Assembly (NCBI RefSeq): GCF_003060965.1 | Contig: NZ_QAII01000045.1 | Span: 1-64,000 of the forward strand | Direction of reading: 5' to 3' | Length of the DNA: 64,000 nucleotides | Source: Caulobacter sp. HMWF025 | GTDB lineage: Bacteria; Pseudomonadota; Alphaproteobacteria; Caulobacterales; Caulobacteraceae | In this document: positions 1-64,000 of the stretch, in pieces | How positions within the stretch are numbered: the first letter of the stretch is position 1 | Layout: each line of letters opens with the position of its first letter | Notes under the pieces: model-generated | Databases searched by the model: none | What the model saw: only the letters and a program-made list of their open reading frames with translations | Told to the model about the DNA's origin: nothing | Position numbers and translations under genes: made by a program

Positions 1-19
1 GCCGGGGGGATTCCGCCAT

Positions 20-50
20 ATTCTAGAAACGTCAAAGGTGGTTCTAGAAT
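20..50. promoter_or_regulatory. Twin-palindrome operator of the vapBC remnant
   Basis: The palindrome TTCTAGAA occurs at 21-28 and again at 42-49, exactly 21 bp apart, or two turns of B-DNA. With flanking bases the pair reads ATTCTAGAA-N13-TTCTAGAAT. The second copy touches the remnant's ATG at 49. This arrangement is typical of autoregulating antitoxin operators; binding by an antitoxin is inferred, not shown. Confidence 0.5.
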
Positions 51-312
51 GGGCATCAGCATCAAGCGGGTGGAAACAGAGGCTCTGGCTTGTGCAAACG
101 CCCTCGCCACCGGGTAGAGCCTGACCCAGGCCATCCATCAGACCTCTATCGTTGCCGTGGCCTGGCGGACCTACGGCAGGGGGCGGTCTCGCGTTGCGCT
201 GAATTATGGCGTCTGTTTTGCCTATTCGCTTGCTAAGGACATGGATGAGCCGCTGCTGTTCAAGGGAAACGACTTCACTCACACCGACGTCAAGCGAGCT
301 GCCCTGTCATGA
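49..312 (+). pseudogene. Decayed VapB-VapC toxin-antitoxin remnant
   Basis: One reading frame from ATG 49 to TGA 310-312 joins two pieces of a type II toxin-antitoxin locus. The first reads MGISIKRVETEALACANALATG and resembles the start of Rv0623-type VapB antitoxins. It stops at TAG 115-117, where the family usually has Glu before SLT (so GAG to TAG). After about 20 codons the same frame resumes with the C-terminus of a VapC PIN-domain toxin, ending EPLLFKGNDFTHTD. The conserved PIN motif GDCFAYALA appears here as GVCFAYSLA, so a metal-binding Asp is lost. The antitoxin C-terminus and most of the toxin are missing. I infer an in-frame internal deletion plus two point mutations, making the locus non-functional. 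Confidence 0.72.
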
Positions 313-905
313 TCTCCCGTCGCCATCTGCTCGCATTTGCCGCCGCCCTGCCGCTGGTCGCGGCAGCTCCGGCGCCCGTCCGGTTACAGATGATCACGGA
401 CCTCGGCGTCATCGTCCTTGAACTGTACCCCGACCGGGCCCCGATCACCGTGGCCAATTTCCTGGCCTATGCGGACAAGCACCTGCTGGACGGGGGCAGC
501 TTCTATCGCACCGTCTCGCCCCGCAACGACAATAACCCGGCCACCATCAGCGTCATCCAGGGCGGGCTGAACCGCGATGACAGTCCCATGCCGGCCATCG
601 CCCACGAGACCACCAAGGTCACGGGCCTCCTGCACACGGACGGCGTCATCTCGATGGCCCGGGCCGCGCCGGGCACGGCGGGGTCGGAGTTCTTCATCTG
701 CCTGGGCGACAATCCCGCCCTGGATTTCGGCGGCGCGCGTAATCCTGACGGTCAGGGTTTTGCGGCCTTCGGGCGGGTGGTTGAAGGCATGTCCGTCGTC
801 CGGCTGATCCATGACGCGCCGACGACCAGTTCGGCCGATGATCCCTACCTGAAGGGGCAGATCATCGCGAAACCCGTGCAGATTCAGAAGCTAAGCCGCA
901 ACTAA
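309..905 (+). CDS. Exported cyclophilin-type peptidylprolyl isomerase
   Basis: The 198-residue protein catalyses cis-trans isomerisation of peptidyl-proline bonds, probably in the periplasm. Residues 1-19 form a signal sequence starting MISRRHLLA, and the twin arginine hints at Tat export. The cyclophilin fold follows: DRAPITVANFLAYA, then GGSFYRTV (equivalent of the FHR motif), GLLHTDGVISMARA and GSEFFICLGDNPALD. The ATG at 309 overlaps the stop of the vapBC remnant (ATGA), so translation may once have been coupled to it. I see no other convincing promoter or Shine-Dalgarno sequence. Family assignment is firm; clients are unknown. Confidence 0.9.
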   Translation: MISRRHLLAFAAALPLVAAAPAPVRLQMITDLGVIVLELYPDRAPITVANFLAYADKHLLDGGSFYRTVSPRNDNNPATISVIQGGLNRDDSPMPAIAHETTKVTGLLHTDGVISMARAAPGTAGSEFFICLGDNPALDFGGARNPDGQGFAAFGRVVEGMSVVRLIHDAPTTSSADDPYLKGQIIAKPVQIQKLSRN

Positions 906-989
906 GGCAGCTGGGCCGGAGGAACGGCCCGTCGCTCCGGCCGTTCTTTCTCCGTGCGCAATCAGCGTGCCTTGCAGAGGACCAAGCCC

Positions 990-1151
990 ATGGCCGAGAA
1001 CACTCGCAATCCGCCGCAGCAGCCCAGCGAACCGTCGCGCCAGGCTCCGGGTCAACAGCAGAAGCAGGCCGAGACCCGCAAGCCCGAGCCCGGGCACAAT
1101 CCCGGCGGACAGGCTGACAAGGCCGGCAAGATGGAACAGCCCAAGCGCTGA
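990..1151 (+). CDS. Small hydrophilic low-complexity protein
   Basis: A 53-residue protein very rich in Gln, Pro, Lys and Glu with no hydrophobic core, so probably disordered and soluble. I chose ATG 990 because GCAGAGGA lies 8-10 bases upstream; a GTG at 954 would add 12 residues but has a poorer site. A clear terminator follows 22 bases after the stop, which supports a real transcription unit. I recognise no family and propose no function. Confidence 0.55.
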   Translation: MAENTRNPPQQPSEPSRQAPGQQQKQAETRKPEPGHNPGGQADKAGKMEQPKR

Positions 1152-1173
1152 CCGCAGCAGGCTCCAGACGATG

Positions 1174-1203
1174 AAGAGGCCGGCGGTGATCCGCCGGCCT
1201 CTT
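1174..1203 (+). terminator. Rho-independent terminator after the small protein
   Basis: A 13-bp perfect stem, AAGAGGCCGGCGG pairing with CCGCCGGCCTCTT, has a TGAT loop and is followed by TTGTGTCTT. It sits just after the stop of the 53-residue gene and before the convergent CocE-type hydrolase. Confidence 0.75.
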
Positions 1204-1236
1204 TGTGTCTTGATCCTCCTCCATCAGGGGGAGGAA

Positions 1237-3177
1237 CTACTTCGTCTCCACGACCGGCAGTTCGATGAAGCTGGCCGTATCTCCGGCGTGGAACACCCGC
1301 TGGGTGGCCTTCACATAGTCCGCCGGCTTGGCCAGGAAGATGTTGGGCACGAAGGTCTGCGGGTTGCGGTCATAGAGCGGGAACCAGCTGGACTGCACCT
1401 GCACCATGATCCGGTGACCCGGCAGGAAGGTGTGGTTGGCGGTCGGCAGGATGAAGTCGTACTTCAGCGGCGTATCGGCCTTGATCGCCTTGGGGGCACT
1501 GAAGCTCTCACGGTAGCGCCCCCGGAAGATGTCCATGCCCACAGCCAGTTGGTAGCCGCCCAGTTCCGGCTGGCTGGGGACCTCGTCGGGATAGACATCG
1601 ATCAGCTTGACCACCCAGTCGCTGTCGGTGCCACTGGTCGAGGCAACCAGATTGACCTTGGGAACCCCGGCGATGGTCAGGGGCTTGTCGAGCGGGGCGG
1701 TGGTGTAGGTCAGGACGTCGGTGCGGTCGGCAAAGGCGCGCTGGTCGGTGACCAGCCATGTCTTCCAGCGATCCCCGTCGGCGAACCGCACCGGGCGCGG
1801 CACATAGGGCACGGGCTTGGCCGGGTCAGCGACATACTCGTCATAGGCCGCCGGTCCCTTGGCCGCAGCCGGGGCGGTAAAGGAGAGTCCGCCACCCGGG
1901 GCCAGGTACAACGGCCTGGACTTGCTCTGGCAGTTGCTCTCGCAAGCCAGCGGCCAGGTCTTAAAGCGGTCCCAGTGATTGGCACCGGTATTGTAGATCA
2001 GCACGGGCGGAGTGTCGGCCTTGGGCGCACCGTCCTTCAGATACTGGTCGAAGAACGGCTTGAGGGTATCGCGCCGGAACTGCAGGGCGGTGTCGCCCTC
2101 CCACTTGAACGGGCCCAGGTTGTAGCCGTCATAATTGACCTGACTGTGCCGCCATGGGCCCAGCACCAGGAAGCTCTTGTCGTTGGCCGTGTCCTTGGGC
2201 TCGGTAGCGGCATAGGCATGGACGCCGCCCCACATGTCTTCCTGGTCCCACAGGCCCTGGATCCACATGACCGGCACCTTGAGCGGCGTCTTGGCCATGG
2301 TCCCGTCGAGGGCCTGCTCGCTCCAGAACGGCGTATAGGCGGTGTTTTCCACCAGCTTCTTCCACCAGGGCAGGCCGTCGAGACCGTTCAGCCTGGCATA
2401 GTCGCCCGCCGATCCGGCCCGGCGGAAGGTCTCGTAGTCGTCATAGCCGGGCCGGGTCACCTCGTCGGCGGCTCCGCGGGCGGTGGTCTGGCTGGCGAAG
2501 AAGTCGAAATTGATCTGCCGGAACGCGCCGTGGTGGAACCAGTCGTCGCCCATCCAGCCGTCGATCATCGGGCTCATCGGCGCGGCGACCTTCAGGGCCG
2601 GATGCGGATTGACCAGGGCCATCACCACCGTGAAGCCCTCATAGGAACTGCCCATCATGCCGACCTTGCCATTGGTCTCGGGCACGTTCTTCACCAGCCA
2701 GTCGATGGTGTCATAGGCGTCGGTCGAGTGATCGACCTCTGAGGAATTGAGCGGGCCCTTCAGGGGCCGGGTCATCACATAGTCGCCTTCCGAGCCATAC
2801 TTGCCGCGAACGTCCTGGAAGACCCGGATATAGCCGCCGTCGGCCACGAACGGCTCGTCGCCCTGGGGCAGGGTCGAGATCATCCGCGGGCTGTCGTTAC
2901 GGGTTGCACGCTTGGCCGCATTGTAGGGCGTCCGCGTCATGATGATCGGCAGGTTCTTGCCGCCCTTGGGTATCACGATGACGGTGTAGAGCTTCACGCC
3001 GTCGCGCATGGGGATCATCACCACGCGCTTCTCGTAGTCATAGCCGACCTTGGCGGCGACATACTTGCCGTCGATATCCGGCGTCAGGGCGGGCGTCTGG
3101 GCGTGCGCTGCCGAGGTGAGGGCGAAGACCGCAGCCGCGGCCAGCAGGCCGGCACGCAGTGGAAAGGCGAGACTCAT
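1237..3177 (-). CDS. CocE/NonD family hydrolase (alpha-amino acid ester hydrolase-like)
   Basis: The 646-residue secreted serine hydrolase belongs to the X-Pro dipeptidyl-peptidase S15 / CocE family, whose members cleave esters and amides such as acyl beta-lactams and cocaine. The start at 3177 is chosen because AGGAGCG lies upstream and it begins a clean signal peptide ending SAAHAQ; the open frame runs on to 3402 but that extension looks non-coding. Visible catalytic elements are the nucleophile motif GSSYEG (about residue 180), the acid in GLWDQEDMWG and the His in LGPWRHSQVN. The C-terminal third is the jelly-roll typical of the family, including a segment beginning PKVNLVASTSGTDSDW. The length fits family members. 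The natural substrate cannot be told. Confidence 0.9.
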   Translation of the reverse strand: MSLAFPLRAGLLAAAAVFALTSAAHAQTPALTPDIDGKYVAAKVGYDYEKRVVMIPMRDGVKLYTVIVIPKGGKNLPIIMTRTPYNAAKRATRNDSPRMISTLPQGDEPFVADGGYIRVFQDVRGKYGSEGDYVMTRPLKGPLNSSEVDHSTDAYDTIDWLVKNVPETNGKVGMMGSSYEGFTVVMALVNPHPALKVAAPMSPMIDGWMGDDWFHHGAFRQINFDFFASQTTARGAADEVTRPGYDDYETFRRAGSAGDYARLNGLDGLPWWKKLVENTAYTPFWSEQALDGTMAKTPLKVPVMWIQGLWDQEDMWGGVHAYAATEPKDTANDKSFLVLGPWRHSQVNYDGYNLGPFKWEGDTALQFRRDTLKPFFDQYLKDGAPKADTPPVLIYNTGANHWDRFKTWPLACESNCQSKSRPLYLAPGGGLSFTAPAAAKGPAAYDEYVADPAKPVPYVPRPVRFADGDRWKTWLVTDQRAFADRTDVLTYTTAPLDKPLTIAGVPKVNLVASTSGTDSDWVVKLIDVYPDEVPSQPELGGYQLAVGMDIFRGRYRESFSAPKAIKADTPLKYDFILPTANHTFLPGHRIMVQVQSSWFPLYDRNPQTFVPNIFLAKPADYVKATQRVFHAGDTASFIELPVVETK

Positions 3178-3241
3178 GGGGCGCTCCTGAACAGGCCCGT
3201 ACCTTAGGAGCGCTTTTGCCCGGCGGCTATCGGATCCGGGC

Positions 3242-3985
3242 TCACCAGGGCAGGTCGGTATCGCCCCGCAGAATCGCCTCGGTCTCTGCCGTGTGCTGAC
3301 CGCCGTTCCGGTCGTGCAGCACGAGGGGCGGCAACAGCACCAGAGGGGCCTTGCCCGTCTTGATGGCCCGCACCAGCACGCGCTTGGCCGGGGCGTCGGC
3401 AAAGGGTTGAACGGGGCGAATCCGGAAGGATCCGGCCTTGGGGGCGAGCAGGGTCAGGATGTCGGCGAGACGATCCGCACGATGGACGATCGTGATCCGG
3501 CCGCCCTCGCGCACGGCCTTGAGCAGAAAAACCGTCCAGGCGGCGAGCCCGCCGTCGGCCATCCAGGCCCCGGTCTTTTCCGGAGCCGGGGCGCGCAGGG
3601 CCGAGGGATCGTCAAAGAACGGCGGATTGGCCATGACGGAATCAAAGACTGGCCGCTCCAGGGCCCTGAAGCCGGTCTGGACATCGCCTTCGAGGATCTC
3701 GACCCGTGTGCCCAAGGCGTTGAGGGCGACATTGTCGCGCGCCAGGGCCGCCGCCTCCGGGGCGCGCTCAAGGCCGCAGAAGGTCGTATCAGGTCTGCGG
3801 GCCGCAGCGGCCAGCAGGGCCCCGCCCACGCCGCAGCCGGCCTCGAGCACGCGATCGCCCGGCCCTGAGTCGCAGGCGGCCGCCAGCAGGGCCGCATCCA
3901 GCCCCGCGCGGTAGCCGCCGAGGGTCTGGCGCAGGCGAATCCTGCCGTTCAGCACCCGATCTTCGGTGACCTTGCTCTCGTCCAA
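3242..3985 (-). CDS. Class I SAM methyltransferase, tRNA1(Val) A37 N6-methyltransferase-like
   Basis: The 247-residue protein has a Rossmann methyltransferase core: motif I VLEAGCGVGGALLAAAAR, an acidic ribose-binding LERAPEA, then NPPFFDD, the N-P-P-F signature of N6-adenine and N5-glutamine methyltransferases. The N-terminal segment LRQTLGGYRAGLDAALLAAA matches the TrmN6/YfiC group, which methylates A37 of tRNA1(Val). Its start lies 124 bases from the divergent polyprenyl synthase gene, so the two probably share a promoter region. The substrate is inferred from family resemblance only. Confidence 0.82.
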   Translation of the reverse strand: MDESKVTEDRVLNGRIRLRQTLGGYRAGLDAALLAAACDSGPGDRVLEAGCGVGGALLAAAARRPDTTFCGLERAPEAAALARDNVALNALGTRVEILEGDVQTGFRALERPVFDSVMANPPFFDDPSALRAPAPEKTGAWMADGGLAAWTVFLLKAVREGGRITIVHRADRLADILTLLAPKAGSFRIRPVQPFADAPAKRVLVRAIKTGKAPLVLLPPLVLHDRNGGQHTAETEAILRGDTDLPW

Positions 3986-4109
3986 CGCATCAAGCCTTGT
4001 GCTCGCCTTGACCCTGACCTATCCCGCCACCATTGTCCCTCGCAACGGCTGATCCCGCTGGGAGGCGTAGGTGAGGCCCGGGCACCATCAAGTGCCGGTC
4101 AAGGAGAGC

Positions 4110-5126
4110 ATGGTCTTGGACGCAGCAGCAGCGACCCTCGCCCGACAACCGGGATCGGTGGATCGTCTCGTGCGTCTGGCCGCCGCCGACATGGCCGGGG
4201 TCGACCAGTTGATCACCGAACGCATGCAGAGCGACGTGCCGGTGATTCCGGCCCTCGCCGAGCACCTGATCGCGGCCGGCGGCAAGCGCCTGCGGCCGCT
4301 TCTGACCGTGGCGGCGGCCCGCCTGGCCGGCTCCGACAATGCGGCCTGTCTCAAGCTGGCCGCTTCGGTCGAGTTCATCCACACCGCGACCCTGCTGCAT
4401 GACGACGTGGTCGACGGCAGCCAGCTGAGGCGCGGCAAGGTCGCCGCCCATCTGATCTGGGGCGCGGCGCAAAGCGTTCTGGTCGGCGACTTCCTGTTCG
4501 CCCGCGCCTTCGAGCTGATGGTCGAGACCGACTCGATGAAGGCACTGGAGATCCTGGCCCGCGCCAGCCGGGTGATCGCCGAGGGCGAGGTGCTGCAGCT
4601 GACCCGCAGCCACGACCTCAACCTGTCGCAGGCCATCTATCTCGACATCATCGCGGCCAAGACCGCTGAACTGTTCGCCGCGGCTTCTGAAGCCGGTGCC
4701 GTTTCAGCCGGTGTGGATGCCGTTCGCTCTGAAGCCCTTCGGTCCTATGGCCTGAACCTCGGCCTGGCCTTCCAGCTGGCTGACGACGCCCTCGACTACG
4801 GTGGCGCGACCGAGACGCTGGGCAAGAATGCCGGGGATGATTTCCGCGAAGGCAAGGCCACCTTGCCGCTGCTGCTGGCTATCGCCCGGTCGGGTCCGCG
4901 CGAGGCCGAGTTCTGGGAGCGGGCCATCGGCCGTCGCGAACAGACCGAGGCCGACTTCCGCCGGGCCCGCGAGCTGATCATCGGCTCGGGCGCGCTGGAC
5001 GCGACTCTCGACCTCGCCGCCGACTATGCCGACAAGGCCAAGGCGGCCCTGGCTGTTTTCCCGGCCAATGACTGGCGCGAGGCGCTGGAAAGCCTGGCCG
5101 ACTTCGCGGTCAGCCGGAGAGCCTGA
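4110..5126 (+). CDS. ispB: Polyprenyl diphosphate synthase (octa/decaprenyl type)
   Basis: This 338-residue trans-prenyltransferase extends farnesyl or geranylgeranyl diphosphate with isopentenyl diphosphate to make the ubiquinone side chain. Both aspartate-rich motifs are present: LLHDDVVDGSQLRRG (first, about residues 98-112) and LADDALDYGG (second, about 221-230), along with GGKRLRPLL near residue 65. ATG 4110 follows AAGGAG by only 3 bases, so a TTG at 4116 is a possible alternative; the frame also extends to 4071. The next gene starts within its stop codon, so the two are probably co-translated. Chain length cannot be read from sequence alone. Confidence 0.9.
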   Translation: MVLDAAAATLARQPGSVDRLVRLAAADMAGVDQLITERMQSDVPVIPALAEHLIAAGGKRLRPLLTVAAARLAGSDNAACLKLAASVEFIHTATLLHDDVVDGSQLRRGKVAAHLIWGAAQSVLVGDFLFARAFELMVETDSMKALEILARASRVIAEGEVLQLTRSHDLNLSQAIYLDIIAAKTAELFAAASEAGAVSAGVDAVRSEALRSYGLNLGLAFQLADDALDYGGATETLGKNAGDDFREGKATLPLLLAIARSGPREAEFWERAIGRREQTEADFRRARELIIGSGALDATLDLAADYADKAKAALAVFPANDWREALESLADFAVSRRA

Positions 5127-5710
5127 TGGCGCAACGTCCGCTGCCGCCGCGCCTGGGCGCATCACCGGACGAGCCCCTGCCGCGATTGCAGACCGTGATT
5201 GCGACCTCACCGGCCAATCCCGCCGGAGATCCCAATGTGCGGGCCCATGAGGCCGGCGAGGCGGCCGGCAAGGTGATCGGCGGCGGTGTCGGCGTGCTGC
5301 TGGGCCTGGTGCTTCTGCTGCTGCTGTTCGGGCCGGTTCTGTGGGCCCCGCTGTGGGCCGGACTAAGGACCGCCCGTTTTGTCCCCGGGCCCTGGTGGCC
5401 CTGGCTGGTCGGGATATCGGCCTTTGTCGCGGTCAGCCTGATCCAGGCCCTGCTGCTGATCCAGAAGAGTCCGCTGCTGCGCTATCCGGTCGTGGCCCTG
5501 TTCTCCGCCGCCTGGGTCGGCGGACTCTGGCTGGAGCTGACCTCACCGCGCCATGACTGGATCGACACGGCTCCGACCCTGCACATGCCCGGACCCTGGA
5601 GCTGGGCCCTGATCGGCACCGGCACGGTGATCTATGCCGGGCTCTACCTGCTGGCCCTGTCCCAGGTCGGCAAGGGGCGCTGGACCCGGCGCTGGCAGCT
5701 GATCAAATAG
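5126..5710 (+). CDS. Small integral membrane protein, unknown function
   Basis: The 194-residue protein starts with about 45 hydrophilic residues and then has roughly four hydrophobic segments (about residues 52-75, 88-110, 118-136 and 156-180). The first is very leucine-rich. The ATG overlaps the TGA of the polyprenyl synthase gene (TGATG), which implies translational coupling and a place in the same operon. I do not recognise a domain. Its neighbour suggests a membrane or quinone-related context, but this is only association. Confidence 0.75.
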   Translation: MAQRPLPPRLGASPDEPLPRLQTVIATSPANPAGDPNVRAHEAGEAAGKVIGGGVGVLLGLVLLLLLFGPVLWAPLWAGLRTARFVPGPWWPWLVGISAFVAVSLIQALLLIQKSPLLRYPVVALFSAAWVGGLWLELTSPRHDWIDTAPTLHMPGPWSWALIGTGTVIYAGLYLLALSQVGKGRWTRRWQLIK

Positions 5711-5815
5711 GCGCATCGTCCCGGCATGGTGAATTCGGCGTAAGGCTGCCCCGCTGATCTCGACAAAAGGCCGGAACACGACCACCTCTAGGTCCTGAGT
5801 GGGGAGACGGTCACG

Positions 5816-6214
5816 ATGATCCGGCTGATACTGAATATCCTGTGGTTTATCCTGGGGGGCTGGATCTCCGGCCTGCTCTGGCTGCTGGGCGGCGCGCTGC
5901 TGGCCATCACCATTGTCGGCTTGCCCTATACGGGCGCGGCCTGGCGGATCGCCGGCTTTGCCTTCTGGCCGTTCGGCAAGGAGATCGTCAGCCGCGAGAT
6001 CGTCAGCGGCCAGCATGACCTCGGCACCGGGCCGCTGGGCTTCCTGCTCAACATTGTCTGGTTCCTGCTGGGCGGCTGGTACATCGCCCTCAGCCACCTG
6101 ATGATCGCCTTTGCCGAAGCCATCACGATCGTCGGCATTCCCTTCGCGATCAAGGACTTCCAGCTGGCCATGATCGCCCTGGCCCCGATCGGCCGCGAGG
6201 TTGTCAAGCGGTAA
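5816..6214 (+). CDS. YccF domain-containing inner-membrane protein
   Basis: The 132-residue protein is made of two similar halves, the pattern of the YccF family. The first half has LNILWFILGGW and TIVGLPYTGAAWRIA; the second has LNIVWFLLGGWY and TIVGIPFAIKDFQLA. Each half carries a hydrophobic hairpin, giving about four membrane segments. A GGGGAGAC site lies just before the ATG. YccF proteins have no settled function. The gene stands alone between the polyprenyl synthase operon and a convergent acetyltransferase. Confidence 0.85.
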   Translation: MIRLILNILWFILGGWISGLLWLLGGALLAITIVGLPYTGAAWRIAGFAFWPFGKEIVSREIVSGQHDLGTGPLGFLLNIVWFLLGGWYIALSHLMIAFAEAITIVGIPFAIKDFQLAMIALAPIGREVVKR

Positions 6215-6230
6215 GCTTCGGCTTGGCTGA

Positions 6231-6665
6231 TCAGCGCCGCATCACATGGGTCCAGGGGCCGCTCGTATCGGTCACAAAGCCCTGGGCTTGCCAGAACGGA
6301 CCTGCCGCATGAGAGGCGCGGGCGTTGACCGTCAGGAGGCTGACGCTGTCGAGGCCTTCCTGGACCAGGGCGGAGGCGAGGGCGGTGGCGACACCCCTGC
6401 GGCGGAAGTCCGGGCGCACATAGAAGCGCCGCAGGCGGCGGGCCGGTTCGGCGGCATCGGGCTCGACAGAGAGGCCGCCGACGCCGGCCAGCGTGCCGGC
6501 CAGAAACGCTGCGAGCAGGGCTTCGCCATCACCCTGGAAACGTACGCCCGCCCGCCAGCCATCCGACAGCAGGGCCATGTTGCGCACGCCTTCGCCGGAG
6601 GCTTCGGCGGCGAGCGCGTCGAAATCCTCCGGCAGGTCGTCAAAGAGCCTGACGAGCTGAAGCAT
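6231..6665 (-). CDS. GNAT family N-acetyltransferase
   Basis: The 144-residue protein is a single GNAT domain that would transfer acetyl from acetyl-CoA to an amine. The acetyl-CoA pyrophosphate loop is visible as VRPDFRRRGVATALASALV (about residues 87-105), followed by LLTVNARASHAAGPFWQAQGF, a typical C-terminal strand and helix. Its ATG overlaps the stop of fumC (TGATG), so it is translated from the fumC message. The substrate is unknown. Confidence 0.85.
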   Translation of the reverse strand: MLQLVRLFDDLPEDFDALAAEASGEGVRNMALLSDGWRAGVRFQGDGEALLAAFLAGTLAGVGGLSVEPDAAEPARRLRRFYVRPDFRRRGVATALASALVQEGLDSVSLLTVNARASHAAGPFWQAQGFVTDTSGPWTHVMRR

Positions 6666-8056
6666 CAGCCCGGCGAGATCATCTTCTCCGGACGCACGAA
6701 CTGGTCGAACTCTTCATTGGTCAGGTAGCCGCCGCCGACGGCTTCCTCGCGCAGGGTGGTGCCGTTCTTGTGCGCCGTCTTGGCGATCTTGGCGCAGGCG
6801 TCATAGCCCAGCTTGCCGTTCAGGGCTGTGACCAGCATCAGGCTGTTCTCGACGCCCTTCCGGATGTTGTCGACGCGCGGCTCAATGCCGACCACGCAGT
6901 TGTCGGTGAAGCTGATCGCCGCGTCGGCCACCAGACGCACCGACTGCAGGAAGTTGTAGGCCATCACCGGGTTGAAGACGTTCAGCTCGAAATGGCCCTG
7001 GCTGCCGGCGAAGGTCAGGGTCGAGTGGTTGCCGAACACCTGGGCGCAGACCTGGGTCAGGGCTTCGGACTGGGTCGGATTGACCTTGCCCGGCATGATC
7101 GACGAGCCGGGCTCGTTTTCCGGCAGGGACAGTTCGCCGAGGCCGGCGCGCGGACCAGAGCCCAGGAAGCGGATGTCGTTGGCGATCTTGAACAGGCTGG
7201 CGGCCACCGTGTTTATGGCCCCGTGGCTGAAGACCATGGCGTCGTGGGCGGCCAGGGCCTCGAACTTGTTGGGGGCGGTGGTGAAGGCCAGGCCCGTGAC
7301 GCCGGCGATCTTCTCGGCGACCAGTTCGGCAAAGCCCACGGGTGCGTTCAGGCCGGTGCCGACGGCGGTGCCGCCCTGGGCCAGTTGCATCAGCATCGGC
7401 AGGGTCATCTCGATGCGGGCGATGCCGTTCTCGATCTGCTGGGCATAGCCGCCGAACTCCTGGCCCAGGGTCAGGGGCGTGGCGTCCTGGGTGTGGGTGC
7501 GGCCGATCTTGATGATGTCCTTCCACTCGGCGGCCTTGGCAGCGAGGGCCGTGTGCAGGTGCTTCAGGGCCGGGAGCAGATCGTGGACCACCTGCTCGGC
7601 GCAGGCGATGTGCATGGCCGTCGGGAAGGTGTCGTTCGACGACTGGCTCATATTGACGTGGTCATTGGGGTGGACCGGTTTCTTCGAACCCATCTCGCCG
7701 CCCAGCATCTCGATAGCGCGGTTCGAGATCACCTCGTTGGCGTTCATGTTCGACTGGGTGCCCGACCCCGTCTGCCAGACCACCAGCGGGAAGTGGTCGT
7801 TGAGCTTGCCTTCGATCACTTCATTGGCGGCAGCGATGATCGTCTCGGCGATCTTCGGATCAAGCTTGCCGAGCGCAAGGTTGGCCTCGGCGGCCGCCCG
7901 CTTGACGATGCCGAGGGCCCGCACCACCGGCAGGGGCTGCTTTTCCCAGCCGATCTTGAAGTTGCCGAGGCTACGCTGGGCCTGAGCGCCCCAGTAGCGG
8001 TCGGCGGCGACTTCGATGGGGCCGAACGTATCGGTCTCGATGCGGGTGGCGGTCAT
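6665..8056 (-). CDS. fumC: Class II fumarate hydratase
   Basis: The 463-residue enzyme interconverts fumarate and L-malate in the TCA cycle, as an iron-independent homotetramer in the cytosol. The superfamily signature [17 protein letters not shown] is present around residue 315. Other landmarks are [14 protein letters not shown] (about 97-110), [13 protein letters not shown] and [17 protein letters not shown] with the active-site His. The N-terminus [16 protein letters not shown] and total length are normal for FumC. The start has AGGGATC 7-12 bases upstream. A GNAT acetyltransferase is coupled downstream. Confidence 0.97.
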
Positions 8057-8140
8057 GGAGCAGATCCCTCACGTGCTATTGGCGCGGGTTTAGCGAAAGG
8101 GGGAGAAGACTGCAAAGCCGTAAGGCCTTAAGACGCCCTG

Positions 8141-8527
8141 ATGAACGACGGCTGGACCCATCACGGCAAGGTGCGCGCCTGCGAGGCGAACGGTGAACTG
8201 ACCCTCGAGGTCGACGGTCTCACCACCCAGGCCAAGTACTACAAGCCGCTGATCTACGAGTTCTTCCGCAAGGTCTGGCGGGGATCGCGTCCGGCCTGGG
8301 GCGAGTTCGAAGTCGACATTGTCATGGACTATGTCGGCGAGCCGCCCTGGATGGACCTCGACAACCTGGCCAAGGCCCTGCTGGACGCCATCAAGGGCTA
8401 TGCCTTTCACGATGACGCCCAGGTCGCCCGACTGCTGGTCGAGCGCCGGTCCGGCGAGCGCGAGCGGATCATCATCGTCGTCCGCAAGCGCGATACGGAC
8501 GTCCTGCGCCGCACGCTGGAAGGCTAG
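8141..8527 (+). CDS. RusA-like crossover junction endodeoxyribonuclease
   Basis: The 128-residue protein has the RusA signature DLDNLAKALLDAIKGYAFHDD (about residues 71-91) followed by QVARLLVERR. The conserved acidic residues that bind metal and cut Holliday junctions are visible there. RusA genes usually sit in prophages; this one lies between fumC and a serine hydrolase with no phage gene nearby, so it is either domesticated or a chromosomal lineage of the family. No good Shine-Dalgarno sequence precedes ATG 8141, and a 10-bp palindrome TAAGGCCTTA lies at 8121-8130. Its TAG stop shares CTAG with the convergent gene. Confidence 0.75.
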   Translation: MNDGWTHHGKVRACEANGELTLEVDGLTTQAKYYKPLIYEFFRKVWRGSRPAWGEFEVDIVMDYVGEPPWMDLDNLAKALLDAIKGYAFHDDAQVARLLVERRSGERERIIIVVRKRDTDVLRRTLEG

Positions 8528-10677
8528 CCGCCCCAGGGCAGCAGGACGTTCCAGAGTCCGAGCAGGATCGCCAGCCCGATGTAAAGCAGGGTCGTGTAGG
8601 TGAAGGCGACCTTGCGCAGGGTGGTCCAGCTGTCGACCCGGCGGCCGCCCTTCCAGACCATCGGGGCCATCAGCAGGGTCACCACGGCCAGCACACTGGC
8701 GACCAGGGCGCAGGCCGAGCCGGTGACGAGCCAGCCGCTGGGCCAGTTGAAGAACACGGCGGCAATGTCGTTGCTCTTGGAGGCGAAGACCCCGACACAG
8801 CCCAGCGCGATCAGCCAAAGCACGGCCTGCGTCGTCTGCAGGAGATTGGCGCGTGTCTGGGTCGGGGTCTGGCGGGTCTCGCGGCGATTGCGCACGAACA
8901 CGCCGGCCAGGGTTGCGACCGAGGCCAGGGCCGACAGAACCACGACCCAGGTCAGGAGGCCCGCCCCGTACGGGAAGCCGACGCGCTCGAAAGCGGCCCA
9001 GCCGCCGTTCGGGTAGAAGCGAACGGCCCTTTCCCCGGCGGTCTCGAAAGCGACCACTTCCGGGCCGTTGACCGACTGGAAGACACCGGGACGGCTGGTC
9101 GCATTCCACAGGGTCGACTTGCCGTCCATCAGGATGGCCAGTTGCCCGTCCGGGGTCGCCCTGACCTTGGCCAGCCGGATGATCCGGCCAACAAAGGCTT
9201 CGAGGCCGTGATAGGCACGGCGGGTGCCCAGATAGTCGCCTTCATAGCGCCGGGCGTCTTCCGCATTGAGGGCACGGCTCACTGGCACAGCCGGTGGTCG
9301 GGCGTAGAAGTGGGAAATGATGGCTGACGGGATCTCGGACGGGAGTTCCGCGCCGGTGTCGGTATTGACCGCAATGAAGATGCCGAGGCCGAGGTCGGGC
9401 ACCACGACGAGGTTCGAGTGGAACCACAGGGTGTCGCCTGCATGGCCGAAGCCCCGGCGACCGCCCGGCAGCGGGATGTCCTGGAATCCGGCGTTCCATC
9501 CGGCCGCATCCGGGGTTGGGCGATACATCACCGTCTCGAAAGCCTTGGCCGTGCGGGGCGAATAGACGGTCTTGCCGTCCAGGGTGCCGCCGCCCAGCAG
9601 GAGCATCATGTAGCGGGCCATGTCGGCGGCCGTGGACGAGGCCCCGCCGGCCGGCGCGATCTGGCCGGTCATTTCCGGCGGTTGCTCCTGCCAGCCCAGC
9701 GGCGTCCAGCGGAAGCCGTCCGAGCGGTCGGCGGCCAGGGCCGGTGACATCGGGGCCGGCAGATCTTCGCGCCACGGGCGGGCGTCGCGGAAGGTCGTGC
9801 GGGTCATGCCGGCCGGGAACAGGATCTCTTCGGCCACCAGCTGCTCGAACGGCTTGCCGGTGACATTGGCCACGGCGGCCCCGGCCAGGGCCGCGCCATA
9901 GTTGGAATAGGACGGCAGGGTGCCGGGCTCCCGCACGCGGCGCGGACGTTCCTGGCGCAGATACTCGTTCAGCGGCCGAACGCGCTGCCAGTCCTGCTCG
10001 AACAACTGGCCCATGGCCCGGTCTTCAAAGCCCGGCGTATGGGTCATCAGGTCGCGCAGACGCACCGGACCCATGTTCTTGCCGCGGATCTGGATTGCTT
10101 CCGGCAGATAGAGATTGACCGGGCCGTCCAGCCGCATGCGGCCGGCCTCGATCTCGTTCATCAGGGTGATCCAGGTGAAGGTCTTGGAGATCGACGCCAC
10201 GCGGAACAGGGTCCTGTCGGGATCGACGGCGCGGCGACTCTTTACGCTGGCGACGCCATAGCCCTTCTTCAGGATCACCTGGCCGTTCTGAACCACCGAG
10301 ATCGTCGCCCCGGCGATATGGTCCTCGACCATGCCGCGCTGCATCAGGCCATCAACGAAGGCTTCGAGCTCTGGAGCGGGCAGGGCGGCGGCGGCCGTGG
10401 CCACCGGGACCTGGGGGATGTCGGCAGGCGCAGCCGGCGGTGCCGTGACGGGACGCGTCGCGAAGGCCACGGGCCGTGGACGCAGGCGGGCGGGTCGCTT
10501 CAGACTGGCATAGGGACGCGGCCCCTCGGCGACGGGCGCTGCAGGACCGGTCGAGGTCACTGACGCGGCGGGCTCGGCCGGCGGCGTGGTCTCCTGGGCC
10601 CCGACGAGGCCGGCCGGAAGAAGAAGGCCGATCAAGACCGCAAGCAGGGCGGAGCCGGACAAAAGGCGTGACGTCAA
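8524..10677 (-). CDS. Exported serine hydrolase (class C beta-lactamase family) with C-terminal membrane segments
   Basis: The 717-residue protein begins with a signal sequence (residues 1-27), then a proline/alanine-rich linker to about 100. A beta-lactamase/D-alanyl-D-alanine-peptidase domain follows. The catalytic SxxK is S162-I-S-K165, and the second motif Y-x-N is in LPSYSNYGAALAG. GFGHAGDTLWFHSN probably stands in for the third (HxG-like) motif. The last 150 residues contain about four hydrophobic segments, so the enzyme is anchored in the inner membrane with a periplasmic domain. Such proteins act as esterases or peptidases on cell-wall or small substrates; which applies here is unknown. 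The stop overlaps the RusA-like gene by four bases. Confidence 0.87.
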   Translation of the reverse strand: MTSRLLSGSALLAVLIGLLLPAGLVGAQETTPPAEPAASVTSTGPAAPVAEGPRPYASLKRPARLRPRPVAFATRPVTAPPAAPADIPQVPVATAAAALPAPELEAFVDGLMQRGMVEDHIAGATISVVQNGQVILKKGYGVASVKSRRAVDPDRTLFRVASISKTFTWITLMNEIEAGRMRLDGPVNLYLPEAIQIRGKNMGPVRLRDLMTHTPGFEDRAMGQLFEQDWQRVRPLNEYLRQERPRRVREPGTLPSYSNYGAALAGAAVANVTGKPFEQLVAEEILFPAGMTRTTFRDARPWREDLPAPMSPALAADRSDGFRWTPLGWQEQPPEMTGQIAPAGGASSTAADMARYMMLLLGGGTLDGKTVYSPRTAKAFETVMYRPTPDAAGWNAGFQDIPLPGGRRGFGHAGDTLWFHSNLVVVPDLGLGIFIAVNTDTGAELPSEIPSAIISHFYARPPAVPVSRALNAEDARRYEGDYLGTRRAYHGLEAFVGRIIRLAKVRATPDGQLAILMDGKSTLWNATSRPGVFQSVNGPEVVAFETAGERAVRFYPNGGWAAFERVGFPYGAGLLTWVVVLSALASVATLAGVFVRNRRETRQTPTQTRANLLQTTQAVLWLIALGCVGVFASKSNDIAAVFFNWPSGWLVTGSACALVASVLAVVTLLMAPMVWKGGRRVDSWTTLRKVAFTYTTLLYIGLAILLGLWNVLLPWGG

Positions 10678-10785
10678 GGGGCCGACCTCTGGGACAATGC
10701 AGGCGGAGTTCCAGTGACTTCTAGGGCGCCTCGCACAGCGTTCAAAGAGCGGCGTGCACTGTTCCTCGCGAATACTGGAGCCGCC

Positions 10786-11556
10786 CTATCGTTCAGGGGG
10801 CTTTCGCCTGTCGAATGCGTACAGCGGCAGGAACGGGCGCAGGGCCGGGCCGATCCAGACCTGGGGCTCGGAGGGGGGCGCTGCCCCGACCTCGACCTCC
10901 TTGCGGGCTACGCAGGCCTGCACCGCCGAACCGAGGGCGATGAAATCCCGTGCCCCCTTGGCGGAAGACAGGAAGCAGTCGTCGAAGAACGGATAACGAT
11001 CGCTCTCGCCACATCCGAACGAGGCCCGGTCGGGGCGGGCGGCTGTCAGGATCATCCGGTTGGGCTTCTGCAGGGCCGGGATGAAGACGCCCGAGAAGCA
11101 GGCCGAAATGACCACCACCGCAGGGCGGGCGGGACAGGCATCGTCGATCAGTGCGGCCAGACGCGACGGGCGCAGCAGGTCTTCACCCAGCAGGGCTCCC
11201 TCCGGTCCGCCGTGGCTGCTGATGTAGAAGAGACAACCGGACCTGGCTGTCTGGGCGCTGTCTTTCAGACCCTGGTGGATCGCGGTGATCTCAGCCGGCT
11301 CGGGTCCCTGGCCCGGATAGCGTTCAGGGCGCACCGAATACTGGCGGATGGCCGTCCGGGCAAAGCCCAGGCCTGCCAGGGTGTCGGCGACGTCGCGACG
11401 GGCATTGTCGAAGGCTTCCGTCGGACCGCCGGAATGGGCATGCCAGTCACCGGCCACGACCACGGCGGACCAGCGCGAAAATGGGGTCTGGGCCTGGACC
11501 GAAGGGGCGAGCACGAACAGAACGAGGCCGACGAGAATGCCCGCTGTGCGCCCCAT
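10786..11556 (-). CDS. Exported C13 (legumain-like) cysteine peptidase
   Basis: The 256-residue protein has a signal peptide (1-22, ending VQAQ) and a caspase-like clan CD fold. The catalytic pair is visible: His115 in YISSHGG and Cys153 in VVISACFSGVF. The segment WSAVVVAGDWHAHSGGPTEAFDNARRDV matches the N-terminal strand and helix of the bacterial C13 family. Legumain-type enzymes cut after Asn or Asp; specificity here is unknown. It lies upstream of the membrane serine hydrolase on the same strand and 9 bases downstream of the thioesterase gene, so the three may be co-transcribed. Confidence 0.82.
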   Translation of the reverse strand: MGRTAGILVGLVLFVLAPSVQAQTPFSRWSAVVVAGDWHAHSGGPTEAFDNARRDVADTLAGLGFARTAIRQYSVRPERYPGQGPEPAEITAIHQGLKDSAQTARSGCLFYISSHGGPEGALLGEDLLRPSRLAALIDDACPARPAVVVISACFSGVFIPALQKPNRMILTAARPDRASFGCGESDRYPFFDDCFLSSAKGARDFIALGSAVQACVARKEVEVGAAPPSEPQVWIGPALRPFLPLYAFDRRKPPER

Positions 11557-11565
11557 CGCTCCGCC

Positions 11566-12036
11566 CTATTTCTTGAACCGGGCGAAGGGGGTGGGGATGG
11601 CCGTTCCGCTGGCCTTGGCCAGCAGCCGTCCCTCGCTGTCGTAGAGTTCGCCCTCGGTGAAGCAGACCGTCCGGCCCCATTTGACGACCCGACCGATGCC
11701 CCGCAACGCGCCGGGCATGGCCGGACGCAGGAAGCTGGTCTTCATCTCCAAGGTGGGGACGACGTGGGTCATGCCGGAAGTGATCATGCCCGCCACCGAC
11801 ATGCACTCGTCGAGCATGGCGCAGACATAGCCGCCCTGGATCTGGCCCATGGGATTGCACAGAAGGTCCGCCCGGGCCGTGAAGGCGACCTCGACCTCAC
11901 GCTCGGCCTGGCAAACGGCCAGTAGCTCGAAGCCGAGGGTCTGCGAGCCTGTCGGCGCATTCTTGGACGCGCGGAAGCGGGCGAGGATCGCCTCGTCGGT
12001 CAGGGCCTGGGGCTCGTCCGCCGCGACGTCGCTCAC
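11566..12036 (-). CDS. PaaI-type hotdog thioesterase
   Basis: The 156-residue protein has a single hotdog domain: NPMGQIQGGYVCAMLDECMS carries the family's HGG-like turn (QGG here) with the acidic residue D-E on the central helix. ALRGIGRVVKWGRTVCFTEGELY forms the later strands. Members hydrolyse acyl-CoA or aryl-acyl thioesters in the cytosol. The gene is three bases downstream of sspB and nine bases upstream of the C13 peptidase gene. Gln replaces the usual His in the HGG turn. The natural thioester is not known. Confidence 0.82.
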   Translation of the reverse strand: MSDVAADEPQALTDEAILARFRASKNAPTGSQTLGFELLAVCQAEREVEVAFTARADLLCNPMGQIQGGYVCAMLDECMSVAGMITSGMTHVVPTLEMKTSFLRPAMPGALRGIGRVVKWGRTVCFTEGELYDSEGRLLAKASGTAIPTPFARFKK

Positions 12037-12039
12037 GGT

Positions 12040-12522
12040 CTACTTCTTCCGGAACTGGTCGAGAGAGATGATCTTGGGCGCGTCTTCGCCCGACGGGGGC
12101 GACGGCGAGTCCGGCTCAGGCTCGTCGGTCGGTTCCGGTGGCACGATATCGGGCGCCTCGAACTGCAGGGCGAACTGAACCGACGGATCGTAGAACCGGG
12201 TCACTGCCGCATAGGGGACCGACAGGCGCTTCGGCTGGCCGCCGAACTTCAGCGTGACCGAGAAGAAGGTCTCGCCCGGGGCCAGATCCCAGTACTGATG
12301 CTGCAGGATGATGGTCATCTCGTCCGGATACTTGCCCAGCAGGTCCTGCGGGCCGGAGACGCCGGCCGCCTGTGTCTTGAAGGTGATGTAGAGGTGGTGC
12401 GGCTCGGGCAGGCCGCCGGGCGCAGCCGCCTTCTTCAGGGCCGCCTTGACCACGCCACGCAGGGCGTCCTGCGCCATGGCCTCATACTGCATCAAGTCTT
12501 CAGGCGGATTGGATTGGGCCAT
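12040..12522 (-). CDS. sspB: SspB-type ClpXP adaptor protein
   Basis: The 160-residue protein binds the ssrA degradation tag and tethers tagged proteins to the ClpXP protease. The body (HHLYITFKTQAAGVSGP, PDEMTIILQHQYWDLAP, FFSVTLKFGGQPKRLSVPY, AAVTRFYDPSVQFALQF) is the SspB fold. After a Pro/Glu-rich linker the C-terminus IISLDQFRKK is the conserved ClpX-docking tail. ATG 12522 is chosen because MAQSNPPEDLMQYE is the usual alpha-type N-terminus; the frame is open to 12624. The two-piece tmRNA gene that makes the tag lies directly upstream on the same strand. Confidence 0.92.
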   Translation of the reverse strand: MAQSNPPEDLMQYEAMAQDALRGVVKAALKKAAAPGGLPEPHHLYITFKTQAAGVSGPQDLLGKYPDEMTIILQHQYWDLAPGETFFSVTLKFGGQPKRLSVPYAAVTRFYDPSVQFALQFEAPDIVPPEPTDEPEPDSPSPPSGEDAPKIISLDQFRKK

Positions 12523-12689
12523 GCGGTCCGTCAGAAACAGGGAACTGAAACGAGACTCCCAGCCTAGCCTGTCATGCCCCTTCGGCAAAGATGGCGGGGG
12601 CGTCATCGAGTGCACTATTTTCAAAGGGGTATGCGGCCCGTGGACGCGGCCCTTCAGGCTCCCTCATGTCCGCTAGAAGCCGGAGGAGG

Positions 12690-13040
12690 GAGCCTCGGCT
12701 GCCACTTTTGGAAAGTGGAGGGATTCTGTTGGCAGGCTCCCTCCGGGCCCCGCCTAAGGATCTGAACCCCTAGGACTTAAGAGGCGAATTCACCTGCACC
12801 GCATTACGCGGCGACGGCGAACTCTTCAGCGAAGTTATCGTTCGCAGTTAGTTTAGCGGCCCGATACGGTGAGCCACGCCGAGAGAAAGCATAACACCTT
12901 TACACGTCTGTCGATGCTGATCGGCCCCATGCATCCCGTGATAACTCGGGAAGGATTGGTGGAGCCGCCGGGAATCGCACCCGGGTCCAGTCCGCTTATT
13001 ACGTGCGCGTTTATCCCCATAGTCCGGCCGAGACCGGACA
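12690..13040 (-). ncRNA. ssrA: Two-piece (permuted) tmRNA gene
   Basis: Transcribed leftward, the acceptor piece comes first and ends in CCA at 12959-12957. It has a T-arm CCGGG-TGCGATT-CCCGG and the 3' acceptor strand CGGCTCC. After a short intervening segment the coding piece begins with GGGGCCG (12928-12922), which pairs with CGGCTCC in a 7-bp acceptor stem including one G-U. The tag frame is 12845-12804 and reads ANDNFAEEFAVAA; with the tRNA-borne Ala this gives the Caulobacter-type tag. A TATATT -10-like box lies at 13051-13046, placing the 5' end near 13039. An imperfect stem (12680-12704 with 12730-12746) marks the 3' region; the exact 3' end is uncertain. tmRNA rescues stalled ribosomes. 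Confidence 0.93.
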
Positions 13041-13109
13041 AATCCAATATAGGGACTTCGGTCGGGCGAGGGAAGGCTTGCCGGTCAAATGGCCGGGGAT
13101 GGCCGCCGC

Positions 13110-13664
13110 CTACATGCCCTCGAGGCCGCGTTCGATCGACAGGACGCCCGTTCGCGACACTTCCACCAGACCCAGGGGGCGCATCAGGTCAAGGAACTTG
13201 TCGATCTTGGACGGCGCACCCGAAATCTCGAACACGAAGCTTTCCAGGGTGGTGTCCACTGGCTTGGCCCGGAAGATGTCGGCGATCCGTAGGGCCTCGA
13301 CCCGCTCCGCGCCCAAACCGCGCACCTTGACCAGGGCCAGTTCGCGTTCGACGCCGTTAGGGTCGCGAGTCACATCGTGGACGCGGCGGACATTGACCAC
13401 CTTGTTCAGCTGGGCCTCGATCTGGTCCAGCACCTGGCGCGTGCCTCGCGTCACCACGGTGATGCGGCTGGTGTGAGACTTGCGGTCGGTCTCGGCGACC
13501 GTCAGGCTTTCGATGTTGTAGCCGCGGGCGGCAAACAGGCCGACGACGCGGTGCAGCACGCCCGGCTCGTTGTCGACCAGCAGGGCGAAGGTCGCCGTCT
13601 GCTCGGCCTGGGCGGCGGTGGGCATGTCGTAGGCGGATCCGAGGGCGGCGGGGGCGTTGGTCAT
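13110..13664 (-). CDS. ilvH: Acetolactate synthase small (regulatory) subunit
   Basis: The 184-residue subunit activates the catalytic subunit and confers valine feedback inhibition in branched-chain amino acid synthesis. An N-terminal ACT domain is seen in TFALLVDNEPGVLHRVVGLF (about residues 25-44), then ARGYNIESLTVAETD. The C-terminal domain RPLGLVEVSRTGVLSIERGL is standard. It follows ilvB by 44 bases on the same strand and is read from the same message. In Caulobacter the pair is often called ilvBN; I use ilvH for the small subunit. Confidence 0.96.
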   Translation of the reverse strand: MTNAPAALGSAYDMPTAAQAEQTATFALLVDNEPGVLHRVVGLFAARGYNIESLTVAETDRKSHTSRITVVTRGTRQVLDQIEAQLNKVVNVRRVHDVTRDPNGVERELALVKVRGLGAERVEALRIADIFRAKPVDTTLESFVFEISGAPSKIDKFLDLMRPLGLVEVSRTGVLSIERGLEGM

Positions 13665-13708
13665 GGCACGCTTCTAAGCAAGGAGTGGGAAGGGGGCGAG
13701 GGGGATCG

Positions 13709-15514
13709 TCAGACCAGTCCCGCGCCGGCCTCGCCGATGACGTTGCCGATGTCCTCGACCTCGCCCATGATCATCTCATTGTGGGCCTTGCCCGAGGGAA
13801 TCATCGGCAGGCAGTTCTCGTGCTTCTCGACGCGGCAGTCGAAGACCACGACCTTGTCGCTGTTGATCATCTCCAGGATCTTCCCATCCAGCTCCGCCGG
13901 GTCCGAGCAGCGGATGCCGACCGCGCCATAGGCCTCGGCCAGCTTCACGAAGTCGGGCAGGCTGTCGGAATAGGAGTGGCTGTAGCGCTCGCCGTGCAGC
14001 AGCTGCTGCCACTGGCGGACCATGCCCATCCACTCGTTGTTGAGGATGAAGATCTTGACCGGCAGGTCGAACTGGATCGCCGTCGACAGCTCCTGGATGC
14101 ACATCTGGATCGAGGCCTCGCCGGCGATGTCGACCACCAGCGCCCCGGGATGGGCCAGTTGCACGCCCAGGGCGGCCGGCAGGCCGTAGCCCATGGTGCC
14201 CAGGCCCCCCGAGGTCATCCAGCGGTTGGGTTCCTCGAAGCGGTAGAACTGCGCCGCCCACATCTGGTGCTGGCCGACCTCGGTGGTGATGTAGGTGTCA
14301 CGGCCCTTGGTCAGCTCATACAGGCGCTGGATGGCGTATTGCGGCTTGATGGTGGTCTCGGAGGCCCGGTAGTTCAGGCACTGACGGGCGCGCCAGGTGT
14401 CGATCTGGGCCCACCAGTCGCTCAGGGCCGCCTTGTTGGGCTGGTGCCCGGCGGCCTTCCAGGCGGCGATCAGGTCTTCCAGCACGCTGGCGGCATCGCC
14501 GATGATCGGCAGGTCGACGCGGACGTTCTTGTTGATCGACGAGGCGTCGATATCGATGTGAATCTTCTTGCTGCCGGGAGAGAAAGCATCCAGCCGGCCG
14601 GTGACGCGGTCATCGAAGCGGGCCCCAACGCAGATCATCACGTCACAGTCGTGCATCGCGTTGTTGGCTTCGAAGGTGCCGTGCATGCCCAGCATGCCCA
14701 GCCAGGCCGGATCGGCGGCCGGGAAGGCTCCCAGGCCCATCAGGGTCGAGGTGACCGGCGCGCCGGTCAGGGCCTGGAACTCCCGCAGCAGTTCGCTGGC
14801 CCGGGGACCGGCATTGATGACGCCGCCGCCGGTGTAGAAGATCGGCCGGCGGGCCTGGGCGATCAGCTTGGCGGCCTCGGCAATGCGGCCGGCCTCGCCC
14901 TTGGTCCTGGGGTTATAGGCATGGGTCGAGGCGACCTCGTGCGGACCAAAATACTCGCCCTTGGCGAACTGGACGTCCTTGGGGATGTCGATCAGCACCG
15001 GGCCGGGGCGACCGGTGGTGGCGATCTTGAAGGCCTCGTGGATGATCCGGGGCAGGTCGCGGACGTCTTTGACCAGGTAGTTGTGCTTGGTGCACGAGCG
15101 GGTCATGCCGACCGTGTCGGCTTCCTGGAAGGCGTCGGTGCCGATCAGGTGGGTGGGGACCTGGCCGGTGATGACGACCATCGGGATGGAGTCCATCAGG
15201 GCGTCCATGATGCCGGTGATGGCATTGGTCGCGCCCGGGCCCGAGGTGACCAGGACCACGCCCGGCTTGCCCGAACTGCGGGCATAGCCTTCGGCGGCAT
15301 GGGTCGCGCCCTGTTCGTGGCGAACCAGGATGTGCTGCAGGCGCGGCTCATGGAACAGCGCATCATAGATCGGCAGGACCGCGCCGCCCGGATAGCCGAA
15401 CAGCACCTCGACGCCCTGGTCCACGAGGCCGCGAACCACAATCTCGGCACCGGTCATGGCGCGGTCGGCGGTTTCGGCGGGAGCGGGGCTCTCGATGGTC
15501 TGGTGGGCGGTCAT
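13709..15514 (-). CDS. ilvB: Acetolactate synthase large (catalytic) subunit
   Basis: The 601-residue ThDP- and FAD-dependent enzyme condenses two pyruvates to acetolactate, or pyruvate with 2-ketobutyrate, in the first common step of valine, leucine and isoleucine synthesis. ThDP-family landmarks are VLFGYPGGAVLPIYDAL (about residue 36), the catalytic Glu in VRHEQGATHAAEGYAR and the ThDP/Mg motif spanning GEASIQMCIQELSTAIQ to LNNEWMGMVRQW. Note GEAS where most family members have GDGS or GDAS; Glu replaces a magnesium-ligating Asp, which is unusual but chemically similar. The leader upstream carries a strong terminator hairpin (attenuator). Confidence 0.96.
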   Translation of the reverse strand: MTAHQTIESPAPAETADRAMTGAEIVVRGLVDQGVEVLFGYPGGAVLPIYDALFHEPRLQHILVRHEQGATHAAEGYARSSGKPGVVLVTSGPGATNAITGIMDALMDSIPMVVITGQVPTHLIGTDAFQEADTVGMTRSCTKHNYLVKDVRDLPRIIHEAFKIATTGRPGPVLIDIPKDVQFAKGEYFGPHEVASTHAYNPRTKGEAGRIAEAAKLIAQARRPIFYTGGGVINAGPRASELLREFQALTGAPVTSTLMGLGAFPAADPAWLGMLGMHGTFEANNAMHDCDVMICVGARFDDRVTGRLDAFSPGSKKIHIDIDASSINKNVRVDLPIIGDAASVLEDLIAAWKAAGHQPNKAALSDWWAQIDTWRARQCLNYRASETTIKPQYAIQRLYELTKGRDTYITTEVGQHQMWAAQFYRFEEPNRWMTSGGLGTMGYGLPAALGVQLAHPGALVVDIAGEASIQMCIQELSTAIQFDLPVKIFILNNEWMGMVRQWQQLLHGERYSHSYSDSLPDFVKLAEAYGAVGIRCSDPAELDGKILEMINSDKVVVFDCRVEKHENCLPMIPSGKAHNEMIMGEVEDIGNVIGEAGAGLV

Positions 15515-15552
15515 GGCGATGGTCCGGTGGAAAGGCGGGAAGGGGTAGGCGG

Positions 15553-15580
15553 AAAAGAAAAAAGGTCCCGAAGGACCTTT
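15553..15580 (-). terminator. Attenuator terminator in the ilvB leader
   Basis: On the minus strand AAAGGTCC-TTCG-GGACCTTT is followed by TTTCTTTTCC, a textbook intrinsic terminator. It lies 39 bases before the ilvB ATG, so RNA polymerase must read through it to express ilvBH. Upstream, GTGAC-CCTGAA-GTCAC (15606-15621) sits inside an outer CGCGA/TCGCG pairing and could be part of a competing structure. Attenuation of ilvBN has been reported in Caulobacter crescentus (established knowledge, from memory); here it is inferred from layout. Confidence 0.75.
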
Positions 15581-15614
15581 GCGCGCGCGACTGAACTACG
15601 ACGTGACTTCAGGG

Positions 15615-15650
15615 TCACATCGCGGACAGCCGCTCCATAAGTACGTCCAT
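15615..15650 (-). CDS. Candidate leader peptide of the ilvBH attenuator
   Basis: A short frame, ATG 15650 to TGA 15615, encodes MDVLMERLSAM. It has two Leu and one Val codons in 11 and ends 35 bases before the attenuator hairpin, inside the region that could refold. It lacks the long run of branched-chain codons seen in enterobacterial ilv leaders and has only a weak ribosome-binding site, so the call is tentative. Confidence 0.3.
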   Translation of the reverse strand: MDVLMERLSAM

Positions 15651-15759
15651 GGTTTTGCGCACAAGTCTTGCTCCAAAGCTACGGAAAGGGTGATGCCATG
15701 CGCGAAGGAGGGCGTCAAGGCGGGGTTGGCGGCAAGGTTGTGCCTTTTTTGCCCGAAGT

Positions 15760-16245
15760 TCAATCTTTCAGTGCGTCCAGCAGCCGTTCCAGGGCGGCAG
15801 CGGCGAAGGCCTGCATGTTGGCGGCCCGGTCCTCGCTGCCGGTCTCCAGGGTAAAGGCCGTCTCGCCCTCGGCATTGGCGACCCCCAGGCAGGTGTGACC
15901 GGCCGCGTCGCCATAGGCATTGCCGGTCGGTCCGGCTGCGCCGGTTTCCGACAGGCCCCAGGTGGCCTTCAGGTTTTCGCGGGTCACCCGGGCCAGCAGG
16001 GCGGCATAGGGTTCGCTGGCCGAGCGCATGCCCTCTGTGGCCTTGTGCGGGATGTCCAGCAGCCGCATCCGGGCCCGGGCCGTATAGACGACGCTGCCGC
16101 CGATATAGAACTTCGACGCGCCCGGCACGGCCAGCAGGGCCGCCGAGATCAGTCCTCCGGACGAGGATTCGGCGATGGCGAGGGTTTCGCCCCGGGCAAT
16201 CAGGCGCTCGGCGACGGCTTCGGCGAGGGCGGCGAGGTGGGTCAT
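15760..16245 (-). CDS. CinA-family nicotinamide-nucleotide amidohydrolase
   Basis: The 161-residue protein is the stand-alone C-terminal CinA domain (PncC type), which deamidates NMN to nicotinate mononucleotide in pyridine nucleotide recycling. Family motifs are LAIAESSSGGLISAALLAVPG (about residues 21-41; usual TAES(C/T)TGG becomes IAESSSGG), SKFYIGGSVVYTA, and WGLSETGAAGPTGNAYGD with the conserved G-x-AGP. The gene is followed by 105 bases of ilv leader on its 3' side and lies three bases downstream of miaA on the same strand. The replaced Cys/Thr in the first motif leaves the catalytic Ser in place. Confidence 0.87.
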   Translation of the reverse strand: MTHLAALAEAVAERLIARGETLAIAESSSGGLISAALLAVPGASKFYIGGSVVYTARARMRLLDIPHKATEGMRSASEPYAALLARVTRENLKATWGLSETGAAGPTGNAYGDAAGHTCLGVANAEGETAFTLETGSEDRAANMQAFAAAALERLLDALKD

Positions 16246-16248
16246 AGG

Positions 16249-17190
16249 CTAATGTCCTTGATCGTTGGAGGCCGTTCCCGAAATCCGCTCCCAGTCCGGA
16301 GTCTGGTTGCGGAACCAGGTCAGCTGGCGCTTGGCGTAGCGGCGGGTTTCCTGGCGGGCGGCGTCGAGGGCGGCGGGCAGGGTGGTTTCGCGGCGCAGAT
16401 AGCTGGCCAGTTCGCGATAGCCGACGGCCTTCAGGGCGGGCAGGGCTGGATCCAGGCCCCGGGCCTGCATCGCTTCCACCTCCGCCAGCGCGCCGTCTTC
16501 GACCATCAGACCGAGGCGCGCATCACAGCGGGCATAGAGCTCGGCGCGGGGCGGATCCAGCAGCAGACCCTTCCAGCTGCCGGGCACCAGGGTTGGGCGG
16601 GTGTCGGCCTGCCAGGCGGTCAGGGAGCGGCCTGTCGCCACCGCCACGGCATGGGCCCGCAGCAGGCGCTGGCGATCGCCGCGCTCGATCCGCGCCTCGG
16701 CCTCGGGGTCGAGGGTCTGCAGGACCTCGCGAAATTCCGCCTCGCCCTGGGCGGCGTAGAGCAGGCTGGAGATCTCGCGCTGCGTTTCCGAGACCGGCGG
16801 CACTTCGGCCAGACCATGGGTCAGGGCCCGGAAATAGAGGCCGGTTCCGCCGACCACGATGGCGGGACGGCCGCGCTGGGCGATCCGCCTCAGGGCCTCG
16901 TCGGCGGCAGCGAGCCAGCGGCCGACCGACCAGCCCTCGGCGGCGTCGACGACACCGAACAGATGATGCGGGGTCCTGGCCATTTCGTCTTCGGACGGGG
17001 CGGCGGTGAGGACCCGCAGGCCGGCATAGATCTGCATGGAGTCGGCATTGACGATCTCACCGCCGATCTGTTCGGCCAGACGCAGGGCATAGGCCGACTT
17101 GCCGCTTGCCGTCGGACCGCCGATCAGCCAGATGCGAACATCAGGGGCCTTGGCCTGATCCAGGGTTGCGTCCATCACAGGGGAGCTCAT
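16249..17190 (-). CDS. miaA: tRNA dimethylallyltransferase
   Basis: The 313-residue enzyme adds a dimethylallyl group to N6 of A37 in tRNAs reading codons that start with U. The P-loop [18 protein letters not shown] is at about residues 23-40, followed by [20 protein letters not shown], with the catalytic Asp in [27 protein letters not shown] and the C-terminal [10 protein letters not shown] are further signatures. ATG 17190 is preferred because AGGACGG lies upstream. Its start shares the four bases CATG with the divergent gene at 17189. cinA follows by three bases. Confidence 0.95.
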
Positions 17191-17671
17191 GCGTCCGTCC
17201 TATTTCGTCGCGGCCAGCCTTGCCGCATCCGTGGGGCTTTCGCCAGTGCTGGCGACAGCGGCCGACATCGGCACCAAGGCCGTCAGGCCCGCAGCGGCGA
17301 CGCCGCCGGTCCAGGGGCTTCCGCCGGCGACGGGCCTGAGCCCGGCCTCCAGCGAGAAGGTCGGTTGCGGGGCGGTCCTACTGATCCTCGGCAAGGTGGC
17401 GGACGGCTATCCGGACCTGTTCGCCAAGGACCCGAACGGCAAGGCCATCCAGACGGTCCTTAGTGCCCTCGGCTTCAAGGGTCGGGCGATGATGGATGAG
17501 GGCTTTGTCGAGGGCAGTGCCCTGGGGCTGACGCCGACCCAGACCTATGAGGCCGGGGTCAACCAGGTCCTGCAGCTGGTCAAGCCGGCGGCCGGGGGCA
17601 AGGCCGAGGATCTCGGGCGCGAGGCCGGTGCGGCCCTGATGCAGCGCTGTACGGGCATAACGGGCAACTGA
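17189..17671 (+). CDS. Exported small protein of unknown function
   Basis: The 160-residue protein has a signal peptide (1-24, ending VLATAA), a Pro/Ala-rich linker, and a helical domain from about residue 60 with two Cys (about 59 and 154) that could form a disulfide. Its ATG overlaps that of the divergent miaA gene (shared CATG), so both promoters must lie inside the neighbour's coding sequence. I do not recognise the family. Confidence 0.7.
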
Positions 17672-17681
17672 CCCGGCTTGA

Positions 17682-17709
17682 CGGGCGCTGGCACCTGGCT
17701 TAGCGCCCG
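17682..17709 (+). other. Hairpin directly before the serB start codon
   Basis: CGGGCGCT (17682-17689) pairs with AGCGCCCG (17702-17709) around a 12-base loop, ending three bases before the serB ATG at 17713. There is no T-run, so it is not a typical terminator. It would cover the ribosome-binding region of serB. Confidence 0.45.
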
Positions 17710-17712
17710 CCC

Positions 17713-18561
17713 ATGCTCGCCATCACGCTCGTCGGCCCCGGGGCCGAAACCATCGCCCGCGCCCTGGATCTGGGGACACCGGTCCCGCTCGGGCCCGAGG
17801 CTTTCGACCTGACCGCAACCGGCGATGTCGCTGATCTCAAGGCCCAGATTGCCTCGCTGATCGGCGACCAGCCGGTCGATTTCGCCGTTCAGGCTCTGGC
17901 CAATCGCCGCAAGCGCCTGCTGATCGCCGATATGGACTCGACGATCATCAATGTTGAATGCCTCGATGAACTGGCCGACTTCGCCGGGGTCAAGGACAAG
18001 GTCTCCGAGATCACCGAGCGGGCCATGCGCGGCGAACTGGCCTTTGAGGGCGCGCTGCGCGAGCGGGTCGGCATGCTGGCCGGCCTGTCGGTCGGGGCGC
18101 TGCAGACCTGTTATGACGAGCGCGTCCAGCTCAATCCCGGGGCCCGGACCCTCGTTACGACCATGGCCGCCCATGGGGCCCGCTGCGCCCTGGTTTCGGG
18201 TGGCTTCACCTTCTTCACCCGTCGCGTGGCCGAGGCGGCAGGCTTCCACCTCAATCGCGCCAACACCCTGATCGAGGCGGATGGCAGGCTGACCGGACAG
18301 GTCGGCGATCCGATCCTCGGCAAGGAAGCCAAGCTGGCGGCCCTGCGCGAGGAAACGGCCGCTCTCGGCCTGACGCCGGCCGACGCTCTTGCGGTCGGCG
18401 ACGGGGCCAATGATCTGGCCATGATCGAGGCGGCCGGCCTCGGGGTGGCCTATCGGGCCAAGCCGATCGTTGCCGCCCAGGCCCATGCCAAGGTCGACTA
18501 CACCGATCTGACGACCCTGCTTTACTTCCAGGGCTATACGGCGGCGGAGTTCGTCTCGTGA
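17713..18561 (+). CDS. serB: Phosphoserine phosphatase
   Basis: The 282-residue HAD enzyme carries out the last step of serine synthesis, hydrolysing O-phosphoserine. The catalytic motif is IADMDSTIINVECLDELA, with nucleophile Asp73 and acid/base Asp75. SGGFTFFTRRVAEAAGF holds the second motif and VGDGANDLAMIEAAGLGVAY the third and fourth motifs. A roughly 65-residue N-terminal extension takes the place of the ACT-like region of larger SerB proteins. The next HAD gene starts inside its stop codon (GTGA). Confidence 0.95.
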   Translation: MLAITLVGPGAETIARALDLGTPVPLGPEAFDLTATGDVADLKAQIASLIGDQPVDFAVQALANRRKRLLIADMDSTIINVECLDELADFAGVKDKVSEITERAMRGELAFEGALRERVGMLAGLSVGALQTCYDERVQLNPGARTLVTTMAAHGARCALVSGGFTFFTRRVAEAAGFHLNRANTLIEADGRLTGQVGDPILGKEAKLAALREETAALGLTPADALAVGDGANDLAMIEAAGLGVAYRAKPIVAAQAHAKVDYTDLTTLLYFQGYTAAEFVS

Positions 18562-19223
18562 GTTTTCCCCGCCGCGTCGAGGCGGTGGTCTTCGACATGG
18601 ACGGCCTGCTGCTGGACACCGAGATCGTCTATCGCGCGGCGATGATCGAAGCCGGTGCGACCTTCGGTATCCAGTTCACCGGCGAGATCTATGCGGCCCT
18701 GGTCGGCCGGACCAATCCCGAAAGCGCCGTGCTGCTACGCGGCCTCTATGGCGAGGACTTTCCGGTCCAGGCCTATTTCGAAAGGGTCTGGAACGATGTC
18801 GAGGACCTGCTCGAGGCCGAAACCCGCCTGAAGGCCGGGGTGGTCGAGATCCTTGACTATCTGGATGACCGGGGCCTGCCGCGGGCCATCGCCACCTCGA
18901 ACGGTATGCCCGCGGTCGAGCGCTATCTGGGCCGGTTTGACCTGCAGCGCCGCTTCCATGCCGTAGTCGCCCATGCGGACGTCACCCGTCACAAGCCGCA
19001 TCCCGATCCCTATCTGGAAGCGGCCCGGCGGATCGGCATCGACCCTGCGGCGTGCCTGGCGCTTGAGGATTCCCACCCCGGTGTCCGGGCCGCCCATGCA
19101 GCCGGCATGATGACCGTGATGGTGCCCGACATCCTCGATCCGAACGAGGAGATGCACGACAAGTGCGTGCACATCGCCGACAGCCTGCACGTGGTGCTGG
19201 ACCTGCTGAAGGCGTCGGCCTGA
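18558..19223 (+). CDS. HAD-superfamily phosphatase, beta-phosphoglucomutase-like
   Basis: The 221-residue protein starts with the HAD nucleophile motif VVFDMDGLLLDTE, followed by a helical cap. Motif II is IATSNGMP, the Lys is in VTRHKPHPDPYLEAARR, and motif III is LALEDSHPGVRAAHAAGM. This is the subfamily I cap class that includes beta-phosphoglucomutase and sugar phosphatases. The GTG start overlaps the serB stop by four bases, so the two are co-translated. A second phosphatase riding with SerB could be a detoxifier of a related metabolite, but the substrate is unknown. Confidence 0.87.
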   Translation: MSFPRRVEAVVFDMDGLLLDTEIVYRAAMIEAGATFGIQFTGEIYAALVGRTNPESAVLLRGLYGEDFPVQAYFERVWNDVEDLLEAETRLKAGVVEILDYLDDRGLPRAIATSNGMPAVERYLGRFDLQRRFHAVVAHADVTRHKPHPDPYLEAARRIGIDPAACLALEDSHPGVRAAHAAGMMTVMVPDILDPNEEMHDKCVHIADSLHVVLDLLKASA

Positions 19224-19253
19224 GGGCCCGGTTTTCAAGCTAGGCTAAACTCT

Positions 19254-19352
19254 TGTCATCCCGGACGGCGTAGCCGATCCGGGGCCCAGGGGCAGCCGCA
19301 TCGCGTTGGCCCCTGGGTCCCGGCGCTCCGCTTCGCTGCGGCCGGGATGACA
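19254..19352. repeat. Dispersed palindromic repeat, TGTCATCCCGG family, copy A
   Basis: Inverted arms TGTCATCCCGG (19254-19264) and CCGGGATGACA (19342-19352) enclose a second internal palindrome built on CCCAGGGGC/GCCCCTGGG. It lies between the convergent 3' ends of the HAD phosphatase and the EAL gene. The same arms occur at 37379-37428 and 61424-61461. Confidence 0.85.
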
Positions 19353-19377
19353 GGATTGTTTTGGCTCGGATCGCTGT

Positions 19378-21723
19378 CTAGGCGTGCTTTAGCGTACCGG
19401 CTTCGACGTCTGTCGGCATGTCGATCGACCAGCCCTCCAGGAACGTGGTCAGGGGCTCCAGGGCCATCGGACGGGCAATGTGGTAGCCTTGGGCAATGTC
19501 GCAGCCCATCAGTTGCAGCAGGGCCAGGGCTTCGCGGGTCTCGACCCCCTCGGCCGTGACCTTCATGCCGAGGCTGTGGGCCAGGTCCACGGTCGACTTG
19601 ACCAGCAGGGCGTCCTTGCCACCGGCTTCCAGCTTCAGCACGAAGGCCTTGTCGATCTTCAGCTCGTCAGCACGGATCTGCTTCAGATAGGCGAGGGACG
19701 ACAGACCCGAACCGTAGTCGTCGATCGAAACCGGAATGCCCGCTGCGGCCAGCTTGTCGAGCACGCCCAGGGCGACGTCGGGATTGCCGATGACGGCCGT
19801 TTCGGTGATCTCGAAACAGACCCTGGCCCCTTCGCGGGCCACGAGGTCGATGGCGCGATCGGCGAATTCGGCATCGTCGATCAGGCGGCCGGAGACATTG
19901 ACCGACATCAGGACATCATGACCGGCGGCGCGCAGGGCCTTCTGGTCGGCGATGGCCTGGGTCAGCACGAAGTCGGTGAGGGCGCGGATATGACCGGTTT
20001 CCTCGGCCATCTCGACGAAGAGATCCGGCCGCATCATCCCGCGCGTGGGGTGCTTCCAGCGCACAAGGGCCTCGACCCCGGTGATCCGGCCAGACCGCAG
20101 GTCGAGCTTGGGTTGATGGTTGAGGAACAGGGCCCCGTTGGCGACGCCTTCGAGCATCTCGCTCATCAGCGACAGGTTGCCGGAGGGATCGCCATAGGCC
20201 ACCGGGTCAAACAGCATCACCTTGCGGCGTGCGGCGCGGGCCTGATCGAGGGCGATCATCGACTGTTCGATCACGCGGGGGGCATCCGGGCCGCCCGGAA
20301 TGGTGGTCGCCACACCGACGGTCATATGGATGTCCACCAACTCGCCGCGAACGCGGATGGGGGCTTCCAGTCCGGTCAGGACGGCTTCGATGCGGGAGAG
20401 CGTCGTCTCGACATCGTCATGCGTGCCCACAACGCACAGGGTCGAGGTGGTCAGGCGGCCGATGAAGGTTTCGGGCGAGATCAGGCCGATGCGTGCGCCC
20501 AGTTCAGTAATCAGCTGGGTCGCCAGTTCATAGCCGATGGCGCTACGCACGAAGGTGAAACGGTCAAGGCCTGTGGCGCTGACCACGACGTGCTGACCGG
20601 GAACGACCTGGGCAAGCCTCGTGGTGATCTCGCGTTCCAGCGCCCGACGATTGGGCAGGCCGGTTTCTTCGTCATGCAGGGCCTGGTGGGTGATCATGGC
20701 CTCGCGATCGCGGATCTCGGTCGCCATGTGATTGAAGCTGTCGGCCAGACGGCCGATCTCGTCCTGGGTCTGGACCGTGACGTGGACCGTCTCGCCCCGC
20801 TGCAGGCGGCGGGCGGCGTCGTCCAGGGCCATGATCGGCCGGGCGAGGCCCCGGGACAGAGCCCAGCTGGCGGCAGCCACCAGGGCTGCGCCGATCAGGC
20901 CGACCAGGATCACGCCCGCCATCAGGGGACGGTAAGGGGCCATGGCCAGGGCCATAGGATAGCGCAGGACCAGCGCTGCTGCACTGTCTGAGGACAGCGA
21001 TTTCAAGGGTTTGACCAGCACCAGGCTCTCGCCGGCCTTGCCCTTCAGCAGGCTGGGCTTACCGGCCTTGTCGCGGATGGCGGTGTCAACAAAGACGGCC
21101 AGACGGGGCGTGTCGGCCGTGATGCTGTCGGTGATCCAGGCCTGGCCCCGGCGGTCAAAGACCTGGGCCTCAAGGCCGATAGCCGACAGACGCTCGAGGG
21201 CCTGCATTTCGCGACGGTCGAGACGGGCGGCAAAGACGATCCAGCCGGTCAGGTTCGGCGACAGGATGGGGGCCGAGATGATCTGGTAGGGCGCGCCATT
21301 GACGACGAAAACGCCCTGCGCCCCGGTTTCGCCGTCGAGGGCCGTCCAGAGCTTTTCCAGGTCCAGTTGGCCGGGATCGATGCCGATCACCTCACCCTCG
21401 ACGCTGACGGTGAAGGCCAGGTCCAGCCCGAGGCGCTGGCGCAGGTTGGTGATGGCGGATTCGACGGTGGGCGCATCACGGGTCGCGAAGGCGGCGCGGA
21501 AGCCGAAATCGCGCGACAGCAGGTCGGCCCCGTCCTGCAGGCGCTGGGTCCGCAACGCCCATACCCGGTCGAACACCGTACCGGTGGCGGTCAGCTCCTT
21601 GCGGACGGTCTGCTGGGCATTGCCGACAATCGCCAGATAGACCGTCACGGCGACAAGGCTCAGGGCCAGGGCAAACAGCCCGGCATAGAGAACCGTCAGC
21701 TTGGTCTGGAGGCGGTTGAACAC
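19378..21723 (-). CDS. Membrane sensor with HAMP, degenerate GGDEF and intact EAL domains
   Basis: The 781-residue protein has a membrane segment (about 8-34), a 230-residue periplasmic sensor region that looks cache-like, a second membrane segment (about 265-290), and HAMP. A GGDEF domain opens with HDEETGLPNRRALEREI, and a C-terminal EAL domain follows. The GGDEF active-site stretch reads IGRLTTSTLCVVG, so the GG(D/E)EF residues are gone. EAL residues are kept: GVEALVRWKHP, NVSGRLIDD, CFEITETAV, SIDDYGSGLSSLAYLK and VTAEGVETREAL. I infer a c-di-GMP phosphodiesterase controlled by a periplasmic signal. It follows the cupredoxin-like gene by seven bases. Confidence 0.92.
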   Translation of the reverse strand: MFNRLQTKLTVLYAGLFALALSLVAVTVYLAIVGNAQQTVRKELTATGTVFDRVWALRTQRLQDGADLLSRDFGFRAAFATRDAPTVESAITNLRQRLGLDLAFTVSVEGEVIGIDPGQLDLEKLWTALDGETGAQGVFVVNGAPYQIISAPILSPNLTGWIVFAARLDRREMQALERLSAIGLEAQVFDRRGQAWITDSITADTPRLAVFVDTAIRDKAGKPSLLKGKAGESLVLVKPLKSLSSDSAAALVLRYPMALAMAPYRPLMAGVILVGLIGAALVAAASWALSRGLARPIMALDDAARRLQRGETVHVTVQTQDEIGRLADSFNHMATEIRDREAMITHQALHDEETGLPNRRALEREITTRLAQVVPGQHVVVSATGLDRFTFVRSAIGYELATQLITELGARIGLISPETFIGRLTTSTLCVVGTHDDVETTLSRIEAVLTGLEAPIRVRGELVDIHMTVGVATTIPGGPDAPRVIEQSMIALDQARAARRKVMLFDPVAYGDPSGNLSLMSEMLEGVANGALFLNHQPKLDLRSGRITGVEALVRWKHPTRGMMRPDLFVEMAEETGHIRALTDFVLTQAIADQKALRAAGHDVLMSVNVSGRLIDDAEFADRAIDLVAREGARVCFEITETAVIGNPDVALGVLDKLAAAGIPVSIDDYGSGLSSLAYLKQIRADELKIDKAFVLKLEAGGKDALLVKSTVDLAHSLGMKVTAEGVETREALALLQLMGCDIAQGYHIARPMALEPLTTFLEGWSIDMPTDVEAGTLKHA

Positions 21724-21730
21724 GGCGGCC

Positions 21731-22348
21731 TCAGTGTCCGCCCTGCGGGCGCAACTCGACCGCCATGGTTTCGCGGGTCGTGCCGTTGCCGACCGAGGTG
21801 GTGGCGAGGGTCTTTTCGTTCTTCATGGCCCGCAGGTAGGGATGCCAGACCCGGGCCACGACGCTCCCGGAGGGAACGTCGCTGATTGTCGCCACGCCCG
21901 CGGCATCGGTCTTGGCGGCATAGGCGGTGTCGACGACCCGGATGAAGCCGACCATCTGGTCGTGAATGTTGCAGCCGATGGCGGCGACGCCGGCGGTCGG
22001 GAGCCGGACCGTCCGGTTCTCCTCGCGGCCATAGAGCTTCAGTTCAAACTTGTTGCCGGCCGAGAATGAATAGACGTGGTGGCGAACCTTATCGAGGTTC
22101 GGAAAGGCCACTTCTGCGCCGACCGGCACGATCAGGACGAACGGCGTGAACTGGATGTTCTGCTGGGCCACCCGGTAAGGCCAGGGGAAGGTGATCGGTC
22201 CCCGGGTCGGCTGTCCGCCGGGGTAGACCATGACCACGGCGTCCTGGACGGGCTTGCCGTCGGTCGATCGCACCGTGACGCTGAGGGTGCCCGCGAGCGC
22301 CTTCGAGCTGAAAAACACGATCAACAGGAGTGTGGCGATGAACCTCAT
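21731..22348 (-). CDS. Exported cupredoxin-like protein (methylamine-utilisation-protein type)
   Basis: The 205-residue periplasmic protein has a signal peptide (1-19, ending KALAG), an N-terminal strand-rich segment, and a cupredoxin-like core. The possible copper ligands are visible as VRHHVYSFSAG (His) and IGCNIHDQMVGF (Cys and His, then Met), the usual H-C-H-M set of type 1 copper sites. Databases often call such proteins methylamine utilisation proteins, but no methylamine gene is near. It is the first gene of a two-gene unit with the EAL sensor and is divergent from the DUF3034/haemoglobin unit. Confidence 0.82.
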   Translation of the reverse strand: MRFIATLLLIVFFSSKALAGTLSVTVRSTDGKPVQDAVVMVYPGGQPTRGPITFPWPYRVAQQNIQFTPFVLIVPVGAEVAFPNLDKVRHHVYSFSAGNKFELKLYGREENRTVRLPTAGVAAIGCNIHDQMVGFIRVVDTAYAAKTDAAGVATISDVPSGSVVARVWHPYLRAMKNEKTLATTSVGNGTTRETMAVELRPQGGH

Positions 22349-22523
22349 GCTTCCTGCCTAACCCGGGGCCCGTGAAATCGCCGTTAATGCAGGGGTTGCA
22401 AGGGGTGTTTGCGGTCCCAGTCGCGGCCTGATGCGCAAGGGTCTGTAAAGTGTTCTGTCCGATTTTGGCCTCGGGGACGCGGGCGCGACGGGTATTTTCC
22501 CGCGCCAGGGCACAGAGGTTGGA

Positions 22524-23414
22524 ATGCAAGGGCGTTTGCTTACCAAGGTCAGTCTCAGTCTCGTTGGACTTTGGTCGCTGGCCGTAACCGGCGTGGCCAG
22601 GGCCGGAGAGATCAATACAGGCGGCAAACTCTTGCTGACGGGCGGAGTCAGTTCTCTGGAAGGTGGTGCCGGCGGTGGACTGGCAACCTGGAGCGTGATT
22701 GCCGGCAACGAAACCCGTGACGGGTTCGGCGGCAAGGTCCATCTGACCGGTGTCGAGGTTTCCGACTACAGCTTGCGGGCTGCCGGGGCGGCAGTGGGTC
22801 TGCACGACCGGGTCGAACTCTCGGTCGCGCGTCAGGAATTCGACACGGGGGACACCGGGGCCAAGCTGGGGCTCGGCAAGGGCTTCACCTTCCGCCAGGA
22901 CGTCTATGGCGTGAAGGTGCGGGTGCTGGGTGACGCGGTTTATGACCAGGACCGCTGGCTGCCCCAGGTCTCGGTCGGGGCCCAGTACAAGAAGAACAAC
23001 CAGGGCACCGTGGTTCGGGCCGTCGGCGGCAAGGACGACAGCGGTACCGACTACTATGTGTCGGCCACCAAACTGCTGCTTGATCAAAGCCTGCTGCTCA
23101 GCGGCGCTGTCCGCCTGACCAAGGCCAACCAGACCGGCCTGCTGGGCTTCGGCGGCGATCGCAGTGACAGCTACAAGCCCCAGTTTGAAGGGTCGGCGGG
23201 TCTGCTGCTCAGCAAGCGCCTCGCCGTGGGGGCGGAGTACCGGTCCAAGCCCAGCAATCTCGGCTTTGCACGCGAGGACGACTGGGTCGACCTGTTCGCG
23301 GCCTATGCGATCAACAGGACTGTGTCGGTCACGGCCGCCTATGTCGATCTCGGCGACATCGCCACCTTCAGGAACCAGCGGGGCCTCTATGTCTCGCTGC
23401 AGGCCGGCTTCTAG
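22524..23414 (+). CDS. DUF3034 family putative outer-membrane barrel
   Basis: The 296-residue exported protein has a signal peptide (about 1-27, ending ARAG) followed by INTGGKLLLTGGVSSLEGGAGGG, the opening of the DUF3034 family. The rest is rich in alternating hydrophobic strands and ends LQAGF with a terminal Phe, the mark of outer-membrane beta-barrels. Function is not established. It starts 175 bases from the divergent cupredoxin-like gene and its stop codon lies within the ribosome-binding site of the haemoglobin gene, so the pair is one operon. Confidence 0.82.
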   Translation: MQGRLLTKVSLSLVGLWSLAVTGVARAGEINTGGKLLLTGGVSSLEGGAGGGLATWSVIAGNETRDGFGGKVHLTGVEVSDYSLRAAGAAVGLHDRVELSVARQEFDTGDTGAKLGLGKGFTFRQDVYGVKVRVLGDAVYDQDRWLPQVSVGAQYKKNNQGTVVRAVGGKDDSGTDYYVSATKLLLDQSLLLSGAVRLTKANQTGLLGFGGDRSDSYKPQFEGSAGLLLSKRLAVGAEYRSKPSNLGFAREDDWVDLFAAYAINRTVSVTAAYVDLGDIATFRNQRGLYVSLQAGF

Positions 23415-23425
23415 GAGTGCGCCCC

Positions 23426-23932
23426 ATGCATCCGTTCCTTCAGCGCGTCGCCCTGGCTACCGGTCTTGGCCTGGCGCTTGCCGGCACCGCCCTGGCCCAG
23501 GAGGTTCCGGCCGGTGAGAAGCCGGTGGACGCCTATGTCCAGTCCAATGCCAATGCAAACGCCACGCCGCTGGCGGACAAAGCCGTCTTCGACGCCTTCG
23601 GCGGCAAGGACGGTCTGGTCCGCATCGCGGCCGACACTGTCGACTTCAGCATGGCCGATCCGAGGATCAAGGACATCTTCGCCACTACGGATGTTCCGCG
23701 CCTGAAGCGGACCCTGGCCGAACAGTTCTGCTACGTGCTGGGGGGCGGTTGCACCTATACCGGCCGCGACATGGCCGCCGTCCACAAGGACATGGGCGTC
23801 ACCCATCGCGACTTTAACGCGCTGGTCGAGAACCTGCAGAAAGCCATGGACAAGGCGGGTGTGCCCTTCCGGGTCCAGAACCGGCTGGTGGCCAAACTGG
23901 CCCCGATGCAGCGCAGTGTCGTCGAGCGATAG
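23426..23932 (+). CDS. Exported group 1 truncated haemoglobin
   Basis: The 168-residue protein has a signal peptide (about 1-23, ending ALAQE), which is unusual for a globin, so it should act in the periplasm. The globin fold is visible as VFDAFGGKDGLVRIAADTVD, LKRTLAEQFCYVLGGGC and MAAVHKDMGVTHRDFNALVENL, where the first His is the likely proximal haem ligand. ATG 23426 is chosen because TAGGAG lies nine bases upstream; GTG 23417 is an alternative. Truncated globins bind O2, NO or CO. The 3' end faces the nucleoside permease-like gene with only five bases between. Confidence 0.88.
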   Translation: MHPFLQRVALATGLGLALAGTALAQEVPAGEKPVDAYVQSNANANATPLADKAVFDAFGGKDGLVRIAADTVDFSMADPRIKDIFATTDVPRLKRTLAEQFCYVLGGGCTYTGRDMAAVHKDMGVTHRDFNALVENLQKAMDKAGVPFRVQNRLVAKLAPMQRSVVER

Positions 23933-23937
23933 CAGTC

Positions 23938-24981
23938 TCAGCGTGTGCCGGGAACCGCTCCGCCATAGCGCGCCCAATTGCGGCTCAGCTCGTCGACGAC
24001 CAGATCACCGGCCTTGAAGGCGGCGTCCAGCGACGACTGCAGGGCCGGCACGCCGCTGTGCTCACCCAGCAGGTTGGTCGCCGCATCGCCGCCGGGCGGC
24101 TGGGTCGTGTAGTTGCTGGCCGTCCGCAGGATCAGGACCCGGGCCGGATCGGCGCGCCCGGTGCGGCCCAGGGCCGCGATGGCGGCCAGTACGCCGGTGT
24201 CTTCCATGCCGGTCATCACGAAGCCCTCGCGGCTGCCCGTCCAGTAGTCGGCCCAGGCCTCGTAGTGGCGGTTCAGTTCGATGCCGTGCCAGAAGGTCTG
24301 GCCGCTGACCTCATTGCCCTTCAGGACCATCGGTGGGGTCTGGGCCTTTGGAAATCCGGCATAGGGCGCGCGCAGGGCCTGCAGGGCCTCGTTGTCAGGG
24401 ATGGCGGCATGGCGGGTCAGGTCGAAGGCCCAGTCGCGCAGCGCAGTGTTGAGCGGAAACAGGTTGCTGTTCGGCATGGCCGGGGCCGGGGCCTCGTAGG
24501 GGGCCTTGCGGTCAAAGGGGATCTGGCCGGTGCTCCAGGTCTTGGGCATCTCGCGCGGATCAATGGCGTAGCCGAAGTCGCTGTCGACCACGGCACCGAT
24601 CCAGGCCGCCGACCCGACCGAGGCCTGGTTGGGGTTCACCCCGGCGATGGCGGCGACCAGCCAGTAGGCGCGCGAGAGGTCAAACCGTGGATCCTGGCCC
24701 AGGGCCAGGGTGGAGATGGCCGCCCGGCTGGTGCCCATGCCGGTCGAGACCAGCAGGGTCTTGCGCTGCGGATCGTAGCGCAGATGCCGGTAGCCGGCCG
24801 GGAAGGGCAGGACCTGCGGCATGACCTTCGCCCAGGCCTGGTATTCGCCGGCCATGTCGCCCGTGTCCTCGCCGATCTCGAAGGCGGTGACCACGACCAC
24901 TCGGACTTCGAGCGGGGCCGCGAAGGCGGGCAGGGCCAGAAGACTGGCCAGCAGACCGGCGAGAACCACAAGACGGCGCAT
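23938..24981 (-). CDS. NUP family purine nucleoside permease-like protein
   Basis: The 347-residue protein has a signal peptide (1-21) and the NUP/nucleoside-phosphorylase-like fold: VRVVVVTAFEIGEDTGDMAGE near the start, VSTGMGTSRAAISTLAL, VAAIAGVNPNQASVGSAAW, and GMEDTGVLAAI. The family was first described as a yeast nucleoside permease, but its fold resembles purine nucleoside phosphorylases, so a periplasmic binding or cleaving role is equally possible. ATG 24981 gives the signal peptide; the longer open frame to 25239 is unlikely coding. It sits downstream of hflC but beyond that operon's terminator. Confidence 0.83.
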   Translation of the reverse strand: MRRLVVLAGLLASLLALPAFAAPLEVRVVVVTAFEIGEDTGDMAGEYQAWAKVMPQVLPFPAGYRHLRYDPQRKTLLVSTGMGTSRAAISTLALGQDPRFDLSRAYWLVAAIAGVNPNQASVGSAAWIGAVVDSDFGYAIDPREMPKTWSTGQIPFDRKAPYEAPAPAMPNSNLFPLNTALRDWAFDLTRHAAIPDNEALQALRAPYAGFPKAQTPPMVLKGNEVSGQTFWHGIELNRHYEAWADYWTGSREGFVMTGMEDTGVLAAIAALGRTGRADPARVLILRTASNYTTQPPGGDAATNLLGEHSGVPALQSSLDAAFKAGDLVVDELSRNWARYGGAVPGTR

Positions 24982-24995
24982 GGCATTCCCTGGAT

Positions 24996-25027
24996 GGAAA
25001 AAGGGCCGCCGGAGAATCCGGCGGCCC
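24996..25027 (-). terminator. Terminator of the hflKC operon
   Basis: On the minus strand GGGCCGCCGGA-TTC-TCCGGCGGCCC is followed by TTTTT. The 11-bp perfect stem lies immediately after the hflC stop and before the NUP gene start. Confidence 0.85.
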
Positions 25028-25033
25028 CTGCTC

Positions 25034-25882
25034 TTACTGCGCTTGCGGTCCGCGCTGGAAGTACTTGAAGAAGGCACTGTCGGGCGAAAGCACCAGGGTG
25101 GTGTCTCCCTGACCCAGCGATGCCTCATAGGCCTGCATCGAACGATAGAAGGCTGCGAAGTTGGGATCGCGTCCGAAGCTCGAGGCAAACAGTTGCGCCC
25201 GCTTGGCATCGCCTTCACCGCGGATGGTCTCGGCTTCACCGGTGGCGGTGGCGATGATCTCCTGCCGCTGCTGGTCGCCGATGGCGCGCAGTTCTGCGGC
25301 CTGCTGCTGGCGGGCCGTCTGCATGCGCTCGAAGACCGCCTTCTGGTTGGCCTCGGGCAGGTCGGCGCGCTTGATCCGCACGTCGATGATCTGGACGCCG
25401 AGGTTCGAGCCCGCCGCGCGCCGGATCATGTCATCGCGGGTCCGGCGGGTCAGGGCCGCCCGGCCACCGGAAATGATTTCCTCGGCCGAGGCCCGGCCCA
25501 GTTCCTGACGGAGGGAAGAGTTGACCAGCCGGGTCAGGCGGTCATCAGCGGTGCGCTCGTCGCGCAGGGTCTTGAAGAACTGCCGGGGGTCAGTGATCCG
25601 GTAACGGACGAAGGCATCGACGACCAGGCGCTCCTGGTTGGCGGCGATGATCTCTTCCTGCTCGGCCTCGATGGCGATGTTGCGCTTGTCGAAGCGCACC
25701 ACGTTCTCGATGAATGGCGTTTTCAGGTTGATACCCGGCCGTTCGACGACCCGCACGGGGTCCCCGAACCGCACGATCAGGGCCTGCTCGCGCTGGTCGA
25801 TCTGGTAGACCGTGTTGCTCAGGACGAACAGCACGGCCACGGCCGCGATGGCCAGGAAGGTCAGGCGACGGTCGCGGGTCAT
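25034..25882 (-). CDS. hflC: FtsH protease modulator HflC
   Basis: The 282-residue SPFH/band 7 protein joins HflK in a large cage around the membrane protease FtsH and regulates its access to substrates. One N-terminal membrane segment (about 7-25) is followed by VYQIDQREQALIVRFGDPV and the band 7 domain, then a long helical stretch rich in Ala, Glu, Gln and Arg. The ATG overlaps the hflK stop by four bases (ATGA), and a strong terminator closes the operon. Confidence 0.95.
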   Translation of the reverse strand: MTRDRRLTFLAIAAVAVLFVLSNTVYQIDQREQALIVRFGDPVRVVERPGINLKTPFIENVVRFDKRNIAIEAEQEEIIAANQERLVVDAFVRYRITDPRQFFKTLRDERTADDRLTRLVNSSLRQELGRASAEEIISGGRAALTRRTRDDMIRRAAGSNLGVQIIDVRIKRADLPEANQKAVFERMQTARQQQAAELRAIGDQQRQEIIATATGEAETIRGEGDAKRAQLFASSFGRDPNFAAFYRSMQAYEASLGQGDTTLVLSPDSAFFKYFQRGPQAQ

Positions 25883-26979
25883 TGGCTGTCTCCCGGGAGG
25901 CTTCGCGCGGTGATCTGGGCGGCCGAGGTCTTGGGACGGAAGGCGTCCGGCGGCAGGATGACGGGGGCGCTGGCGCCCTTGCTGTCGATCACCACCTTGT
26001 TGGAATTGGCCAGAACGCGCTGCATGGTCTCGATATAGAGGCGCTCGCGGGTCACGGCCGGGGCCAGCTTGTACTGCTCGTAAAGCTGGTTGAAGCGCGC
26101 GGCGTCACCGCCGGCTTCACGCACGACTTGCTCGCGATATCCGATCGCCGCCTGGCGGATCTTGGCGGCCTCGCCCCGGGCGGTGTTGACCTTGGCCTCG
26201 GCGTTCTGGCTGGCGGTGTTGACGTCCTGGAAGGCGGCAATGACCGGCGGCGGCGGGTTGGCGGCGCGGATCTGCACACTGTCGATGAACACGCCGGTGC
26301 CGTAGCGGTCGAGGATCGCCTGGGTCAGGGAGCCGGCCTGATCCTGGACCTGGCCGCGGGCGGTGGTCAGGATCGGCTGCAGGGCGGTGCGGCCCACCAC
26401 TTCGCGCATGGCACTTTCGGCCACCGCCTTGATAGTCTCGTCCGGGCCGCGCAGGTTGAACAGGTACTTGGCCGGGTCGGCGATCCGGTACTGCACCGAG
26501 AAGCTCAGATCGACGATGTTCTCGTCGCCGGTCAGCATCAGGCTCTCGTCGGGCAGCGGCGCGCCGGGCGTTCCGCCAATGTCGATGCGCTGCAGCGAGG
26601 TGACGGACACCTTCTCGACCCGCTCGAACGGGAACGGGAAGTGGTAGCGCAGGCCGGGCGAGGCCGTCCGCGAATAGGCCCCGAAGGTGGTGACCACGCC
26701 CTGCTGGTCGGGCTGGACCACATAGACGCCGGTCAGCGCCCAGAGACCGACGGCCGCACCGGCCGCCGTCAGGATGGCGCGCGGACGGTCCGGACCTTCG
26801 AAATAGTGCCGAACACGGGCCGTGAACTCTTCAAGGACCTGGTTGAGGTCGATCGGGCCCTCGTTTCGGGGGCCGCCGGCGGGCCTGCGCGGGCCGGGAC
26901 GCTGGGATTCGGGCTTGTCCCTGTCGCCGTCAGGCGGAGTACCCCAAGGACCGGGGCCTGCATTGTCATTCCATGGCAT
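25879..26979 (-). CDS. hflK: FtsH protease modulator HflK
   Basis: The 366-residue partner of HflC has a disordered Gly/Pro/Arg-rich N-terminus (MPWNDNAGPGPWGTPPDGD), a membrane segment at about 70-90, then band 7 sequence GVYVVQPDQQGVVTTFGAY and GLRYHFPFPFERVEKV. The long C-terminal coiled-coil region carries ARGEAAKIRQAAIGYREQVV. ATG 26979 is chosen because MPWN is the usual start of alphaproteobacterial HflK; the frame is open to 27066. It is the first gene of hflKC and is divergent from mrp. Confidence 0.95.
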   Translation of the reverse strand: MPWNDNAGPGPWGTPPDGDRDKPESQRPGPRRPAGGPRNEGPIDLNQVLEEFTARVRHYFEGPDRPRAILTAAGAAVGLWALTGVYVVQPDQQGVVTTFGAYSRTASPGLRYHFPFPFERVEKVSVTSLQRIDIGGTPGAPLPDESLMLTGDENIVDLSFSVQYRIADPAKYLFNLRGPDETIKAVAESAMREVVGRTALQPILTTARGQVQDQAGSLTQAILDRYGTGVFIDSVQIRAANPPPPVIAAFQDVNTASQNAEAKVNTARGEAAKIRQAAIGYREQVVREAGGDAARFNQLYEQYKLAPAVTRERLYIETMQRVLANSNKVVIDSKGASAPVILPPDAFRPKTSAAQITARSLPGDSQ

Positions 26980-27080
26980 GGGCGGCGTCGTCTTCCCGTC
27001 GTCTTGCTTATGGGCGGGCTTGTAAATCAGACCCTCCACGCGGATATGAGGAGCCCCGACCCACAAGGCAAGACAAAGAC

Positions 27081-28193
27081 GTGACTGTCGCTGCTTCAGC
27101 TACCCTCGATGACGCCCGTGTGGCGCTCGACACCATCGCCGATCCGGTCTCAGGCCAGGGGCTGGTTGCGGCCGGACTGGTGCAGGGCCTGGTGGTGCGC
27201 AACGGTCGGGCCGGTTTCATGCTCGAGGTTCCGGCCGCCCGCGCCGCCACCTATGCCCCCGTCCGCGAGGCGGCCGAGCGGGCGCTCGCCGGGCTGCCCG
27301 GCATCGACCAGGCCCAGGTGGTCCTGACCGCCCAGGCCGCAGAAGGTGCGACCCGGGTCCGCAAGGGTGCCAAGGTCAGCGAGGATCCCCAGGCCCGCAT
27401 GGTGCCGCCGCCGGAAGCTGAAAAGCCGGCCCATGTGAAACACGTGATCGCCGTGGCCTCAGGCAAGGGCGGCGTCGGCAAGTCGACGGTCGCTACCAAC
27501 CTGGCCTGCGCCTTCCAGGCCCTGGGCCTGCGGGTCGGCCTGCTGGACGCTGATATCTATGGCCCGTCTGCCCCGCGCATGATGGGCGTCGACGGCGAGC
27601 CCAGCTTTGAGGACGGCAAGCTGCAGCCGCTCGAGGCCCACGGGATCAGGATCATGTCGATCGGCTTCCTGGTCGACGAGGGCAAGGCGATGATCTGGCG
27701 CGGGCCGATGGCCTCGTCGGCGGTGCGGCAGATGATCCACGACGTGGCCTGGGGCAGCGAGGCCGCCCCGATGGATGTGCTGGTCGTCGACCTGCCGCCC
27801 GGCACCGGCGATGTGCAACTGACCCTGGTCCAGAAGCTGCGGATCGACGGGGTGGTGCTGGTGACGACACCGCAGGAGATCGCCCTGATCGACGCCCGCC
27901 GCGCGGCGATCATGTTCGGCAAGACCGCGACCCCGATCCTGGGTCTGATCGAGAACATGGCCTTCTTCGCCGATCCCGCGACCGGTGCGCCGATCCCGAT
28001 CTTCGGCACCGGCGGCGGCGTGGCTGAGGCTGCGAAACTGGGCGTGCCGGTCCTGGCCGAGGTGCCGATCGAGCTGGCCGTCCGCGAGGGCGGCGACGGC
28101 GGCGTCCCCGTTGTCCGGGCGAAACCCGACAGCGCCGCAGCCCGAGCTTTTGCCGGCGCAGCGAAGACGCTGTGGGACGTTATGAAGGGCTAG
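27081..28193 (+). CDS. Mrp/ApbC family iron-sulfur cluster carrier ATPase
   Basis: The 370-residue P-loop ATPase binds and transfers Fe-S clusters in the cytosol. An N-terminal DUF59/MIP18 domain covers about residues 8-95. The deviant Walker A is VASGKGGVGKSTVATNLACA, followed by GLLDADIYGPSAPRMMG and LVVDLPPGTGDVQLTLVQK. The C-terminal segment has ENMAFFADPATGAPIPIFG, where the usual CxxC cluster ligands appear to be absent (family members often have M-S-x-F-x-C-P-x-C). GTG 27081 is chosen because the conserved N-terminus TLDDARVALDTI follows; an upstream frame extends to 26973. Divergent from hflK. Confidence 0.9.
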   Translation: MTVAASATLDDARVALDTIADPVSGQGLVAAGLVQGLVVRNGRAGFMLEVPAARAATYAPVREAAERALAGLPGIDQAQVVLTAQAAEGATRVRKGAKVSEDPQARMVPPPEAEKPAHVKHVIAVASGKGGVGKSTVATNLACAFQALGLRVGLLDADIYGPSAPRMMGVDGEPSFEDGKLQPLEAHGIRIMSIGFLVDEGKAMIWRGPMASSAVRQMIHDVAWGSEAAPMDVLVVDLPPGTGDVQLTLVQKLRIDGVVLVTTPQEIALIDARRAAIMFGKTATPILGLIENMAFFADPATGAPIPIFGTGGGVAEAAKLGVPVLAEVPIELAVREGGDGGVPVVRAKPDSAAARAFAGAAKTLWDVMKG

Positions 28194-28196
28194 AAC

Positions 28197-28220
28197 CCCT
28201 TCCCCATCGCGGGGAAGGGG
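28197..28220. terminator. Bidirectional terminator between mrp and fadL
   Basis: CCCCTTCCCC (28197-28206) pairs with GGGGAAGGGG (28211-28220) around ATCGC. It lies between two convergent stop codons and can serve both directions; no clear T-run follows on either strand. Confidence 0.6.
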
Positions 28221-28233
28221 CGTGAAGGCGCTT

Positions 28234-29523
28234 CTAGAAGCTGAACCGGGCTCCGGTCGACAGCACGACGGCAGAGCCGGTCACCGTGCCGCGCAGGTTG
28301 ACGGTCGAGGCCGTCGCCGTGACGTCGGTCCGGTTGATGCGGCTCTCGTCGAAGGCGATGTAGGAGATCGCCGCATCCAGCTTCAGCTGCGGCAGGGCGG
28401 CCCAGGTCGCGCCGGCGGCATACATCTTCCGGTCGCCGTCCGGTACGCGGGCGGTGCGGCCGACGTCCGGGGTCGGGGTCGGGTCATATTGCACGCCGCT
28501 CCGCAGGGTCAGCCGGGGGCTGGCCTGATAGTCGATGCCGACCGCGGCGGTGGTGATGTCCCTGTAGTCCTGGACACTGGTTGAGCCGGTGTTGGCGAAC
28601 CGCACGCGGATGGCGTCAAATTCGCTCCAGCCGATGCGGCTGACCGAGCCGTTGAGGGTGACGCGGTCGGTCACGGCCCAACGGGCCCCGAGCGTCGCCG
28701 TCCACGGGGTGGTGATGTCGGCCTTGCCGGGGGTCTTGAAGTTGCTGGCGGCCGGGATCGGGGCCAGCAGGCCGGAGACCTCGACCTCGCCCTTCAGGCT
28801 GTGCTCGACCTTCGAGCGGTAGCTGGCACCGACCGTCAGGGCCGGGGAGGCGTGGTACTGGGCCCCGAGGCTCCAGCCATAGGCCCAGCCGTCGCCCTTC
28901 AGCGACTGGCGGCCGTCAGCCTGCAAGGGCGAGATATTGGGCAGGGCGTTGGTCAGTTCGGCGTCGGCATAGACGGCGCTGACCCCGACCCCGAGATCCA
29001 GCCGGTCATTGACCCGGTAGGCGACTGTACCCTGCAGGTCGGCGGTGGTCAGACGCGATGTCAGGGCGTCATAGCGCGTCCAGCTGCCCGCATCATACTC
29101 GGTGGTGAAGTTGTAGGGCGCGGCCAGGGACAGGCCCAGGGCGAGCCGGTCGTTCAGTCGCCAGGCCCCGGCGAAGTTGGGCACCACGCCGTTGTTGATC
29201 GGCTTGCTGGCGCGCGACGCGCCGCCGACGGCGGTGGTCAGCGGGATCGGCCGGGTGATAGTCGAGCCGGCATTGCTGACCTCGGAATCGACCAGGATGG
29301 CGTTCAGACCGCCATAGACTTCGTTGTGCTCGAGACCGGCGATGGCGGCGGGGTTCCACCAAAGGCTGGCGGCGCCACGATCGGCGACTTCGCCCGAATA
29401 GGCCCGGCCGCTGCCGCGCACCGACTGTTCCTGCAGATAGAAGGCCGAAGCCGAGGCCTGGGTGGCGGCGACGAGCACGCCAAAAGCCACGCCGGCGGCG
29501 AGGCGGTTACGCGAATGGGACAT
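28234..29523 (-). CDS. OmpP1/FadL family outer-membrane transporter
   Basis: The 429-residue barrel carries long-chain fatty acids or other hydrophobic molecules across the outer membrane. After the signal peptide (1-26) it starts SAFYLQEQSVRGSGRAYSGE, and then ADRGAASLWWNPAAIAGL, the conserved FadL N-terminal hatch. The C-terminus is TGARFSF with the terminal Phe used for barrel insertion. It shares the convergent terminator with mrp. The SDR downstream of its promoter, which may act on acyl-CoA, would suit a fatty-acid role, but the two are separated by a terminator. Confidence 0.92.
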   Translation of the reverse strand: MSHSRNRLAAGVAFGVLVAATQASASAFYLQEQSVRGSGRAYSGEVADRGAASLWWNPAAIAGLEHNEVYGGLNAILVDSEVSNAGSTITRPIPLTTAVGGASRASKPINNGVVPNFAGAWRLNDRLALGLSLAAPYNFTTEYDAGSWTRYDALTSRLTTADLQGTVAYRVNDRLDLGVGVSAVYADAELTNALPNISPLQADGRQSLKGDGWAYGWSLGAQYHASPALTVGASYRSKVEHSLKGEVEVSGLLAPIPAASNFKTPGKADITTPWTATLGARWAVTDRVTLNGSVSRIGWSEFDAIRVRFANTGSTSVQDYRDITTAAVGIDYQASPRLTLRSGVQYDPTPTPDVGRTARVPDGDRKMYAAGATWAALPQLKLDAAISYIAFDESRINRTDVTATASTVNLRGTVTGSAVVLSTGARFSF

Positions 29524-29662
29524 CAGACTGACGAGACCTTCTTGGGGAGGACATGCGCCCAGAACGCCTTGCAGCGCTGGAGGAGGGCGCGCCTCTAAAC
29601 TATCCCGTCAGAAACCGTCGCTATTTCTGCTGTCTGGAGCGAATTTTGTTGCTCAAGTCAAA

Positions 29663-29689
29663 GAAACGGGGCCGCGAGGGCCCCGTTTC
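29663..29689 (-). terminator. Terminator after the SDR gene
   Basis: GAAACGGGGCC (29663-29673) pairs with GGCCCCGTTTC (29679-29689) around GCGAG. On the minus strand the stem is followed by TTTGACTT. The hairpin lies in the 234-base gap between the SDR stop and the fadL start; nothing else coding is seen there. Confidence 0.65.
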
Positions 29690-29757
29690 AATCGCCGTTC
29701 TGTCAGTAATGGCGTGAATGTGACCTTCTGGGTGTCACTTTCACTATGGGGCTATAG

Positions 29758-30663
29758 TCAGCCGCCGGCCATCTTGCGGAAGAACTTCTGGCCCTGCTCG
29801 CCGCCGTTGAAATAGGCCTTCTGGCCGTCTTCGCCGGTGATCTGGTCCCAGTGGTCGCGAATGCCCTCGGCCGACAGGTCGCCGTCGCTGAGATAGACGC
29901 CCTCGGTCTCATAGATCCGCGACAGGGCAAATGCTCCGGCCCCGGCGGTGAGGATCGCGCCGGTCGGGGCGTCTTCCGAAACCAGATAGACCACGCCCGG
30001 CGTCACGGCCTCGGGAGCCAGCTTGGCCAGCACTTCCGGCGGCATCAGGCCTTCGGTCATGCGGGTGGCGGCGACCGGGCTGATAGCGTTGATCTTGATG
30101 TTGTTCTTGGCACCTTCGAGCTTCAGCGTGTTCATCAGGCCCAGCACCGCCATCTTGGCCGCGCCGTAGTTGGACTGGCCGAAGTTGCCGTACATGCCCG
30201 AGGACGAGGTCGTCACGACGATGCGGCCATAGTTCTGGGCCTTCATGATGTCCCAGACGGCCTTGATAGGCTTGAAGGTGCCCCAGACGTGGACCTGCAT
30301 GACCGCCTCGAAATCGGCCAGTTCCATCTTGGTCAGGGTGCGGTCGCGCAGGATGCCGGCATTCGCGATCAGGATGTCGATCTGGCCCCAGGTCTCCATG
30401 GTCGTCTTGATCAGGTCGGCGACGCCGGCGTCATCGGTCACCGAGGCCCCGTGGGCGATGGCTTCGCCGCCGAACGCCTTGATCTCCTCGACCACCTTCA
30501 GGGCCGCTTCGGACGAGCCGCCCGAGCCGTCGACACTGCCGCCGAGGTCGTTGACGACCACCTTGGCGCCGCGACGGGCCAGCTCCAGGGCGTGCTGCCG
30601 ACCCAGGCCGCCGCCTGCGCCGGTCACGATCGCCACCTTGCCGTCAAAACGGATGTCCGACAT
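29758..30663 (-). CDS. SDR family dehydrogenase (3-hydroxyacyl-CoA dehydrogenase-like)
   Basis: The 301-residue short-chain dehydrogenase has the NAD(P)-binding TGAGGGLGRQHALELARRGA, then VVVNDLGGSVDGSGGS, NAG in ILIANAGILRD, and the catalytic YxxxK in SNYGAAKMAVLGL with Ser in TTSSSGMYG. The NDLGG and the long loop after it match the dehydrogenase domain of peroxisomal multifunctional enzyme type 2 (3-hydroxyacyl-CoA oxidation). A perfect 14-bp palindrome sits 14 bases before the ATG and suggests TetR-type control. The substrate is inferred. Confidence 0.88.
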   Translation of the reverse strand: MSDIRFDGKVAIVTGAGGGLGRQHALELARRGAKVVVNDLGGSVDGSGGSSEAALKVVEEIKAFGGEAIAHGASVTDDAGVADLIKTTMETWGQIDILIANAGILRDRTLTKMELADFEAVMQVHVWGTFKPIKAVWDIMKAQNYGRIVVTTSSSGMYGNFGQSNYGAAKMAVLGLMNTLKLEGAKNNIKINAISPVAATRMTEGLMPPEVLAKLAPEAVTPGVVYLVSEDAPTGAILTAGAGAFALSRIYETEGVYLSDGDLSAEGIRDHWDQITGEDGQKAYFNGGEQGQKFFRKMAGG

Positions 30664-30676
30664 GCCTAGTCTCCCT

Positions 30677-30690
30677 CAAACACGTGTTTG
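30677..30690. promoter_or_regulatory. Perfect palindromic operator before the SDR gene
   Basis: CAAACACGTGTTTG is a perfect 14-bp palindrome located 14-27 bases upstream of the SDR start. The AAAC-N4-GTTT pattern also occurs at 62542-62555 upstream of the MDR reductase. A TetR-family repressor is the most likely binder; this is inferred from shape and position. Confidence 0.6.
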
Positions 30691-30846
30691 GTTTGGCGCG
30701 TTTGTGCGGCGCGGGAGTGGAGGCGTCAAGACATCAGGTCAGCGACCCGCTGAAGCCGCGTACCTGACCCTTGATCCTGCTGAGGCGTTTGAGGGTTGAT
30801 GCTTAGGTTTCGCCCTGCGGCCGCAGCGGGGTTCAGGAGAACAGTC

Positions 30847-33195
30847 ATGCCCAGCCAAGCGACCCACCATGGCCACGCCCGTACCGGCGAAACCAGGACC
30901 CAGTCGGCGAGCAGGGCCAGGGATCCGGTTTGCGGCATGGACGTAGACCCGGCGACCAGCGTGCATCACCTCGTCCATGCCGGGCAGGATCAGTGGTTTT
31001 GTTCGGCGGCATGCCAGGCCCGGTTCGTCGCGGATCCGGAGCTCTTTCGGGTTGCCGCGCCAGAGCCCCCCGAGACCTTCACTCCGGGGCGCGTCTATAC
31101 CTGCCCGATGCACCCCCAGGTGCGGCAGGCTGGTCCGGGCAACTGTCCGCTTTGCGGCATGGCGCTTGAGCCCCAGGCCCCCAGCCTGGACGATGCCACC
31201 AGTCCAGAGCTTGCGGATATGTCGCGGCGGTTCTGGGTCGCCCTGGTTCTGACCCTTCCGGTCTTTTTTACCGACATGGGCGGGCATCTGTTTGGCCTGT
31301 CGCTACCTTGGAGCAATCAGACAACTGCCTGGCTGCAGTTGGCCCTGACCTCGCCGGTCGTGATGTGGGCCGGGTGGCCGTTCTTTCAGCGGGGTTGGGC
31401 CTCAGTCCTGACGCGTAGCCTCAACATGTTCAGCCTCATCGCGCTGGGGACCGGAGCGTCTTATCTCTTCTCACTGGTTGTGACCCTTGGGCCGGGGGTG
31501 CTGCTCCACAGCGGCAGCGGGCATCACGGTCAGGCCCCGGTCTATTTCGAAGCCGCCGCCGTGATCATCGTCCTCGTCCTACTGGGCCAGTTCCTCGAGT
31601 TGAAGGCGCGGGAGCGCACCGGTGGCGCCATCCGCGCCCTGCTGGATCTGGCCCCTCGCACCGCGCGCCGGCTGCGGGACGACGGTGAGGAAGAAGAGGT
31701 GGGCCTGGACGTCATCATCGTCGGCGACCGTCTGCGCGTGCGGCCGGGTGAGAAAATCCCGGTCGACGGGGTGGTGCTCGATGGGCGCGGTCACGTGGAC
31801 GAGGCGATGGTCACGGGCGAGTCCATGCCCGTCCTCAAGGAGCCCGGCTCCAGCCTTGTGGGCGGTGCCATCAACCAGAGCGGCGGGTTCACCATGCGGG
31901 CCGATCGGGTCGGTCGGGACACCTTGCTGTCGCGGATCGTGGCCATGGTTGCACAGGCCCAGCGGTCGCGCGCGCCGATCCAGAGGCTGGCCGACCGTGT
32001 CGCCTCCTGGTTCGTACCGGTCGTCATGGCCGTCTCGGCCCTCGCTTTTGCGGCCTGGGCCCTGGTAGGCCCTGAACCCCGGCTGGCCAATGCCCTGGTG
32101 GCGGCGGTCGGTGTCCTGATCATCGCCTGCCCCTGCGCTCTTGGCCTGGCGACACCGATGTCCATCATGGTCGGGGTGGGGCGGGGGGCTCAGGCCGGTA
32201 TCCTGCTGAAAGACGCCCAGGCCCTTGAGCGGCTGGACCGTGTGGACATGCTGGTGGTCGACAAGACTGGCACCCTCACGGAAGGGCGGCCCGTTCTCAG
32301 CGCCGTCGAGGCCCGAGGTATGAGCGAGGACGACCTTCTTCAGCTGGCCGCCAGCCTCGAGCGTGGCAGTGAGCATCCACTCGGCAAGGCTATTGTCGAG
32401 GCCGCCGAGACGCGAAAACTGGCGCTCGCTGCGGTCACGGATTTTATATCTCCCGTGGGCCGGGGCGTGACGGGCCTGGTAGAGGGGCATCAGGTCGCGA
32501 TTGGTGCCGAGCCCTACATGACAGATCTTGCGATCCCGATCGTCGCACTGACCCAGCGGGCTGACGTCCTTAGAGGTGAGGGGGCGACAGTCGTTTTCGT
32601 CGCCCTTGACGGCACTGCGGCGGGGCTTCTGGCGATCAAGGATCCTATCCGTCCCACCAGCCTCGCCGCAATCCAGGCCCTGAAGGACCAGGGCGTGAGC
32701 GTTCTGATGATGACCGGCGACAACCGCATCACCGCCCTGGCCGTGGCGCGCGCGCTGGGGATCGACGAGGTCGAGGCCGGCGTGCTGCCCGATCGCAAGG
32801 CACAGGTTGTCGAGCGCCTGAAGGCCGAAGGAGCCTTGGTCGCCATGGCCGGCGACGGGGTCAATGACGCGCCGGCTCTCGCTGCTGCCGATGTGGGGAT
32901 CGCCATGGGAGGCGGCGCAGATGTGGCGCTGGAGGCAGCGGGCGTTACACTGCTCAACGGGGACCTGATGGGGGTGGTGCGCGCACGCTCGCTGTCCAAG
33001 GCGGTGATGCGTAATGTTCGCCAGAACCTGGCCTTTGCATTTGTCTACAATGCCGTCGGCATACCGATCGCTGCTGGGGCTCTGTATCCGGCATTTGGCC
33101 TGACGCTGACCCCGCAACTGGCGGCCCTGGCCATGGCCCTGAGTTCGGTCAGTGTCATTGGCAATGCGCTGCGGCTCCGCGCCTGGAAGGCATAG
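30847..33195 (+). CDS. Copper-type P1B ATPase with YHS and CPMHP metal-binding N-terminus
   Basis: The 782-residue ATPase probably exports Cu(I). In place of the usual HMA domain it has a YHS domain (about 26-70: ARDPVCGMDVDPATSVHH, then FCSAAC) and a heavy-metal-binding domain (about 83-110: YTCPMHPQVRQAGPGNCPLCG). The core has TGES (VTGESMP), the transmembrane CPC at 428-430, the phosphorylated Asp472 in VDKTGTLTEG, GSEHPLG, MMTGDNR and MAGDGVNDAPAL. ATG 30847 follows CAGGAGA; the frame extends to 30796. No copper regulator gene or partner sits beside it, so it is an orphan unit. Confidence 0.93.
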   Translation: MPSQATHHGHARTGETRTQSASRARDPVCGMDVDPATSVHHLVHAGQDQWFCSAACQARFVADPELFRVAAPEPPETFTPGRVYTCPMHPQVRQAGPGNCPLCGMALEPQAPSLDDATSPELADMSRRFWVALVLTLPVFFTDMGGHLFGLSLPWSNQTTAWLQLALTSPVVMWAGWPFFQRGWASVLTRSLNMFSLIALGTGASYLFSLVVTLGPGVLLHSGSGHHGQAPVYFEAAAVIIVLVLLGQFLELKARERTGGAIRALLDLAPRTARRLRDDGEEEEVGLDVIIVGDRLRVRPGEKIPVDGVVLDGRGHVDEAMVTGESMPVLKEPGSSLVGGAINQSGGFTMRADRVGRDTLLSRIVAMVAQAQRSRAPIQRLADRVASWFVPVVMAVSALAFAAWALVGPEPRLANALVAAVGVLIIACPCALGLATPMSIMVGVGRGAQAGILLKDAQALERLDRVDMLVVDKTGTLTEGRPVLSAVEARGMSEDDLLQLAASLERGSEHPLGKAIVEAAETRKLALAAVTDFISPVGRGVTGLVEGHQVAIGAEPYMTDLAIPIVALTQRADVLRGEGATVVFVALDGTAAGLLAIKDPIRPTSLAAIQALKDQGVSVLMMTGDNRITALAVARALGIDEVEAGVLPDRKAQVVERLKAEGALVAMAGDGVNDAPALAAADVGIAMGGGADVALEAAGVTLLNGDLMGVVRARSLSKAVMRNVRQNLAFAFVYNAVGIPIAAGALYPAFGLTLTPQLAALAMALSSVSVIGNALRLRAWKA

Positions 33196-33206
33196 TTCAA
33201 ATGAAA

Positions 33207-33232
33207 ACGCCGGGCGGTGTTCCGCCCGGCGT
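33207..33232. terminator. Bidirectional terminator between the copper ATPase and the exporter operon
   Basis: ACGCCGGGCGG (33207-33217) and CCGCCCGGCGT (33222-33232) form an 11-bp perfect stem with loop TGTT. On the minus strand it is followed by TTTTCAT, so it ends the HlyD-ABC operon; on the plus strand it follows the ATPase stop by 11 bases. Confidence 0.75.
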
Positions 33233-33257
33233 CTGATCGTTTCTCGGGAAGCGATGC

Positions 33258-34262
33258 CTACTGCTTCTTGGTCATCCCGCCGGCCACCGGCGCGGTCGGC
33301 TTGTCGCGCTTCACGCCGGCCTTCTTGCCGGGCTTCATGAACTTGACCAGCACGCGCTGGCCGACCAGCAGCGGGGCACCGTCGGCGCTGACCACCACCT
33401 CGACGACGCGCTCGTCGCTGCGCTGGCTGGGGTCGTCCGAGGCCAGCTTGCGGGCCCCGAACACGGCGGCGCGGCGCAGGACCTTGCCGATATAGACCTT
33501 GTCCGGGTCGCCCTCGGGCTGGATCTCGACCTCCTGGCCGACCGCGACGTTCGGAATGTCGGCCTCGACGATTTCAGCGCGGACGATGCGCTGGGTATCG
33601 GGCTCGAGGTCGAACATGTTCGAGACGTTCAGGGTCGAGGCCCCGGCGCCGGGATTGGCGTAGCGGCGGGCGATACGGCCGTTCATCGGTGCGCGGATGA
33701 CCGTCAGTTCGAGGTTGTACTGGGCCTCGTTCTTGCGGGCGGTGGCCGTGGCGATCTGGGCTTCCTGGGCGGCGAGGGTGGCGCGGGCCTGGTCGACGGC
33801 GTCGCGGGCCGCATCGAGGCGGGTGCCGGCGACGTAGTTGTCGCTGACCAGCTTGCCGAGGCGGTTCAGCTCGCGCTGGGCCGTGTTCAGCTGCACGCGG
33901 GTCGAGGCCTGCAGGGCCCGGGCCTGGGCCACTTCAGCGGTCGCACGATCGACAGCCAGGCGGCCCTCGTCGCTCTGCTGGCGGGCGAGGATCTGGTCTT
34001 TCACGACCACATCGCCTTCCTGGACATAGACGGCCTCGACCACGCCGCCGCGACGGGCGGCGACCTGGATAATGCCGCCCTCGACATCAGCCTTGCCGTT
34101 GGCGATGGCCGCATAGGGGGAGGGCTCTTCCTGGGCGGCGGCGGCCTCGAGCTTCTTCTTCTTCTCGGCCTGCTGGCCCTTGGAATAGAAGCCGGCCCCG
34201 GCCAGCAGGCCGAGCACGACGATGACGATCCAGAAGGCGGGACGGCGCAAAAAGCCGGGCAT
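33258..34262 (-). CDS. HlyD/MacA-type periplasmic adaptor of an ABC exporter
   Basis: The 334-residue membrane fusion protein has one N-terminal membrane segment (about 8-25, RRPAFWIVIVVLGLLAGAGF). A lipoyl half-motif GGVVEAVYVQEGDVVVKDQIL follows, then a coiled-coil hairpin (about 95-185), the second lipoyl half at VIRAPMNGRIARRY, and a beta-barrel domain. It would link the inner-membrane ABC pair to an outer-membrane channel; no channel gene is nearby. ATG 34262 is preferred over a TTG at 34277. It is the last gene of the three-gene unit. Confidence 0.87.
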   Translation of the reverse strand: MPGFLRRPAFWIVIVVLGLLAGAGFYSKGQQAEKKKKLEAAAAQEEPSPYAAIANGKADVEGGIIQVAARRGGVVEAVYVQEGDVVVKDQILARQQSDEGRLAVDRATAEVAQARALQASTRVQLNTAQRELNRLGKLVSDNYVAGTRLDAARDAVDQARATLAAQEAQIATATARKNEAQYNLELTVIRAPMNGRIARRYANPGAGASTLNVSNMFDLEPDTQRIVRAEIVEADIPNVAVGQEVEIQPEGDPDKVYIGKVLRRAAVFGARKLASDDPSQRSDERVVEVVVSADGAPLLVGQRVLVKFMKPGKKAGVKRDKPTAPVAGGMTKKQ

Positions 34263-34280
34263 ATCGGTTTTCCCCAAAAA

Positions 34281-35030
34281 TCAGTGGCTGAGCGGCACGG
34301 GATTGGCGTCGGGCGTTCTACGCACGTCGTCCAGGATCCGGCCGTCTTCGATGTGGATGACGCGGTCGGCATAGGCCTCGAGCCGCGGGTCGTGGGTCAC
34401 GCAGATCACAGCCGCACCGCGTTCGGTGGCGGCGGCGCGCAGGAGCTTGATGACGATCTCGCCGCTCTTGCCGTCGAGGGCCGAGGTCGGCTCGTCGGCA
34501 AAGATCAGGTTCGGGTTCTTGGCCAGGGCGCGGGCGATGGCGACGCGCTGCTTCTCGCCGCCGGACAGCTCGGACGGACGCTGGTTGACGCGGGGGCCGA
34601 GGCCCACCGACTCCAGCGCCGCCTGGGCACGGCGCGCGGTCTCGCCCGGACCCACGCCCTGATACTTCAGGACCGTCATCACCTGTTGTTTGGCCGTGAG
34701 GGCCGGGAACAGGTTGAAGCCTTGGAAGATGAAGCCGCAGTGGTCTAAGCGGAACTTGTCGATCTTGCCCTTGGACAACGACCACAGGTCCTTGGCCTCG
34801 AGGGCCGAGACGTGACCCTCATCCGGCTGCAACAGGCCCGAAAGCGCCGCCACCAGGGTGGACTTGCCCGAGCCGGACGGGCCCATGACCATGGTCACGT
34901 CGCCGTGGCGGGCGTCGAAATCAACGCCCTTGAGCACTTCGATAAAGGTCCGGCCGGTCTTGAAGCGCTTGACCAGGCCCTTGGCCGACAGGGCGCTCTG
35001 GCCGCGCAGGTGGCTGTGATCGTTGCTCAT
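34281..35030 (-). CDS. ABC transporter ATP-binding protein (MacB/LolD/DevA type)
   Basis: The 249-residue ATPase drives the exporter encoded around it. Walker A is MGPSGSGKSTLVAAL, the Q-loop GFIFQGFNLFPAL, the signature LSGGEKQRVAIARAL, Walker B LIFADEPTSALD and the H-loop VICVTHDPRL. The FNLFP and ADEPTSALD variants are those of the MacB/LolD/DevA class that extrudes lipids or peptides rather than importing solutes. Its ATG overlaps the permease stop by four bases. Confidence 0.92.
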   Translation of the reverse strand: MSNDHSHLRGQSALSAKGLVKRFKTGRTFIEVLKGVDFDARHGDVTMVMGPSGSGKSTLVAALSGLLQPDEGHVSALEAKDLWSLSKGKIDKFRLDHCGFIFQGFNLFPALTAKQQVMTVLKYQGVGPGETARRAQAALESVGLGPRVNQRPSELSGGEKQRVAIARALAKNPNLIFADEPTSALDGKSGEIVIKLLRAAATERGAAVICVTHDPRLEAYADRVIHIEDGRILDDVRRTPDANPVPLSH

Positions 35031-36238
35031 CGCAGCAGGTCCGCAGGTTGGCTGTTCTTCAGGACGCCCAGCGACAGGAAGCCGGAGAGCATGGCGATCA
35101 CCACCAGGAAAATGGCCACGGTGATGATCAGGCTGGGCGGGAAGAACATCGGCACGCCGCCGGCGCTGGCCAGAAGGGTGACCAGCCAGGTCAGCAGACC
35201 CGCCGCCCCGACCCCGACGATGCCGACCCAGAAGGACAGCTCCATGACGATGTTGCGCAGGTCACCCATCGACACGCCCAGGGCGCGCAGGGAGGCGAAC
35301 TCCTTGATGTTGGCCATGATCGCCCCGCGCAGGGTCTGCCAGGTGATGGCCACCCCGATCAGCAGGCCCAGGAAGGCCGAGAAGCCCAGCATGATGCCGA
35401 TGATCTGGTCGTCGAGCATGGCGCTGGAATTGGCATCGGCCAGTTCCTGGCGGGTCCAGGCGCGGAACTTGCCGTCGGCCTTCTTGTTCAGCTGCGCCGC
35501 GACGATCTCGGCCCGGGCCGGGTCGCGAATCTGGACCATGAGCGGGCCGACGCGCTGGCCCGTATCGGCCTCGCCCAGCATCCGCAGCGTGTCGCGCGAC
35601 ATCACCAGGGTCGGCTGGATGATGTTGGGATAGCCGGTGGTAACCACGGCGATGGTGATGGTCTTGCCGTTATAGATGGCCTTGTCGCCCTTCTTGACGC
35701 CAAGACGCTTCAGGGCGGTCTGGTCCACTGCGACGGCATAGGGCTGGCGCAGAGCCTCGATCATGTCCTGGGTATAGTCCGTCGGCACGGTCACGTAGCC
35801 GGGGATGGCGTCGACAACCGTGACATTGACGAACTCGGTCTTGCGACCGCCACCCTCACCGCCCTTGCCTTTCGTGTCGCCCTTGGCCGCAGCCTTGGTT
35901 CGGGCGTCGATCTTGGCCTGTTCTTCCGGCGACAGAATGTTTTGGAAGCGCCCGCCCGAACCGTCCAGTGGCGCGACCTGTGTCACTTCCGGATGGCTGT
36001 AGACGAGGGGGATCATGCGGCGTGGCAGGCCGGACGGGCCGCCGAACAGCGCCTTGGCCCCGGGGCCCAGCACCATGATGTCGGCGCGGGCCCGGTCGAT
36101 CTGGGCGGTGAAGCCCTTGCCGATGCCCACGAACATGCCGACCTGCGCCAGGACCAGCAGGCCCGAGAACGCCAGAGCGACGACAGCCGCCATATAGCGA
36201 CGCCACTCATACAACAACGTGGCCAAGGCCAGCGACAT
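35027..36238 (-). CDS. FtsX-like ABC permease (DevC/MacB type)
   Basis: The 403-residue permease has one membrane segment near the N-terminus (about 20-42), a roughly 210-residue periplasmic domain, and three C-terminal membrane segments (about 270-300, 325-355 and 370-395), the FtsX/MacB topology. ATG 36238 is chosen because MSLALATLLYEWRRYMAA is the typical DevC-like start and GGGGGAG lies 10 bases upstream; the frame is open to 36298. First gene of the permease-ATPase-adaptor unit. The cargo is unknown. Confidence 0.87.
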   Translation of the reverse strand: MSLALATLLYEWRRYMAAVVALAFSGLLVLAQVGMFVGIGKGFTAQIDRARADIMVLGPGAKALFGGPSGLPRRMIPLVYSHPEVTQVAPLDGSGGRFQNILSPEEQAKIDARTKAAAKGDTKGKGGEGGGRKTEFVNVTVVDAIPGYVTVPTDYTQDMIEALRQPYAVAVDQTALKRLGVKKGDKAIYNGKTITIAVVTTGYPNIIQPTLVMSRDTLRMLGEADTGQRVGPLMVQIRDPARAEIVAAQLNKKADGKFRAWTRQELADANSSAMLDDQIIGIMLGFSAFLGLLIGVAITWQTLRGAIMANIKEFASLRALGVSMGDLRNIVMELSFWVGIVGVGAAGLLTWLVTLLASAGGVPMFFPPSLIITVAIFLVVIAMLSGFLSLGVLKNSQPADLLR

Positions 36239-36340
36239 GCGAACAATGCTCCCCCAATCAAGAGTTGCAGCAATGACCGGCGTTTGGCGAAGGGCCAAGT
36301 TAAATCGGGGTAAGCCTAGGGCAGGGGTGGAGCCTCAGGG

Positions 36341-36368
36341 CATTTCAGGGCCGCAACACTTTGAAATG
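36341..36368. promoter_or_regulatory. Inverted repeat upstream of the EF-hand gene
   Basis: CATTTCA (36341-36347) and TGAAATG (36362-36368) are inverted arms 14 bases apart, centred two helical turns apart. They lie about 100 bases before the EF-hand ATG in the 226-base divergent gap with the ABC permease. Possible operator; no regulator is suggested. Confidence 0.35.
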
Positions 36369-36464
36369 TGGAATGTTTTTCGCTGGACTAGCCTGCGCAG
36401 GATGGCCTGCGCGGGCGATCTGGTCGCTTGACCGGCACGCCCCATACCAGAAAAGGAGCACCCG

Positions 36465-37364
36465 ATGACCGTCTCCAGTGTCGGATCATCCACGCTGACC
36501 CAGCAGTTGCGTCAGCTTCAGCAGTCCCTGTTCACCTCGGCCGATGCCGATGCCGACGGTTCGCTGTCACTCAGCGAGTTCCAGGCGATCGGGCAAAATG
36601 TGCAGGGCGGCCAGCAGCGGCCCGGTCCACCACCCATGAGTGGTGGGAATGGCCCCGGTTCTGGTTTCAGCGGTGACACACTACGGTCGCTGATGTCGGT
36701 CCAGATGCTGGGGTCAGACTCCGGCTCTATCCTCAGCCGTGGCGACACCGACAGTGACGGCCTGCTATCGGCCGACGAGATCGCTTCGGCCCTGTCGGCC
36801 AATGCCCCGGACGAGGCCAAGGGGCTGGGTCTGGAGTCGAAAATGGCCAGTGACATGATCACGGCCCTCGACAGCGACTCTGACGGATCACTGTCGTCGG
36901 ACGAGATCGCCGCTGGCCTGTCGTCAGCCGCCTCGGCCATGCAGGGCATGCGGGGACCGCCACCTGGCCCACCGCCCTCAGGCGCCGAGGGGTCGTCAGC
37001 CTCCGGCTCGACCGGCTCCAGCGGCGTATTCGAGGCCCTGGACACCAACCAGGACGGCACGGTCTCGGCCGCTGAACTGGCCGCCGCCGGGACCGGCGAC
37101 ACCGACGCCACCTCAGCGGCTCAGAACCTGATCTCGGCCGGTGATACAGACAGCGACGGCACGCTGTCGGGCTTCGAATTCGCCAAGCTGCTGGATTCAG
37201 CCAGGGCGTCGTCGACCAACAGTTCGGACGGTACCTCAGGCCTGTCGAGCGTTCTGTCCGGCTCGACCCTGGCCTCGGACCTGATGACCCGGCTGCTGGC
37301 TCAACTGGACACCGCCCTCGCTTCGAAGTCCGGCTCCGGCGCAGGGGTCAGCACGACGGCCTGA
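36465..37364 (+). CDS. Five-EF-hand calcium-binding protein (XopAW-like)
   Basis: The 299-residue protein has five 12-residue EF-hand loops: 27-38 (DADADGSLSLSE), 94-105 (DTDSDGLLSADE), 136-147 (DSDSDGSLSSDE), 193-204 (DTNQDGTVSAAE) and 227-238 (DTDSDGTLSGFE). The last ends in Phe-Glu-Phe rather than the usual acidic position 12. Linkers are rich in Ser, Gly and Pro. The start MTVSSVGSSTLTQQLRQLQQ is not a signal peptide and resembles the N-terminus of the XopAW family, named for a Xanthomonas type III effector; no secretion system genes are in the window. A Ca2+ buffer or sensor is likely. Confidence 0.85.
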   Translation: MTVSSVGSSTLTQQLRQLQQSLFTSADADADGSLSLSEFQAIGQNVQGGQQRPGPPPMSGGNGPGSGFSGDTLRSLMSVQMLGSDSGSILSRGDTDSDGLLSADEIASALSANAPDEAKGLGLESKMASDMITALDSDSDGSLSSDEIAAGLSSAASAMQGMRGPPPGPPPSGAEGSSASGSTGSSGVFEALDTNQDGTVSAAELAAAGTGDTDATSAAQNLISAGDTDSDGTLSGFEFAKLLDSARASSTNSSDGTSGLSSVLSGSTLASDLMTRLLAQLDTALASKSGSGAGVSTTA

Positions 37365-37378
37365 GCCCCCACCGGGCC

Positions 37379-37428
37379 TGTCATCCCGGAAGAGCGGCTC
37401 GCCGAGAGACCACTCAGCCGGGATGACA
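37379..37428. repeat. Dispersed palindromic repeat, TGTCATCCCGG family, copy B
   Basis: Arms TGTCATCCCGG (37379-37389) and CCGGGATGACA (37418-37428) enclose a 28-base unrelated core. It follows the EF-hand stop by 14 bases, so it may double as a transcription terminator. Confidence 0.85.
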
Positions 37429-37600
37429 GGGTTGAACGGGCTGCCCTGGCGCACCAGGCTCGCTCTTCCCGCTGGCACAACGCCGTTCCTTGCCGGCCAG
37501 ACGCGCAAGCCGCTTGCCTCGAAGTGTAAACTTGGTGTCAATCTCTGCCCTTGGCAGACGTCGTGGGGGCGTTGCCCTGTTCAAAGGTTCTTCCGTCTTG

Positions 37601-38881
37601 ATGTTTCGTCCCGAGAACGTTCAGGCCCTTGCGGGTCTGGCGCTGACCCTCGGCCTCTGCTGGCTGGTCTCCGAGAATCGCAAGCGCTTCCCCTGGGTGC
37701 TGGCCGTGGGGGCCATCGTCGTCCAGGTCGGCCTTGTGCTGCTGCTGTTCGGCCTGCCCCAGGCCCAGGCGATGATGCGCGGCGTCAATGGTGCGGTCGA
37801 AGGCCTGGCCTCGTCCTCCCAGGCCGGGACGGCCTTTGTCTTCGGCTTCCTGTCCGGAAATGACGCGGCCTTCAACGCCGCCAATCCGGGCGCGGCCTTC
37901 GTCTTTGCCTTCCGGGTCATGCCGGTGATCCTGGTCGTCTGCGCCCTGTCGGCGCTGCTCTGGCACTGGGGCATCCTCAAGCTGGCGGCCCGCGCCTTCG
38001 GCTTCATTTTCCAGAAAACCCTCGGCCTGCGCGGTCCGCCCGCCCTGGCCACGGCCGCGACCATCTTCATGGGCCAGATCGAGGGGCCGATCTTCATTCG
38101 CGCCTATCTCGACAAGCTGACCCGGTCCGAGCTGTTCATGCTGATCGCGGTCGGCATGGCCTGCGTCAGCGGCTCGACCATGGTGGCCTATGCGACCATC
38201 CTGGCCGATGTCCTGCCCAATGCCGCCGCCCACGTGCTGACGGCCTCGATCATCTCGGCCCCGGCCGGCGTGCTGCTGGCCCGGATCATCGTGCCCTCCG
38301 ATCCGCTGGAAAAGACCTCGGACCTCGATCTGGCGACCGAGGACAAGACCTATGGCAGCGCCATTGATGCGGTGATGAAGGGCACGACCGACGGTCTTCA
38401 GATCGCGCTCAATGTCGGCGCCACCCTGATCGTCTTCGTGGCCCTGGCCACCATGGTCGACAAGATCCTCGGCGTCATGCCGCCGGTCGGCGGTCAGCCG
38501 CTGAGCATCGCCCGTGGCCTCGGCGTCGTCTTCGCCCCGCTGGCCTGGTCGATGGGCATTCCGTGGAAGGAAGCCGGGACCGCCGGTGGCCTGCTGGGCG
38601 TCAAGCTGATCCTCACCGAGTTCACGGCCTTCATCCAGATGTCCAAGACCGGCGTCACCCTGCTCGACGAGCGGACCCGGATGATCATGACCTATGCCCT
38701 TTGCGGTTTTGCCAATGTCGGCTCGGTCGGCATGAACGTGGCCGGCTTCAGCGTTCTGGTGCCGCACCGTCGCCAGGAAGTCCTGAGCCTGGTCTGGAAG
38801 GCGATGATGGCCGGGTTCCTGGCCACCTGCCTGACCGGCTCGCTGATCGGTCTGATGCCCCGGGCGCTGTTCGGGCTATGA
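37601..38881 (+). CDS. CNT/NupC family nucleoside transporter
   Basis: The 426-residue membrane protein imports nucleosides with H+ or Na+. It has about ten hydrophobic segments. Family features are FGFLSGNDAAFNAANPGAAF, IFMGQIEGPIFIRAYL (the Q-x-E-x-P-x-x-I substrate and ion site), CVSGSTMVAYATIL, and VGMNVAGFSVLVP near the end. ATG 37601 is chosen because it starts a typical MFRPENVQALAGLALTLGL helix; the frame extends to 37490. No nucleoside catabolism genes adjoin it, though a NUP-type protein is encoded at 23938. Confidence 0.92.
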   Translation: MFRPENVQALAGLALTLGLCWLVSENRKRFPWVLAVGAIVVQVGLVLLLFGLPQAQAMMRGVNGAVEGLASSSQAGTAFVFGFLSGNDAAFNAANPGAAFVFAFRVMPVILVVCALSALLWHWGILKLAARAFGFIFQKTLGLRGPPALATAATIFMGQIEGPIFIRAYLDKLTRSELFMLIAVGMACVSGSTMVAYATILADVLPNAAAHVLTASIISAPAGVLLARIIVPSDPLEKTSDLDLATEDKTYGSAIDAVMKGTTDGLQIALNVGATLIVFVALATMVDKILGVMPPVGGQPLSIARGLGVVFAPLAWSMGIPWKEAGTAGGLLGVKLILTEFTAFIQMSKTGVTLLDERTRMIMTYALCGFANVGSVGMNVAGFSVLVPHRRQEVLSLVWKAMMAGFLATCLTGSLIGLMPRALFGL

Positions 38882-38887
38882 TCCCCG

Positions 38888-38923
38888 GTCGTGTCCGGGC
38901 GCAAGGGAGCGCCTGGACACGAC
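38888..38923. other. Long hairpin between the nucleoside transporter and the VOC gene
   Basis: GTCGTGTCCGGGCGC (38888-38902) pairs with the complement at 38909-38923 over 15 bp with one G-U. There is no T-run. It ends just before the ribosome-binding site of the next gene, so it may terminate the upstream message, process it, or mask that site. Confidence 0.5.
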
Positions 38924-38942
38924 CACCTCGGAGGAAGCGACC

Positions 38943-39323
38943 TTGTCGAACTTCATCCAGATCACGCCGTTCATGCACGTGGCGGTGCTTGAGCCGGCCC
39001 TGACGTTTTTCACCAAGGTTCTGGGGTTCAAGGTCCTCTACCGGATGGAGGACTATGCCTATGTCGAGCGGGAAGGCGCGGGGATCCGCATCCTGGCCGG
39101 ACAGGGCGAGAACGGTTCGCCCCCGGGCAATCGCCGCTTCTGCTACTATGTCGATGTTCGTGACGTTGATGCGCTTTACGGCGAGCTGAAGCCGCGCCTC
39201 GATACCCTGCCGCCCGGAGACGTCCACGGGCCGGTGGACCAGCCCTACGGACAGCGTGAATTGCTGGTGCTGGCTCCGGACGGCAACCTGATCGTGTTCG
39301 GCCAGGCGACCGGCGGCGTCTAG
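38943..39323 (+). CDS. VOC superfamily (glyoxalase/bleomycin-resistance-like) protein
   Basis: The 126-residue protein has paired beta-alpha-beta-beta-beta units: PFMHVAVLEPALTFFTKVLGFKVLYRM, then FCYYVDVRDVDALYGEL and GQRELLVLAPDGNLIVFGQ, whose final Glu-like positions are typical metal sites. The TTG start at 38943 is supported by GGAGGAAG nine bases upstream. Members bind antibiotics or act as metal-dependent lyases and dioxygenases; which applies is unknown. It lies 61 bases after the nucleoside transporter and 67 before a GST gene. Confidence 0.82.
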   Translation: MSNFIQITPFMHVAVLEPALTFFTKVLGFKVLYRMEDYAYVEREGAGIRILAGQGENGSPPGNRRFCYYVDVRDVDALYGELKPRLDTLPPGDVHGPVDQPYGQRELLVLAPDGNLIVFGQATGGV

Positions 39324-39390
39324 AGACCGCTCTTTCCTTCCGCAGCGAAACCCCATCATCCTGCCGGGCAAAACGTCGGAGGACCTCACC

Positions 39391-40008
39391 ATGAAGCTCT
39401 ATGACAGCCGCCGCGCGCCCAATCCGCGCCGGGTCCGCTGGTTTATGGCCGAAAAGGGCATCGAGGACGTCGAGATCATCGACATCGACATCTTCGGCGG
39501 CCAGCACAGGACCCCCGACTATCTGGCCCGCACTGGCCTTCCCAACGTGCCGGCCCTGGAGATCGACGCGACCACCACGATCACCGAGTCGGTGGCCATC
39601 TGCCGCTATCTGGAAAGCGTCTATCCCGAGCCCAACCTGTTCGGCCGCGATCCGCTGGAAACCGCCGTCATCGAGATGTGGACCCGCCGGGCCGAGATGA
39701 TGCTGTCGACGCCGCTGATGATGGCCGTGCGCCACGCGCACCCGGCGCTGGCGGCGATCGAGACCCAGATCCCCGAGATCGCCGAGACCAACCGCAGGGC
39801 CGCCGAACGGGCCCTGAAGGTGTTCGACCGCCGTCTGGCCGAAAGCGAATTCATCGCCGCCGACCGCCTGACCATCGCCGACATCCTGGCCGTCACGGGC
39901 ATCGACTTCGCGCGGATGGTCAGGTTCCGGCCCGATGCGGAGCTGGTGAATGTGCGCAGGTGGCTTGAGCAGATGATGCAGAGGCCTGCGGCCAAGGCTG
40001 GGGTCTAA
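39391..40008 (+). CDS. Glutathione S-transferase family protein
   Basis: The 205-residue protein has a thioredoxin-like N-terminal domain MKLYDSRRAPNPRRVRWFMAEKGI, with NVPALEIDATTTITESVAICRYLE giving the cis-Pro and the Glu-Ser glutathione-binding pair. A helical C-terminal domain ends RRWLEQMMQRPA. It would conjugate or reduce electrophiles with glutathione. A second GST gene is at 41713, only moderately similar. A long palindromic element follows its stop. Confidence 0.9.
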   Translation: MKLYDSRRAPNPRRVRWFMAEKGIEDVEIIDIDIFGGQHRTPDYLARTGLPNVPALEIDATTTITESVAICRYLESVYPEPNLFGRDPLETAVIEMWTRRAEMMLSTPLMMAVRHAHPALAAIETQIPEIAETNRRAAERALKVFDRRLAESEFIAADRLTIADILAVTGIDFARMVRFRPDAELVNVRRWLEQMMQRPAAKAGV

Positions 40009-40011
40009 AAT

Positions 40012-40158
40012 CCTCCCCCTGAAGGGGGAGGCGGCCGTCAGGCCGGAGGGGGAAGTCGGCAATGACTCGGCCGGCACTTCCCCCTCCGTCGGCGGAGTTT
40101 ACCCTCGGGCCGGCCTTTGGCCGGTCCCGGGGGCGACACCTCCCCCGCTAGGGGGAGG
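40012..40158. repeat. Complex palindromic intergenic element (CCTCCCCC arms)
   Basis: Starts with CCTCCCCCT-GA-AGGGGGAGG (40012-40031) and ends with CCTCCCCC-GCTA-GGGGGAGG (40139-40158). Between them are more inverted segments, for instance GGCCGGAGGGGGAAGT against ACTTCCCCCTCCGTC, and GGCCGGCCTTTGGCCGG. The whole 147-base piece can fold as a branched structure between two convergent genes. It looks like a dispersed repeat. Confidence 0.75.
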
Positions 40159-40165
40159 ATATGAA

Positions 40166-40624
40166 TTACCGAGACCGGATCCTCTTGATTACGCCCGAGA
40201 AGCCGAGCATCGGCGCCCCGCCGGTCGAGACCAGGCCGCGTACGAACAGCAGCGAGCCGCCGGCCTTGGTCACCTCGCCGGTGGCCGTCACCAGGTCACC
40301 GGGCCGGGCCGGGCCCATGAATTCGCCATTCAGGCTGACCGTCACGGCGTGCTGGCCCGCGAGTTCGCGGTTGGCGATTGCGAACAGCGAAAAGTCGGCG
40401 AAGGTCATCATGCAGCCGCCATGCATGAAGCCGCCGCCGTTCATGTGGCGGGTTTCGGCCTGGAAGGCAGTGGTCACCAGACCGGATTCGTCTTCCTTGA
40501 AATAGAAGGGGCCGGACTGGTCCTCGAAGGGATCGATCCCGGACCAGGTCATCCAGCCCGCCCAGTCGCCGCTTTCGACCCGTCGCGGTCCGCCGGGCGC
40601 GTCGTTGCCACCATCCATCGCCAT
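40166..40624 (-). CDS. PaaI family hotdog thioesterase
   Basis: The 152-residue protein has the hotdog signature HMNGGGFMHGGCMMTFADFSLF (HGG turn, then Asp on the helix, about residues 60-80). After it comes AVTVSLNGEFMGPARPGDLV, the strand that lines the substrate tunnel. It would hydrolyse acyl- or phenylacetyl-CoA-like thioesters. Unlike the thioesterase at 11566 it keeps the His-Gly-Gly turn. It stands alone, convergent with the GST gene across the palindromic element. Confidence 0.87.
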   Translation of the reverse strand: MAMDGGNDAPGGPRRVESGDWAGWMTWSGIDPFEDQSGPFYFKEDESGLVTTAFQAETRHMNGGGFMHGGCMMTFADFSLFAIANRELAGQHAVTVSLNGEFMGPARPGDLVTATGEVTKAGGSLLFVRGLVSTGGAPMLGFSGVIKRIRSR

Positions 40625-40722
40625 GTCCCCTCAAATCGTCTCCGGCCTGAGCTAGAGCCGGGGCCGACGCCGCGCAAGCCATCCCCTCGCGTCAACCGGC
40701 AATCCGTGGCATGGGAGCGGCC

Positions 40723-41031
40723 ATGACGACACCGATCCAAGACGCCATCCTGTCCCAGCTCGCCGGCCTGGCCGAGGGCAAGTCCATCGACCCGATGAAC
40801 GTCGCCAAGGCCGTTCAGCCCGAGCGCTGGCAGCAGATCCTGGGCCATGTGCGGACCAATGCCATCGAGCTGGCCCGGGCCGGCACCATCGTGATTCTGC
40901 GCCACAACAAGCCGGTCAATCCCGAGAAGTTCCGCGGCGTCTATCGCCTGCGCACGCGCCTGCCGGGCGATCCGACCAGCTTCGAGGATGCGATCGACGC
41001 TCCGGATGACGGCGCGACCGCCGAGGCCTAG
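40723..41031 (+). CDS. DUF3253 domain-containing small protein
   Basis: The 102-residue protein looks like a winged-helix DUF3253 domain: helix-rich AILSQLAGLAEGKSIDPMNV, then WQQILGHVRTNAIELARAG and a wing IVILRHNKPVNPEKFRGVYRLR. ATG 40723 is chosen because GGGAG lies six bases upstream; ATG 40711 is in frame. The family has no known function, and nucleic-acid binding is only suggested by the fold. Its TAG stop shares CTAG with the convergent gene. Confidence 0.78.
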   Translation: MTTPIQDAILSQLAGLAEGKSIDPMNVAKAVQPERWQQILGHVRTNAIELARAGTIVILRHNKPVNPEKFRGVYRLRTRLPGDPTSFEDAIDAPDDGATAEA

Positions 41032-41585
41032 GCGCCTTCCCAGGCCTTGCGGATCCAGGCTTCGACCTCGGCGTCGACCTCGTCGGGGGCCGTCAGCCGC
41101 ACCCGGTGGCTGACCATGGCGTTGAACGATCCCGACGCCTCCAGCCGGGCCGTCGGCTCTGTCCCTTTCAGGTTCAGGCCCAGGTCCAGCCGGTCCTTGG
41201 TTGAGGGCTGGGCCAGGCCGAACTGTTTCGTGCGCCGGAAGCTGACATAGCCCTTCTTGGGGGCGAAGCCGGTGCCGTCCAGCCCCTCGATGATCGCCGC
41301 CACCTTGTCATAGACCGGGCGCATGGCAGCCTTCGGCCCGGCGAACATGGCCTCCAGCAGCGCCTCGTCCTCGCTGGAGCCCGCGTCGGAGGCGAAGGCT
41401 TTGTGTGCCACCATATTGGCGTAGCCATGGCCCAGGCCGTGGTCGGCTTTCAGCCAGTCGACGACCGCCTTGTGTTTCTCGAGGCCGCTGGCCCGCACAG
41501 CGGCGATCCAGGCGTCCAGGGACTTGCCGGTCCTGACCTCCAGATTGGCGATCATGTTGGCGATTTCGACCTTGGGGTCGGCCAT
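41028..41585 (-). CDS. DUF4287 / DUF5655 domain protein
   Basis: The 185-residue protein has two small domains. DUF4287 (about 7-75) carries RTGKSLDAWIAAVRASGLEK and LKADHGLGHGYANMVAHKA; DUF5655 (about 85-180) carries YVSFRRTKQFGLAQPSTKDR and LDLGLNLKG. Neither has a settled function; DUF5655 resembles domains found with nucleic-acid enzymes. ATG 41585 begins the conserved MADPKVEIANMI, although the frame is open to 41639. Convergent with the DUF3253 gene, overlapping four bases. Confidence 0.8.
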   Translation of the reverse strand: MADPKVEIANMIANLEVRTGKSLDAWIAAVRASGLEKHKAVVDWLKADHGLGHGYANMVAHKAFASDAGSSEDEALLEAMFAGPKAAMRPVYDKVAAIIEGLDGTGFAPKKGYVSFRRTKQFGLAQPSTKDRLDLGLNLKGTEPTARLEASGSFNAMVSHRVRLTAPDEVDAEVEAWIRKAWEGA

Positions 41586-41712
41586 GAACCTTCTCCCTTT
41601 GTTTGCAGAATGGAGCAGCCAACCCGGCGTCGGGGTCAAGTCGGCTCAACTGGGTCTTGAAACGAAACTTAATCAATGAACCTATGCCTCCCAACAACAA
41701 GGGAGCTCGCAG

Positions 41713-42345
41713 ATGATCATCCACGGTTCGTCGCTGTCGCCGTTCGTGCGCAAGGCCATGGCCTTTGCGACGGAGAAGGGCCTGACCTTAGAAAACAAGG
41801 TCTCGCGCCCCGGCACCCATGACCCGGCCTTCCTCGAGGCCAGCCCGTTCAAGAAGATCCCGGGCTTTGAGGACGGTGATTTCAAGATCTCCGACTCGAC
41901 GGCGATCGTCACCTATCTGGAGGCGGCCCATCCCGAGCCCAACCTGATCCCGCTGGAGCCGCGCGCCCGGGCCCGGGCCATGTGGTTCGACGAGTTCGCC
42001 GACACCATCCTGGTCGGGGCGTCCGGCAAGATCTTCTTCAACCGGATTGTCGGACCCCGCTTCATGGGGATCGAGGGCGACATGGCCGCCGCCGACAAGG
42101 CCGAGCAGGAAGACATGCCGCCGGTGCTCGACTATCTGGAATCCATCGTTCCGGAGAGCGGGTTCCTGCTTGAAGACCGCCTGACCCTGGCCGACATTGC
42201 CGTGGCCAGCCCGTTCGCCAACCTGATGCATGCCGGACTCGACTTCACCCGGTGGCCGAAGGCCAAGGCCTGGGCCGACGGCATCCTGGCCCGGCCGTCG
42301 TTTGCCGCGGTTGTGGCCAAGGAACGGGCCCTGCTCGGCGGCTAG
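41713..42345 (+). CDS. Glutathione S-transferase family protein
   Basis: The 210-residue protein begins MIIHGSSLSPFVRKAMAFATEKG, with Ser-Pro-Phe at the active-site loop. KKIPGFEDGDFKISDSTAIV carries the cis-Pro region and the Asp-Ser pair for glutathione. The C-terminal helical domain has LLEDRLTLADIAVASPFANL, the conserved GST core motif. AAGGGAGC precedes the ATG. The substrate is unknown; a paralogue lies at 39391. Confidence 0.9.
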   Translation: MIIHGSSLSPFVRKAMAFATEKGLTLENKVSRPGTHDPAFLEASPFKKIPGFEDGDFKISDSTAIVTYLEAAHPEPNLIPLEPRARARAMWFDEFADTILVGASGKIFFNRIVGPRFMGIEGDMAAADKAEQEDMPPVLDYLESIVPESGFLLEDRLTLADIAVASPFANLMHAGLDFTRWPKAKAWADGILARPSFAAVVAKERALLGG

Positions 42346-42382
42346 GTCACAGGCCGGGTAGCGGCCAGGGGAGGGCGCATTG

Positions 42383-43297
42383 ATGAAGCCGGCACACGCG
42401 ATGATCGTGGCGGGCCTGTGCCTGACCCTGGTGGCCCCGCCGCCCGCCCTGGCCTGGAATGACCAGGGCCACATGGCGACCGGTGCCATCGCTTACGACA
42501 CCCTCAAGGCCGAGCACCCGCAGGCCGTTGCAGCCATCGTGGCGATCATGCGCGAACATTCAGACCGCGCCCTGTTCGACCAGCAACTGGACGGCCTGAC
42601 CGGGGCCGCGCGGGAGCGGCGGATGTTCGCGATCATGGCCCGCTGGCCTGACGATGCCCGCCGGGGCCCCTTCGATCGTCCCGACTGGCACTATTCTCTC
42701 AGGCTGGTGACCCCCTGGGGCTGGTTCCTGCCGATCACCGTCGGCAAGGCCGACCGGGCCTTTGGTGACAATCTCGCCCTGGCCAGAAACCCCGCCGCCC
42801 CTCGGGCCCAGCGGGCTGTGGCCCTGTGCTGGGTCCTGCACATCGTCGGCGACATGCACCAGCCGCTGCATGGCGGGCACTGGCTGTCGCTGCAGTATCC
42901 CAAGAGCGATCGCAGTGGCTCCCTGGCCTGGGTGAGGCCCTATCCGGGAGCGGCGCCCAACACCCTGCACGACGTCTGGGACGGGATCGTGGACCGGCCG
43001 GGCTCGCGCGTGCAGGGCTCCGAAGCGCTGGCGCGCGATGTCGAGGCTGCGCATCCCCGCCGCATGACACCGCGCGATGATCGGGAGCCGATGACCGCCT
43101 ACCGGTCCTGGGTCGCCCAGAGCCGCGTCATGGCCCGGACGTTTGTCTATGACGGGGGACATCTGGTCAGCGCCACCACCCCGGAAGCGGCCCCGGTCCT
43201 GGCGGTCTCCTATGTCGTCCGCGCACGCTCCCTGTCCGAAGGGCGGATCGCCGCTGCCGGCTATCGCCTGTCCGACCTGCTGGCGACGGTCCGGTGA
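42383..43297 (+). CDS. Secreted S1/P1-type zinc nuclease
   Basis: The 304-residue enzyme would degrade single-stranded DNA and RNA or 3'-nucleotides outside the cytoplasm. The signal peptide ends ALA, leaving a new N-terminal Trp in WNDQGHMATG, and this Trp is the first zinc ligand in the S1/P1 family. Other zinc ligands are visible in DWHYSL, VLHIVGDMHQPLHGGHW and TLHDVWD. The length is slightly above average. ATG 42383 is used; TTG 42380 is in frame. The Fe-S glycosylase gene follows 46 bases later. Confidence 0.9.
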   Translation: MKPAHAMIVAGLCLTLVAPPPALAWNDQGHMATGAIAYDTLKAEHPQAVAAIVAIMREHSDRALFDQQLDGLTGAARERRMFAIMARWPDDARRGPFDRPDWHYSLRLVTPWGWFLPITVGKADRAFGDNLALARNPAAPRAQRAVALCWVLHIVGDMHQPLHGGHWLSLQYPKSDRSGSLAWVRPYPGAAPNTLHDVWDGIVDRPGSRVQGSEALARDVEAAHPRRMTPRDDREPMTAYRSWVAQSRVMARTFVYDGGHLVSATTPEAAPVLAVSYVVRARSLSEGRIAAAGYRLSDLLATVR

Positions 43298-43343
43298 AGG
43301 CCTGACGTGTCCCGACTGGCCCCTGCAACACCCTCCGGCCCCC

Positions 43344-43925
43344 ATGCTTGACGTCCTGCTTTCCGAGATCGCAGCCTGCCGGGCCTGCGCGCCGTACCTG
43401 CCGCACACGCCGCGTCCGGTGGTCCGGGTCTCGCCCCGGACCCGGATCCTGATCTGCGGTCAGGCTCCCGGCCGGCTGGTGCACGAGACCGGCCTGCCGT
43501 TCAATGATCCGTCCGGGGTGCGGCTGCGCCAGTGGATGGGGATCGACCGCGAGACCTTCTATGGTCGCGAAGAGATCGGCGTGGCGGCCATGGCCTTCTG
43601 TTTTCCCGGCACCAATCCGAAGGGCGGCGACTATCCACCGCCGCCGCGCTGCGCGGCCCTGTGGCGGACGCAACTGCTGGCGCAATTGCCGCAGGTCGAA
43701 CTGACCCTGCTGGTCGGAAGCTATGCCCAGGCCTGGGCCCTCGGCGATCGGGCCGGGCGGACCCTGGCCGAGACCGTGGCGGGCTGGCAGGCGTTCGGGC
43801 CGAATATCCTGCCGCTGCCGCATCCGTCGTGGCGCAACACCGCCTGGCTCAAGCGCCATCCGTGGTTTGAGGCCGAGGTCACGCCCTATCTTCGTCAAAG
43901 GGTGGCGGGCATTCTGGACCTATGA
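43344..43925 (+). CDS. Uracil-DNA glycosylase family protein, Fe-S (family 4-like)
   Basis: The 193-residue protein has the glycosylase motif A LICGQAPGRLVHETGLPFND and motif B LPLPHPSWRN. Four cysteines are spaced like the cluster ligands of family 4 enzymes: Cys12 and Cys15 (AACRACA), Cys86 (AFCFPG) and Cys103 (PRCAALW). It probably removes uracil or another damaged base. ATG 43344 is chosen from the conserved start MLDVLLSEIAACRAC. The lipoprotein hydrolase gene begins within its stop (ATGA), so the two are coupled. Confidence 0.83.
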   Translation: MLDVLLSEIAACRACAPYLPHTPRPVVRVSPRTRILICGQAPGRLVHETGLPFNDPSGVRLRQWMGIDRETFYGREEIGVAAMAFCFPGTNPKGGDYPPPPRCAALWRTQLLAQLPQVELTLLVGSYAQAWALGDRAGRTLAETVAGWQAFGPNILPLPHPSWRNTAWLKRHPWFEAEVTPYLRQRVAGILDL

Positions 43926-44959
43926 ATCGCCGCTCCCTGATCCTGGCCGCCTCGGCCGCCACCCTGAGCGCCTGCGCGCCCATGACCCAGAGGCTGGACC
44001 TCGGGCCACTGGGCTTTCGCGGGCCGAGGTTCGAGGGCGAGGACTTCGTCAGTTTCGACGGCGCGCGGCTGGGCCTGCGCACCTGGCTGCCGGCGTCGGG
44101 TGAGCCAGAGTGGGTGATCGTCGGCCTGCACGGCATGAACGACTATTCCAACAGCTACCACATGGCCGCCGACTGGTGGGCCGGGCAGGGCATTGCGACC
44201 TATGCCTTCGATGTGCGGGGCTTTGGCCGTTCGCCCGATCGCGGCGTCTGGGCCCCGGTGGGAGTCGTCATCGAGGATGTCCGCACCTGCGTGACCCTGG
44301 TCCGCGAGCGCCATCCGACGGCTAAAATCGCCCTGGCCGGGATCAGCATGGGCGGCGGCCTCGCCATCGTCGCCATGACCGATCCGGACCCGCCGAAGGT
44401 CGATCGGCTACTGCTGTTCGCGCCTGCTGTCTGGGGCTGGTCGCAGCAGCCCCTGCCCAACCGGACCAGCCTGTGGCTGACCGCCCATACGGTCGGCAGC
44501 CTCGTGGTCGAGCCGCCTGACTGGCTGGTCCGTCAGGTCATGCCCAGCGACAATCTCGACGAACTGCGCCGCATGGGGCGTGACCCGCTGATGATCTGGG
44601 GCGCGCGCTCAGACACCATCTACGGCCTGGTCAGCCTGATGGAGCAGGCCTCACGGGCGACGGGCCGGCTTTCGGTGCCGACGGGCTATTTCTATGGCGT
44701 CAACGACCACATCATTCCCAAGCCGGCGACGGTCGAGGCCGTGCGGCAGCTAAAGCCGTCCGCCCGTACGGCCTGCTATGCGCAGGGCTTCCACCTGCTG
44801 CTGGTCGACCGGCAGGCGCAGGTCGTCTGGCGCGATGTCGAACGCTTTCTGCGGGCCCCGGAGGCCCCGCTGCCGTCCGGCGCGCCGGCCATCCCGCTCG
44901 ACGTCAGGGCCATGGAAGCGATGGTTCCGAAGCCCCGGGATGCCGCTTCGGGGTTGTGA
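43922..44959 (+). CDS. Lipoprotein alpha/beta hydrolase (monoacylglycerol-lipase-like)
   Basis: The 345-residue protein has a lipoprotein signal with lipobox LSAC (Cys18), so it is probably anchored to the outer or inner membrane. The fold matches Serine aminopeptidase S33/lysophospholipase: VIVGLHGMNDYSNSYHMAAD, YAFDVRGFGRSPDRG, the nucleophile elbow LAGISMGGGLAIV, Asp in YFYGVNDHIIP and His in QGFHLLLVD. It likely cleaves acylglycerols or lysophospholipids. It is coupled to the glycosylase gene by a four-base overlap, without an obvious functional link. Confidence 0.88.
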   Translation: MNRRSLILAASAATLSACAPMTQRLDLGPLGFRGPRFEGEDFVSFDGARLGLRTWLPASGEPEWVIVGLHGMNDYSNSYHMAADWWAGQGIATYAFDVRGFGRSPDRGVWAPVGVVIEDVRTCVTLVRERHPTAKIALAGISMGGGLAIVAMTDPDPPKVDRLLLFAPAVWGWSQQPLPNRTSLWLTAHTVGSLVVEPPDWLVRQVMPSDNLDELRRMGRDPLMIWGARSDTIYGLVSLMEQASRATGRLSVPTGYFYGVNDHIIPKPATVEAVRQLKPSARTACYAQGFHLLLVDRQAQVVWRDVERFLRAPEAPLPSGAPAIPLDVRAMEAMVPKPRDAASGL

Positions 44960-45019
44960 GGGCGCGTCAGGGAGCGTACACCCCGGCGCATTCTTCCTGT
45001 CTGAGGCGAGACCTGCGGC

Positions 45020-46081
45020 ATGACCTTGTTCGATTCCCCCGATTTCGAGGGACATGAAGGCGTCCATTCCTTCTTCGACGAAAAAACCGGTCTGAAGTCG
45101 ATTATCGCCGTCCATTCCACCGCGCGCGGGCCGGCGGCCGGCGGTTGCCGGATGTGGGACTATGCCAGCAGCGAAGCGGCCCTCACTGACGCCCTGCGGC
45201 TATCGCGCGGCATGTCCTACAAGAACGCCATGGCCGATCTCGACTTCGGCGGCGGCAAGGCCGTGATCATCGGCGACAGCCGCAGCCAGAAGACCCCGGA
45301 ACTGTTCGAGGCCTTCGGCCGTGCGGTCGACAGCCTGGGCGGGAAGTACTGGACGGCTGAGGATGTCGGCGTCTCGCCGTCTGATCTGGAAAGCACCCGC
45401 AAGACCACCCGCTATGTCGCCGGTCTCGAAGGCCATGCGGCGGCCTCGGGCGACCCCTCGCCGGTCACGGCCGAGGGCGTGTTCCGCGGCGTACGCCTGT
45501 GCGTCGAGCGGGCCCTGAACCGTGATCTCAACGGCGTCCACGTGGCGATCCAGGGCGTGGGCCATGTCGGGGCCTATCTGGCCCAGAAGCTCCACGCCGC
45601 CGGGGCCATCCTGACCATCGCTGACGTCAACCAGACCGCCCTGCAAGAGGTTGCGGCGGCGACGGGCGCGACCATCGTGCCGACGGACGCCATTTTCGAC
45701 GTCGAGGCCGATGTCTTCGCCCCCTGCGCCCTCGGCGGGGCCGTCTCGGCGGCCACCCTGCCGCGCCTGAAGGTCAAGGTGATCGCCGGCGGCGCCAACA
45801 ACCAGCTGGCCGATGCGATGATCGGCCAGGCCGTGTTCGATCGCGGCATCCTCTATGCCCCCGACTATGTGATCAACGGCGGTGGCATCATCAATGTGGC
45901 GGCCGAGATCCGCGCTCTGGAAGCCGGCACGGCCTTTGATGGTGTCTGGGTGGCCGACAAGCTGGACCGTCTGGCCCTGACCCTGGCCGAGGTGATTGAC
46001 CAGTCGATCGCCGAGCAGCGCCCGGCCAACCTGGTCGCCGACGTGATCGCACGGGGCCGGATCGCCGCCGCGCGAGCCTGA
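45020..46081 (+). CDS. Leucine dehydrogenase (Glu/Leu/Phe/Val dehydrogenase family)
   Basis: The 353-residue NAD-dependent enzyme deaminates branched-chain amino acids to 2-oxo acids, the first step of their breakdown. The substrate-binding region is HSTARGPAAGGCRMWDY, the catalytic Lys stands in LSRGMSYKNAMADLDFGGGK, and the NAD-binding Rossmann fold is VAIQGVGHVGAYLAQKLHAAG. PDYVINGGGIINVAAE lies in the C-terminal half. The length and motifs fit leucine dehydrogenase rather than glutamate dehydrogenase. It could also serve phenylalanine. Confidence 0.9.
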   Translation: MTLFDSPDFEGHEGVHSFFDEKTGLKSIIAVHSTARGPAAGGCRMWDYASSEAALTDALRLSRGMSYKNAMADLDFGGGKAVIIGDSRSQKTPELFEAFGRAVDSLGGKYWTAEDVGVSPSDLESTRKTTRYVAGLEGHAAASGDPSPVTAEGVFRGVRLCVERALNRDLNGVHVAIQGVGHVGAYLAQKLHAAGAILTIADVNQTALQEVAAATGATIVPTDAIFDVEADVFAPCALGGAVSAATLPRLKVKVIAGGANNQLADAMIGQAVFDRGILYAPDYVINGGGIINVAAEIRALEAGTAFDGVWVADKLDRLALTLAEVIDQSIAEQRPANLVADVIARGRIAAARA

Positions 46082-46096
46082 CCGGATCGCCCGGCC

Positions 46097-46243
46097 TCAG
46101 TGACCGGGGCGGGGCCTGAAGCTGCGCCGCTCCTCCATCTGCAGGCAGGCCTCATCGGACTTCTGGCCGTTCTGGGGGCGGGGTTCGGTGCGCGGTGCCG
46201 CGCAGCTCTTGCCGAGGGTCTGGTGCTGAAAGCCCCCGGTCAT
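46097..46243 (-). CDS. Candidate small protein, 48 residues
   Basis: A frame from ATG 46243 to TGA 46097 encodes a basic, Gln- and Arg-rich peptide starting MTGGFQHQTLGKSCAAPRTE and containing two Cys. GGGAAAGCC before the ATG is a modest ribosome-binding site, and an in-frame stop lies just upstream (a GTG at 46258 is an alternative start). No family is recognised. It fills much of the gap between leucine dehydrogenase and the TetR gene, so I list it at low confidence. Confidence 0.35.
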   Translation of the reverse strand: MTGGFQHQTLGKSCAAPRTEPRPQNGQKSDEACLQMEERRSFRPRPGH

Positions 46244-46419
46244 GGCTTTCCCATCCACCGCGCGCGTCACGGCGTGACGATCCGCAGGTCAGGGCAGGGC
46301 GGGGTATGGGAATGCGAGCCAGCCATCGCGGGTCTTAACCCGCGAGCGGCTGAGCAGTTCCCGATCCGTCGACGGTTTCAGGCCTGACCCTGGGCACCTT
46401 GTCGTCCCGCAGCATGTGC
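46244..46419. other. Intergenic region with a CGCGGGT hairpin
   Basis: No further gene seen. CGCGGGT-CTTA-ACCCGCG at about 46328-46345 forms a short stem downstream of the TetR stop on the minus strand and could end that transcript; it lacks a T-run. Confidence 0.5.
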
Positions 46420-47106
46420 TCAGCGGGTCGCGAAACCCGCCTCGGCAAAGGCCAGCATGCGGGCCAGCAGGGCCACGACATCGGCTTCGCTGGTGGTGCC
46501 TTCCGACAGCACGTTCAGGCGGTCAAACTCGGCAAAGCGGTTGTTGTGCAGCATCCCGAGGGTGAAGTGCAGCCGCCAGTAGACCTCTTCCGGCGACAGG
46601 TCCGGACGCGCCGAGAGCAGGGCGTCCGAGAAGCGGCGCAGGTGCGAGACGTCAGTCTTCAGGACCTGCCGGATGTCGTCCGTGCCCTCGCTGCGGGCCC
46701 GGATCAGGAACTGCAGCGAGATCCGGCGTTCGTGATCCGGCGCCAGCCAGCGCAGAGGCGGGGTGAGCAGGGCGGCCAGGACCTCGCGCACGGGCGGCTT
46801 GCCCTGATGGCGGTCATTGGCCTCGTGCAGCATCCGCGCCCGCTCGCGGTTCAGCTCGGCCGTGCGGCGCCGGAAGATCTCGAACAGCAGCGCGTCCTTG
46901 GAGCCGAAGTGATAGTTCACCGAGGCCAGATTGACCCCTGCCGCAGCCGTAATGTCGCGCACCGAGACGTTCTGGAAGCCGTGCAGGGCGAACAGACGCT
47001 CGGCGGCGATGAACACGAGGTTCTTGGTCGCGGCTTCGGTTTCGGCGGCATCAGCCCCACCGTCGGCCATGAGCGGCGAAACGGCGGCGTCGGTGGTCGG
47101 ACTCAC
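46420..47106 (-). CDS. TetR/AcrR family transcriptional regulator
   Basis: The 228-residue repressor has the N-terminal helix-turn-helix: LVFIAAERLFALHGFQNVSV, then RDITAAAGVNLASVNYHFGSKDALLFEI, and a helical ligand domain with a C-terminal TetR_C_31-like shape (DLSPEEVYWRLHFTLGML). GTG 47106 is chosen because AAAGGGGA stands seven bases upstream; a TTG at 47127 is in frame. No obvious palindrome stands before its own start. It may bind a site elsewhere; candidates in the window are the AAAC-N4-GTTT palindromes, though nothing ties them together. Confidence 0.9.
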   Translation of the reverse strand: MSPTTDAAVSPLMADGGADAAETEAATKNLVFIAAERLFALHGFQNVSVRDITAAAGVNLASVNYHFGSKDALLFEIFRRRTAELNRERARMLHEANDRHQGKPPVREVLAALLTPPLRWLAPDHERRISLQFLIRARSEGTDDIRQVLKTDVSHLRRFSDALLSARPDLSPEEVYWRLHFTLGMLHNNRFAEFDRLNVLSEGTTSEADVVALLARMLAFAEAGFATR

Positions 47107-47298
47107 TACAAATTCCCCTTTACCCAAAGGGAAGTCTTACGGGCGTTCGAATTTGGCGCAAGCGTCAAGATGGGCCGAACTCTGACGAAATGGCGTTATG
47201 CCGCCGTCACAGGCGGCCGTTCGCGTCAGGGTCGCGGTTGGCTTTCTTTCGCGCCCAAACGCGATAGGGTAGCGGTATCAGTCAGCGGAGGTGTGGCG

Positions 47299-47796
47299 AT
47301 GATGGGATGGGCATTGGGCCTGCTTCTGAGCGGGCAGGCGGCTGCGACCCAGGAGGCCCCAGCCAATGTCGACGCTGTGACGGTGACCGCGGCCGGCAAG
47401 AAGGTCACCCTCCCACCCTGGTCACGCGAGGTTCGCGCCATCGGCTGGCCCTTTCTGGGCCTAGGGGCCGACAAGACGGTCCTGATGTTCGCCAAGACCG
47501 GCAAGGCTCCGGAAGGCTCGCGCTATCAGAGGGTCTGGGTCCGGCATGAGTTCAGACTCCAGCAGGTCGAGTCCGAGACCTCGCCTCCCGTGCCGTACCG
47601 CTCCGAGCGCCTGGCCCAGGATATCGACTGCGAGGCCCGTGCCTACCGCAGCCTCGCGGTCGTTCGCTATCCGGAGAACAATCTCAGCGGTGAAGCGGTG
47701 GCGTTCAACTTCTCCGATCGCAACTGGATCAAGCCCGAAGCCGGGACCTTCGACGAAACGGTCGTCGAAGCCGCATGCATGAAGCCGGTCTCCTAA
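47299..47796 (+). CDS. Exported small protein, surface-adhesin E-like
   Basis: The 165-residue protein has a short signal peptide (about 1-17). The body, with DIDCEARAYRSLAVVRYPEN, FNFSDRNWIKPEAGTF and VVEAACMKP, resembles the surface-adhesin protein E / CNP1-like group. Cys residues sit near the positions seen in that group. GGAGGTG precedes the start, and a second ATG follows immediately. Function is unknown; the family name comes from a Haemophilus adhesin and should not be read as a role. Confidence 0.65.
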   Translation: MMGWALGLLLSGQAAATQEAPANVDAVTVTAAGKKVTLPPWSREVRAIGWPFLGLGADKTVLMFAKTGKAPEGSRYQRVWVRHEFRLQQVESETSPPVPYRSERLAQDIDCEARAYRSLAVVRYPENNLSGEAVAFNFSDRNWIKPEAGTFDETVVEAACMKPVS

Positions 47797-47808
47797 AGAC
47801 TTGAGAGA

Positions 47809-48363
47809 TCAGCGTTTCTGGCTCTTGCGCTCGACCGGTTCGCTGCGCGCCTGTTCGCTCAGGACCACAGGATCGACGGCGAGGCTCCACAGATAGACAT
47901 TGCGGGCCCGCGTACCGGGCTTGAGGCGACGCAACTCGCCGGCCTGCTCGTCGTTGAGCTTGACGCGCTGATAGCCGCGCGATTTCAGGCAGGCCGTCAG
48001 CGCCGGTTCCAGTTGCCTGGCGACATTGCGCCAGGCCCGGTCCATCCGCATCTGGGCCTGGGCTGCATAGTCGAGAACGGCATTCATGTCCGGCGCGGGT
48101 GCCGTCATGTCCTGCGGCGGCCGGCTGTCCATCTGCGCGGAGTCCGTCATGAAGGCCAGGTCCACCGGCGGAATGCTCACCGGGGCCTTGGTCTCGGCGT
48201 CATAGGCGCATTCCACGGCGTCCGTGCGGTACTGCAGGAACGAAATCCCCGGTTTGCCCCAGGTCTCTCCGCGCGGCTGCGCTGCAAAGGCCGGCTGTGT
48301 GGCCACGAGCCCGCTGCAGGCCAGGGCCAGAGCCAGGACCGTGAAGTTTGCCTTGAAGCGCAT
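47809..48363 (-). CDS. Exported protein of unknown function
   Basis: The 184-residue protein has a clean signal peptide (1-27, ending PAFAA). The mature part is mostly helical, with two Cys (in VECAYDAE and LTACLKSRGY) that could pair, and a Lys/Arg-rich C-terminus. ATG 48363 is taken because the signal peptide begins there (MRFKANFTVLALALACSGL). It ends 12 bases from the convergent adhesin-like gene. I recognise no family. Confidence 0.7.
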   Translation of the reverse strand: MRFKANFTVLALALACSGLVATQPAFAAQPRGETWGKPGISFLQYRTDAVECAYDAETKAPVSIPPVDLAFMTDSAQMDSRPPQDMTAPAPDMNAVLDYAAQAQMRMDRAWRNVARQLEPALTACLKSRGYQRVKLNDEQAGELRRLKPGTRARNVYLWSLAVDPVVLSEQARSEPVERKSQKR

Positions 48364-48495
48364 GTCCGTCTTCCCCCTTCCGAGACCCCGCTTCGGCACT
48401 CCGGCCCAAAGGGCCGGGCGCGAGGGCTGCTACCGTAGCGTCGGGCTTCGGTCGATGATCGTCAAGCCGCCCCCGCCGTGAGCCCCCAAAGCGAA

Positions 48496-48520
48496 ACCCC
48501 GGCGCTGTGGGCGCCGGGGT
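48496..48520 (-). terminator. Terminator after the autotransporter gene
   Basis: ACCCCGGCGC (48496-48505) and GCGCCGGGGT (48511-48520) form a 10-bp perfect stem. On the minus strand it is followed by TTCGCTTTGG, a weak T-run. It sits 30 bases after the autotransporter stop. Confidence 0.65.
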
Positions 48521-48549
48521 CCTGGTCTTTCTCGGCGCGGCGTGAGCCG

Positions 48550-51500
48550 TTACCAGCTGCGCTTGACCGTGAAGCGCGCGCCGTAGCCGGTCACATGGCT
48601 TCCGTAGTCGCCCCCGGCCTCGGCCTGAAACTCCAGTCCGCCGGCCTGGGCCAGATGGGCCCCGACCCGGAAGTCGGCAAAGGCTCCGCCGGCCCGGTTG
48701 GAGAAGGAGACCGCATCGGCGGCGGGGTTGAAGATGACCTTGTCCTTGCCGCCGAAGTCATTGACCGCCGCCACCGCGACATAGGGGGTCAGGACGCCGC
48801 CCATGGCCTTGTAGGGCTTGGATCCGGCCCGGACACCGAGCTTGGCCCGGACGGTCTTGTCGCGCTGCAGCGCTACCGTAACGTCCTGGACGCTGTAGTT
48901 GTTGAGGGACTGGTCTTGACCCTTGCGGGCCACCGAACCCCGGCTGGCAGTGACGCTGGCCGAGGGTTCCACGAACAGATTGCCCAGGGTCATGTGCTTG
49001 CCGGCTTCCAGGGTCGCGGCGAACTGGCTTGTCTTCAGCGACTGCCGGTAGCTGGCATATGAGCTTTCGATGTCGCCGTCGGCACGGTCATAGCGGACCA
49101 GGGCGTTCATGAACCAGGTGTTGGGCGCGTAGGATGCATAGGCCCCGATGTTGAAGCCCTTCACCTCATAGGTGTCGCGTGTTTCCTTGAAGGTCGCGCG
49201 CGAGCTGGCGTATCCGGCAGTGACGCCAAGGACGGCGACGCCCGTGCTCATGCCCTGCAGAACGTCCACGCCGAACTGGCCACCGGCATGCTTCTGGTCA
49301 TAGTCGAGGCGATATCGGGTCTGGACGCCGAGCGGGGCGAAGGTGCGGGCGTCTTCGAAGCGCTCTTCGCCGCCGAACAGCTGGGCCCAGGTGCGGACGC
49401 CTTCCGGGGCATCCTCGAGCAGGGCCAGGGTACGATAGTTTTCGAGATGCGACGACCAGGCCGCCTCGGCCTTGAAGAACACATTGCGGCGGATCTCGGC
49501 GAACTTCACCGTCTCGATCGCGGCCGTATCGGGAATTCGGACCAGCGAATAGATGCTTGAGGTGGTGTCATAAAGGATGCCCGACTGCATCAGCCCCTGG
49601 CGGAGGGATCCGGTCGGCAGCACGAAGGCCGTGGCGCTCGACCCCGTCGCGGCCTGGGCGATGGCGGTCTTGCTGAAGGCCCCCGGCGCGCTGATCGAGT
49701 TGATGAGCACTGTCGTTGTGCCGGTTGCGGTGCCGGCGATCACCAGACGGTCAGCACTGGTGCCCTGCAGGTCCAGCCGGACCTGGGCTCCGGTCCCGCC
49801 GACATAGGCACCGGTGATGCTGAGAATGTCGCCGACCACGCCGTTGGAGAGGCTGACCGTGCCGGTGTTGTTCAGTCGGGTCAGGCCGGCAAAGGTTGTG
49901 GTGGTCGCCGGCGCGCCGGCATTGGTCAGCCCGACCTGGATCAGGCCGCTGTTGTTGAGCGTGCTGACATTGGCCGAACTGAAGTTCGACTGCATGTTGG
50001 CCGTGTACCAGGTGCCGGCATTGCCGAAGGTCATGGCGGCGGCGGTGCTGTTGTCGAAGCCGCCGTTGATCACGCCACTGGCCGCGTTGTTCCAGGTGAT
50101 CGCTGTCGGGGTCGAGAGCAGGGTGCTGAAGATACTGACCGCATAACCGGCGTGGTCGCCACGACCCGTGGTGATCGTGCCGCTGTTATCCAGATTGATC
50201 TGGGCCGCATTGTTGAACGACACCGCAGCGCGGTCGAACGAGGGGCCGAGACCTGTGATGGTTCCGGTGTTGTTCAGGGTGGCTGTACCGGAGGTCGTGA
50301 AGCCGACCGCCGAGGCTCCACCGACGCTGGTCTGGATGCCGCCGGCATTGGTCAGCGACAGCGCGCCGCTGCTCGAGGTCAGGGCGAAGCCGCCGGCCCC
50401 GGCGACCTGGACGCCGCTGGCGACGCTGGCATTGATTGCGCCCGAGAAGGACTGCGCCCGCACGGCGGTGCCGTTGGTCGAGGTCAGGTTGGCCCGAACA
50501 TTCAGGGTGCTGGTGCCGCTGGCGGCGAAGGTGGAGACGGCAAAGAGGGCCGGGGCGTTGATCACGCCGTCGGAGTCGAAACGCAGATTGCCGGTGCCGG
50601 CGTTTGAAAGCGTGACCACGGCCGTACCGAAGGAGCGCAGCGTCCCGGTATTGCTGACAACGAGGTCGCCTGAGCCACCCGTGACAGCGGCATCAATGCC
50701 GACAATGCCCAGCGGGCTCTGGATCGTGCCCATGGTGCCGGAGTTGGTGATGGAGACGCCACCGCCGGCGCTGCGGGCATAGATGCCGGTCGCGAAGGCC
50801 CCGCCGCCGCTGTTGGTCGTGTCACTGTTCTGCAGGGCGGCCGCATTGTTGACGACAATATTGCCGTTGGTGCTGACCAGCGAGATGATGCGCTTGGACA
50901 CGCCCTGAGGCGGAGCCGTGGCCCCGGCAAACAGGGTCGTGCGCGCTGCGGTGGTCAGGTTGATCGTACCATTGGCCGTGATCAGGTTGACGGCATTACC
51001 CACGCCGCCGTCGTTGGCGTCGCCGGTGATGTTGGCATTGGTATTGACCCGCAGTCCCCCGGTGCCGGAGGTCTGGGCGAAGATGCCATCACTTTCAGCG
51101 CTGATGACAGCGCTGGAGTTGGTCGTGATGTTGACATCGCGGTTGCCTGACGAGGTGACCCGAACGCCCGAACCGCCGACCGTGATCGGGCCGCCGGCCG
51201 TGATATTGATGGCATCCGTATTGGTCGGCGCCTGGGCACTGACGGAAATCCCGTCGCCGATCGCCCGGGTCACGGCACCGATCGGACCGCCCGTTATGAC
51301 ATTGATCGCGCCGGAGGGGCCGGTCTGGGTGAGCAGCAGGGCGGAACCGCCGGTCGACTGCAGTCGGGCCGCACCGGTGGACACGGTGATTGCGCCGCCC
51401 GCCGTGATGTCGACCGCGTCGCCGTTGTTGGCGATGACCTGACCCTGGGTGAGGGTGAGGGTCGCCGTCGACCCGGTTTCGATGTGAATGCCGTCGCTCA

Positions 51501-51954
51501 GGCCACGAACCAGAAGTCCGGCGTCCGTTGCCGGTGCCGTCAGATCGAGGTTGATGGCCCCCTGGGCCGAACCGAGGTTGATGCCGGCACCCGTGGAGTT
51601 CAGGATCGTCAAGGCCGGACTGCTGGAAGTCAGGGTGCCGGTGGTGGCCCGTCCGACGGTGATGCTGTCATTGGTCGTGTTGAGGACCCGCAGGCCGCCG
51701 TTGGGGACATTTACCGCAACGGTCGGAGCCTGCTGCAGGGTCACGGTCACCGGCGTAGCCGGCGCATAGCCGATGCCGGTATTGTAGTTGCCGGGCGTGC
51801 AGGTCACCGTCTGGCTGGCGACGGCTCCGCATTCGTCGGCTGCCAGGGCCGAGGCGGGAAGGGCCATCACCGTCCCGAGGCCGAGCAGGCCGCCGAGGGC
51901 CGGTGCGGCGCTGGACATAAGAACAAGCGCCAGTCGTTTCGTGCCGCGAGCCAT
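48550..51954 (-). CDS. Autotransporter outer-membrane beta-barrel protein
   Basis: The 1134-residue type V secreted protein has a signal peptide (about 1-36, ending ALAAD) and a roughly 820-residue passenger built of repeated Gly/Ala/Thr/Asn-rich strands, for example NITAGGPITVGGSG and TNAGGIQTSVGGASAVGF. This fits a right-handed beta-helix. The C-terminal barrel (about 860-1134) ends FTVKRSW with the terminal aromatic residue required for insertion. ATG 51954 follows GGGGGG and starts the signal peptide; the frame extends to 52092. No protease or lipase motif is seen in the passenger, so an adhesin or surface-fibre role is inferred. Confidence 0.9.
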   Translation of the reverse strand: MARGTKRLALVLMSSAAPALGGLLGLGTVMALPASALAADECGAVASQTVTCTPGNYNTGIGYAPATPVTVTLQQAPTVAVNVPNGGLRVLNTTNDSITVGRATTGTLTSSSPALTILNSTGAGINLGSAQGAINLDLTAPATDAGLLVRGLSDGIHIETGSTATLTLTQGQVIANNGDAVDITAGGAITVSTGAARLQSTGGSALLLTQTGPSGAINVITGGPIGAVTRAIGDGISVSAQAPTNTDAINITAGGPITVGGSGVRVTSSGNRDVNITTNSSAVISAESDGIFAQTSGTGGLRVNTNANITGDANDGGVGNAVNLITANGTINLTTAARTTLFAGATAPPQGVSKRIISLVSTNGNIVVNNAAALQNSDTTNSGGGAFATGIYARSAGGGVSITNSGTMGTIQSPLGIVGIDAAVTGGSGDLVVSNTGTLRSFGTAVVTLSNAGTGNLRFDSDGVINAPALFAVSTFAASGTSTLNVRANLTSTNGTAVRAQSFSGAINASVASGVQVAGAGGFALTSSSGALSLTNAGGIQTSVGGASAVGFTTSGTATLNNTGTITGLGPSFDRAAVSFNNAAQINLDNSGTITTGRGDHAGYAVSIFSTLLSTPTAITWNNAASGVINGGFDNSTAAAMTFGNAGTWYTANMQSNFSSANVSTLNNSGLIQVGLTNAGAPATTTTFAGLTRLNNTGTVSLSNGVVGDILSITGAYVGGTGAQVRLDLQGTSADRLVIAGTATGTTTVLINSISAPGAFSKTAIAQAATGSSATAFVLPTGSLRQGLMQSGILYDTTSSIYSLVRIPDTAAIETVKFAEIRRNVFFKAEAAWSSHLENYRTLALLEDAPEGVRTWAQLFGGEERFEDARTFAPLGVQTRYRLDYDQKHAGGQFGVDVLQGMSTGVAVLGVTAGYASSRATFKETRDTYEVKGFNIGAYASYAPNTWFMNALVRYDRADGDIESSYASYRQSLKTSQFAATLEAGKHMTLGNLFVEPSASVTASRGSVARKGQDQSLNNYSVQDVTVALQRDKTVRAKLGVRAGSKPYKAMGGVLTPYVAVAAVNDFGGKDKVIFNPAADAVSFSNRAGGAFADFRVGAHLAQAGGLEFQAEAGGDYGSHVTGYGARFTVKRSW

Positions 51955-52309
51955 GGACCCCCCATTGGCGGAGATTCGAGTATTTGTGGGCGGACCTTGC
52001 TCGGTTCGGGCGAAAAACTCAAGCGATGCCCGGATCTCTAATGTTCGGTTTGTCGCCGGGGTCTGATCTGTGGAAAATTGAAGAAATGACAACAGCGCCT
52101 CTCAAGGGGCAGTTTCCGGAAAGTCTAGTCTGATATTCTGAAGCGTCTGGGGCTGATGATGTTTCAGGCGCGCAGCGCTCGCGCTCCTGGGTGAACTGCA
52201 ACAATCGTGCGGCAAAGGCGATCGACGCAACGACCCCTTAAGCAGTCTGGCGCAGGCTCGTCGCTGATCCGGCATGGGGCGACAGCCTCTGACCGGTCGG
52301 GAGGGACGC
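51955..52309. other. Intergenic region between the autotransporter and a small cytosolic gene
   Basis: A divergent 355-base gap with an A/T-richer middle (52015-52145) that should hold the autotransporter promoter. No palindrome longer than 8 bp and no RNA gene was recognised. Confidence 0.5.
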
Positions 52310-52702
52310 ATGTCGTCAAGCGTGACATCCAGTTTCCGGCGCCGCGGACAGGACCATTTCGAGCCTGACGATGTCGACGCCCAGGTCCAGCGCCGGCTGC
52401 GCGGCCAGCTCGAGCAGATCGACTATACGACCTTTGCCTCGAACAAGGCGGTCCTCGGTCAGGCGATCGGTCACGTCGATGCGGCGCGTTTCCAGCATAT
52501 GGCGGTGGCTGCGGCCCATGCCCGGGCCCGCTGGGTCACCGGGGCCCTGGCCCTGACCGAGAGCAACCACATGCCGACCCCTGAGCAGACGGTCCGTCTG
52601 GCCCAGCTACGGGCCTCGTATGAAGAACTGGCCGAGGCCTATGAAGCCCTGCGTCGGATGGTCGAGCGGGGCTATGTGGTGCTCCGCTCTGCCGCTCCCT
52701 GA
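52310..52702 (+). CDS. Small cytosolic helical protein, unknown function
   Basis: The 130-residue protein is hydrophilic and helical with heptad-like stretches (VQRRLRGQLEQIDYTTFASN, then ARFQHMAVAAAHARARWVTG). No signal peptide, membrane segment or known motif is visible. ATG 52310 follows GGAGGGACGC; an upstream in-frame ATG at 52274 would add 12 residues. It lies 65 bases before the GIY-YIG operon with the putative operator between, so it is probably a separate unit. Confidence 0.7.
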   Translation: MSSSVTSSFRRRGQDHFEPDDVDAQVQRRLRGQLEQIDYTTFASNKAVLGQAIGHVDAARFQHMAVAAAHARARWVTGALALTESNHMPTPEQTVRLAQLRASYEELAEAYEALRRMVERGYVVLRSAAP

Positions 52703-52705
52703 GTA

Positions 52706-52748
52706 TTTTACCCGGATTATATTGACTGAGGGTTCTACCCGGGTAAAA
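52706..52748. promoter_or_regulatory. Paired ACCCGG operator before the GIY-YIG operon
   Basis: TTTTACCCGG begins at 52706 and TACCCGGGTA, a perfect 10-bp palindrome, at 52736-52745. TTTTACCC (52706-52713) and GGGTAAAA (52741-52748) are inverted outer arms, and the two ACCCGG cores are 27 bases apart. The site ends 20 bases before the GIY-YIG start. A dimeric repressor is inferred. Confidence 0.55.
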
Positions 52749-52767
52749 GTCTGGTCAGGAGACTGAC

Positions 52768-53106
52768 ATGACCGGACGCAAGGCGCTTGTGCGCGACTAC
52801 AAAGACCGCAAGGTTACGGCCGGCATCTATGCCGTTCGCTGCACGGCCTCGGGCGAGGCCTGGGTCGGTGCGACCCCCGATCTCTCCACGCGTCAGAGCG
52901 GTATCTGGTTCAGCCTGAAGCACGGCTCGCACCGTGAGTCCGACCTGCAGGCGGCCTGGACGCGCCATGGCGAGGCGGCCTTCGTGTTCGAGACCGTCGA
53001 AACCCTGGAGGACGAGACGCTGGGAGCCGTCGGACGGTCTTCATGGTTCAAAGCGCAGCGCGAGGTCTGGAGCCGGACCCTGCAGGCCGGGACCCTGAAC
53101 CGATGA
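52768..53106 (+). CDS. GIY-YIG nuclease family protein
   Basis: The 112-residue protein has the GIY half as AGIYAVRCTASGEAWVG, with the YIG half replaced by WVG. LSTRQSGIWFSLKHGSHRES supplies the catalytic-region Arg and the helix that follows, and a Glu lies further on (VFETVETLEDE). The family cuts DNA, but stand-alone small members are mostly unstudied. ATG 52768 has CAGGAG upstream. The DUF2239 gene starts inside its stop (ATGA), so the two proteins are made together. Confidence 0.8.
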   Translation: MTGRKALVRDYKDRKVTAGIYAVRCTASGEAWVGATPDLSTRQSGIWFSLKHGSHRESDLQAAWTRHGEAAFVFETVETLEDETLGAVGRSSWFKAQREVWSRTLQAGTLNR

Positions 53107-53669
53107 GCGAGGACTTCGTCGCCTTCAAGGGCGGGACCTGTCTGGCCCGGGGCACCCGTCTGGATGTGGCCCTGGCCGCCCGTGCGGCCGGCGACGGCGC
53201 CGGGCCGGTCCTGATCTTCGACCCCGAGGGCCGGCAGATCGACCTTGATCTCAGCGGCACGCCGGAGGCCCTCGCGGCACGGCTCGCCCCCGACGCGCCG
53301 ACGGACGCCGGACCGCGAGGGCGGGGGCGGCCCAAGCTCGGCGTCACGGCCCGTGAGGTGACCCTGCTGCCGCGCCACTGGGATTGGCTGGCCGGCCAGC
53401 CGGGCGGGGCGTCGGTCGCCCTGCGCAAGCTGGTGGAGGCCGCGCGGCGTGAGGCCGAAGCTCCGGACCGCCTCCGGCGGGCCCGCGAGGCGACCTACCG
53501 TTTCGCCAGCGCCCTGGCCGGAGATCTGCCCGGATTTGAAGAGGCGACGCGGGCGCTGTTTGCCGGCGATGCCGCGGCTTTCGAGGCCCGGATCACGGCC
53601 TGGCCGCAGGACCTGGCCGAGCACGCCCGGCGGCTGTCGGCCGACGCCTTCGGCCCGGCGCGGGGATAG
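53103..53669 (+). CDS. DUF2239 family protein
   Basis: The 188-residue protein matches DUF2239: VLIFDPEGRQIDLDLSGTPE in the first half, the basic GRGRPKLGVTAREVTLLPRHW in the centre, and a helical second half with ALAGDLPGFEEATRALFAGD. The RGRGRPKLGV stretch looks like an AT-hook-type DNA-binding tail. The VTLLPRHWDWLAGQPGGASV segment resembles a small ribbon-helix-helix. The function is unknown. Coupled to the GIY-YIG gene by a four-base overlap. Confidence 0.8.
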   Translation: MSEDFVAFKGGTCLARGTRLDVALAARAAGDGAGPVLIFDPEGRQIDLDLSGTPEALAARLAPDAPTDAGPRGRGRPKLGVTAREVTLLPRHWDWLAGQPGGASVALRKLVEAARREAEAPDRLRRAREATYRFASALAGDLPGFEEATRALFAGDAAAFEARITAWPQDLAEHARRLSADAFGPARG

Positions 53670-53745
53670 GGCGTTCCCGAACAGGACTTTGCATCCATTC
53701 GGCTTCGGGAGTCGTTCCTTCCGTAGTGGTCTGGAGCCCGACGTC

Positions 53746-54300
53746 ATGAACCGAACTGCCTTGCTGACTCTCGCCGCCGGCTTTCTATGGGCCTCAACGG
53801 CGCTGGCTGCGGCCCCCCAGCCGGCCAAGCCGGTAGATCCCCAGCGGCTCTATAGCGGCCGCTGGCTGGAGATCGCCCGCACGCCGATGTTCATCACCGA
53901 CGGCTGCGTGGCCGGCGCGACGAACTACGAATTCAACGGCAAGGACCGCGTCTCGGTCCGCGATACGTGCGAGGTCGGGGCACCGGGCGGCAAGGAAAAG
54001 GTCATCGAGGGGCGGGGAGAACTGCTCGACCCGGGTACCCTGGCCAAACTTCGGGTGCGCTATCCGTTCCTGATCACCTGGGACTACTGGATCCTCGATC
54101 GTGACGACGACTACCAGTGGTTCATTGCCGGTGACCCCAAGCTGAAGCGCATCTTCATCTTCACGCGTGAGGTGCCGTCGGCCGAGCTGAAGACCAGCCT
54201 GACCCGCAAGGTCGAGGCGCTCGGCTATGATATGAGCAGGATCGAGTTCCCGGCCCAGCCGCCGGTTCGGCCCGGGGCACCGTCCAGCCGCAAGCCGTGA
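53746..54300 (+). CDS. Exported lipocalin-like protein
   Basis: The 184-residue protein has a signal peptide (1-22) and the lipocalin first motif LYSGRWLEIARTPMF (GxW at about residue 38). The later strands DYWILDRDDDYQWFIAG and LKRIFIFTREVPSAE match the Blc pattern. Two Cys (TDGCVAG and RDTCEVG) may form a disulfide. Lipocalins carry lipids or other small hydrophobic ligands in the envelope. A frame open back to 53449 overlaps DUF2239 and is not coding. Convergent with the ThuA gene, four bases apart. Confidence 0.83.
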   Translation: MNRTALLTLAAGFLWASTALAAAPQPAKPVDPQRLYSGRWLEIARTPMFITDGCVAGATNYEFNGKDRVSVRDTCEVGAPGGKEKVIEGRGELLDPGTLAKLRVRYPFLITWDYWILDRDDDYQWFIAGDPKLKRIFIFTREVPSAELKTSLTRKVEALGYDMSRIEFPAQPPVRPGAPSSRKP

Positions 54301-54304
54301 TGGC

Positions 54305-55333
54305 TCAGCGGCCGGAGCGGGCCAGTACCTCGGCCAGCAAGGGGCGATAGGCGGTCTCGAACGGGGCGCGATCGCCGTCAGGCTTGTCCGGATAGACCAG
54401 GCGCAGCCCGGCGATCCGGCCGGCCACCTCTGCGCGCCACGGGCGGTCGGTCCGGGCCAGGCGCTGCATGCGGGCCTCGATCTCGTCCGTTTGGCGGCCG
54501 TCATAGGCCAGAAGCGAGCGGATCGCCCACAGGGCCTGCTGCTCGGGATTGGGCGCGGCGTCAGCCCGGCCGTGGCCCGCCGCCCAGCGCACCATGTCCA
54601 CCACCTGGGCCTGGAAGCGCGGCTCCTGGAACGTCGTTGGCGTATGGCCCAGATTGGTGAAGACCAGCCGGCCACGACCCACGGGCTTCACCCAGCTGAC
54701 CGGCACCATATAGGGCCGCTTCAGGGGCGTGCCGGTAAAGTCCAGCGCCTGCAGGACCCGCGTGCCAGCCGGATCGAAATCGGAGTACTGATAGATTTCT
54801 TCGGCGAAGCCGAAACGGGCTGGCCAAGCTTCGGTGATGGCGTGAGGCGCGACCGAGGCGATGGTGACCGGTGTGCCTTCGGTCCACGGATGGCCGGCGA
54901 ACTTGCCGCCGATGAACCGGGTGTAGGTCTGACCGGGGCCGTCATAGGGCCAGCCGGTGTCGGCGGCGCTGTGCAGCCCGACAAATCCCCCCTTGCCGCT
55001 GGCCACCCAGGCCTGGATCGCCTGCCAGGTCTCCGGCGCCATGGGCAGGGGGCCGGTGGTGTAGAACATCAGGACATCAATGCCCTGGAGTGTCTGCGGG
55101 GTGATTTCGCGGGCGTCCTGGGTCGTCTGTAGCGTGAAGGCCCCTGACCTGCGGGCGAGCTCGGCCAGGGCGATTTCAGACGGGGCAAGACCACCCTCCG
55201 GCCGGATCACCGGCGCATGCCGCCAGCCGACGGCCTGGCTCAGATAGAGTACCCGCGGCTTGGCCGGTGCCGCCAGGGCCGGACCAGCCAGCAGCGCTGC
55301 GAGCACACCCAGAAGCGTAAGGAAGCGCAGCAT
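54305..55333 (-). CDS. Exported ThuA domain protein
   Basis: The 342-residue protein has a signal peptide (1-21) followed by a ThuA (trehalose-utilisation, class I glutamine amidotransferase-like) domain: RVLYLSQAVGWRHAPVIRPE, GIDVLMFYTTGPLPMAPET, GFVGLHSAADTGWPYDGPG, and YQYSDFDPAGTRVLQALDF. ThuA proteins take part in sugar metabolism and glycan reworking, but the exact reaction is unsettled. A roughly 75-residue C-terminal helical tail follows. It lies four bases upstream of the VOC gene's end on the same strand. Confidence 0.85.
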   Translation of the reverse strand: MLRFLTLLGVLAALLAGPALAAPAKPRVLYLSQAVGWRHAPVIRPEGGLAPSEIALAELARRSGAFTLQTTQDAREITPQTLQGIDVLMFYTTGPLPMAPETWQAIQAWVASGKGGFVGLHSAADTGWPYDGPGQTYTRFIGGKFAGHPWTEGTPVTIASVAPHAITEAWPARFGFAEEIYQYSDFDPAGTRVLQALDFTGTPLKRPYMVPVSWVKPVGRGRLVFTNLGHTPTTFQEPRFQAQVVDMVRWAAGHGRADAAPNPEQQALWAIRSLLAYDGRQTDEIEARMQRLARTDRPWRAEVAGRIAGLRLVYPDKPDGDRAPFETAYRPLLAEVLARSGR

Positions 55334-55337
55334 CGGC

Positions 55338-55727
55338 CTATCCCTTCGGCTGGATCAGGTCCCAGCGATTGCCATAGAGGTCCTCGAACACCGCCACACT
55401 GCCATAGGGCTCGTGACGAGGCTCCTCCAGAAACCGGACGCCGGCGGCGCCCAGCCGCGCATGGTCGGCGGCGAAGTCATCGGTGTTGAGAAACAGCCAG
55501 ACCCGCCCGCCGCCCTGGTCGCCGACACGGTCGAGCTGTCGCGCGTCCGCCGCCCTGGCCAGCAGGAAGCGCGAGCCGCCGTCCCCGGGCGACACCACCA
55601 CCCAGCGCTTGCCCTCGCCCATGTCGGTGTTCTCGATCAGCGCAAAGCCCAGCTTGCCGACATAGAAGTCCAGCGCCTCGTCATAGTCGCGGACCAGCAG
55701 GGCGATCTGGGCGAGGCGGGTGGTCAT
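55338..55727 (-). CDS. VOC superfamily protein (glyoxalase-like)
   Basis: The 129-residue protein has LAQIALLVRDYDEALDFYVGKLGFALIE (first beta-alpha-beta), the conserved GEGKRWVVVSPGDG, and the second half ADHARLGAAGVRFLEEPRHEPYGSVAVFEDLYGNRWDLIQP with metal-binding Glu in VFEDLYGN. ATG 55727 is taken because AGGGATTC precedes it; the frame extends to 55901. Similar to glyoxalase-fold dioxygenases. The ThuA gene follows on the same strand, four bases away, so one transcript is likely. Confidence 0.87.
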   Translation of the reverse strand: MTTRLAQIALLVRDYDEALDFYVGKLGFALIENTDMGEGKRWVVVSPGDGGSRFLLARAADARQLDRVGDQGGGRVWLFLNTDDFAADHARLGAAGVRFLEEPRHEPYGSVAVFEDLYGNRWDLIQPKG

Positions 55728-55837
55728 GGCGAATCCCTGTTCAGCAGAGGCTGATTGATACCGTCTTTGCATCGCCTGTCCGGCCTGTTTCAGGCAGGAT
55801 GGCGTGTCGCCCGGCCCAGGCCCAGAGGATGGTCCCC

Positions 55838-56353
55838 ATGCAGCGCCGCCCTGTTTTCGCTCTCCTGTCCTTCGCCGGGCTTCTGGGCCTGATGGGCTCA
55901 ACCGCCGTGGCCGGCGCGCCGGAGACGAAGATCACCCCCGTCGCCGCCGCCGATCTGCCGGCCCAGGTGGTGGCGGTGGTCAGGGCCGTCGCGCCCGGTC
56001 TGACGATCAGGGCCGCCGAACTGAAAGAGCGCGAGGCGCGCCGCTATTTCGACGTTGAAGGCGTCCTGGCCGACGGTTCGGAAATCGAGTTCGACCTGCT
56101 GGAAACCGCCGGCGTCTGGGCGATCGTCGAAACCCAGCGCGATATCGCCTGGACCAGCGCCCCGGCCGCTGTTCAGGGCGCGGCCCGGGCGGCGCATGCC
56201 ACCGTGGCCTCGGTCCGGGTCATTGAGAGCCGGCAAAACGACGGCATGATCATCTATGAGTTGTTCGCTGCCGGCCAGCCCAGGACCCCGGCCATGGAGG
56301 TCAGCTGGAAGGACGGCCAGGCCAAGGTCCTGGCCGTGGTGTGGCCGCACTAG
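55838..56353 (+). CDS. Exported small protein, PepSY-like
   Basis: The 171-residue protein has a signal peptide (about 1-24, ending AVAGAPE). The mature part resembles two PepSY-like repeats: VAPGLTIRAAELKEREARRYFDVEGVLADGSEIEF and ATVASVRVIESRQNDGMIIYELF, each a helix then strands. PepSY domains often inhibit peptidases or sense envelope conditions. AGAGGA precedes ATG 55838, and an upstream ATG at 55829 is in frame. Divergent from the VOC gene. Family assignment is moderate. Confidence 0.65.
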   Translation: MQRRPVFALLSFAGLLGLMGSTAVAGAPETKITPVAAADLPAQVVAVVRAVAPGLTIRAAELKEREARRYFDVEGVLADGSEIEFDLLETAGVWAIVETQRDIAWTSAPAAVQGAARAAHATVASVRVIESRQNDGMIIYELFAAGQPRTPAMEVSWKDGQAKVLAVVWPH

Positions 56354-56431
56354 AACCCTTCGCCAAGAAGCAGACTTGCCCGGCCGGGTGGCATGGGTCA
56401 CCTTGCCGGCCCAATTTCGTGAGTTCTCGCC

Positions 56432-57814
56432 ATGCCCCGCGACGCGGCCGCCTCGGCACCGGGTCCCGCAGGGCGTTCCGGTCCCATCCGCACCGATCTG
56501 ATCGAACTGCTCCGCCTGTCCGGGCCGGTGGTGCTGTCGCGTCTGGGTATCATGGTCATGGGCCTGACCGACGCGATCGTGGTGGGTCACTTTTCGGCCC
56601 GCGAACTGGGCTTTCACGCCATGGCCTGGGCCCCGTCCTCGATCTTCGTGACCATGACCGTGGGCCTGCTGACCGGCGTGCAGGTGATGACCGCCCGGGC
56701 CCTGGGGGCCGAGCGGCCGCATGATACCGGGGCCGTCCTGCGGCGGGGCCTGGTCTATGCGGCCTGGCTGGGCGTGGTCGGCATGCTGCTCCAGGCGGCG
56801 CTGGGGCCGCTCTTCCTGCACAGCCTCGGCCTGAAGGACGGGCTGGCCGACGGGGCTTCGGCCCCGCTGGTCGTCTTTGCCCTGTCGCTGCCGCTCTATG
56901 CCGTCGCTGTGGCCGTGACCTTCTGGCTGGAAGGCCTGGGGCGACCCGGGCCGGTGACGATCATCATGTGGATCGCCAATGCGGTGAACCTGGCCGCCAA
57001 CCTCGTACTGGTGCCGGGCACCTTCGACCTACCGGCCCTCGGGGCTGTGGGCGGGGCGTGGTCGACCTTCATCGCCCGGGCCTTCATGATCGTGGCCATC
57101 GTCCTCTATGTCTGGCGGATGAAGGATTCCCGCGCGCTCGGCGTGTTCGACAAGCCGGTGCTCGACCGCGCCGCCGAGATCGAACAGCGGCGGATCGGCT
57201 ATGGGGCAGGGGCCTCCAACTTCTTCGAGGTCTCGGCCTTCGCGGCCATGAACCTGGTCGCCGGCTGGATCGGGGCCCTGGCCGTCGCCGCCTGGGCGGT
57301 GGTCCTGAACGTCGCCGCCGTGATCTTCATGATCCCGCTGGGCATCGCCACCGCCACGGCCGTGCAGGTGGGCCGGGCCTATGGCGCGCGGGACCCGGCA
57401 GGCATGACGCGAGCCGGCTGGATCGCCTTTGCCGTCACGGCCGTGGTCGGCCTGATCGCCGCCGCGCTGCTGCTGCCGCTCAAGAGCTGGGTGGCCATGG
57501 CCTATACGACCGACCCCGCCGCCCTCGACCTGATCCTGCCCGCCCTGGTCCTGACCTGCATCTTCCTGGCCCCCGACGCCGTGCAGGTGGTGGCGGCCCA
57601 GGCCCTGCGGGCCCGGGGCGAGGTGTGGGTGCCCACGATCACCCACTTCATCAGCTATGGCTTTGTGATGGGCCCGCTGGCCTGGTGGCTGGCCATCCCG
57701 CTGGGCATGGGGCTGAACGGCGTGGTCTGGTCGGTGATCGTGACCAGCTTCCTGTCCGCAGGTTTCCTGCTGGCGCGGTTCCGGCTGCTGGATCTGCGGG
57801 ACAGGCGGGGCTGA
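56432..57814 (+). CDS. MATE family multidrug efflux transporter
   Basis: The 460-residue protein has the twelve hydrophobic segments of the MATE family, with the first at about 32-55. Typical features include TDAIVVGHFSARELGFHAMA, TGVQVMTARALGAERPHDTG and the second-half repeat GIATATAVQVGRAYGARDPAG. It would expel drugs or metabolites using Na+ or H+. The gene is 78 bases after the PepSY-like gene and ends just before a 129-base palindromic element. The cargo is unknown. Confidence 0.92.
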   Translation: MPRDAAASAPGPAGRSGPIRTDLIELLRLSGPVVLSRLGIMVMGLTDAIVVGHFSARELGFHAMAWAPSSIFVTMTVGLLTGVQVMTARALGAERPHDTGAVLRRGLVYAAWLGVVGMLLQAALGPLFLHSLGLKDGLADGASAPLVVFALSLPLYAVAVAVTFWLEGLGRPGPVTIIMWIANAVNLAANLVLVPGTFDLPALGAVGGAWSTFIARAFMIVAIVLYVWRMKDSRALGVFDKPVLDRAAEIEQRRIGYGAGASNFFEVSAFAAMNLVAGWIGALAVAAWAVVLNVAAVIFMIPLGIATATAVQVGRAYGARDPAGMTRAGWIAFAVTAVVGLIAAALLLPLKSWVAMAYTTDPAALDLILPALVLTCIFLAPDAVQVVAAQALRARGEVWVPTITHFISYGFVMGPLAWWLAIPLGMGLNGVVWSVIVTSFLSAGFLLARFRLLDLRDRRG

Positions 57815-57826
57815 GCGGCGCTGGAT

Positions 57827-57955
57827 CCTTCTCCCCTTGCGGGAGAAGGTGGCCGCGAAGCGGACGGATGAGGGGTTGAAGATCCTTCCGGAAAGGCCCG
57901 CGAGACCCCTCATCCGTCGCCTGGCGGCGACACCTTCTCCCGCAAGGGGAGAAGG
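57827..57955. repeat. 129-base near-perfect cruciform element (CCTTCTCCC arms)
   Basis: Each end is itself a palindrome: CCTTCTCCC-CTTGC-GGGAGAAGG at 57827-57849 and its mirror at 57933-57955. Inside, GACGGATGAGGGGT pairs with ACCCCTCATCCGTC. The whole sequence can fold back on itself as one long hairpin. It lies between the convergent MATE and DUF429-like genes. Confidence 0.85.
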
Positions 57956-57961
57956 CTGGAA

Positions 57962-58852
57962 TTACGCCCCCAGAATCCAGCCCTCTTCCGCCTGGGCGGC
58001 CTCGACCACCTCGGCCGGGACGTCCTTGCCCGGTGCGAAGACCGCGCCCAGCTTGCCGGCTTCGTCCAGCTTGGCGAAGTGTTCGGCCTGGGCCCGGACC
58101 TGGGCCAGGTCCTTGACCTCGCCGGGAGCCGGGACGGCCTTCAGCAGCGAGGGATAGACCTCGGCGATCACCACATCCACGCCGTCGAGGTCAGCCTCGG
58201 TCAGGGCCTTGAAGCCCGTCTCGAACGGCCAGACGCGGGCGTTGCGGGCATCGCGCAGCCGGCGTGCGGCCGGGATGCCGACGATCGCCTGCCCGCCGAC
58301 CGAGCCGTTGTAATAGAGCTTCCAGATCGAGTGCGCGCCCTTGGCGGCTTTGTCTGCAAAGCGGAACTCGGCCAGGTCGCCCTCGCCGTGTTCGCGGGTG
58401 CGCTTGGGCTGCAGGGTGGTCAGGGCGTCCTTGGGCGGGCAGCCCCAGAACGGGAAGGGGCCACCGGTCAGGCGCCGGTTGATCTCCGAGCCCACGCCGA
58501 AGCGGTTGTTGGTGTTGTCGGCCTTGTCCTTGACCATCTTGTTCAACTGGTCCCAGACCGCGCGCCACGGCGCCTCGCCCGGCAGGTTCAGCGCCTGGGC
58601 AAAACCCTGCGGGAAGCCCAGCGGGAAGTCGAAGCCGACCAGGGCCCGCTCGCCACGCTTCTTGAAGTCGTCGAGGATGGCCGCCAGCTTGGCTTCAGCC
58701 TCCTGGCGCGTGGCCGGGTTGTGGCTCTCGAAAGTCAGGCGGAAGCGCACGTCGCGCTTGAGCACGCCGATCCACACGGAATCCGCGCCCGTGGTGGGTT
58801 TGGCCGCCGCGCTCCAGTCGACGATTACATAGGCGCTGAACAGGCGCGACAC
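57962..58852 (-). CDS. DUF429-like RNase H-fold protein
   Basis: The 296-residue cytosolic protein begins AYVIVDWSAAAKPTTGADSV, an Asp-Trp-Ser-Ala motif, and continues with ALVGFDFPLGFPQGFAQALN. Both fit the RNase H-like core of DUF429-type proteins (two acidic residues on the first and fourth strands). The middle has RFGVGSEINRRLTGGPFPFWGCPP, and DVVIAEVYPSL places a further acidic residue. Some relatives have been mislabelled as cobalamin synthesis proteins; nothing here supports that. The biochemical role is unknown. Confidence 0.7.
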   Translation of the reverse strand: MSRLFSAYVIVDWSAAAKPTTGADSVWIGVLKRDVRFRLTFESHNPATRQEAEAKLAAILDDFKKRGERALVGFDFPLGFPQGFAQALNLPGEAPWRAVWDQLNKMVKDKADNTNNRFGVGSEINRRLTGGPFPFWGCPPKDALTTLQPKRTREHGEGDLAEFRFADKAAKGAHSIWKLYYNGSVGGQAIVGIPAARRLRDARNARVWPFETGFKALTEADLDGVDVVIAEVYPSLLKAVPAPGEVKDLAQVRAQAEHFAKLDEAGKLGAVFAPGKDVPAEVVEAAQAEEGWILGA

Positions 58853-58926
58853 GGCGTTGGCTCCGTCAGGAATGAACGAAGCGCGCTTCTACTCCGGACC
58901 GGCGGCGGGAGCCAGCGGCGTTGCGA

Positions 58927-60927
58927 TCAGACGGCGGTTTGTTCGGCCGTCTTCTCGGCCGCCGCAGCGGTGCGGCCGTCACGGGCGAACCAGCGGGCCG
59001 GCGGCTCGCAGACCGGGCCGAGGGCGGCGCGGACGATGGCCGGCGGGCGGCGCTCTTCCGGCGTCATGAACAGGCCGTTGGCCTTGACCCGCAGGCCGGC
59101 CAGCTTGTGGGCTCCCAGCATGGTCAGCGGCACGGCCAGCATCAGGCCGGCCAGGATCGGCGCCGTGGCGGTCAGCAGGTCCGGCGTGAACCAGAAGCCG
59201 AGGGCCAGGGCGCAGCCTGTCATCGAGATCCAGCCCATCGCACGGAAGGCTTCAGCCCCGCTGACCTTGTCGGCGTCGCGGCGCTGGGTGGCCCAGCCGC
59301 CGACCTTGCCGGCGAGGATTTCGACCAAGGCACGGGTCTGGGTGAACATCAGCATCGGCGCGACCAGCGCCGACAGCAGCATCTCGACGCTGAGGCCCGC
59401 AGCGATCCGGCGACGGCCGCCGAAACCCTTGCGCTCTTCCGGACGCGAGAAGACCAGGATGGTGCCGAGGATCTTGGGCCCGAACAGCAGCACGAAGGTG
59501 ATGATCATCGCCCAGGCGGTGGCCTGGATCTCGCGCCAGTCGATCAGGGCGTGGGCGGCGGCTTGCAGGTCGGCCATGGTGAAGGCCGCCTTCTTGAGCG
59601 AGGGCATCAGCAGGCGCGACACGATCCCGGCCGACAAGGCCATGAACCACAGCGGCGACAGCACATAGCTCAGCACGCCGATCACCAGGTGCATGCGGCT
59701 CAGCCAGTGCAGGCCGGGCAGGGCGACCAGCGGGATGTGCTGGACATTGCCCCGGCACCAGCGGCGGTCGCGGGTGGCGAAGTCGAGCAGGTTGGAGGGG
59801 CTCTCCTCGTAGGAGCCTTCCAGATAGGGAGCCAGGTGGACGCTCCAGCCGCCGCGGCGCAGCAGGGCGCTTTCCAGGGCGTCATGGCTCATTACCTCGC
59901 CGCCGAACGGCTTGGGGCCGTCCAGCGAGGGCAGGCCGCAGGTCTCGGCGAAGGCACGGGTGCGGACAATGGCGTTGTGGCCCCAGAACGAGCTCTCGCT
60001 GCCCGACCACCAGGCCAGGCCGGTCCAGGCGACGCGGCCATACAGGCGCGTGGCGAACTGCAGGGTGCGGGCGAAGATGGTCTGGCCGTTGATGATCATC
60101 GGCATGGTCTGGATCAGGCCGGCCCCGGGGTGACGCTCCATGGCGTCGGCCAGGCGAACCATGGCCTCGCCGGTCATCAGGCTGTCGGCATCGAGCACCA
60201 GCATGTGCTCGTAGCTGCTGCCCCAGCGGCTCACCCAGTCGGCGATGTTGCCAGCCTTGCGGCCCTTGTTTTCCTGGCGGACGCGATAATAGACGGCGCT
60301 GTTGGCCTCACGGCGGAAGCGCGCGAAGCAGGCCTGCTCGGCGAGGGCCACGGCCGGGTCGCGCGTGTCGCTGAGGATGAAGATGTCGAAGGCGCGGCTG
60401 GCGCCGGTCTCGGCCAGCGAGGCGTCCATGGCCCGCAGGCGGGCGAAGACGGCCGTGGCGTCTTCATTGTGCACGGGCATCAGGATGGCGGTGCGGGCCC
60501 GCAGCTTGGGCATCGGCTTGGCGCTGTCGATACCCAGCGGGTCCTTCGGCTTGCCCAGCAGGATGACGAAGCCGGCAAAGGCAGTGCAGAACCACAGCGA
60601 CAGGGCCAGGAACAGCGGCACCAGCAGGGTCAGGACGATAGCTTCCAGCCGGGTGATGCCGCCGAGGGCGACGGTGTCGAAGGTGGCCTTCCAGCCGGCT
60701 GCGCCCATGAAGAGGGTGGCCAGACCGACGATCCAGCGGCGCATGCTCATGTCGGAGACGACGCTGGTGGCGCGGCGCGCACCGCCCTGCCAGAACGCCA
60801 GATGCTGCACCGGCATGGCCAGAGGGGCCTCGGCCGGGATCTCCACGGTGTCGCGGCGCTGAAGCACCTGGTCGAGCGCGACGCTTGTGGAGGTCCGCAG
60901 GTCGAAGAGGCTGGAGCGATCGCTCAT
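58927..60927 (-). CDS. opgH: Glucan biosynthesis glucosyltransferase OpgH/MdoH
   Basis: The 666-residue inner-membrane glycosyltransferase (GT2) makes the beta-1,2-glucan backbone of osmoregulated periplasmic glucans. Hydrophobic segments at about 65-85 and 93-122 precede the catalytic domain: RARTAILMPVHNEDATAVFA, LSDTRDP, QENKGRKAGNIADW, LVLDADSLMTG and the R-x-x-R-W motif in ATRDRRWCRGN. Five to six more membrane segments follow. In Caulobacter OpgH has been linked to cell shape and is essential (from memory). No opgG lies beside it. A 555-base gap upstream holds no gene. Confidence 0.93.
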   Translation of the reverse strand: MSDRSSLFDLRTSTSVALDQVLQRRDTVEIPAEAPLAMPVQHLAFWQGGARRATSVVSDMSMRRWIVGLATLFMGAAGWKATFDTVALGGITRLEAIVLTLLVPLFLALSLWFCTAFAGFVILLGKPKDPLGIDSAKPMPKLRARTAILMPVHNEDATAVFARLRAMDASLAETGASRAFDIFILSDTRDPAVALAEQACFARFRREANSAVYYRVRQENKGRKAGNIADWVSRWGSSYEHMLVLDADSLMTGEAMVRLADAMERHPGAGLIQTMPMIINGQTIFARTLQFATRLYGRVAWTGLAWWSGSESSFWGHNAIVRTRAFAETCGLPSLDGPKPFGGEVMSHDALESALLRRGGWSVHLAPYLEGSYEESPSNLLDFATRDRRWCRGNVQHIPLVALPGLHWLSRMHLVIGVLSYVLSPLWFMALSAGIVSRLLMPSLKKAAFTMADLQAAAHALIDWREIQATAWAMIITFVLLFGPKILGTILVFSRPEERKGFGGRRRIAAGLSVEMLLSALVAPMLMFTQTRALVEILAGKVGGWATQRRDADKVSGAEAFRAMGWISMTGCALALGFWFTPDLLTATAPILAGLMLAVPLTMLGAHKLAGLRVKANGLFMTPEERRPPAIVRAALGPVCEPPARWFARDGRTAAAAEKTAEQTAV

Positions 60928-61423
60928 CGGGTCATCGTCTCGGTCTGTCCGGGCGGGCCGGGCTTCTCCGGTCAGGTCGACCTTGCGGGGTTCAGGCGCT
61001 CTGACCGGCCGCGACCTGACGGTGCGTCCGGGAATGAGGGCTTGAGGCTTGGGGTCGACGTCCGGCGTGGAGAGCCACCGGCAGGTGCCATAATAAAACT
61101 TCGATCACGAAATCGCTACCAGAAATCACGCGGCAGTCGCGTTCGCGGCAAAAAAGCCGTGAACTGACTGGGCGTCGGGACGGGCTTTCGTTGGGATTGT
61201 TCTGATAAATATCTGAAATGTATCGGATTTCAAGATTTCAAACGCGCGTCCGATCGTTCAGCGGGCGGACGTTGCGCGTGCGCTCCGGCATCCGGACGGG
61301 CGCAAGGTGGGGCTGAAAAAACCCGAAAGGAGCAACCCGACGGCGACTCAGGGCGTGAGATCGTGATCACTCGGCCCCTCTGGATCACGCCCGATCACGC
61401 CGGCGCGAGGGGCGGGTGGCACC
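60928..61423. other. Gene-free region upstream of opgH
   Basis: About 500 bases with no supported frame. An A/T-rich stretch at 61190-61250 has the direct repeat GATTTCAAGATTTCAAA and is the likeliest promoter site. Near 61361-61400 short GATCAC words recur (for example GTGATCACTC, GGATCACGCC and CGATCACGCC). I saw no convincing RNA gene, but one cannot be excluded. Confidence 0.45.
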
Positions 61424-61461
61424 TGTCATCCCGGATGGCGCGAAGCGGTTCCGGGATGACA
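61424..61461. repeat. Dispersed palindromic repeat, TGTCATCCCGG family, copy C
   Basis: Arms TGTCATCCCGG (61424-61434) and CCGGGATGACA (61451-61461) enclose a 16-base core. It sits 21 bases after the MDR reductase stop, so it may double as that gene's terminator. Confidence 0.85.
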
Positions 61462-61482
61462 GGCCGTGCCGGTAGCGGGCGG

Positions 61483-62514
61483 TTAGGCCAGCTTGACCAG
61501 CATCTTGCCGAGGTTCTCGCCGTTGAACAGCTTGATGAAGGCCTCGGGGGCATTCTCGACGCCGTCTTCGATGGTTTCCTTCCACTGCAGCTTTCCGGCG
61601 CCCATCCAGGCGGCCATGTCCTGCACGAAGGCCGGATAGAGGTCGTAGTGGTTGGAGACGATGAAGCCCTCCATCCGCAGGCTCTTGCCGACGGCCTGGA
61701 TGATGTTGGACGGGCCGACCGGCTTACCGGTCTCGTTATACTGCGAGATCATGCCGCACAGGGCGAAGCGGGCGAACGGACGGGCCGAATTGATGGCCGC
61801 TTCCAGGTGCACGCCGCCGACGTTCTCGAAATAGACGTCGATGCCCTTGGGGGCGACCTTGGCCAGTTCGGCCACCACGTCCGGTGTGGCCTTGTAGTCG
61901 ATGACGTGATCGACGCCGATCGACTTCAGGAACGCCACCTTGTCCGGACCACCGGCCGAGCCGATCACGGTGTGACCCTTCAGCTTGGCGATCTGGCAGA
62001 CCACCGAGCCGACGGCTCCGGCGGCGGCCGAGACGAACACCACGTCGCCGTCCTTCAGGGCGGCCACGCGCAGCAGGCCCGCATAGGCGGTCATGCCCGG
62101 CATGCCGAGGATGCCGAGGAAGGCCTGGGGCGGCAGGCCGTGGGTGTCGATCTTGGTCAGGGCCCCCAGCGCGCCACCGGCGGCCCGGATCGCGGCCGGC
62201 GAGACGTTGAACAGTTCACGCCAGCCGAACATCGAATTGACGATGTCACCGACCGCGAAGTCGGGATCGTTCGAGGCGACGATCTGGCCGATCGCGCCGC
62301 CCTGCAGGGCCTTGCCCAGCTCGAACGGCGGCACGTAGCTGGCCCGGTCGTACATGCGGCCGCGCATATAGGGGTCGACCGACATCCAGAGGTTCTTGAC
62401 CTGAACCTCGCCCTCGCCAGGCGCAGCGACCTCGACGGTGGCCAGTTCGAAGTCGGCATGGGTCGGAACCCCGACAGGGCGGCTCTTCAGTCGGATTTCG
62501 CGTGAGGCGGTCAT
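61483..62514 (-). CDS. NADP-dependent medium-chain reductase (leukotriene B4 dehydrogenase-like)
   Basis: The 343-residue zinc-independent MDR enzyme has the nucleotide-binding stretch DVVFVSAAAGAVGSVVCQIAKLKG and ESVGVDHVI-like region (here KSIGVDHVIDYKATPD). DVYFENVGGVHLEAAI and GMISQYNETGKPVGPSN are also typical of the PTGR/CurA group that reduces alpha,beta-unsaturated aldehydes and ketones. LWMSVDPYMRGRMYDR near the N-terminus is a family hallmark. A TAAACGCTTGTTTA palindrome stands 28-41 bases upstream, and AGGGAAACG precedes the ATG. The preferred substrate is unknown. Confidence 0.92.
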   Translation of the reverse strand: MTASREIRLKSRPVGVPTHADFELATVEVAAPGEGEVQVKNLWMSVDPYMRGRMYDRASYVPPFELGKALQGGAIGQIVASNDPDFAVGDIVNSMFGWRELFNVSPAAIRAAGGALGALTKIDTHGLPPQAFLGILGMPGMTAYAGLLRVAALKDGDVVFVSAAAGAVGSVVCQIAKLKGHTVIGSAGGPDKVAFLKSIGVDHVIDYKATPDVVAELAKVAPKGIDVYFENVGGVHLEAAINSARPFARFALCGMISQYNETGKPVGPSNIIQAVGKSLRMEGFIVSNHYDLYPAFVQDMAAWMGAGKLQWKETIEDGVENAPEAFIKLFNGENLGKMLVKLA

Positions 62515-62541
62515 GGGGCGTTTCCCTGAGAGTTTCTAATT

Positions 62542-62555
62542 TAAACGCTTGTTTA
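62542..62555. promoter_or_regulatory. TetR-type operator before the MDR reductase gene
   Basis: TAAACGCTTGTTTA has 5-bp inverted arms (TAAAC/GTTTA) around an imperfect core, 28-41 bases before the ATG. It matches the AAAC-N4-GTTT pattern of the palindrome before the SDR gene (30677). Confidence 0.5.
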
Positions 62556-62617
62556 GCCTGTCCTGACGTCATGCTCCAGTGCTTCTAACCGGCGGCGAAC
62601 CGGTTTAGACATCCGGC

Positions 62618-63553
62618 ATGACCCAAGCGATCCTCAAGACGGCCCCCCTGAAGGCTGGCGTTGTCGGTGCCGGCGTGTTCGGCGGCTATCACGCCAAGAA
62701 GTATGCCGAACTGCCGGACGTTGATCTCGTCGCCGTGTTCGACATTGATCTCGCCCGTGCGGCAGCCCTGGCCGAGCCCCTGGGCGCGACGCCCTATGAC
62801 GACATGGCCACTTTCCTGGCCGCCGTCGACGTGGTGACCGTCGCCACCCCCGCCGTCCATCATGCCGGTGCGGCCCTGGCGGCCCTGAAGGCGGGCAAGC
62901 CGGTCTATTCGGAAAAGCCCCTGGCGGTGACGCCGCAAGATGCCGACGCCATGGTCGCCGCGGCCCGCAAGGCCGGCGTGCCCCTGGCTTGCGGCCATCA
63001 GGAGCGGGTGGTGTTCCAGGCCATGGGCCTGCTCGACATTCCCGAGCAGCCCCTACGCCTTGAAGCCGTGCGTCGCGGCACGCCCTCGGACCGCAATCTG
63101 GACGTCTCGGTGGTGCTGGATCTGATGATTCACGACATCGACCTGGCGCTCGCCCTCTGCGCCGCCGAGCCCGTGACCGTGGAAGGCGAGGGGGCCATCA
63201 CCCGCTCGACCTCGCTGGACTGGGTCAAGGTCGAGGCCACGTTCGAGAACGGCTTCACGGCCGTGTTCGACGCCTCGCGCGTCGCCGAGGCCCGCGAGCG
63301 GACCATGAAGGTGGTCTATCCCTCCGGCGAGGTCGAGATCGACTTTCTGGCCCGCACTTTCCGCAACACCACCCCGTTCCCGCTGATCGAGGACTTCACA
63401 GAAACCCCGGCCGGCAAGGATCCGCTGGGCCTCAGCGTCGCGGGCTTCCTGGCGGCGGTACGCGGCGAGACCCCGCGTCCGGTTGTCACCGGGGTCGAAG
63501 CGGCCCGGGCCCTCGATCTGGCCCTGGCAGTGGAGCAGGCAGCGGAGGGCTGA
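62618..63553 (+). CDS. Gfo/Idh/MocA family oxidoreductase
   Basis: The 311-residue NAD(P)-dependent enzyme has the Rossmann motif AGVVGAGVFGGYHAKKYAEL, then VFDIDLARAAALA, the signature GKPVYSEKPLAVTP with catalytic Lys in EKP, and LMIHDIDLALAL with His and Asp in the active site. The family oxidises or epimerises sugars and related alcohols. Length and motifs resemble the UDP-N-acetylglucosamine 3-dehydrogenase branch, but the substrate is unproven. Divergent from the MDR reductase, with 103 bases between. Confidence 0.88.
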   Translation: MTQAILKTAPLKAGVVGAGVFGGYHAKKYAELPDVDLVAVFDIDLARAAALAEPLGATPYDDMATFLAAVDVVTVATPAVHHAGAALAALKAGKPVYSEKPLAVTPQDADAMVAAARKAGVPLACGHQERVVFQAMGLLDIPEQPLRLEAVRRGTPSDRNLDVSVVLDLMIHDIDLALALCAAEPVTVEGEGAITRSTSLDWVKVEATFENGFTAVFDASRVAEARERTMKVVYPSGEVEIDFLARTFRNTTPFPLIEDFTETPAGKDPLGLSVAGFLAAVRGETPRPVVTGVEAARALDLALAVEQAAEG

Positions 63554-63592
63554 CCCGCCTCGCAGGGCGGCGAAAATTTATCCGTCGGGCGT

Positions 63593-63617
63593 GGAACCTT
63601 GTCGGCGCGAGCGCGTT
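63593..63617 (+). promoter_or_regulatory. SigT/EcfG-type general-stress promoter
   Basis: GGAAC (63593-63597), 16 bases, then CGTT (63614-63617) exactly fits the -35/-10 pattern of the alphaproteobacterial general-stress sigma factor (SigT in Caulobacter). It is 91 bases before the response regulator start. Confidence 0.6.
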
Positions 63618-63666
63618 TTGGACTTGCGTCGGGGGTCCAACAGGACGGCGCCAGAGGTATCTCGAC

Positions 63667-63708
63667 ATGTCACGTCTCTCGCTGCGCCACCGCTGTCAGG
63701 CATTCTGA
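63667..63708 (+). CDS. Candidate 13-residue leader peptide coupled to the response regulator
   Basis: ATG 63667 to TGA 63706-63708 encodes MSRLSLRHRCQAF. AGAGG lies upstream of its ATG. Its stop overlaps the response regulator ATG (TGATG), and the regulator has no clear site of its own, so translation may be coupled. The peptide may have no function itself. Confidence 0.35.
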   Translation: MSRLSLRHRCQAF

Positions 63709-64000
63709 TGGCGACGATCCTCATTGTTGAGGACGAGGTTTTCGTCCTTCAGGCCGCAGAGTGGGCCGTGGAGGACATGGGCCACAGCCCCCTTATGGCC
63801 AGTGATCTGACGGAGGCCCTGGTGCATCTGTCGGCATCAGGTTCAATCGACGCGCTGTTTGTCGACATCCGCCTGCGGACCCTGGCCCTGGGCGGCTACG
63901 ATGTCGCCAACCAGGCCATCAAGATCCGGCCAGACCTGCGGGTCCTCTACACCTCGGGAACGCCGCTCAGCGCCGAGATGTCGGCTCTGTTCGTGAATGG
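63708..64000 (+). CDS. Response regulator receiver protein, cut by the window edge
   Basis: The 97 codons present read MATILIVEDEVFVLQAAEW. The acidic pair EDE is near the start, the phosphoacceptor Asp stands in ALFVDIRLRT (about residue 51), and the conserved Thr/Ser is in VLYTSGTPLS (about 85). The fold is therefore a CheY-like receiver; whether an output domain follows is beyond the window. The DIRL and YTSG variants are common in single-domain regulators of Caulobacter. A general-stress promoter lies upstream, which suggests a role in stress signalling. Confidence 0.85.
   Translation, partial: MATILIVEDEVFVLQAAEWAVEDMGHSPLMASDLTEALVHLSASGSIDALFVDIRLRTLALGGYDVANQAIKIRPDLRVLYTSGTPLSAEMSALFVN

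Follow-up and report, generated by a model that had tools for sequence, protein, structure and literature searches.

Several bacterial systems are known in which an exported protein, encoded beside a membrane receptor, regulates the cytoplasmic output of this receptor. YfiR-YfiN and NspS-MbaA are c-di-GMP receptors of this kind with a periplasmic partner, and DbfQ-DbfRS is governed by a small protein (PMC12714742). In P. aeruginosa, CHASE4 GGDEF-EAL proteins (PA14_37690/PA2072 and PA14_53310/PA0847) carry the same general class of periplasmic receptor domain as the one described below, and one is reported to bind copper (PA14_37690) and another haem (PMC13277305). These proteins are described as binding the cofactor in the receptor protein itself. 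RcsF-OmpA/IgaA is an envelope sensing system in which an outer-membrane lipoprotein with a barrel reports to an inner-membrane protein. Here we analyzed a 64,000-nucleotide stretch of Caulobacter sp. HMWF025 (contig NZ_QAII01000045.1, hereafter the window) in which the putative partner of a c-di-GMP receptor is a predicted type-1 copper protein, and in which an outer-membrane barrel and an exported globin, both predicted, belong to the gene set. In this set, separate exported proteins hold the predicted cofactor sites, and the putative outer-membrane lipoprotein, in many beta- and gammaproteobacterial relatives, is a globin. The features are as follows.

19378 to 21723, minus strand: predicted membrane c-di-GMP phosphodiesterase (781 aa, GTG start) with TM1 (~7-37), a periplasmic dCache_3/CHASE4-like receptor domain, TM2 (~264-291), HAMP, a degenerate GGDEF and an intact EAL domain.
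21731 to 22348, minus strand: predicted exported cupredoxin (205 aa) with type-1 copper ligands H90, C126, H129 and M132 and an amicyanin-like CxxHxxM loop, inserted in an Ig-like (carboxypeptidase-regulatory-like) shell.
22349 to 22523, no strand: 175-bp divergent promoter region between the two operons.
22524 to 23414, plus strand: DUF3034 predicted outer-membrane beta-barrel (296 aa) with 12 predicted strands and a conserved Gly-rich N-terminal segment (TGG..S..EG.AGGG).
23426 to 23932, plus strand: predicted exported group-1 truncated haemoglobin (168 aa) with a signal peptide, proximal His120, Cys102 and Cys109, and an apolar distal pocket (V72 at B10, L93 at E7, L97 at E11).

A sequence-only reading had noticed two short operons diverging from one 175-bp promoter region, pointed to similar gene sets with no described function in other proteobacteria, and proposed that the globin and the cupredoxin bind a gas or a metal in the periplasm and tell the EAL protein, which then lowers c-di-GMP. 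The observation holds, and proved larger than was thought: the four genes are intact and the intergenic interval is exactly 175 bp. The globin most likely starts at the ATG at 23426 rather than at the GTG at 23417. The proposed interpretation is only partly supported by our data, as detailed below.

First, we assigned the domains by Pfam searches. The EAL protein matched EAL (5.7e-64), GGDEF (1.8e-14), HAMP (3.8e-9), dCache_3 (1.5e-7; 31.7 bits against a cut-off of 25.7) and CHASE4 (1.9e-6; 28.5 bits against 26.2), the last two being overlapping models of one periplasmic domain of ~230 aa bracketed by the TM segments. The GGDEF motif of the window copy is degenerate (GRLTTS, residue 422), so that it should not be a diguanylate cyclase, while the eight EAL catalytic and metal residues are present in 32 of 32 sequences, as expected for an active phosphodiesterase. 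DUF3034 (PF11231) was recognized at 4.5e-103 (344.7 bits) and the globin matched Bac_globin at 4.8e-11 (43 bits, cut-off 21). Neither Pfam nor NCBIfam gave a family over cut-off for the cupredoxin. However, a profile of its relatives matched cupredoxins of the PDB (best 3.6e-6, NirK C-terminal domain), and its AlphaFold2 model (pLDDT 91) superposed on plastocyanin and amicyanin (Z 11-12.6 over 81-85 residues; Z 12.6 to plastocyanin over 83 residues at 1.6 A), in a fold search that barely tests the Ig-like shell. As in amicyanin, the ligands follow the H...C-x2-H-x2-M pattern, but the protein is tied to a receptor and not to a dehydrogenase or reductase. RefSeq calls its relatives "methylamine utilization protein", a misleading name since no neighbour other than the module genes is conserved, and no mau genes are annotated in two loci (L225 and L226; G and L numbers denote genomes and loci of our collections).

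To determine how widely the four genes occur together, we searched 398 Pseudomonadota genomes and found DUF3034 in 39 of them, in 13 families and 27 genera, and in none of 14 control genomes. We then compared all ORFs in up to 17 kb around nearly every copy (12 kb for one near a contig end). Only four gene families recur widely, the globin (38 loci), DUF3034, the cupredoxin and the EAL protein (31 or more each), and no fifth conserved gene was found. Thirty loci hold all four genes. In 22 of these, the order is cupredoxin, EAL, DUF3034, globin on one strand, often with overlapping ends or tiny gaps, whereas alphaproteobacteria have the divergent two-plus-two layout of the window. Eighty named loci from another collection (Caulobacter, Brevundimonas, Phenylobacterium, Sphingomonas, Novosphingobium, Caballeronia, Undibacterium and others) repeat the picture. 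Absence of co-occurrence beyond the genus had been set beforehand as a result that would refute the proposal; instead, the four families co-occur in alpha-, beta- and gammaproteobacteria.

Reverse searches with the cupredoxin, globin and receptor-domain profiles showed that the module is made of two near-obligate pairs, whereas the sequence-only reading treated the four genes as one unit. DUF3034 and a Cys-pair exported globin are found together in 39 genomes, alone in 0 and 2, respectively, and neither is found in 357. The cupredoxin and the receptor domain are found together in 48 genomes, alone in 3 and 2, respectively, and neither is found in 345. The two pairs are linked less strictly, since 38 of 39 DUF3034 genomes have the cupredoxin, while 13 genomes have the cupredoxin without DUF3034. 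The thresholds that define presence were set by us at visible gaps in the hit lists, and the counts and co-occurrence p-values ignore phylogeny. In five Burkholderiales-type genomes (G213, G225, G246, G261, G389), the DUF3034-globin locus lacks the cupredoxin-receptor pair, which is encoded elsewhere. Genome G078 has barrel and globin without cupredoxin. Genome G019 has cupredoxin, globin and DUF3034 but no receptor match and, together with 5 cupredoxin loci without a local receptor described below, indicates that the phosphodiesterase is not always required. Mirror-tree distance correlations among the four families were 0.71-0.85 for all pairs and did not single out any pair.

We next examined the cofactor sites, which bear on the proposal only through sequence. 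The copper ligands H/C/H/M are invariant in 61 of 61 cupredoxins. In the globin, the proximal His120, Phe85 (CD1) and Cys102/Cys109 are invariant; the Cys pair may be a disulfide or a thiol switch. The best PDB family match of the globin is M. tuberculosis truncated haemoglobin N (1IDR; 4.9e-26), which has the same proximal His. However, TyrB10 and GlnE11 of HbN are lost: in 39 sequences, B10 is L, V, I or M (one N), E7 is L, F, V or I, and E11 is L or F. The apolar-pocket HbN variants 2GL3 and 2GKN, whose residues were read from the alignment, score at least as well as the wild type. A survey of this globin clade links Leu at E7, E11 and G8 to low O2 affinity (PMC4720485). Thus, the distal pocket predicts weak O2 binding, and poor O2 binding with an open haem would favour NO or CO or a plain redox role. 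Many beta- and gammaproteobacterial copies have a lipobox (22 of 40 by a simple pattern, with a few errors both ways) and are probably outer-membrane lipoproteins, while the window copy has a plain signal peptide.

These residues bear on two alternative explanations. In one, the globin would be a periplasmic scavenger of NO or peroxide with the cupredoxin as electron donor, linked to adhesion control by a merely co-regulated phosphodiesterase. Group-1 globins are often NO dioxygenases and cupredoxins donate electrons to di-haem peroxidases, but NO dioxygenation needs stable bound O2, the residues that hold O2 are absent here, and the cupredoxin goes with the receptor domain even where there is no globin (48 of 51 cupredoxin genomes). 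We consider this reading very unlikely. In the other, the barrel would admit copper, the cupredoxin would be a periplasmic copper chaperone whose metal loading is read by the receptor domain, and the globin would support redox cycling of copper. The full type-1 site, the pairing of the cupredoxin with porin-like genes alone in 5 loci and the reported copper binding of the PA14_37690 CHASE4 domain (PMC13277305) are in favour of it. However, a complete H/C/H/M site is normally an electron-transfer site that holds copper tightly rather than a chaperone site, the obligate globin is unexplained, no flanking family is conserved in the general comparison of ORFs, and a MauG-type partner described below fits redox better. 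Copper sensing or delivery therefore seems unlikely, although less so than detoxification.

The AlphaFold2 model of DUF3034 is fair (pLDDT 74), with about 12 strands from residue 68 on and a poorly modelled Gly-rich segment, and the C-terminal residue is F, Y or W in 33 of 40 sequences, as expected for an outer-membrane barrel. The best fold match is FapF (Z 19.9, 223 residues, 3.1 A), followed by KdgM and COG4313 (Z 17.9-19.9 overall), with about 5-12% identity. The shared fold shows no function, and an amyloid secretion role alike FapF was rejected because only the fold matches and no fap gene is a conserved neighbour. The resemblance to 12-stranded channels (KdgM, NanC, COG4313) and to the gated FapF pore, together with the interchangeable barrels described below, could suggest that the barrels are specific pores and that the cupredoxin/Ig protein is a periplasmic solute- or partner-binding protein telling the receptor what enters, redox being incidental. 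This uptake-sensing explanation would leave the invariant copper and haem ligands unexplained and no metabolic genes are conserved beside the module, so that we regard it as improbable, slightly more so than copper sensing.

In order to see which partners the cupredoxin takes elsewhere, we tabulated 25 cupredoxin loci outside DUF3034 loci, with labels assigned by hand. The neighbour is a receptor-EAL protein in 13 cases, a receptor fused to a nucleotide cyclase in 2, to a Ser/Thr kinase in 1 and to a hybrid histidine kinase in 2. A search for further cyclase or kinase examples in the class of genome G064 returned no new ones at E <= 1e-25. A third gene is common: a ~410-aa porin-like family without a Pfam or NCBIfam name that weakly matches Porin_4 (13 of these loci, also in L082 and L086 where it stands beside DUF3034-globin), or other barrel-like genes (L183, L185, L192). 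The cupredoxin also occurs with a porin-like gene and no local receptor in 5 loci. In L206, the cupredoxin, a MauG-like di-haem protein with two CxxCH motifs and a receptor kinase form one operon, and L210 holds a truncated copy of the same arrangement. A haem protein is again found beside the cupredoxin, of a class known to exchange electrons with cupredoxins. This recurrence, with haem proteins and barrels on one side and one receptor domain on the other, is the strongest argument, still indirect, that the cupredoxin is the link, and it strengthens the idea that cupredoxin and globin report to the EAL protein.

Taken as a whole, we favour, tentatively and with somewhat less than even confidence, a trans-envelope sensing relay. 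In this view, the DUF3034 barrel would work in the outer membrane as an obligate pair with the exported globin, and the copper protein would be the periplasmic carrier between this pair and the inner membrane. The receptor domain would read the carrier, most likely its Cu(I)/Cu(II) state or its haem-dependent conformation, and through HAMP set the activity of the phosphodiesterase. The most likely input would be a diatomic or redox signal acting at the globin haem, NO being favoured over O2 because the distal pocket lacks the hydrogen-bond donors that hold O2. Our analysis establishes gene content, pairings, conserved ligands and active-site residues, predicted folds, and interchangeable partners and outputs, whereas haem and copper binding, phosphodiesterase activity, outer-membrane localisation, contact or electron transfer between the proteins, the ligand and the sign of the effect on c-di-GMP are inferred from sequence alone. 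Against this view, no promoter motif points to NO, O2 or copper control, as FNR/DNR, CRP and sigma-54 motifs showed no excess over shuffles upstream of the operons in relatives, and the genomes and loci above that lack the receptor or the cupredoxin also count against it. A broader possibility, which we hold as possible but more doubtful, is a general class of trans-envelope metalloprotein receptor, in which a dedicated cupredoxin carries redox information from an interchangeable barrel or haem protein (DUF3034 with globin, the ~410-aa family, the MauG-like protein) to one receptor domain with an interchangeable output (c-di-GMP phosphodiesterase, nucleotide cyclase, Ser/Thr kinase, histidine kinase). 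Electron transfer would then be used as transmembrane signalling, which would be a new class.

Exported partners of membrane c-di-GMP receptors are already known, but we found no description of a copper protein with an exported globin and a barrel in literature searches on DUF3034, on cupredoxins with c-di-GMP and EAL proteins, on exported truncated haemoglobins and on the "methylamine utilization protein" with hemoglobin, EAL or diguanylate proteins, although a description could exist, since some hits were judged from titles and abstracts and subscription papers were not covered. The copper- and haem-binding CHASE4 proteins of P. aeruginosa make the idea more plausible but are not the same system. 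DUF3034, this cupredoxin family and exported globins are conserved in many Proteobacteria without a known function; if they form one sensory chain, this would give a function to hundreds of genes, explain why a haemoglobin is exported, and add a copper-protein input to c-di-GMP, cyclase and kinase signalling. Finally, the gene set is also carried by plasmids of Caballeronia and Novosphingobium.

Further gene arrangements around the cupredoxin were noted in the fetched regions (designated L followed by a number). In two of them, L206 (1221-5829) and L210 (5263-9175), the cupredoxin, a MauG-like di-haem protein and a hybrid histidine kinase are encoded in one operon, although in L210 the MauG-like gene is truncated after the first haem motif. 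In L183 (1052-3617) and L185 (1079-3849), the same receptor domain is fused to an adenylate/guanylate cyclase and is found beside the cupredoxin and a barrel-like gene. We also observed that an unnamed porin-like family of ~410 aa travels with the cupredoxin, as seen in L187 (7958-9196) and for its relatives in L181, L184, L186, L188-L191, L195-L198, L203, L082, and L086, and no Pfam or NCBIfam model matched this family over cut-off. In L082 and L086, a cupredoxin-receptor-EAL-porin operon stands directly beside a second cupredoxin and DUF3034-globin. Finally, in L224 (5006-8960), which is from a Comamonas aquatica plasmid, genes encoding a DUF4394 protein, the cupredoxin, and an EAL protein lie in a row next to conjugative pilus genes.

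Variations in copy number were observed as well. The L144 and L146 loci, both from Undibacterium, contain two DUF3034-globin copies in tandem with one cupredoxin, while L069 (contig C3 of genome G078, positions 72191-73313) corresponds to a broken second copy of DUF3034-globin with in-frame stops. In the reverse profile searches, two or three group-1 globin genes were found in tandem in many small genomes of one family (f38; for example genomes G029, G100, and G218), which lacks DUF3034 in this sample. In the window, a purine nucleoside permease-like gene (NUP, PF06516) located at 23938-24984 on the minus strand converges on the globin gene and is not conserved with the module.
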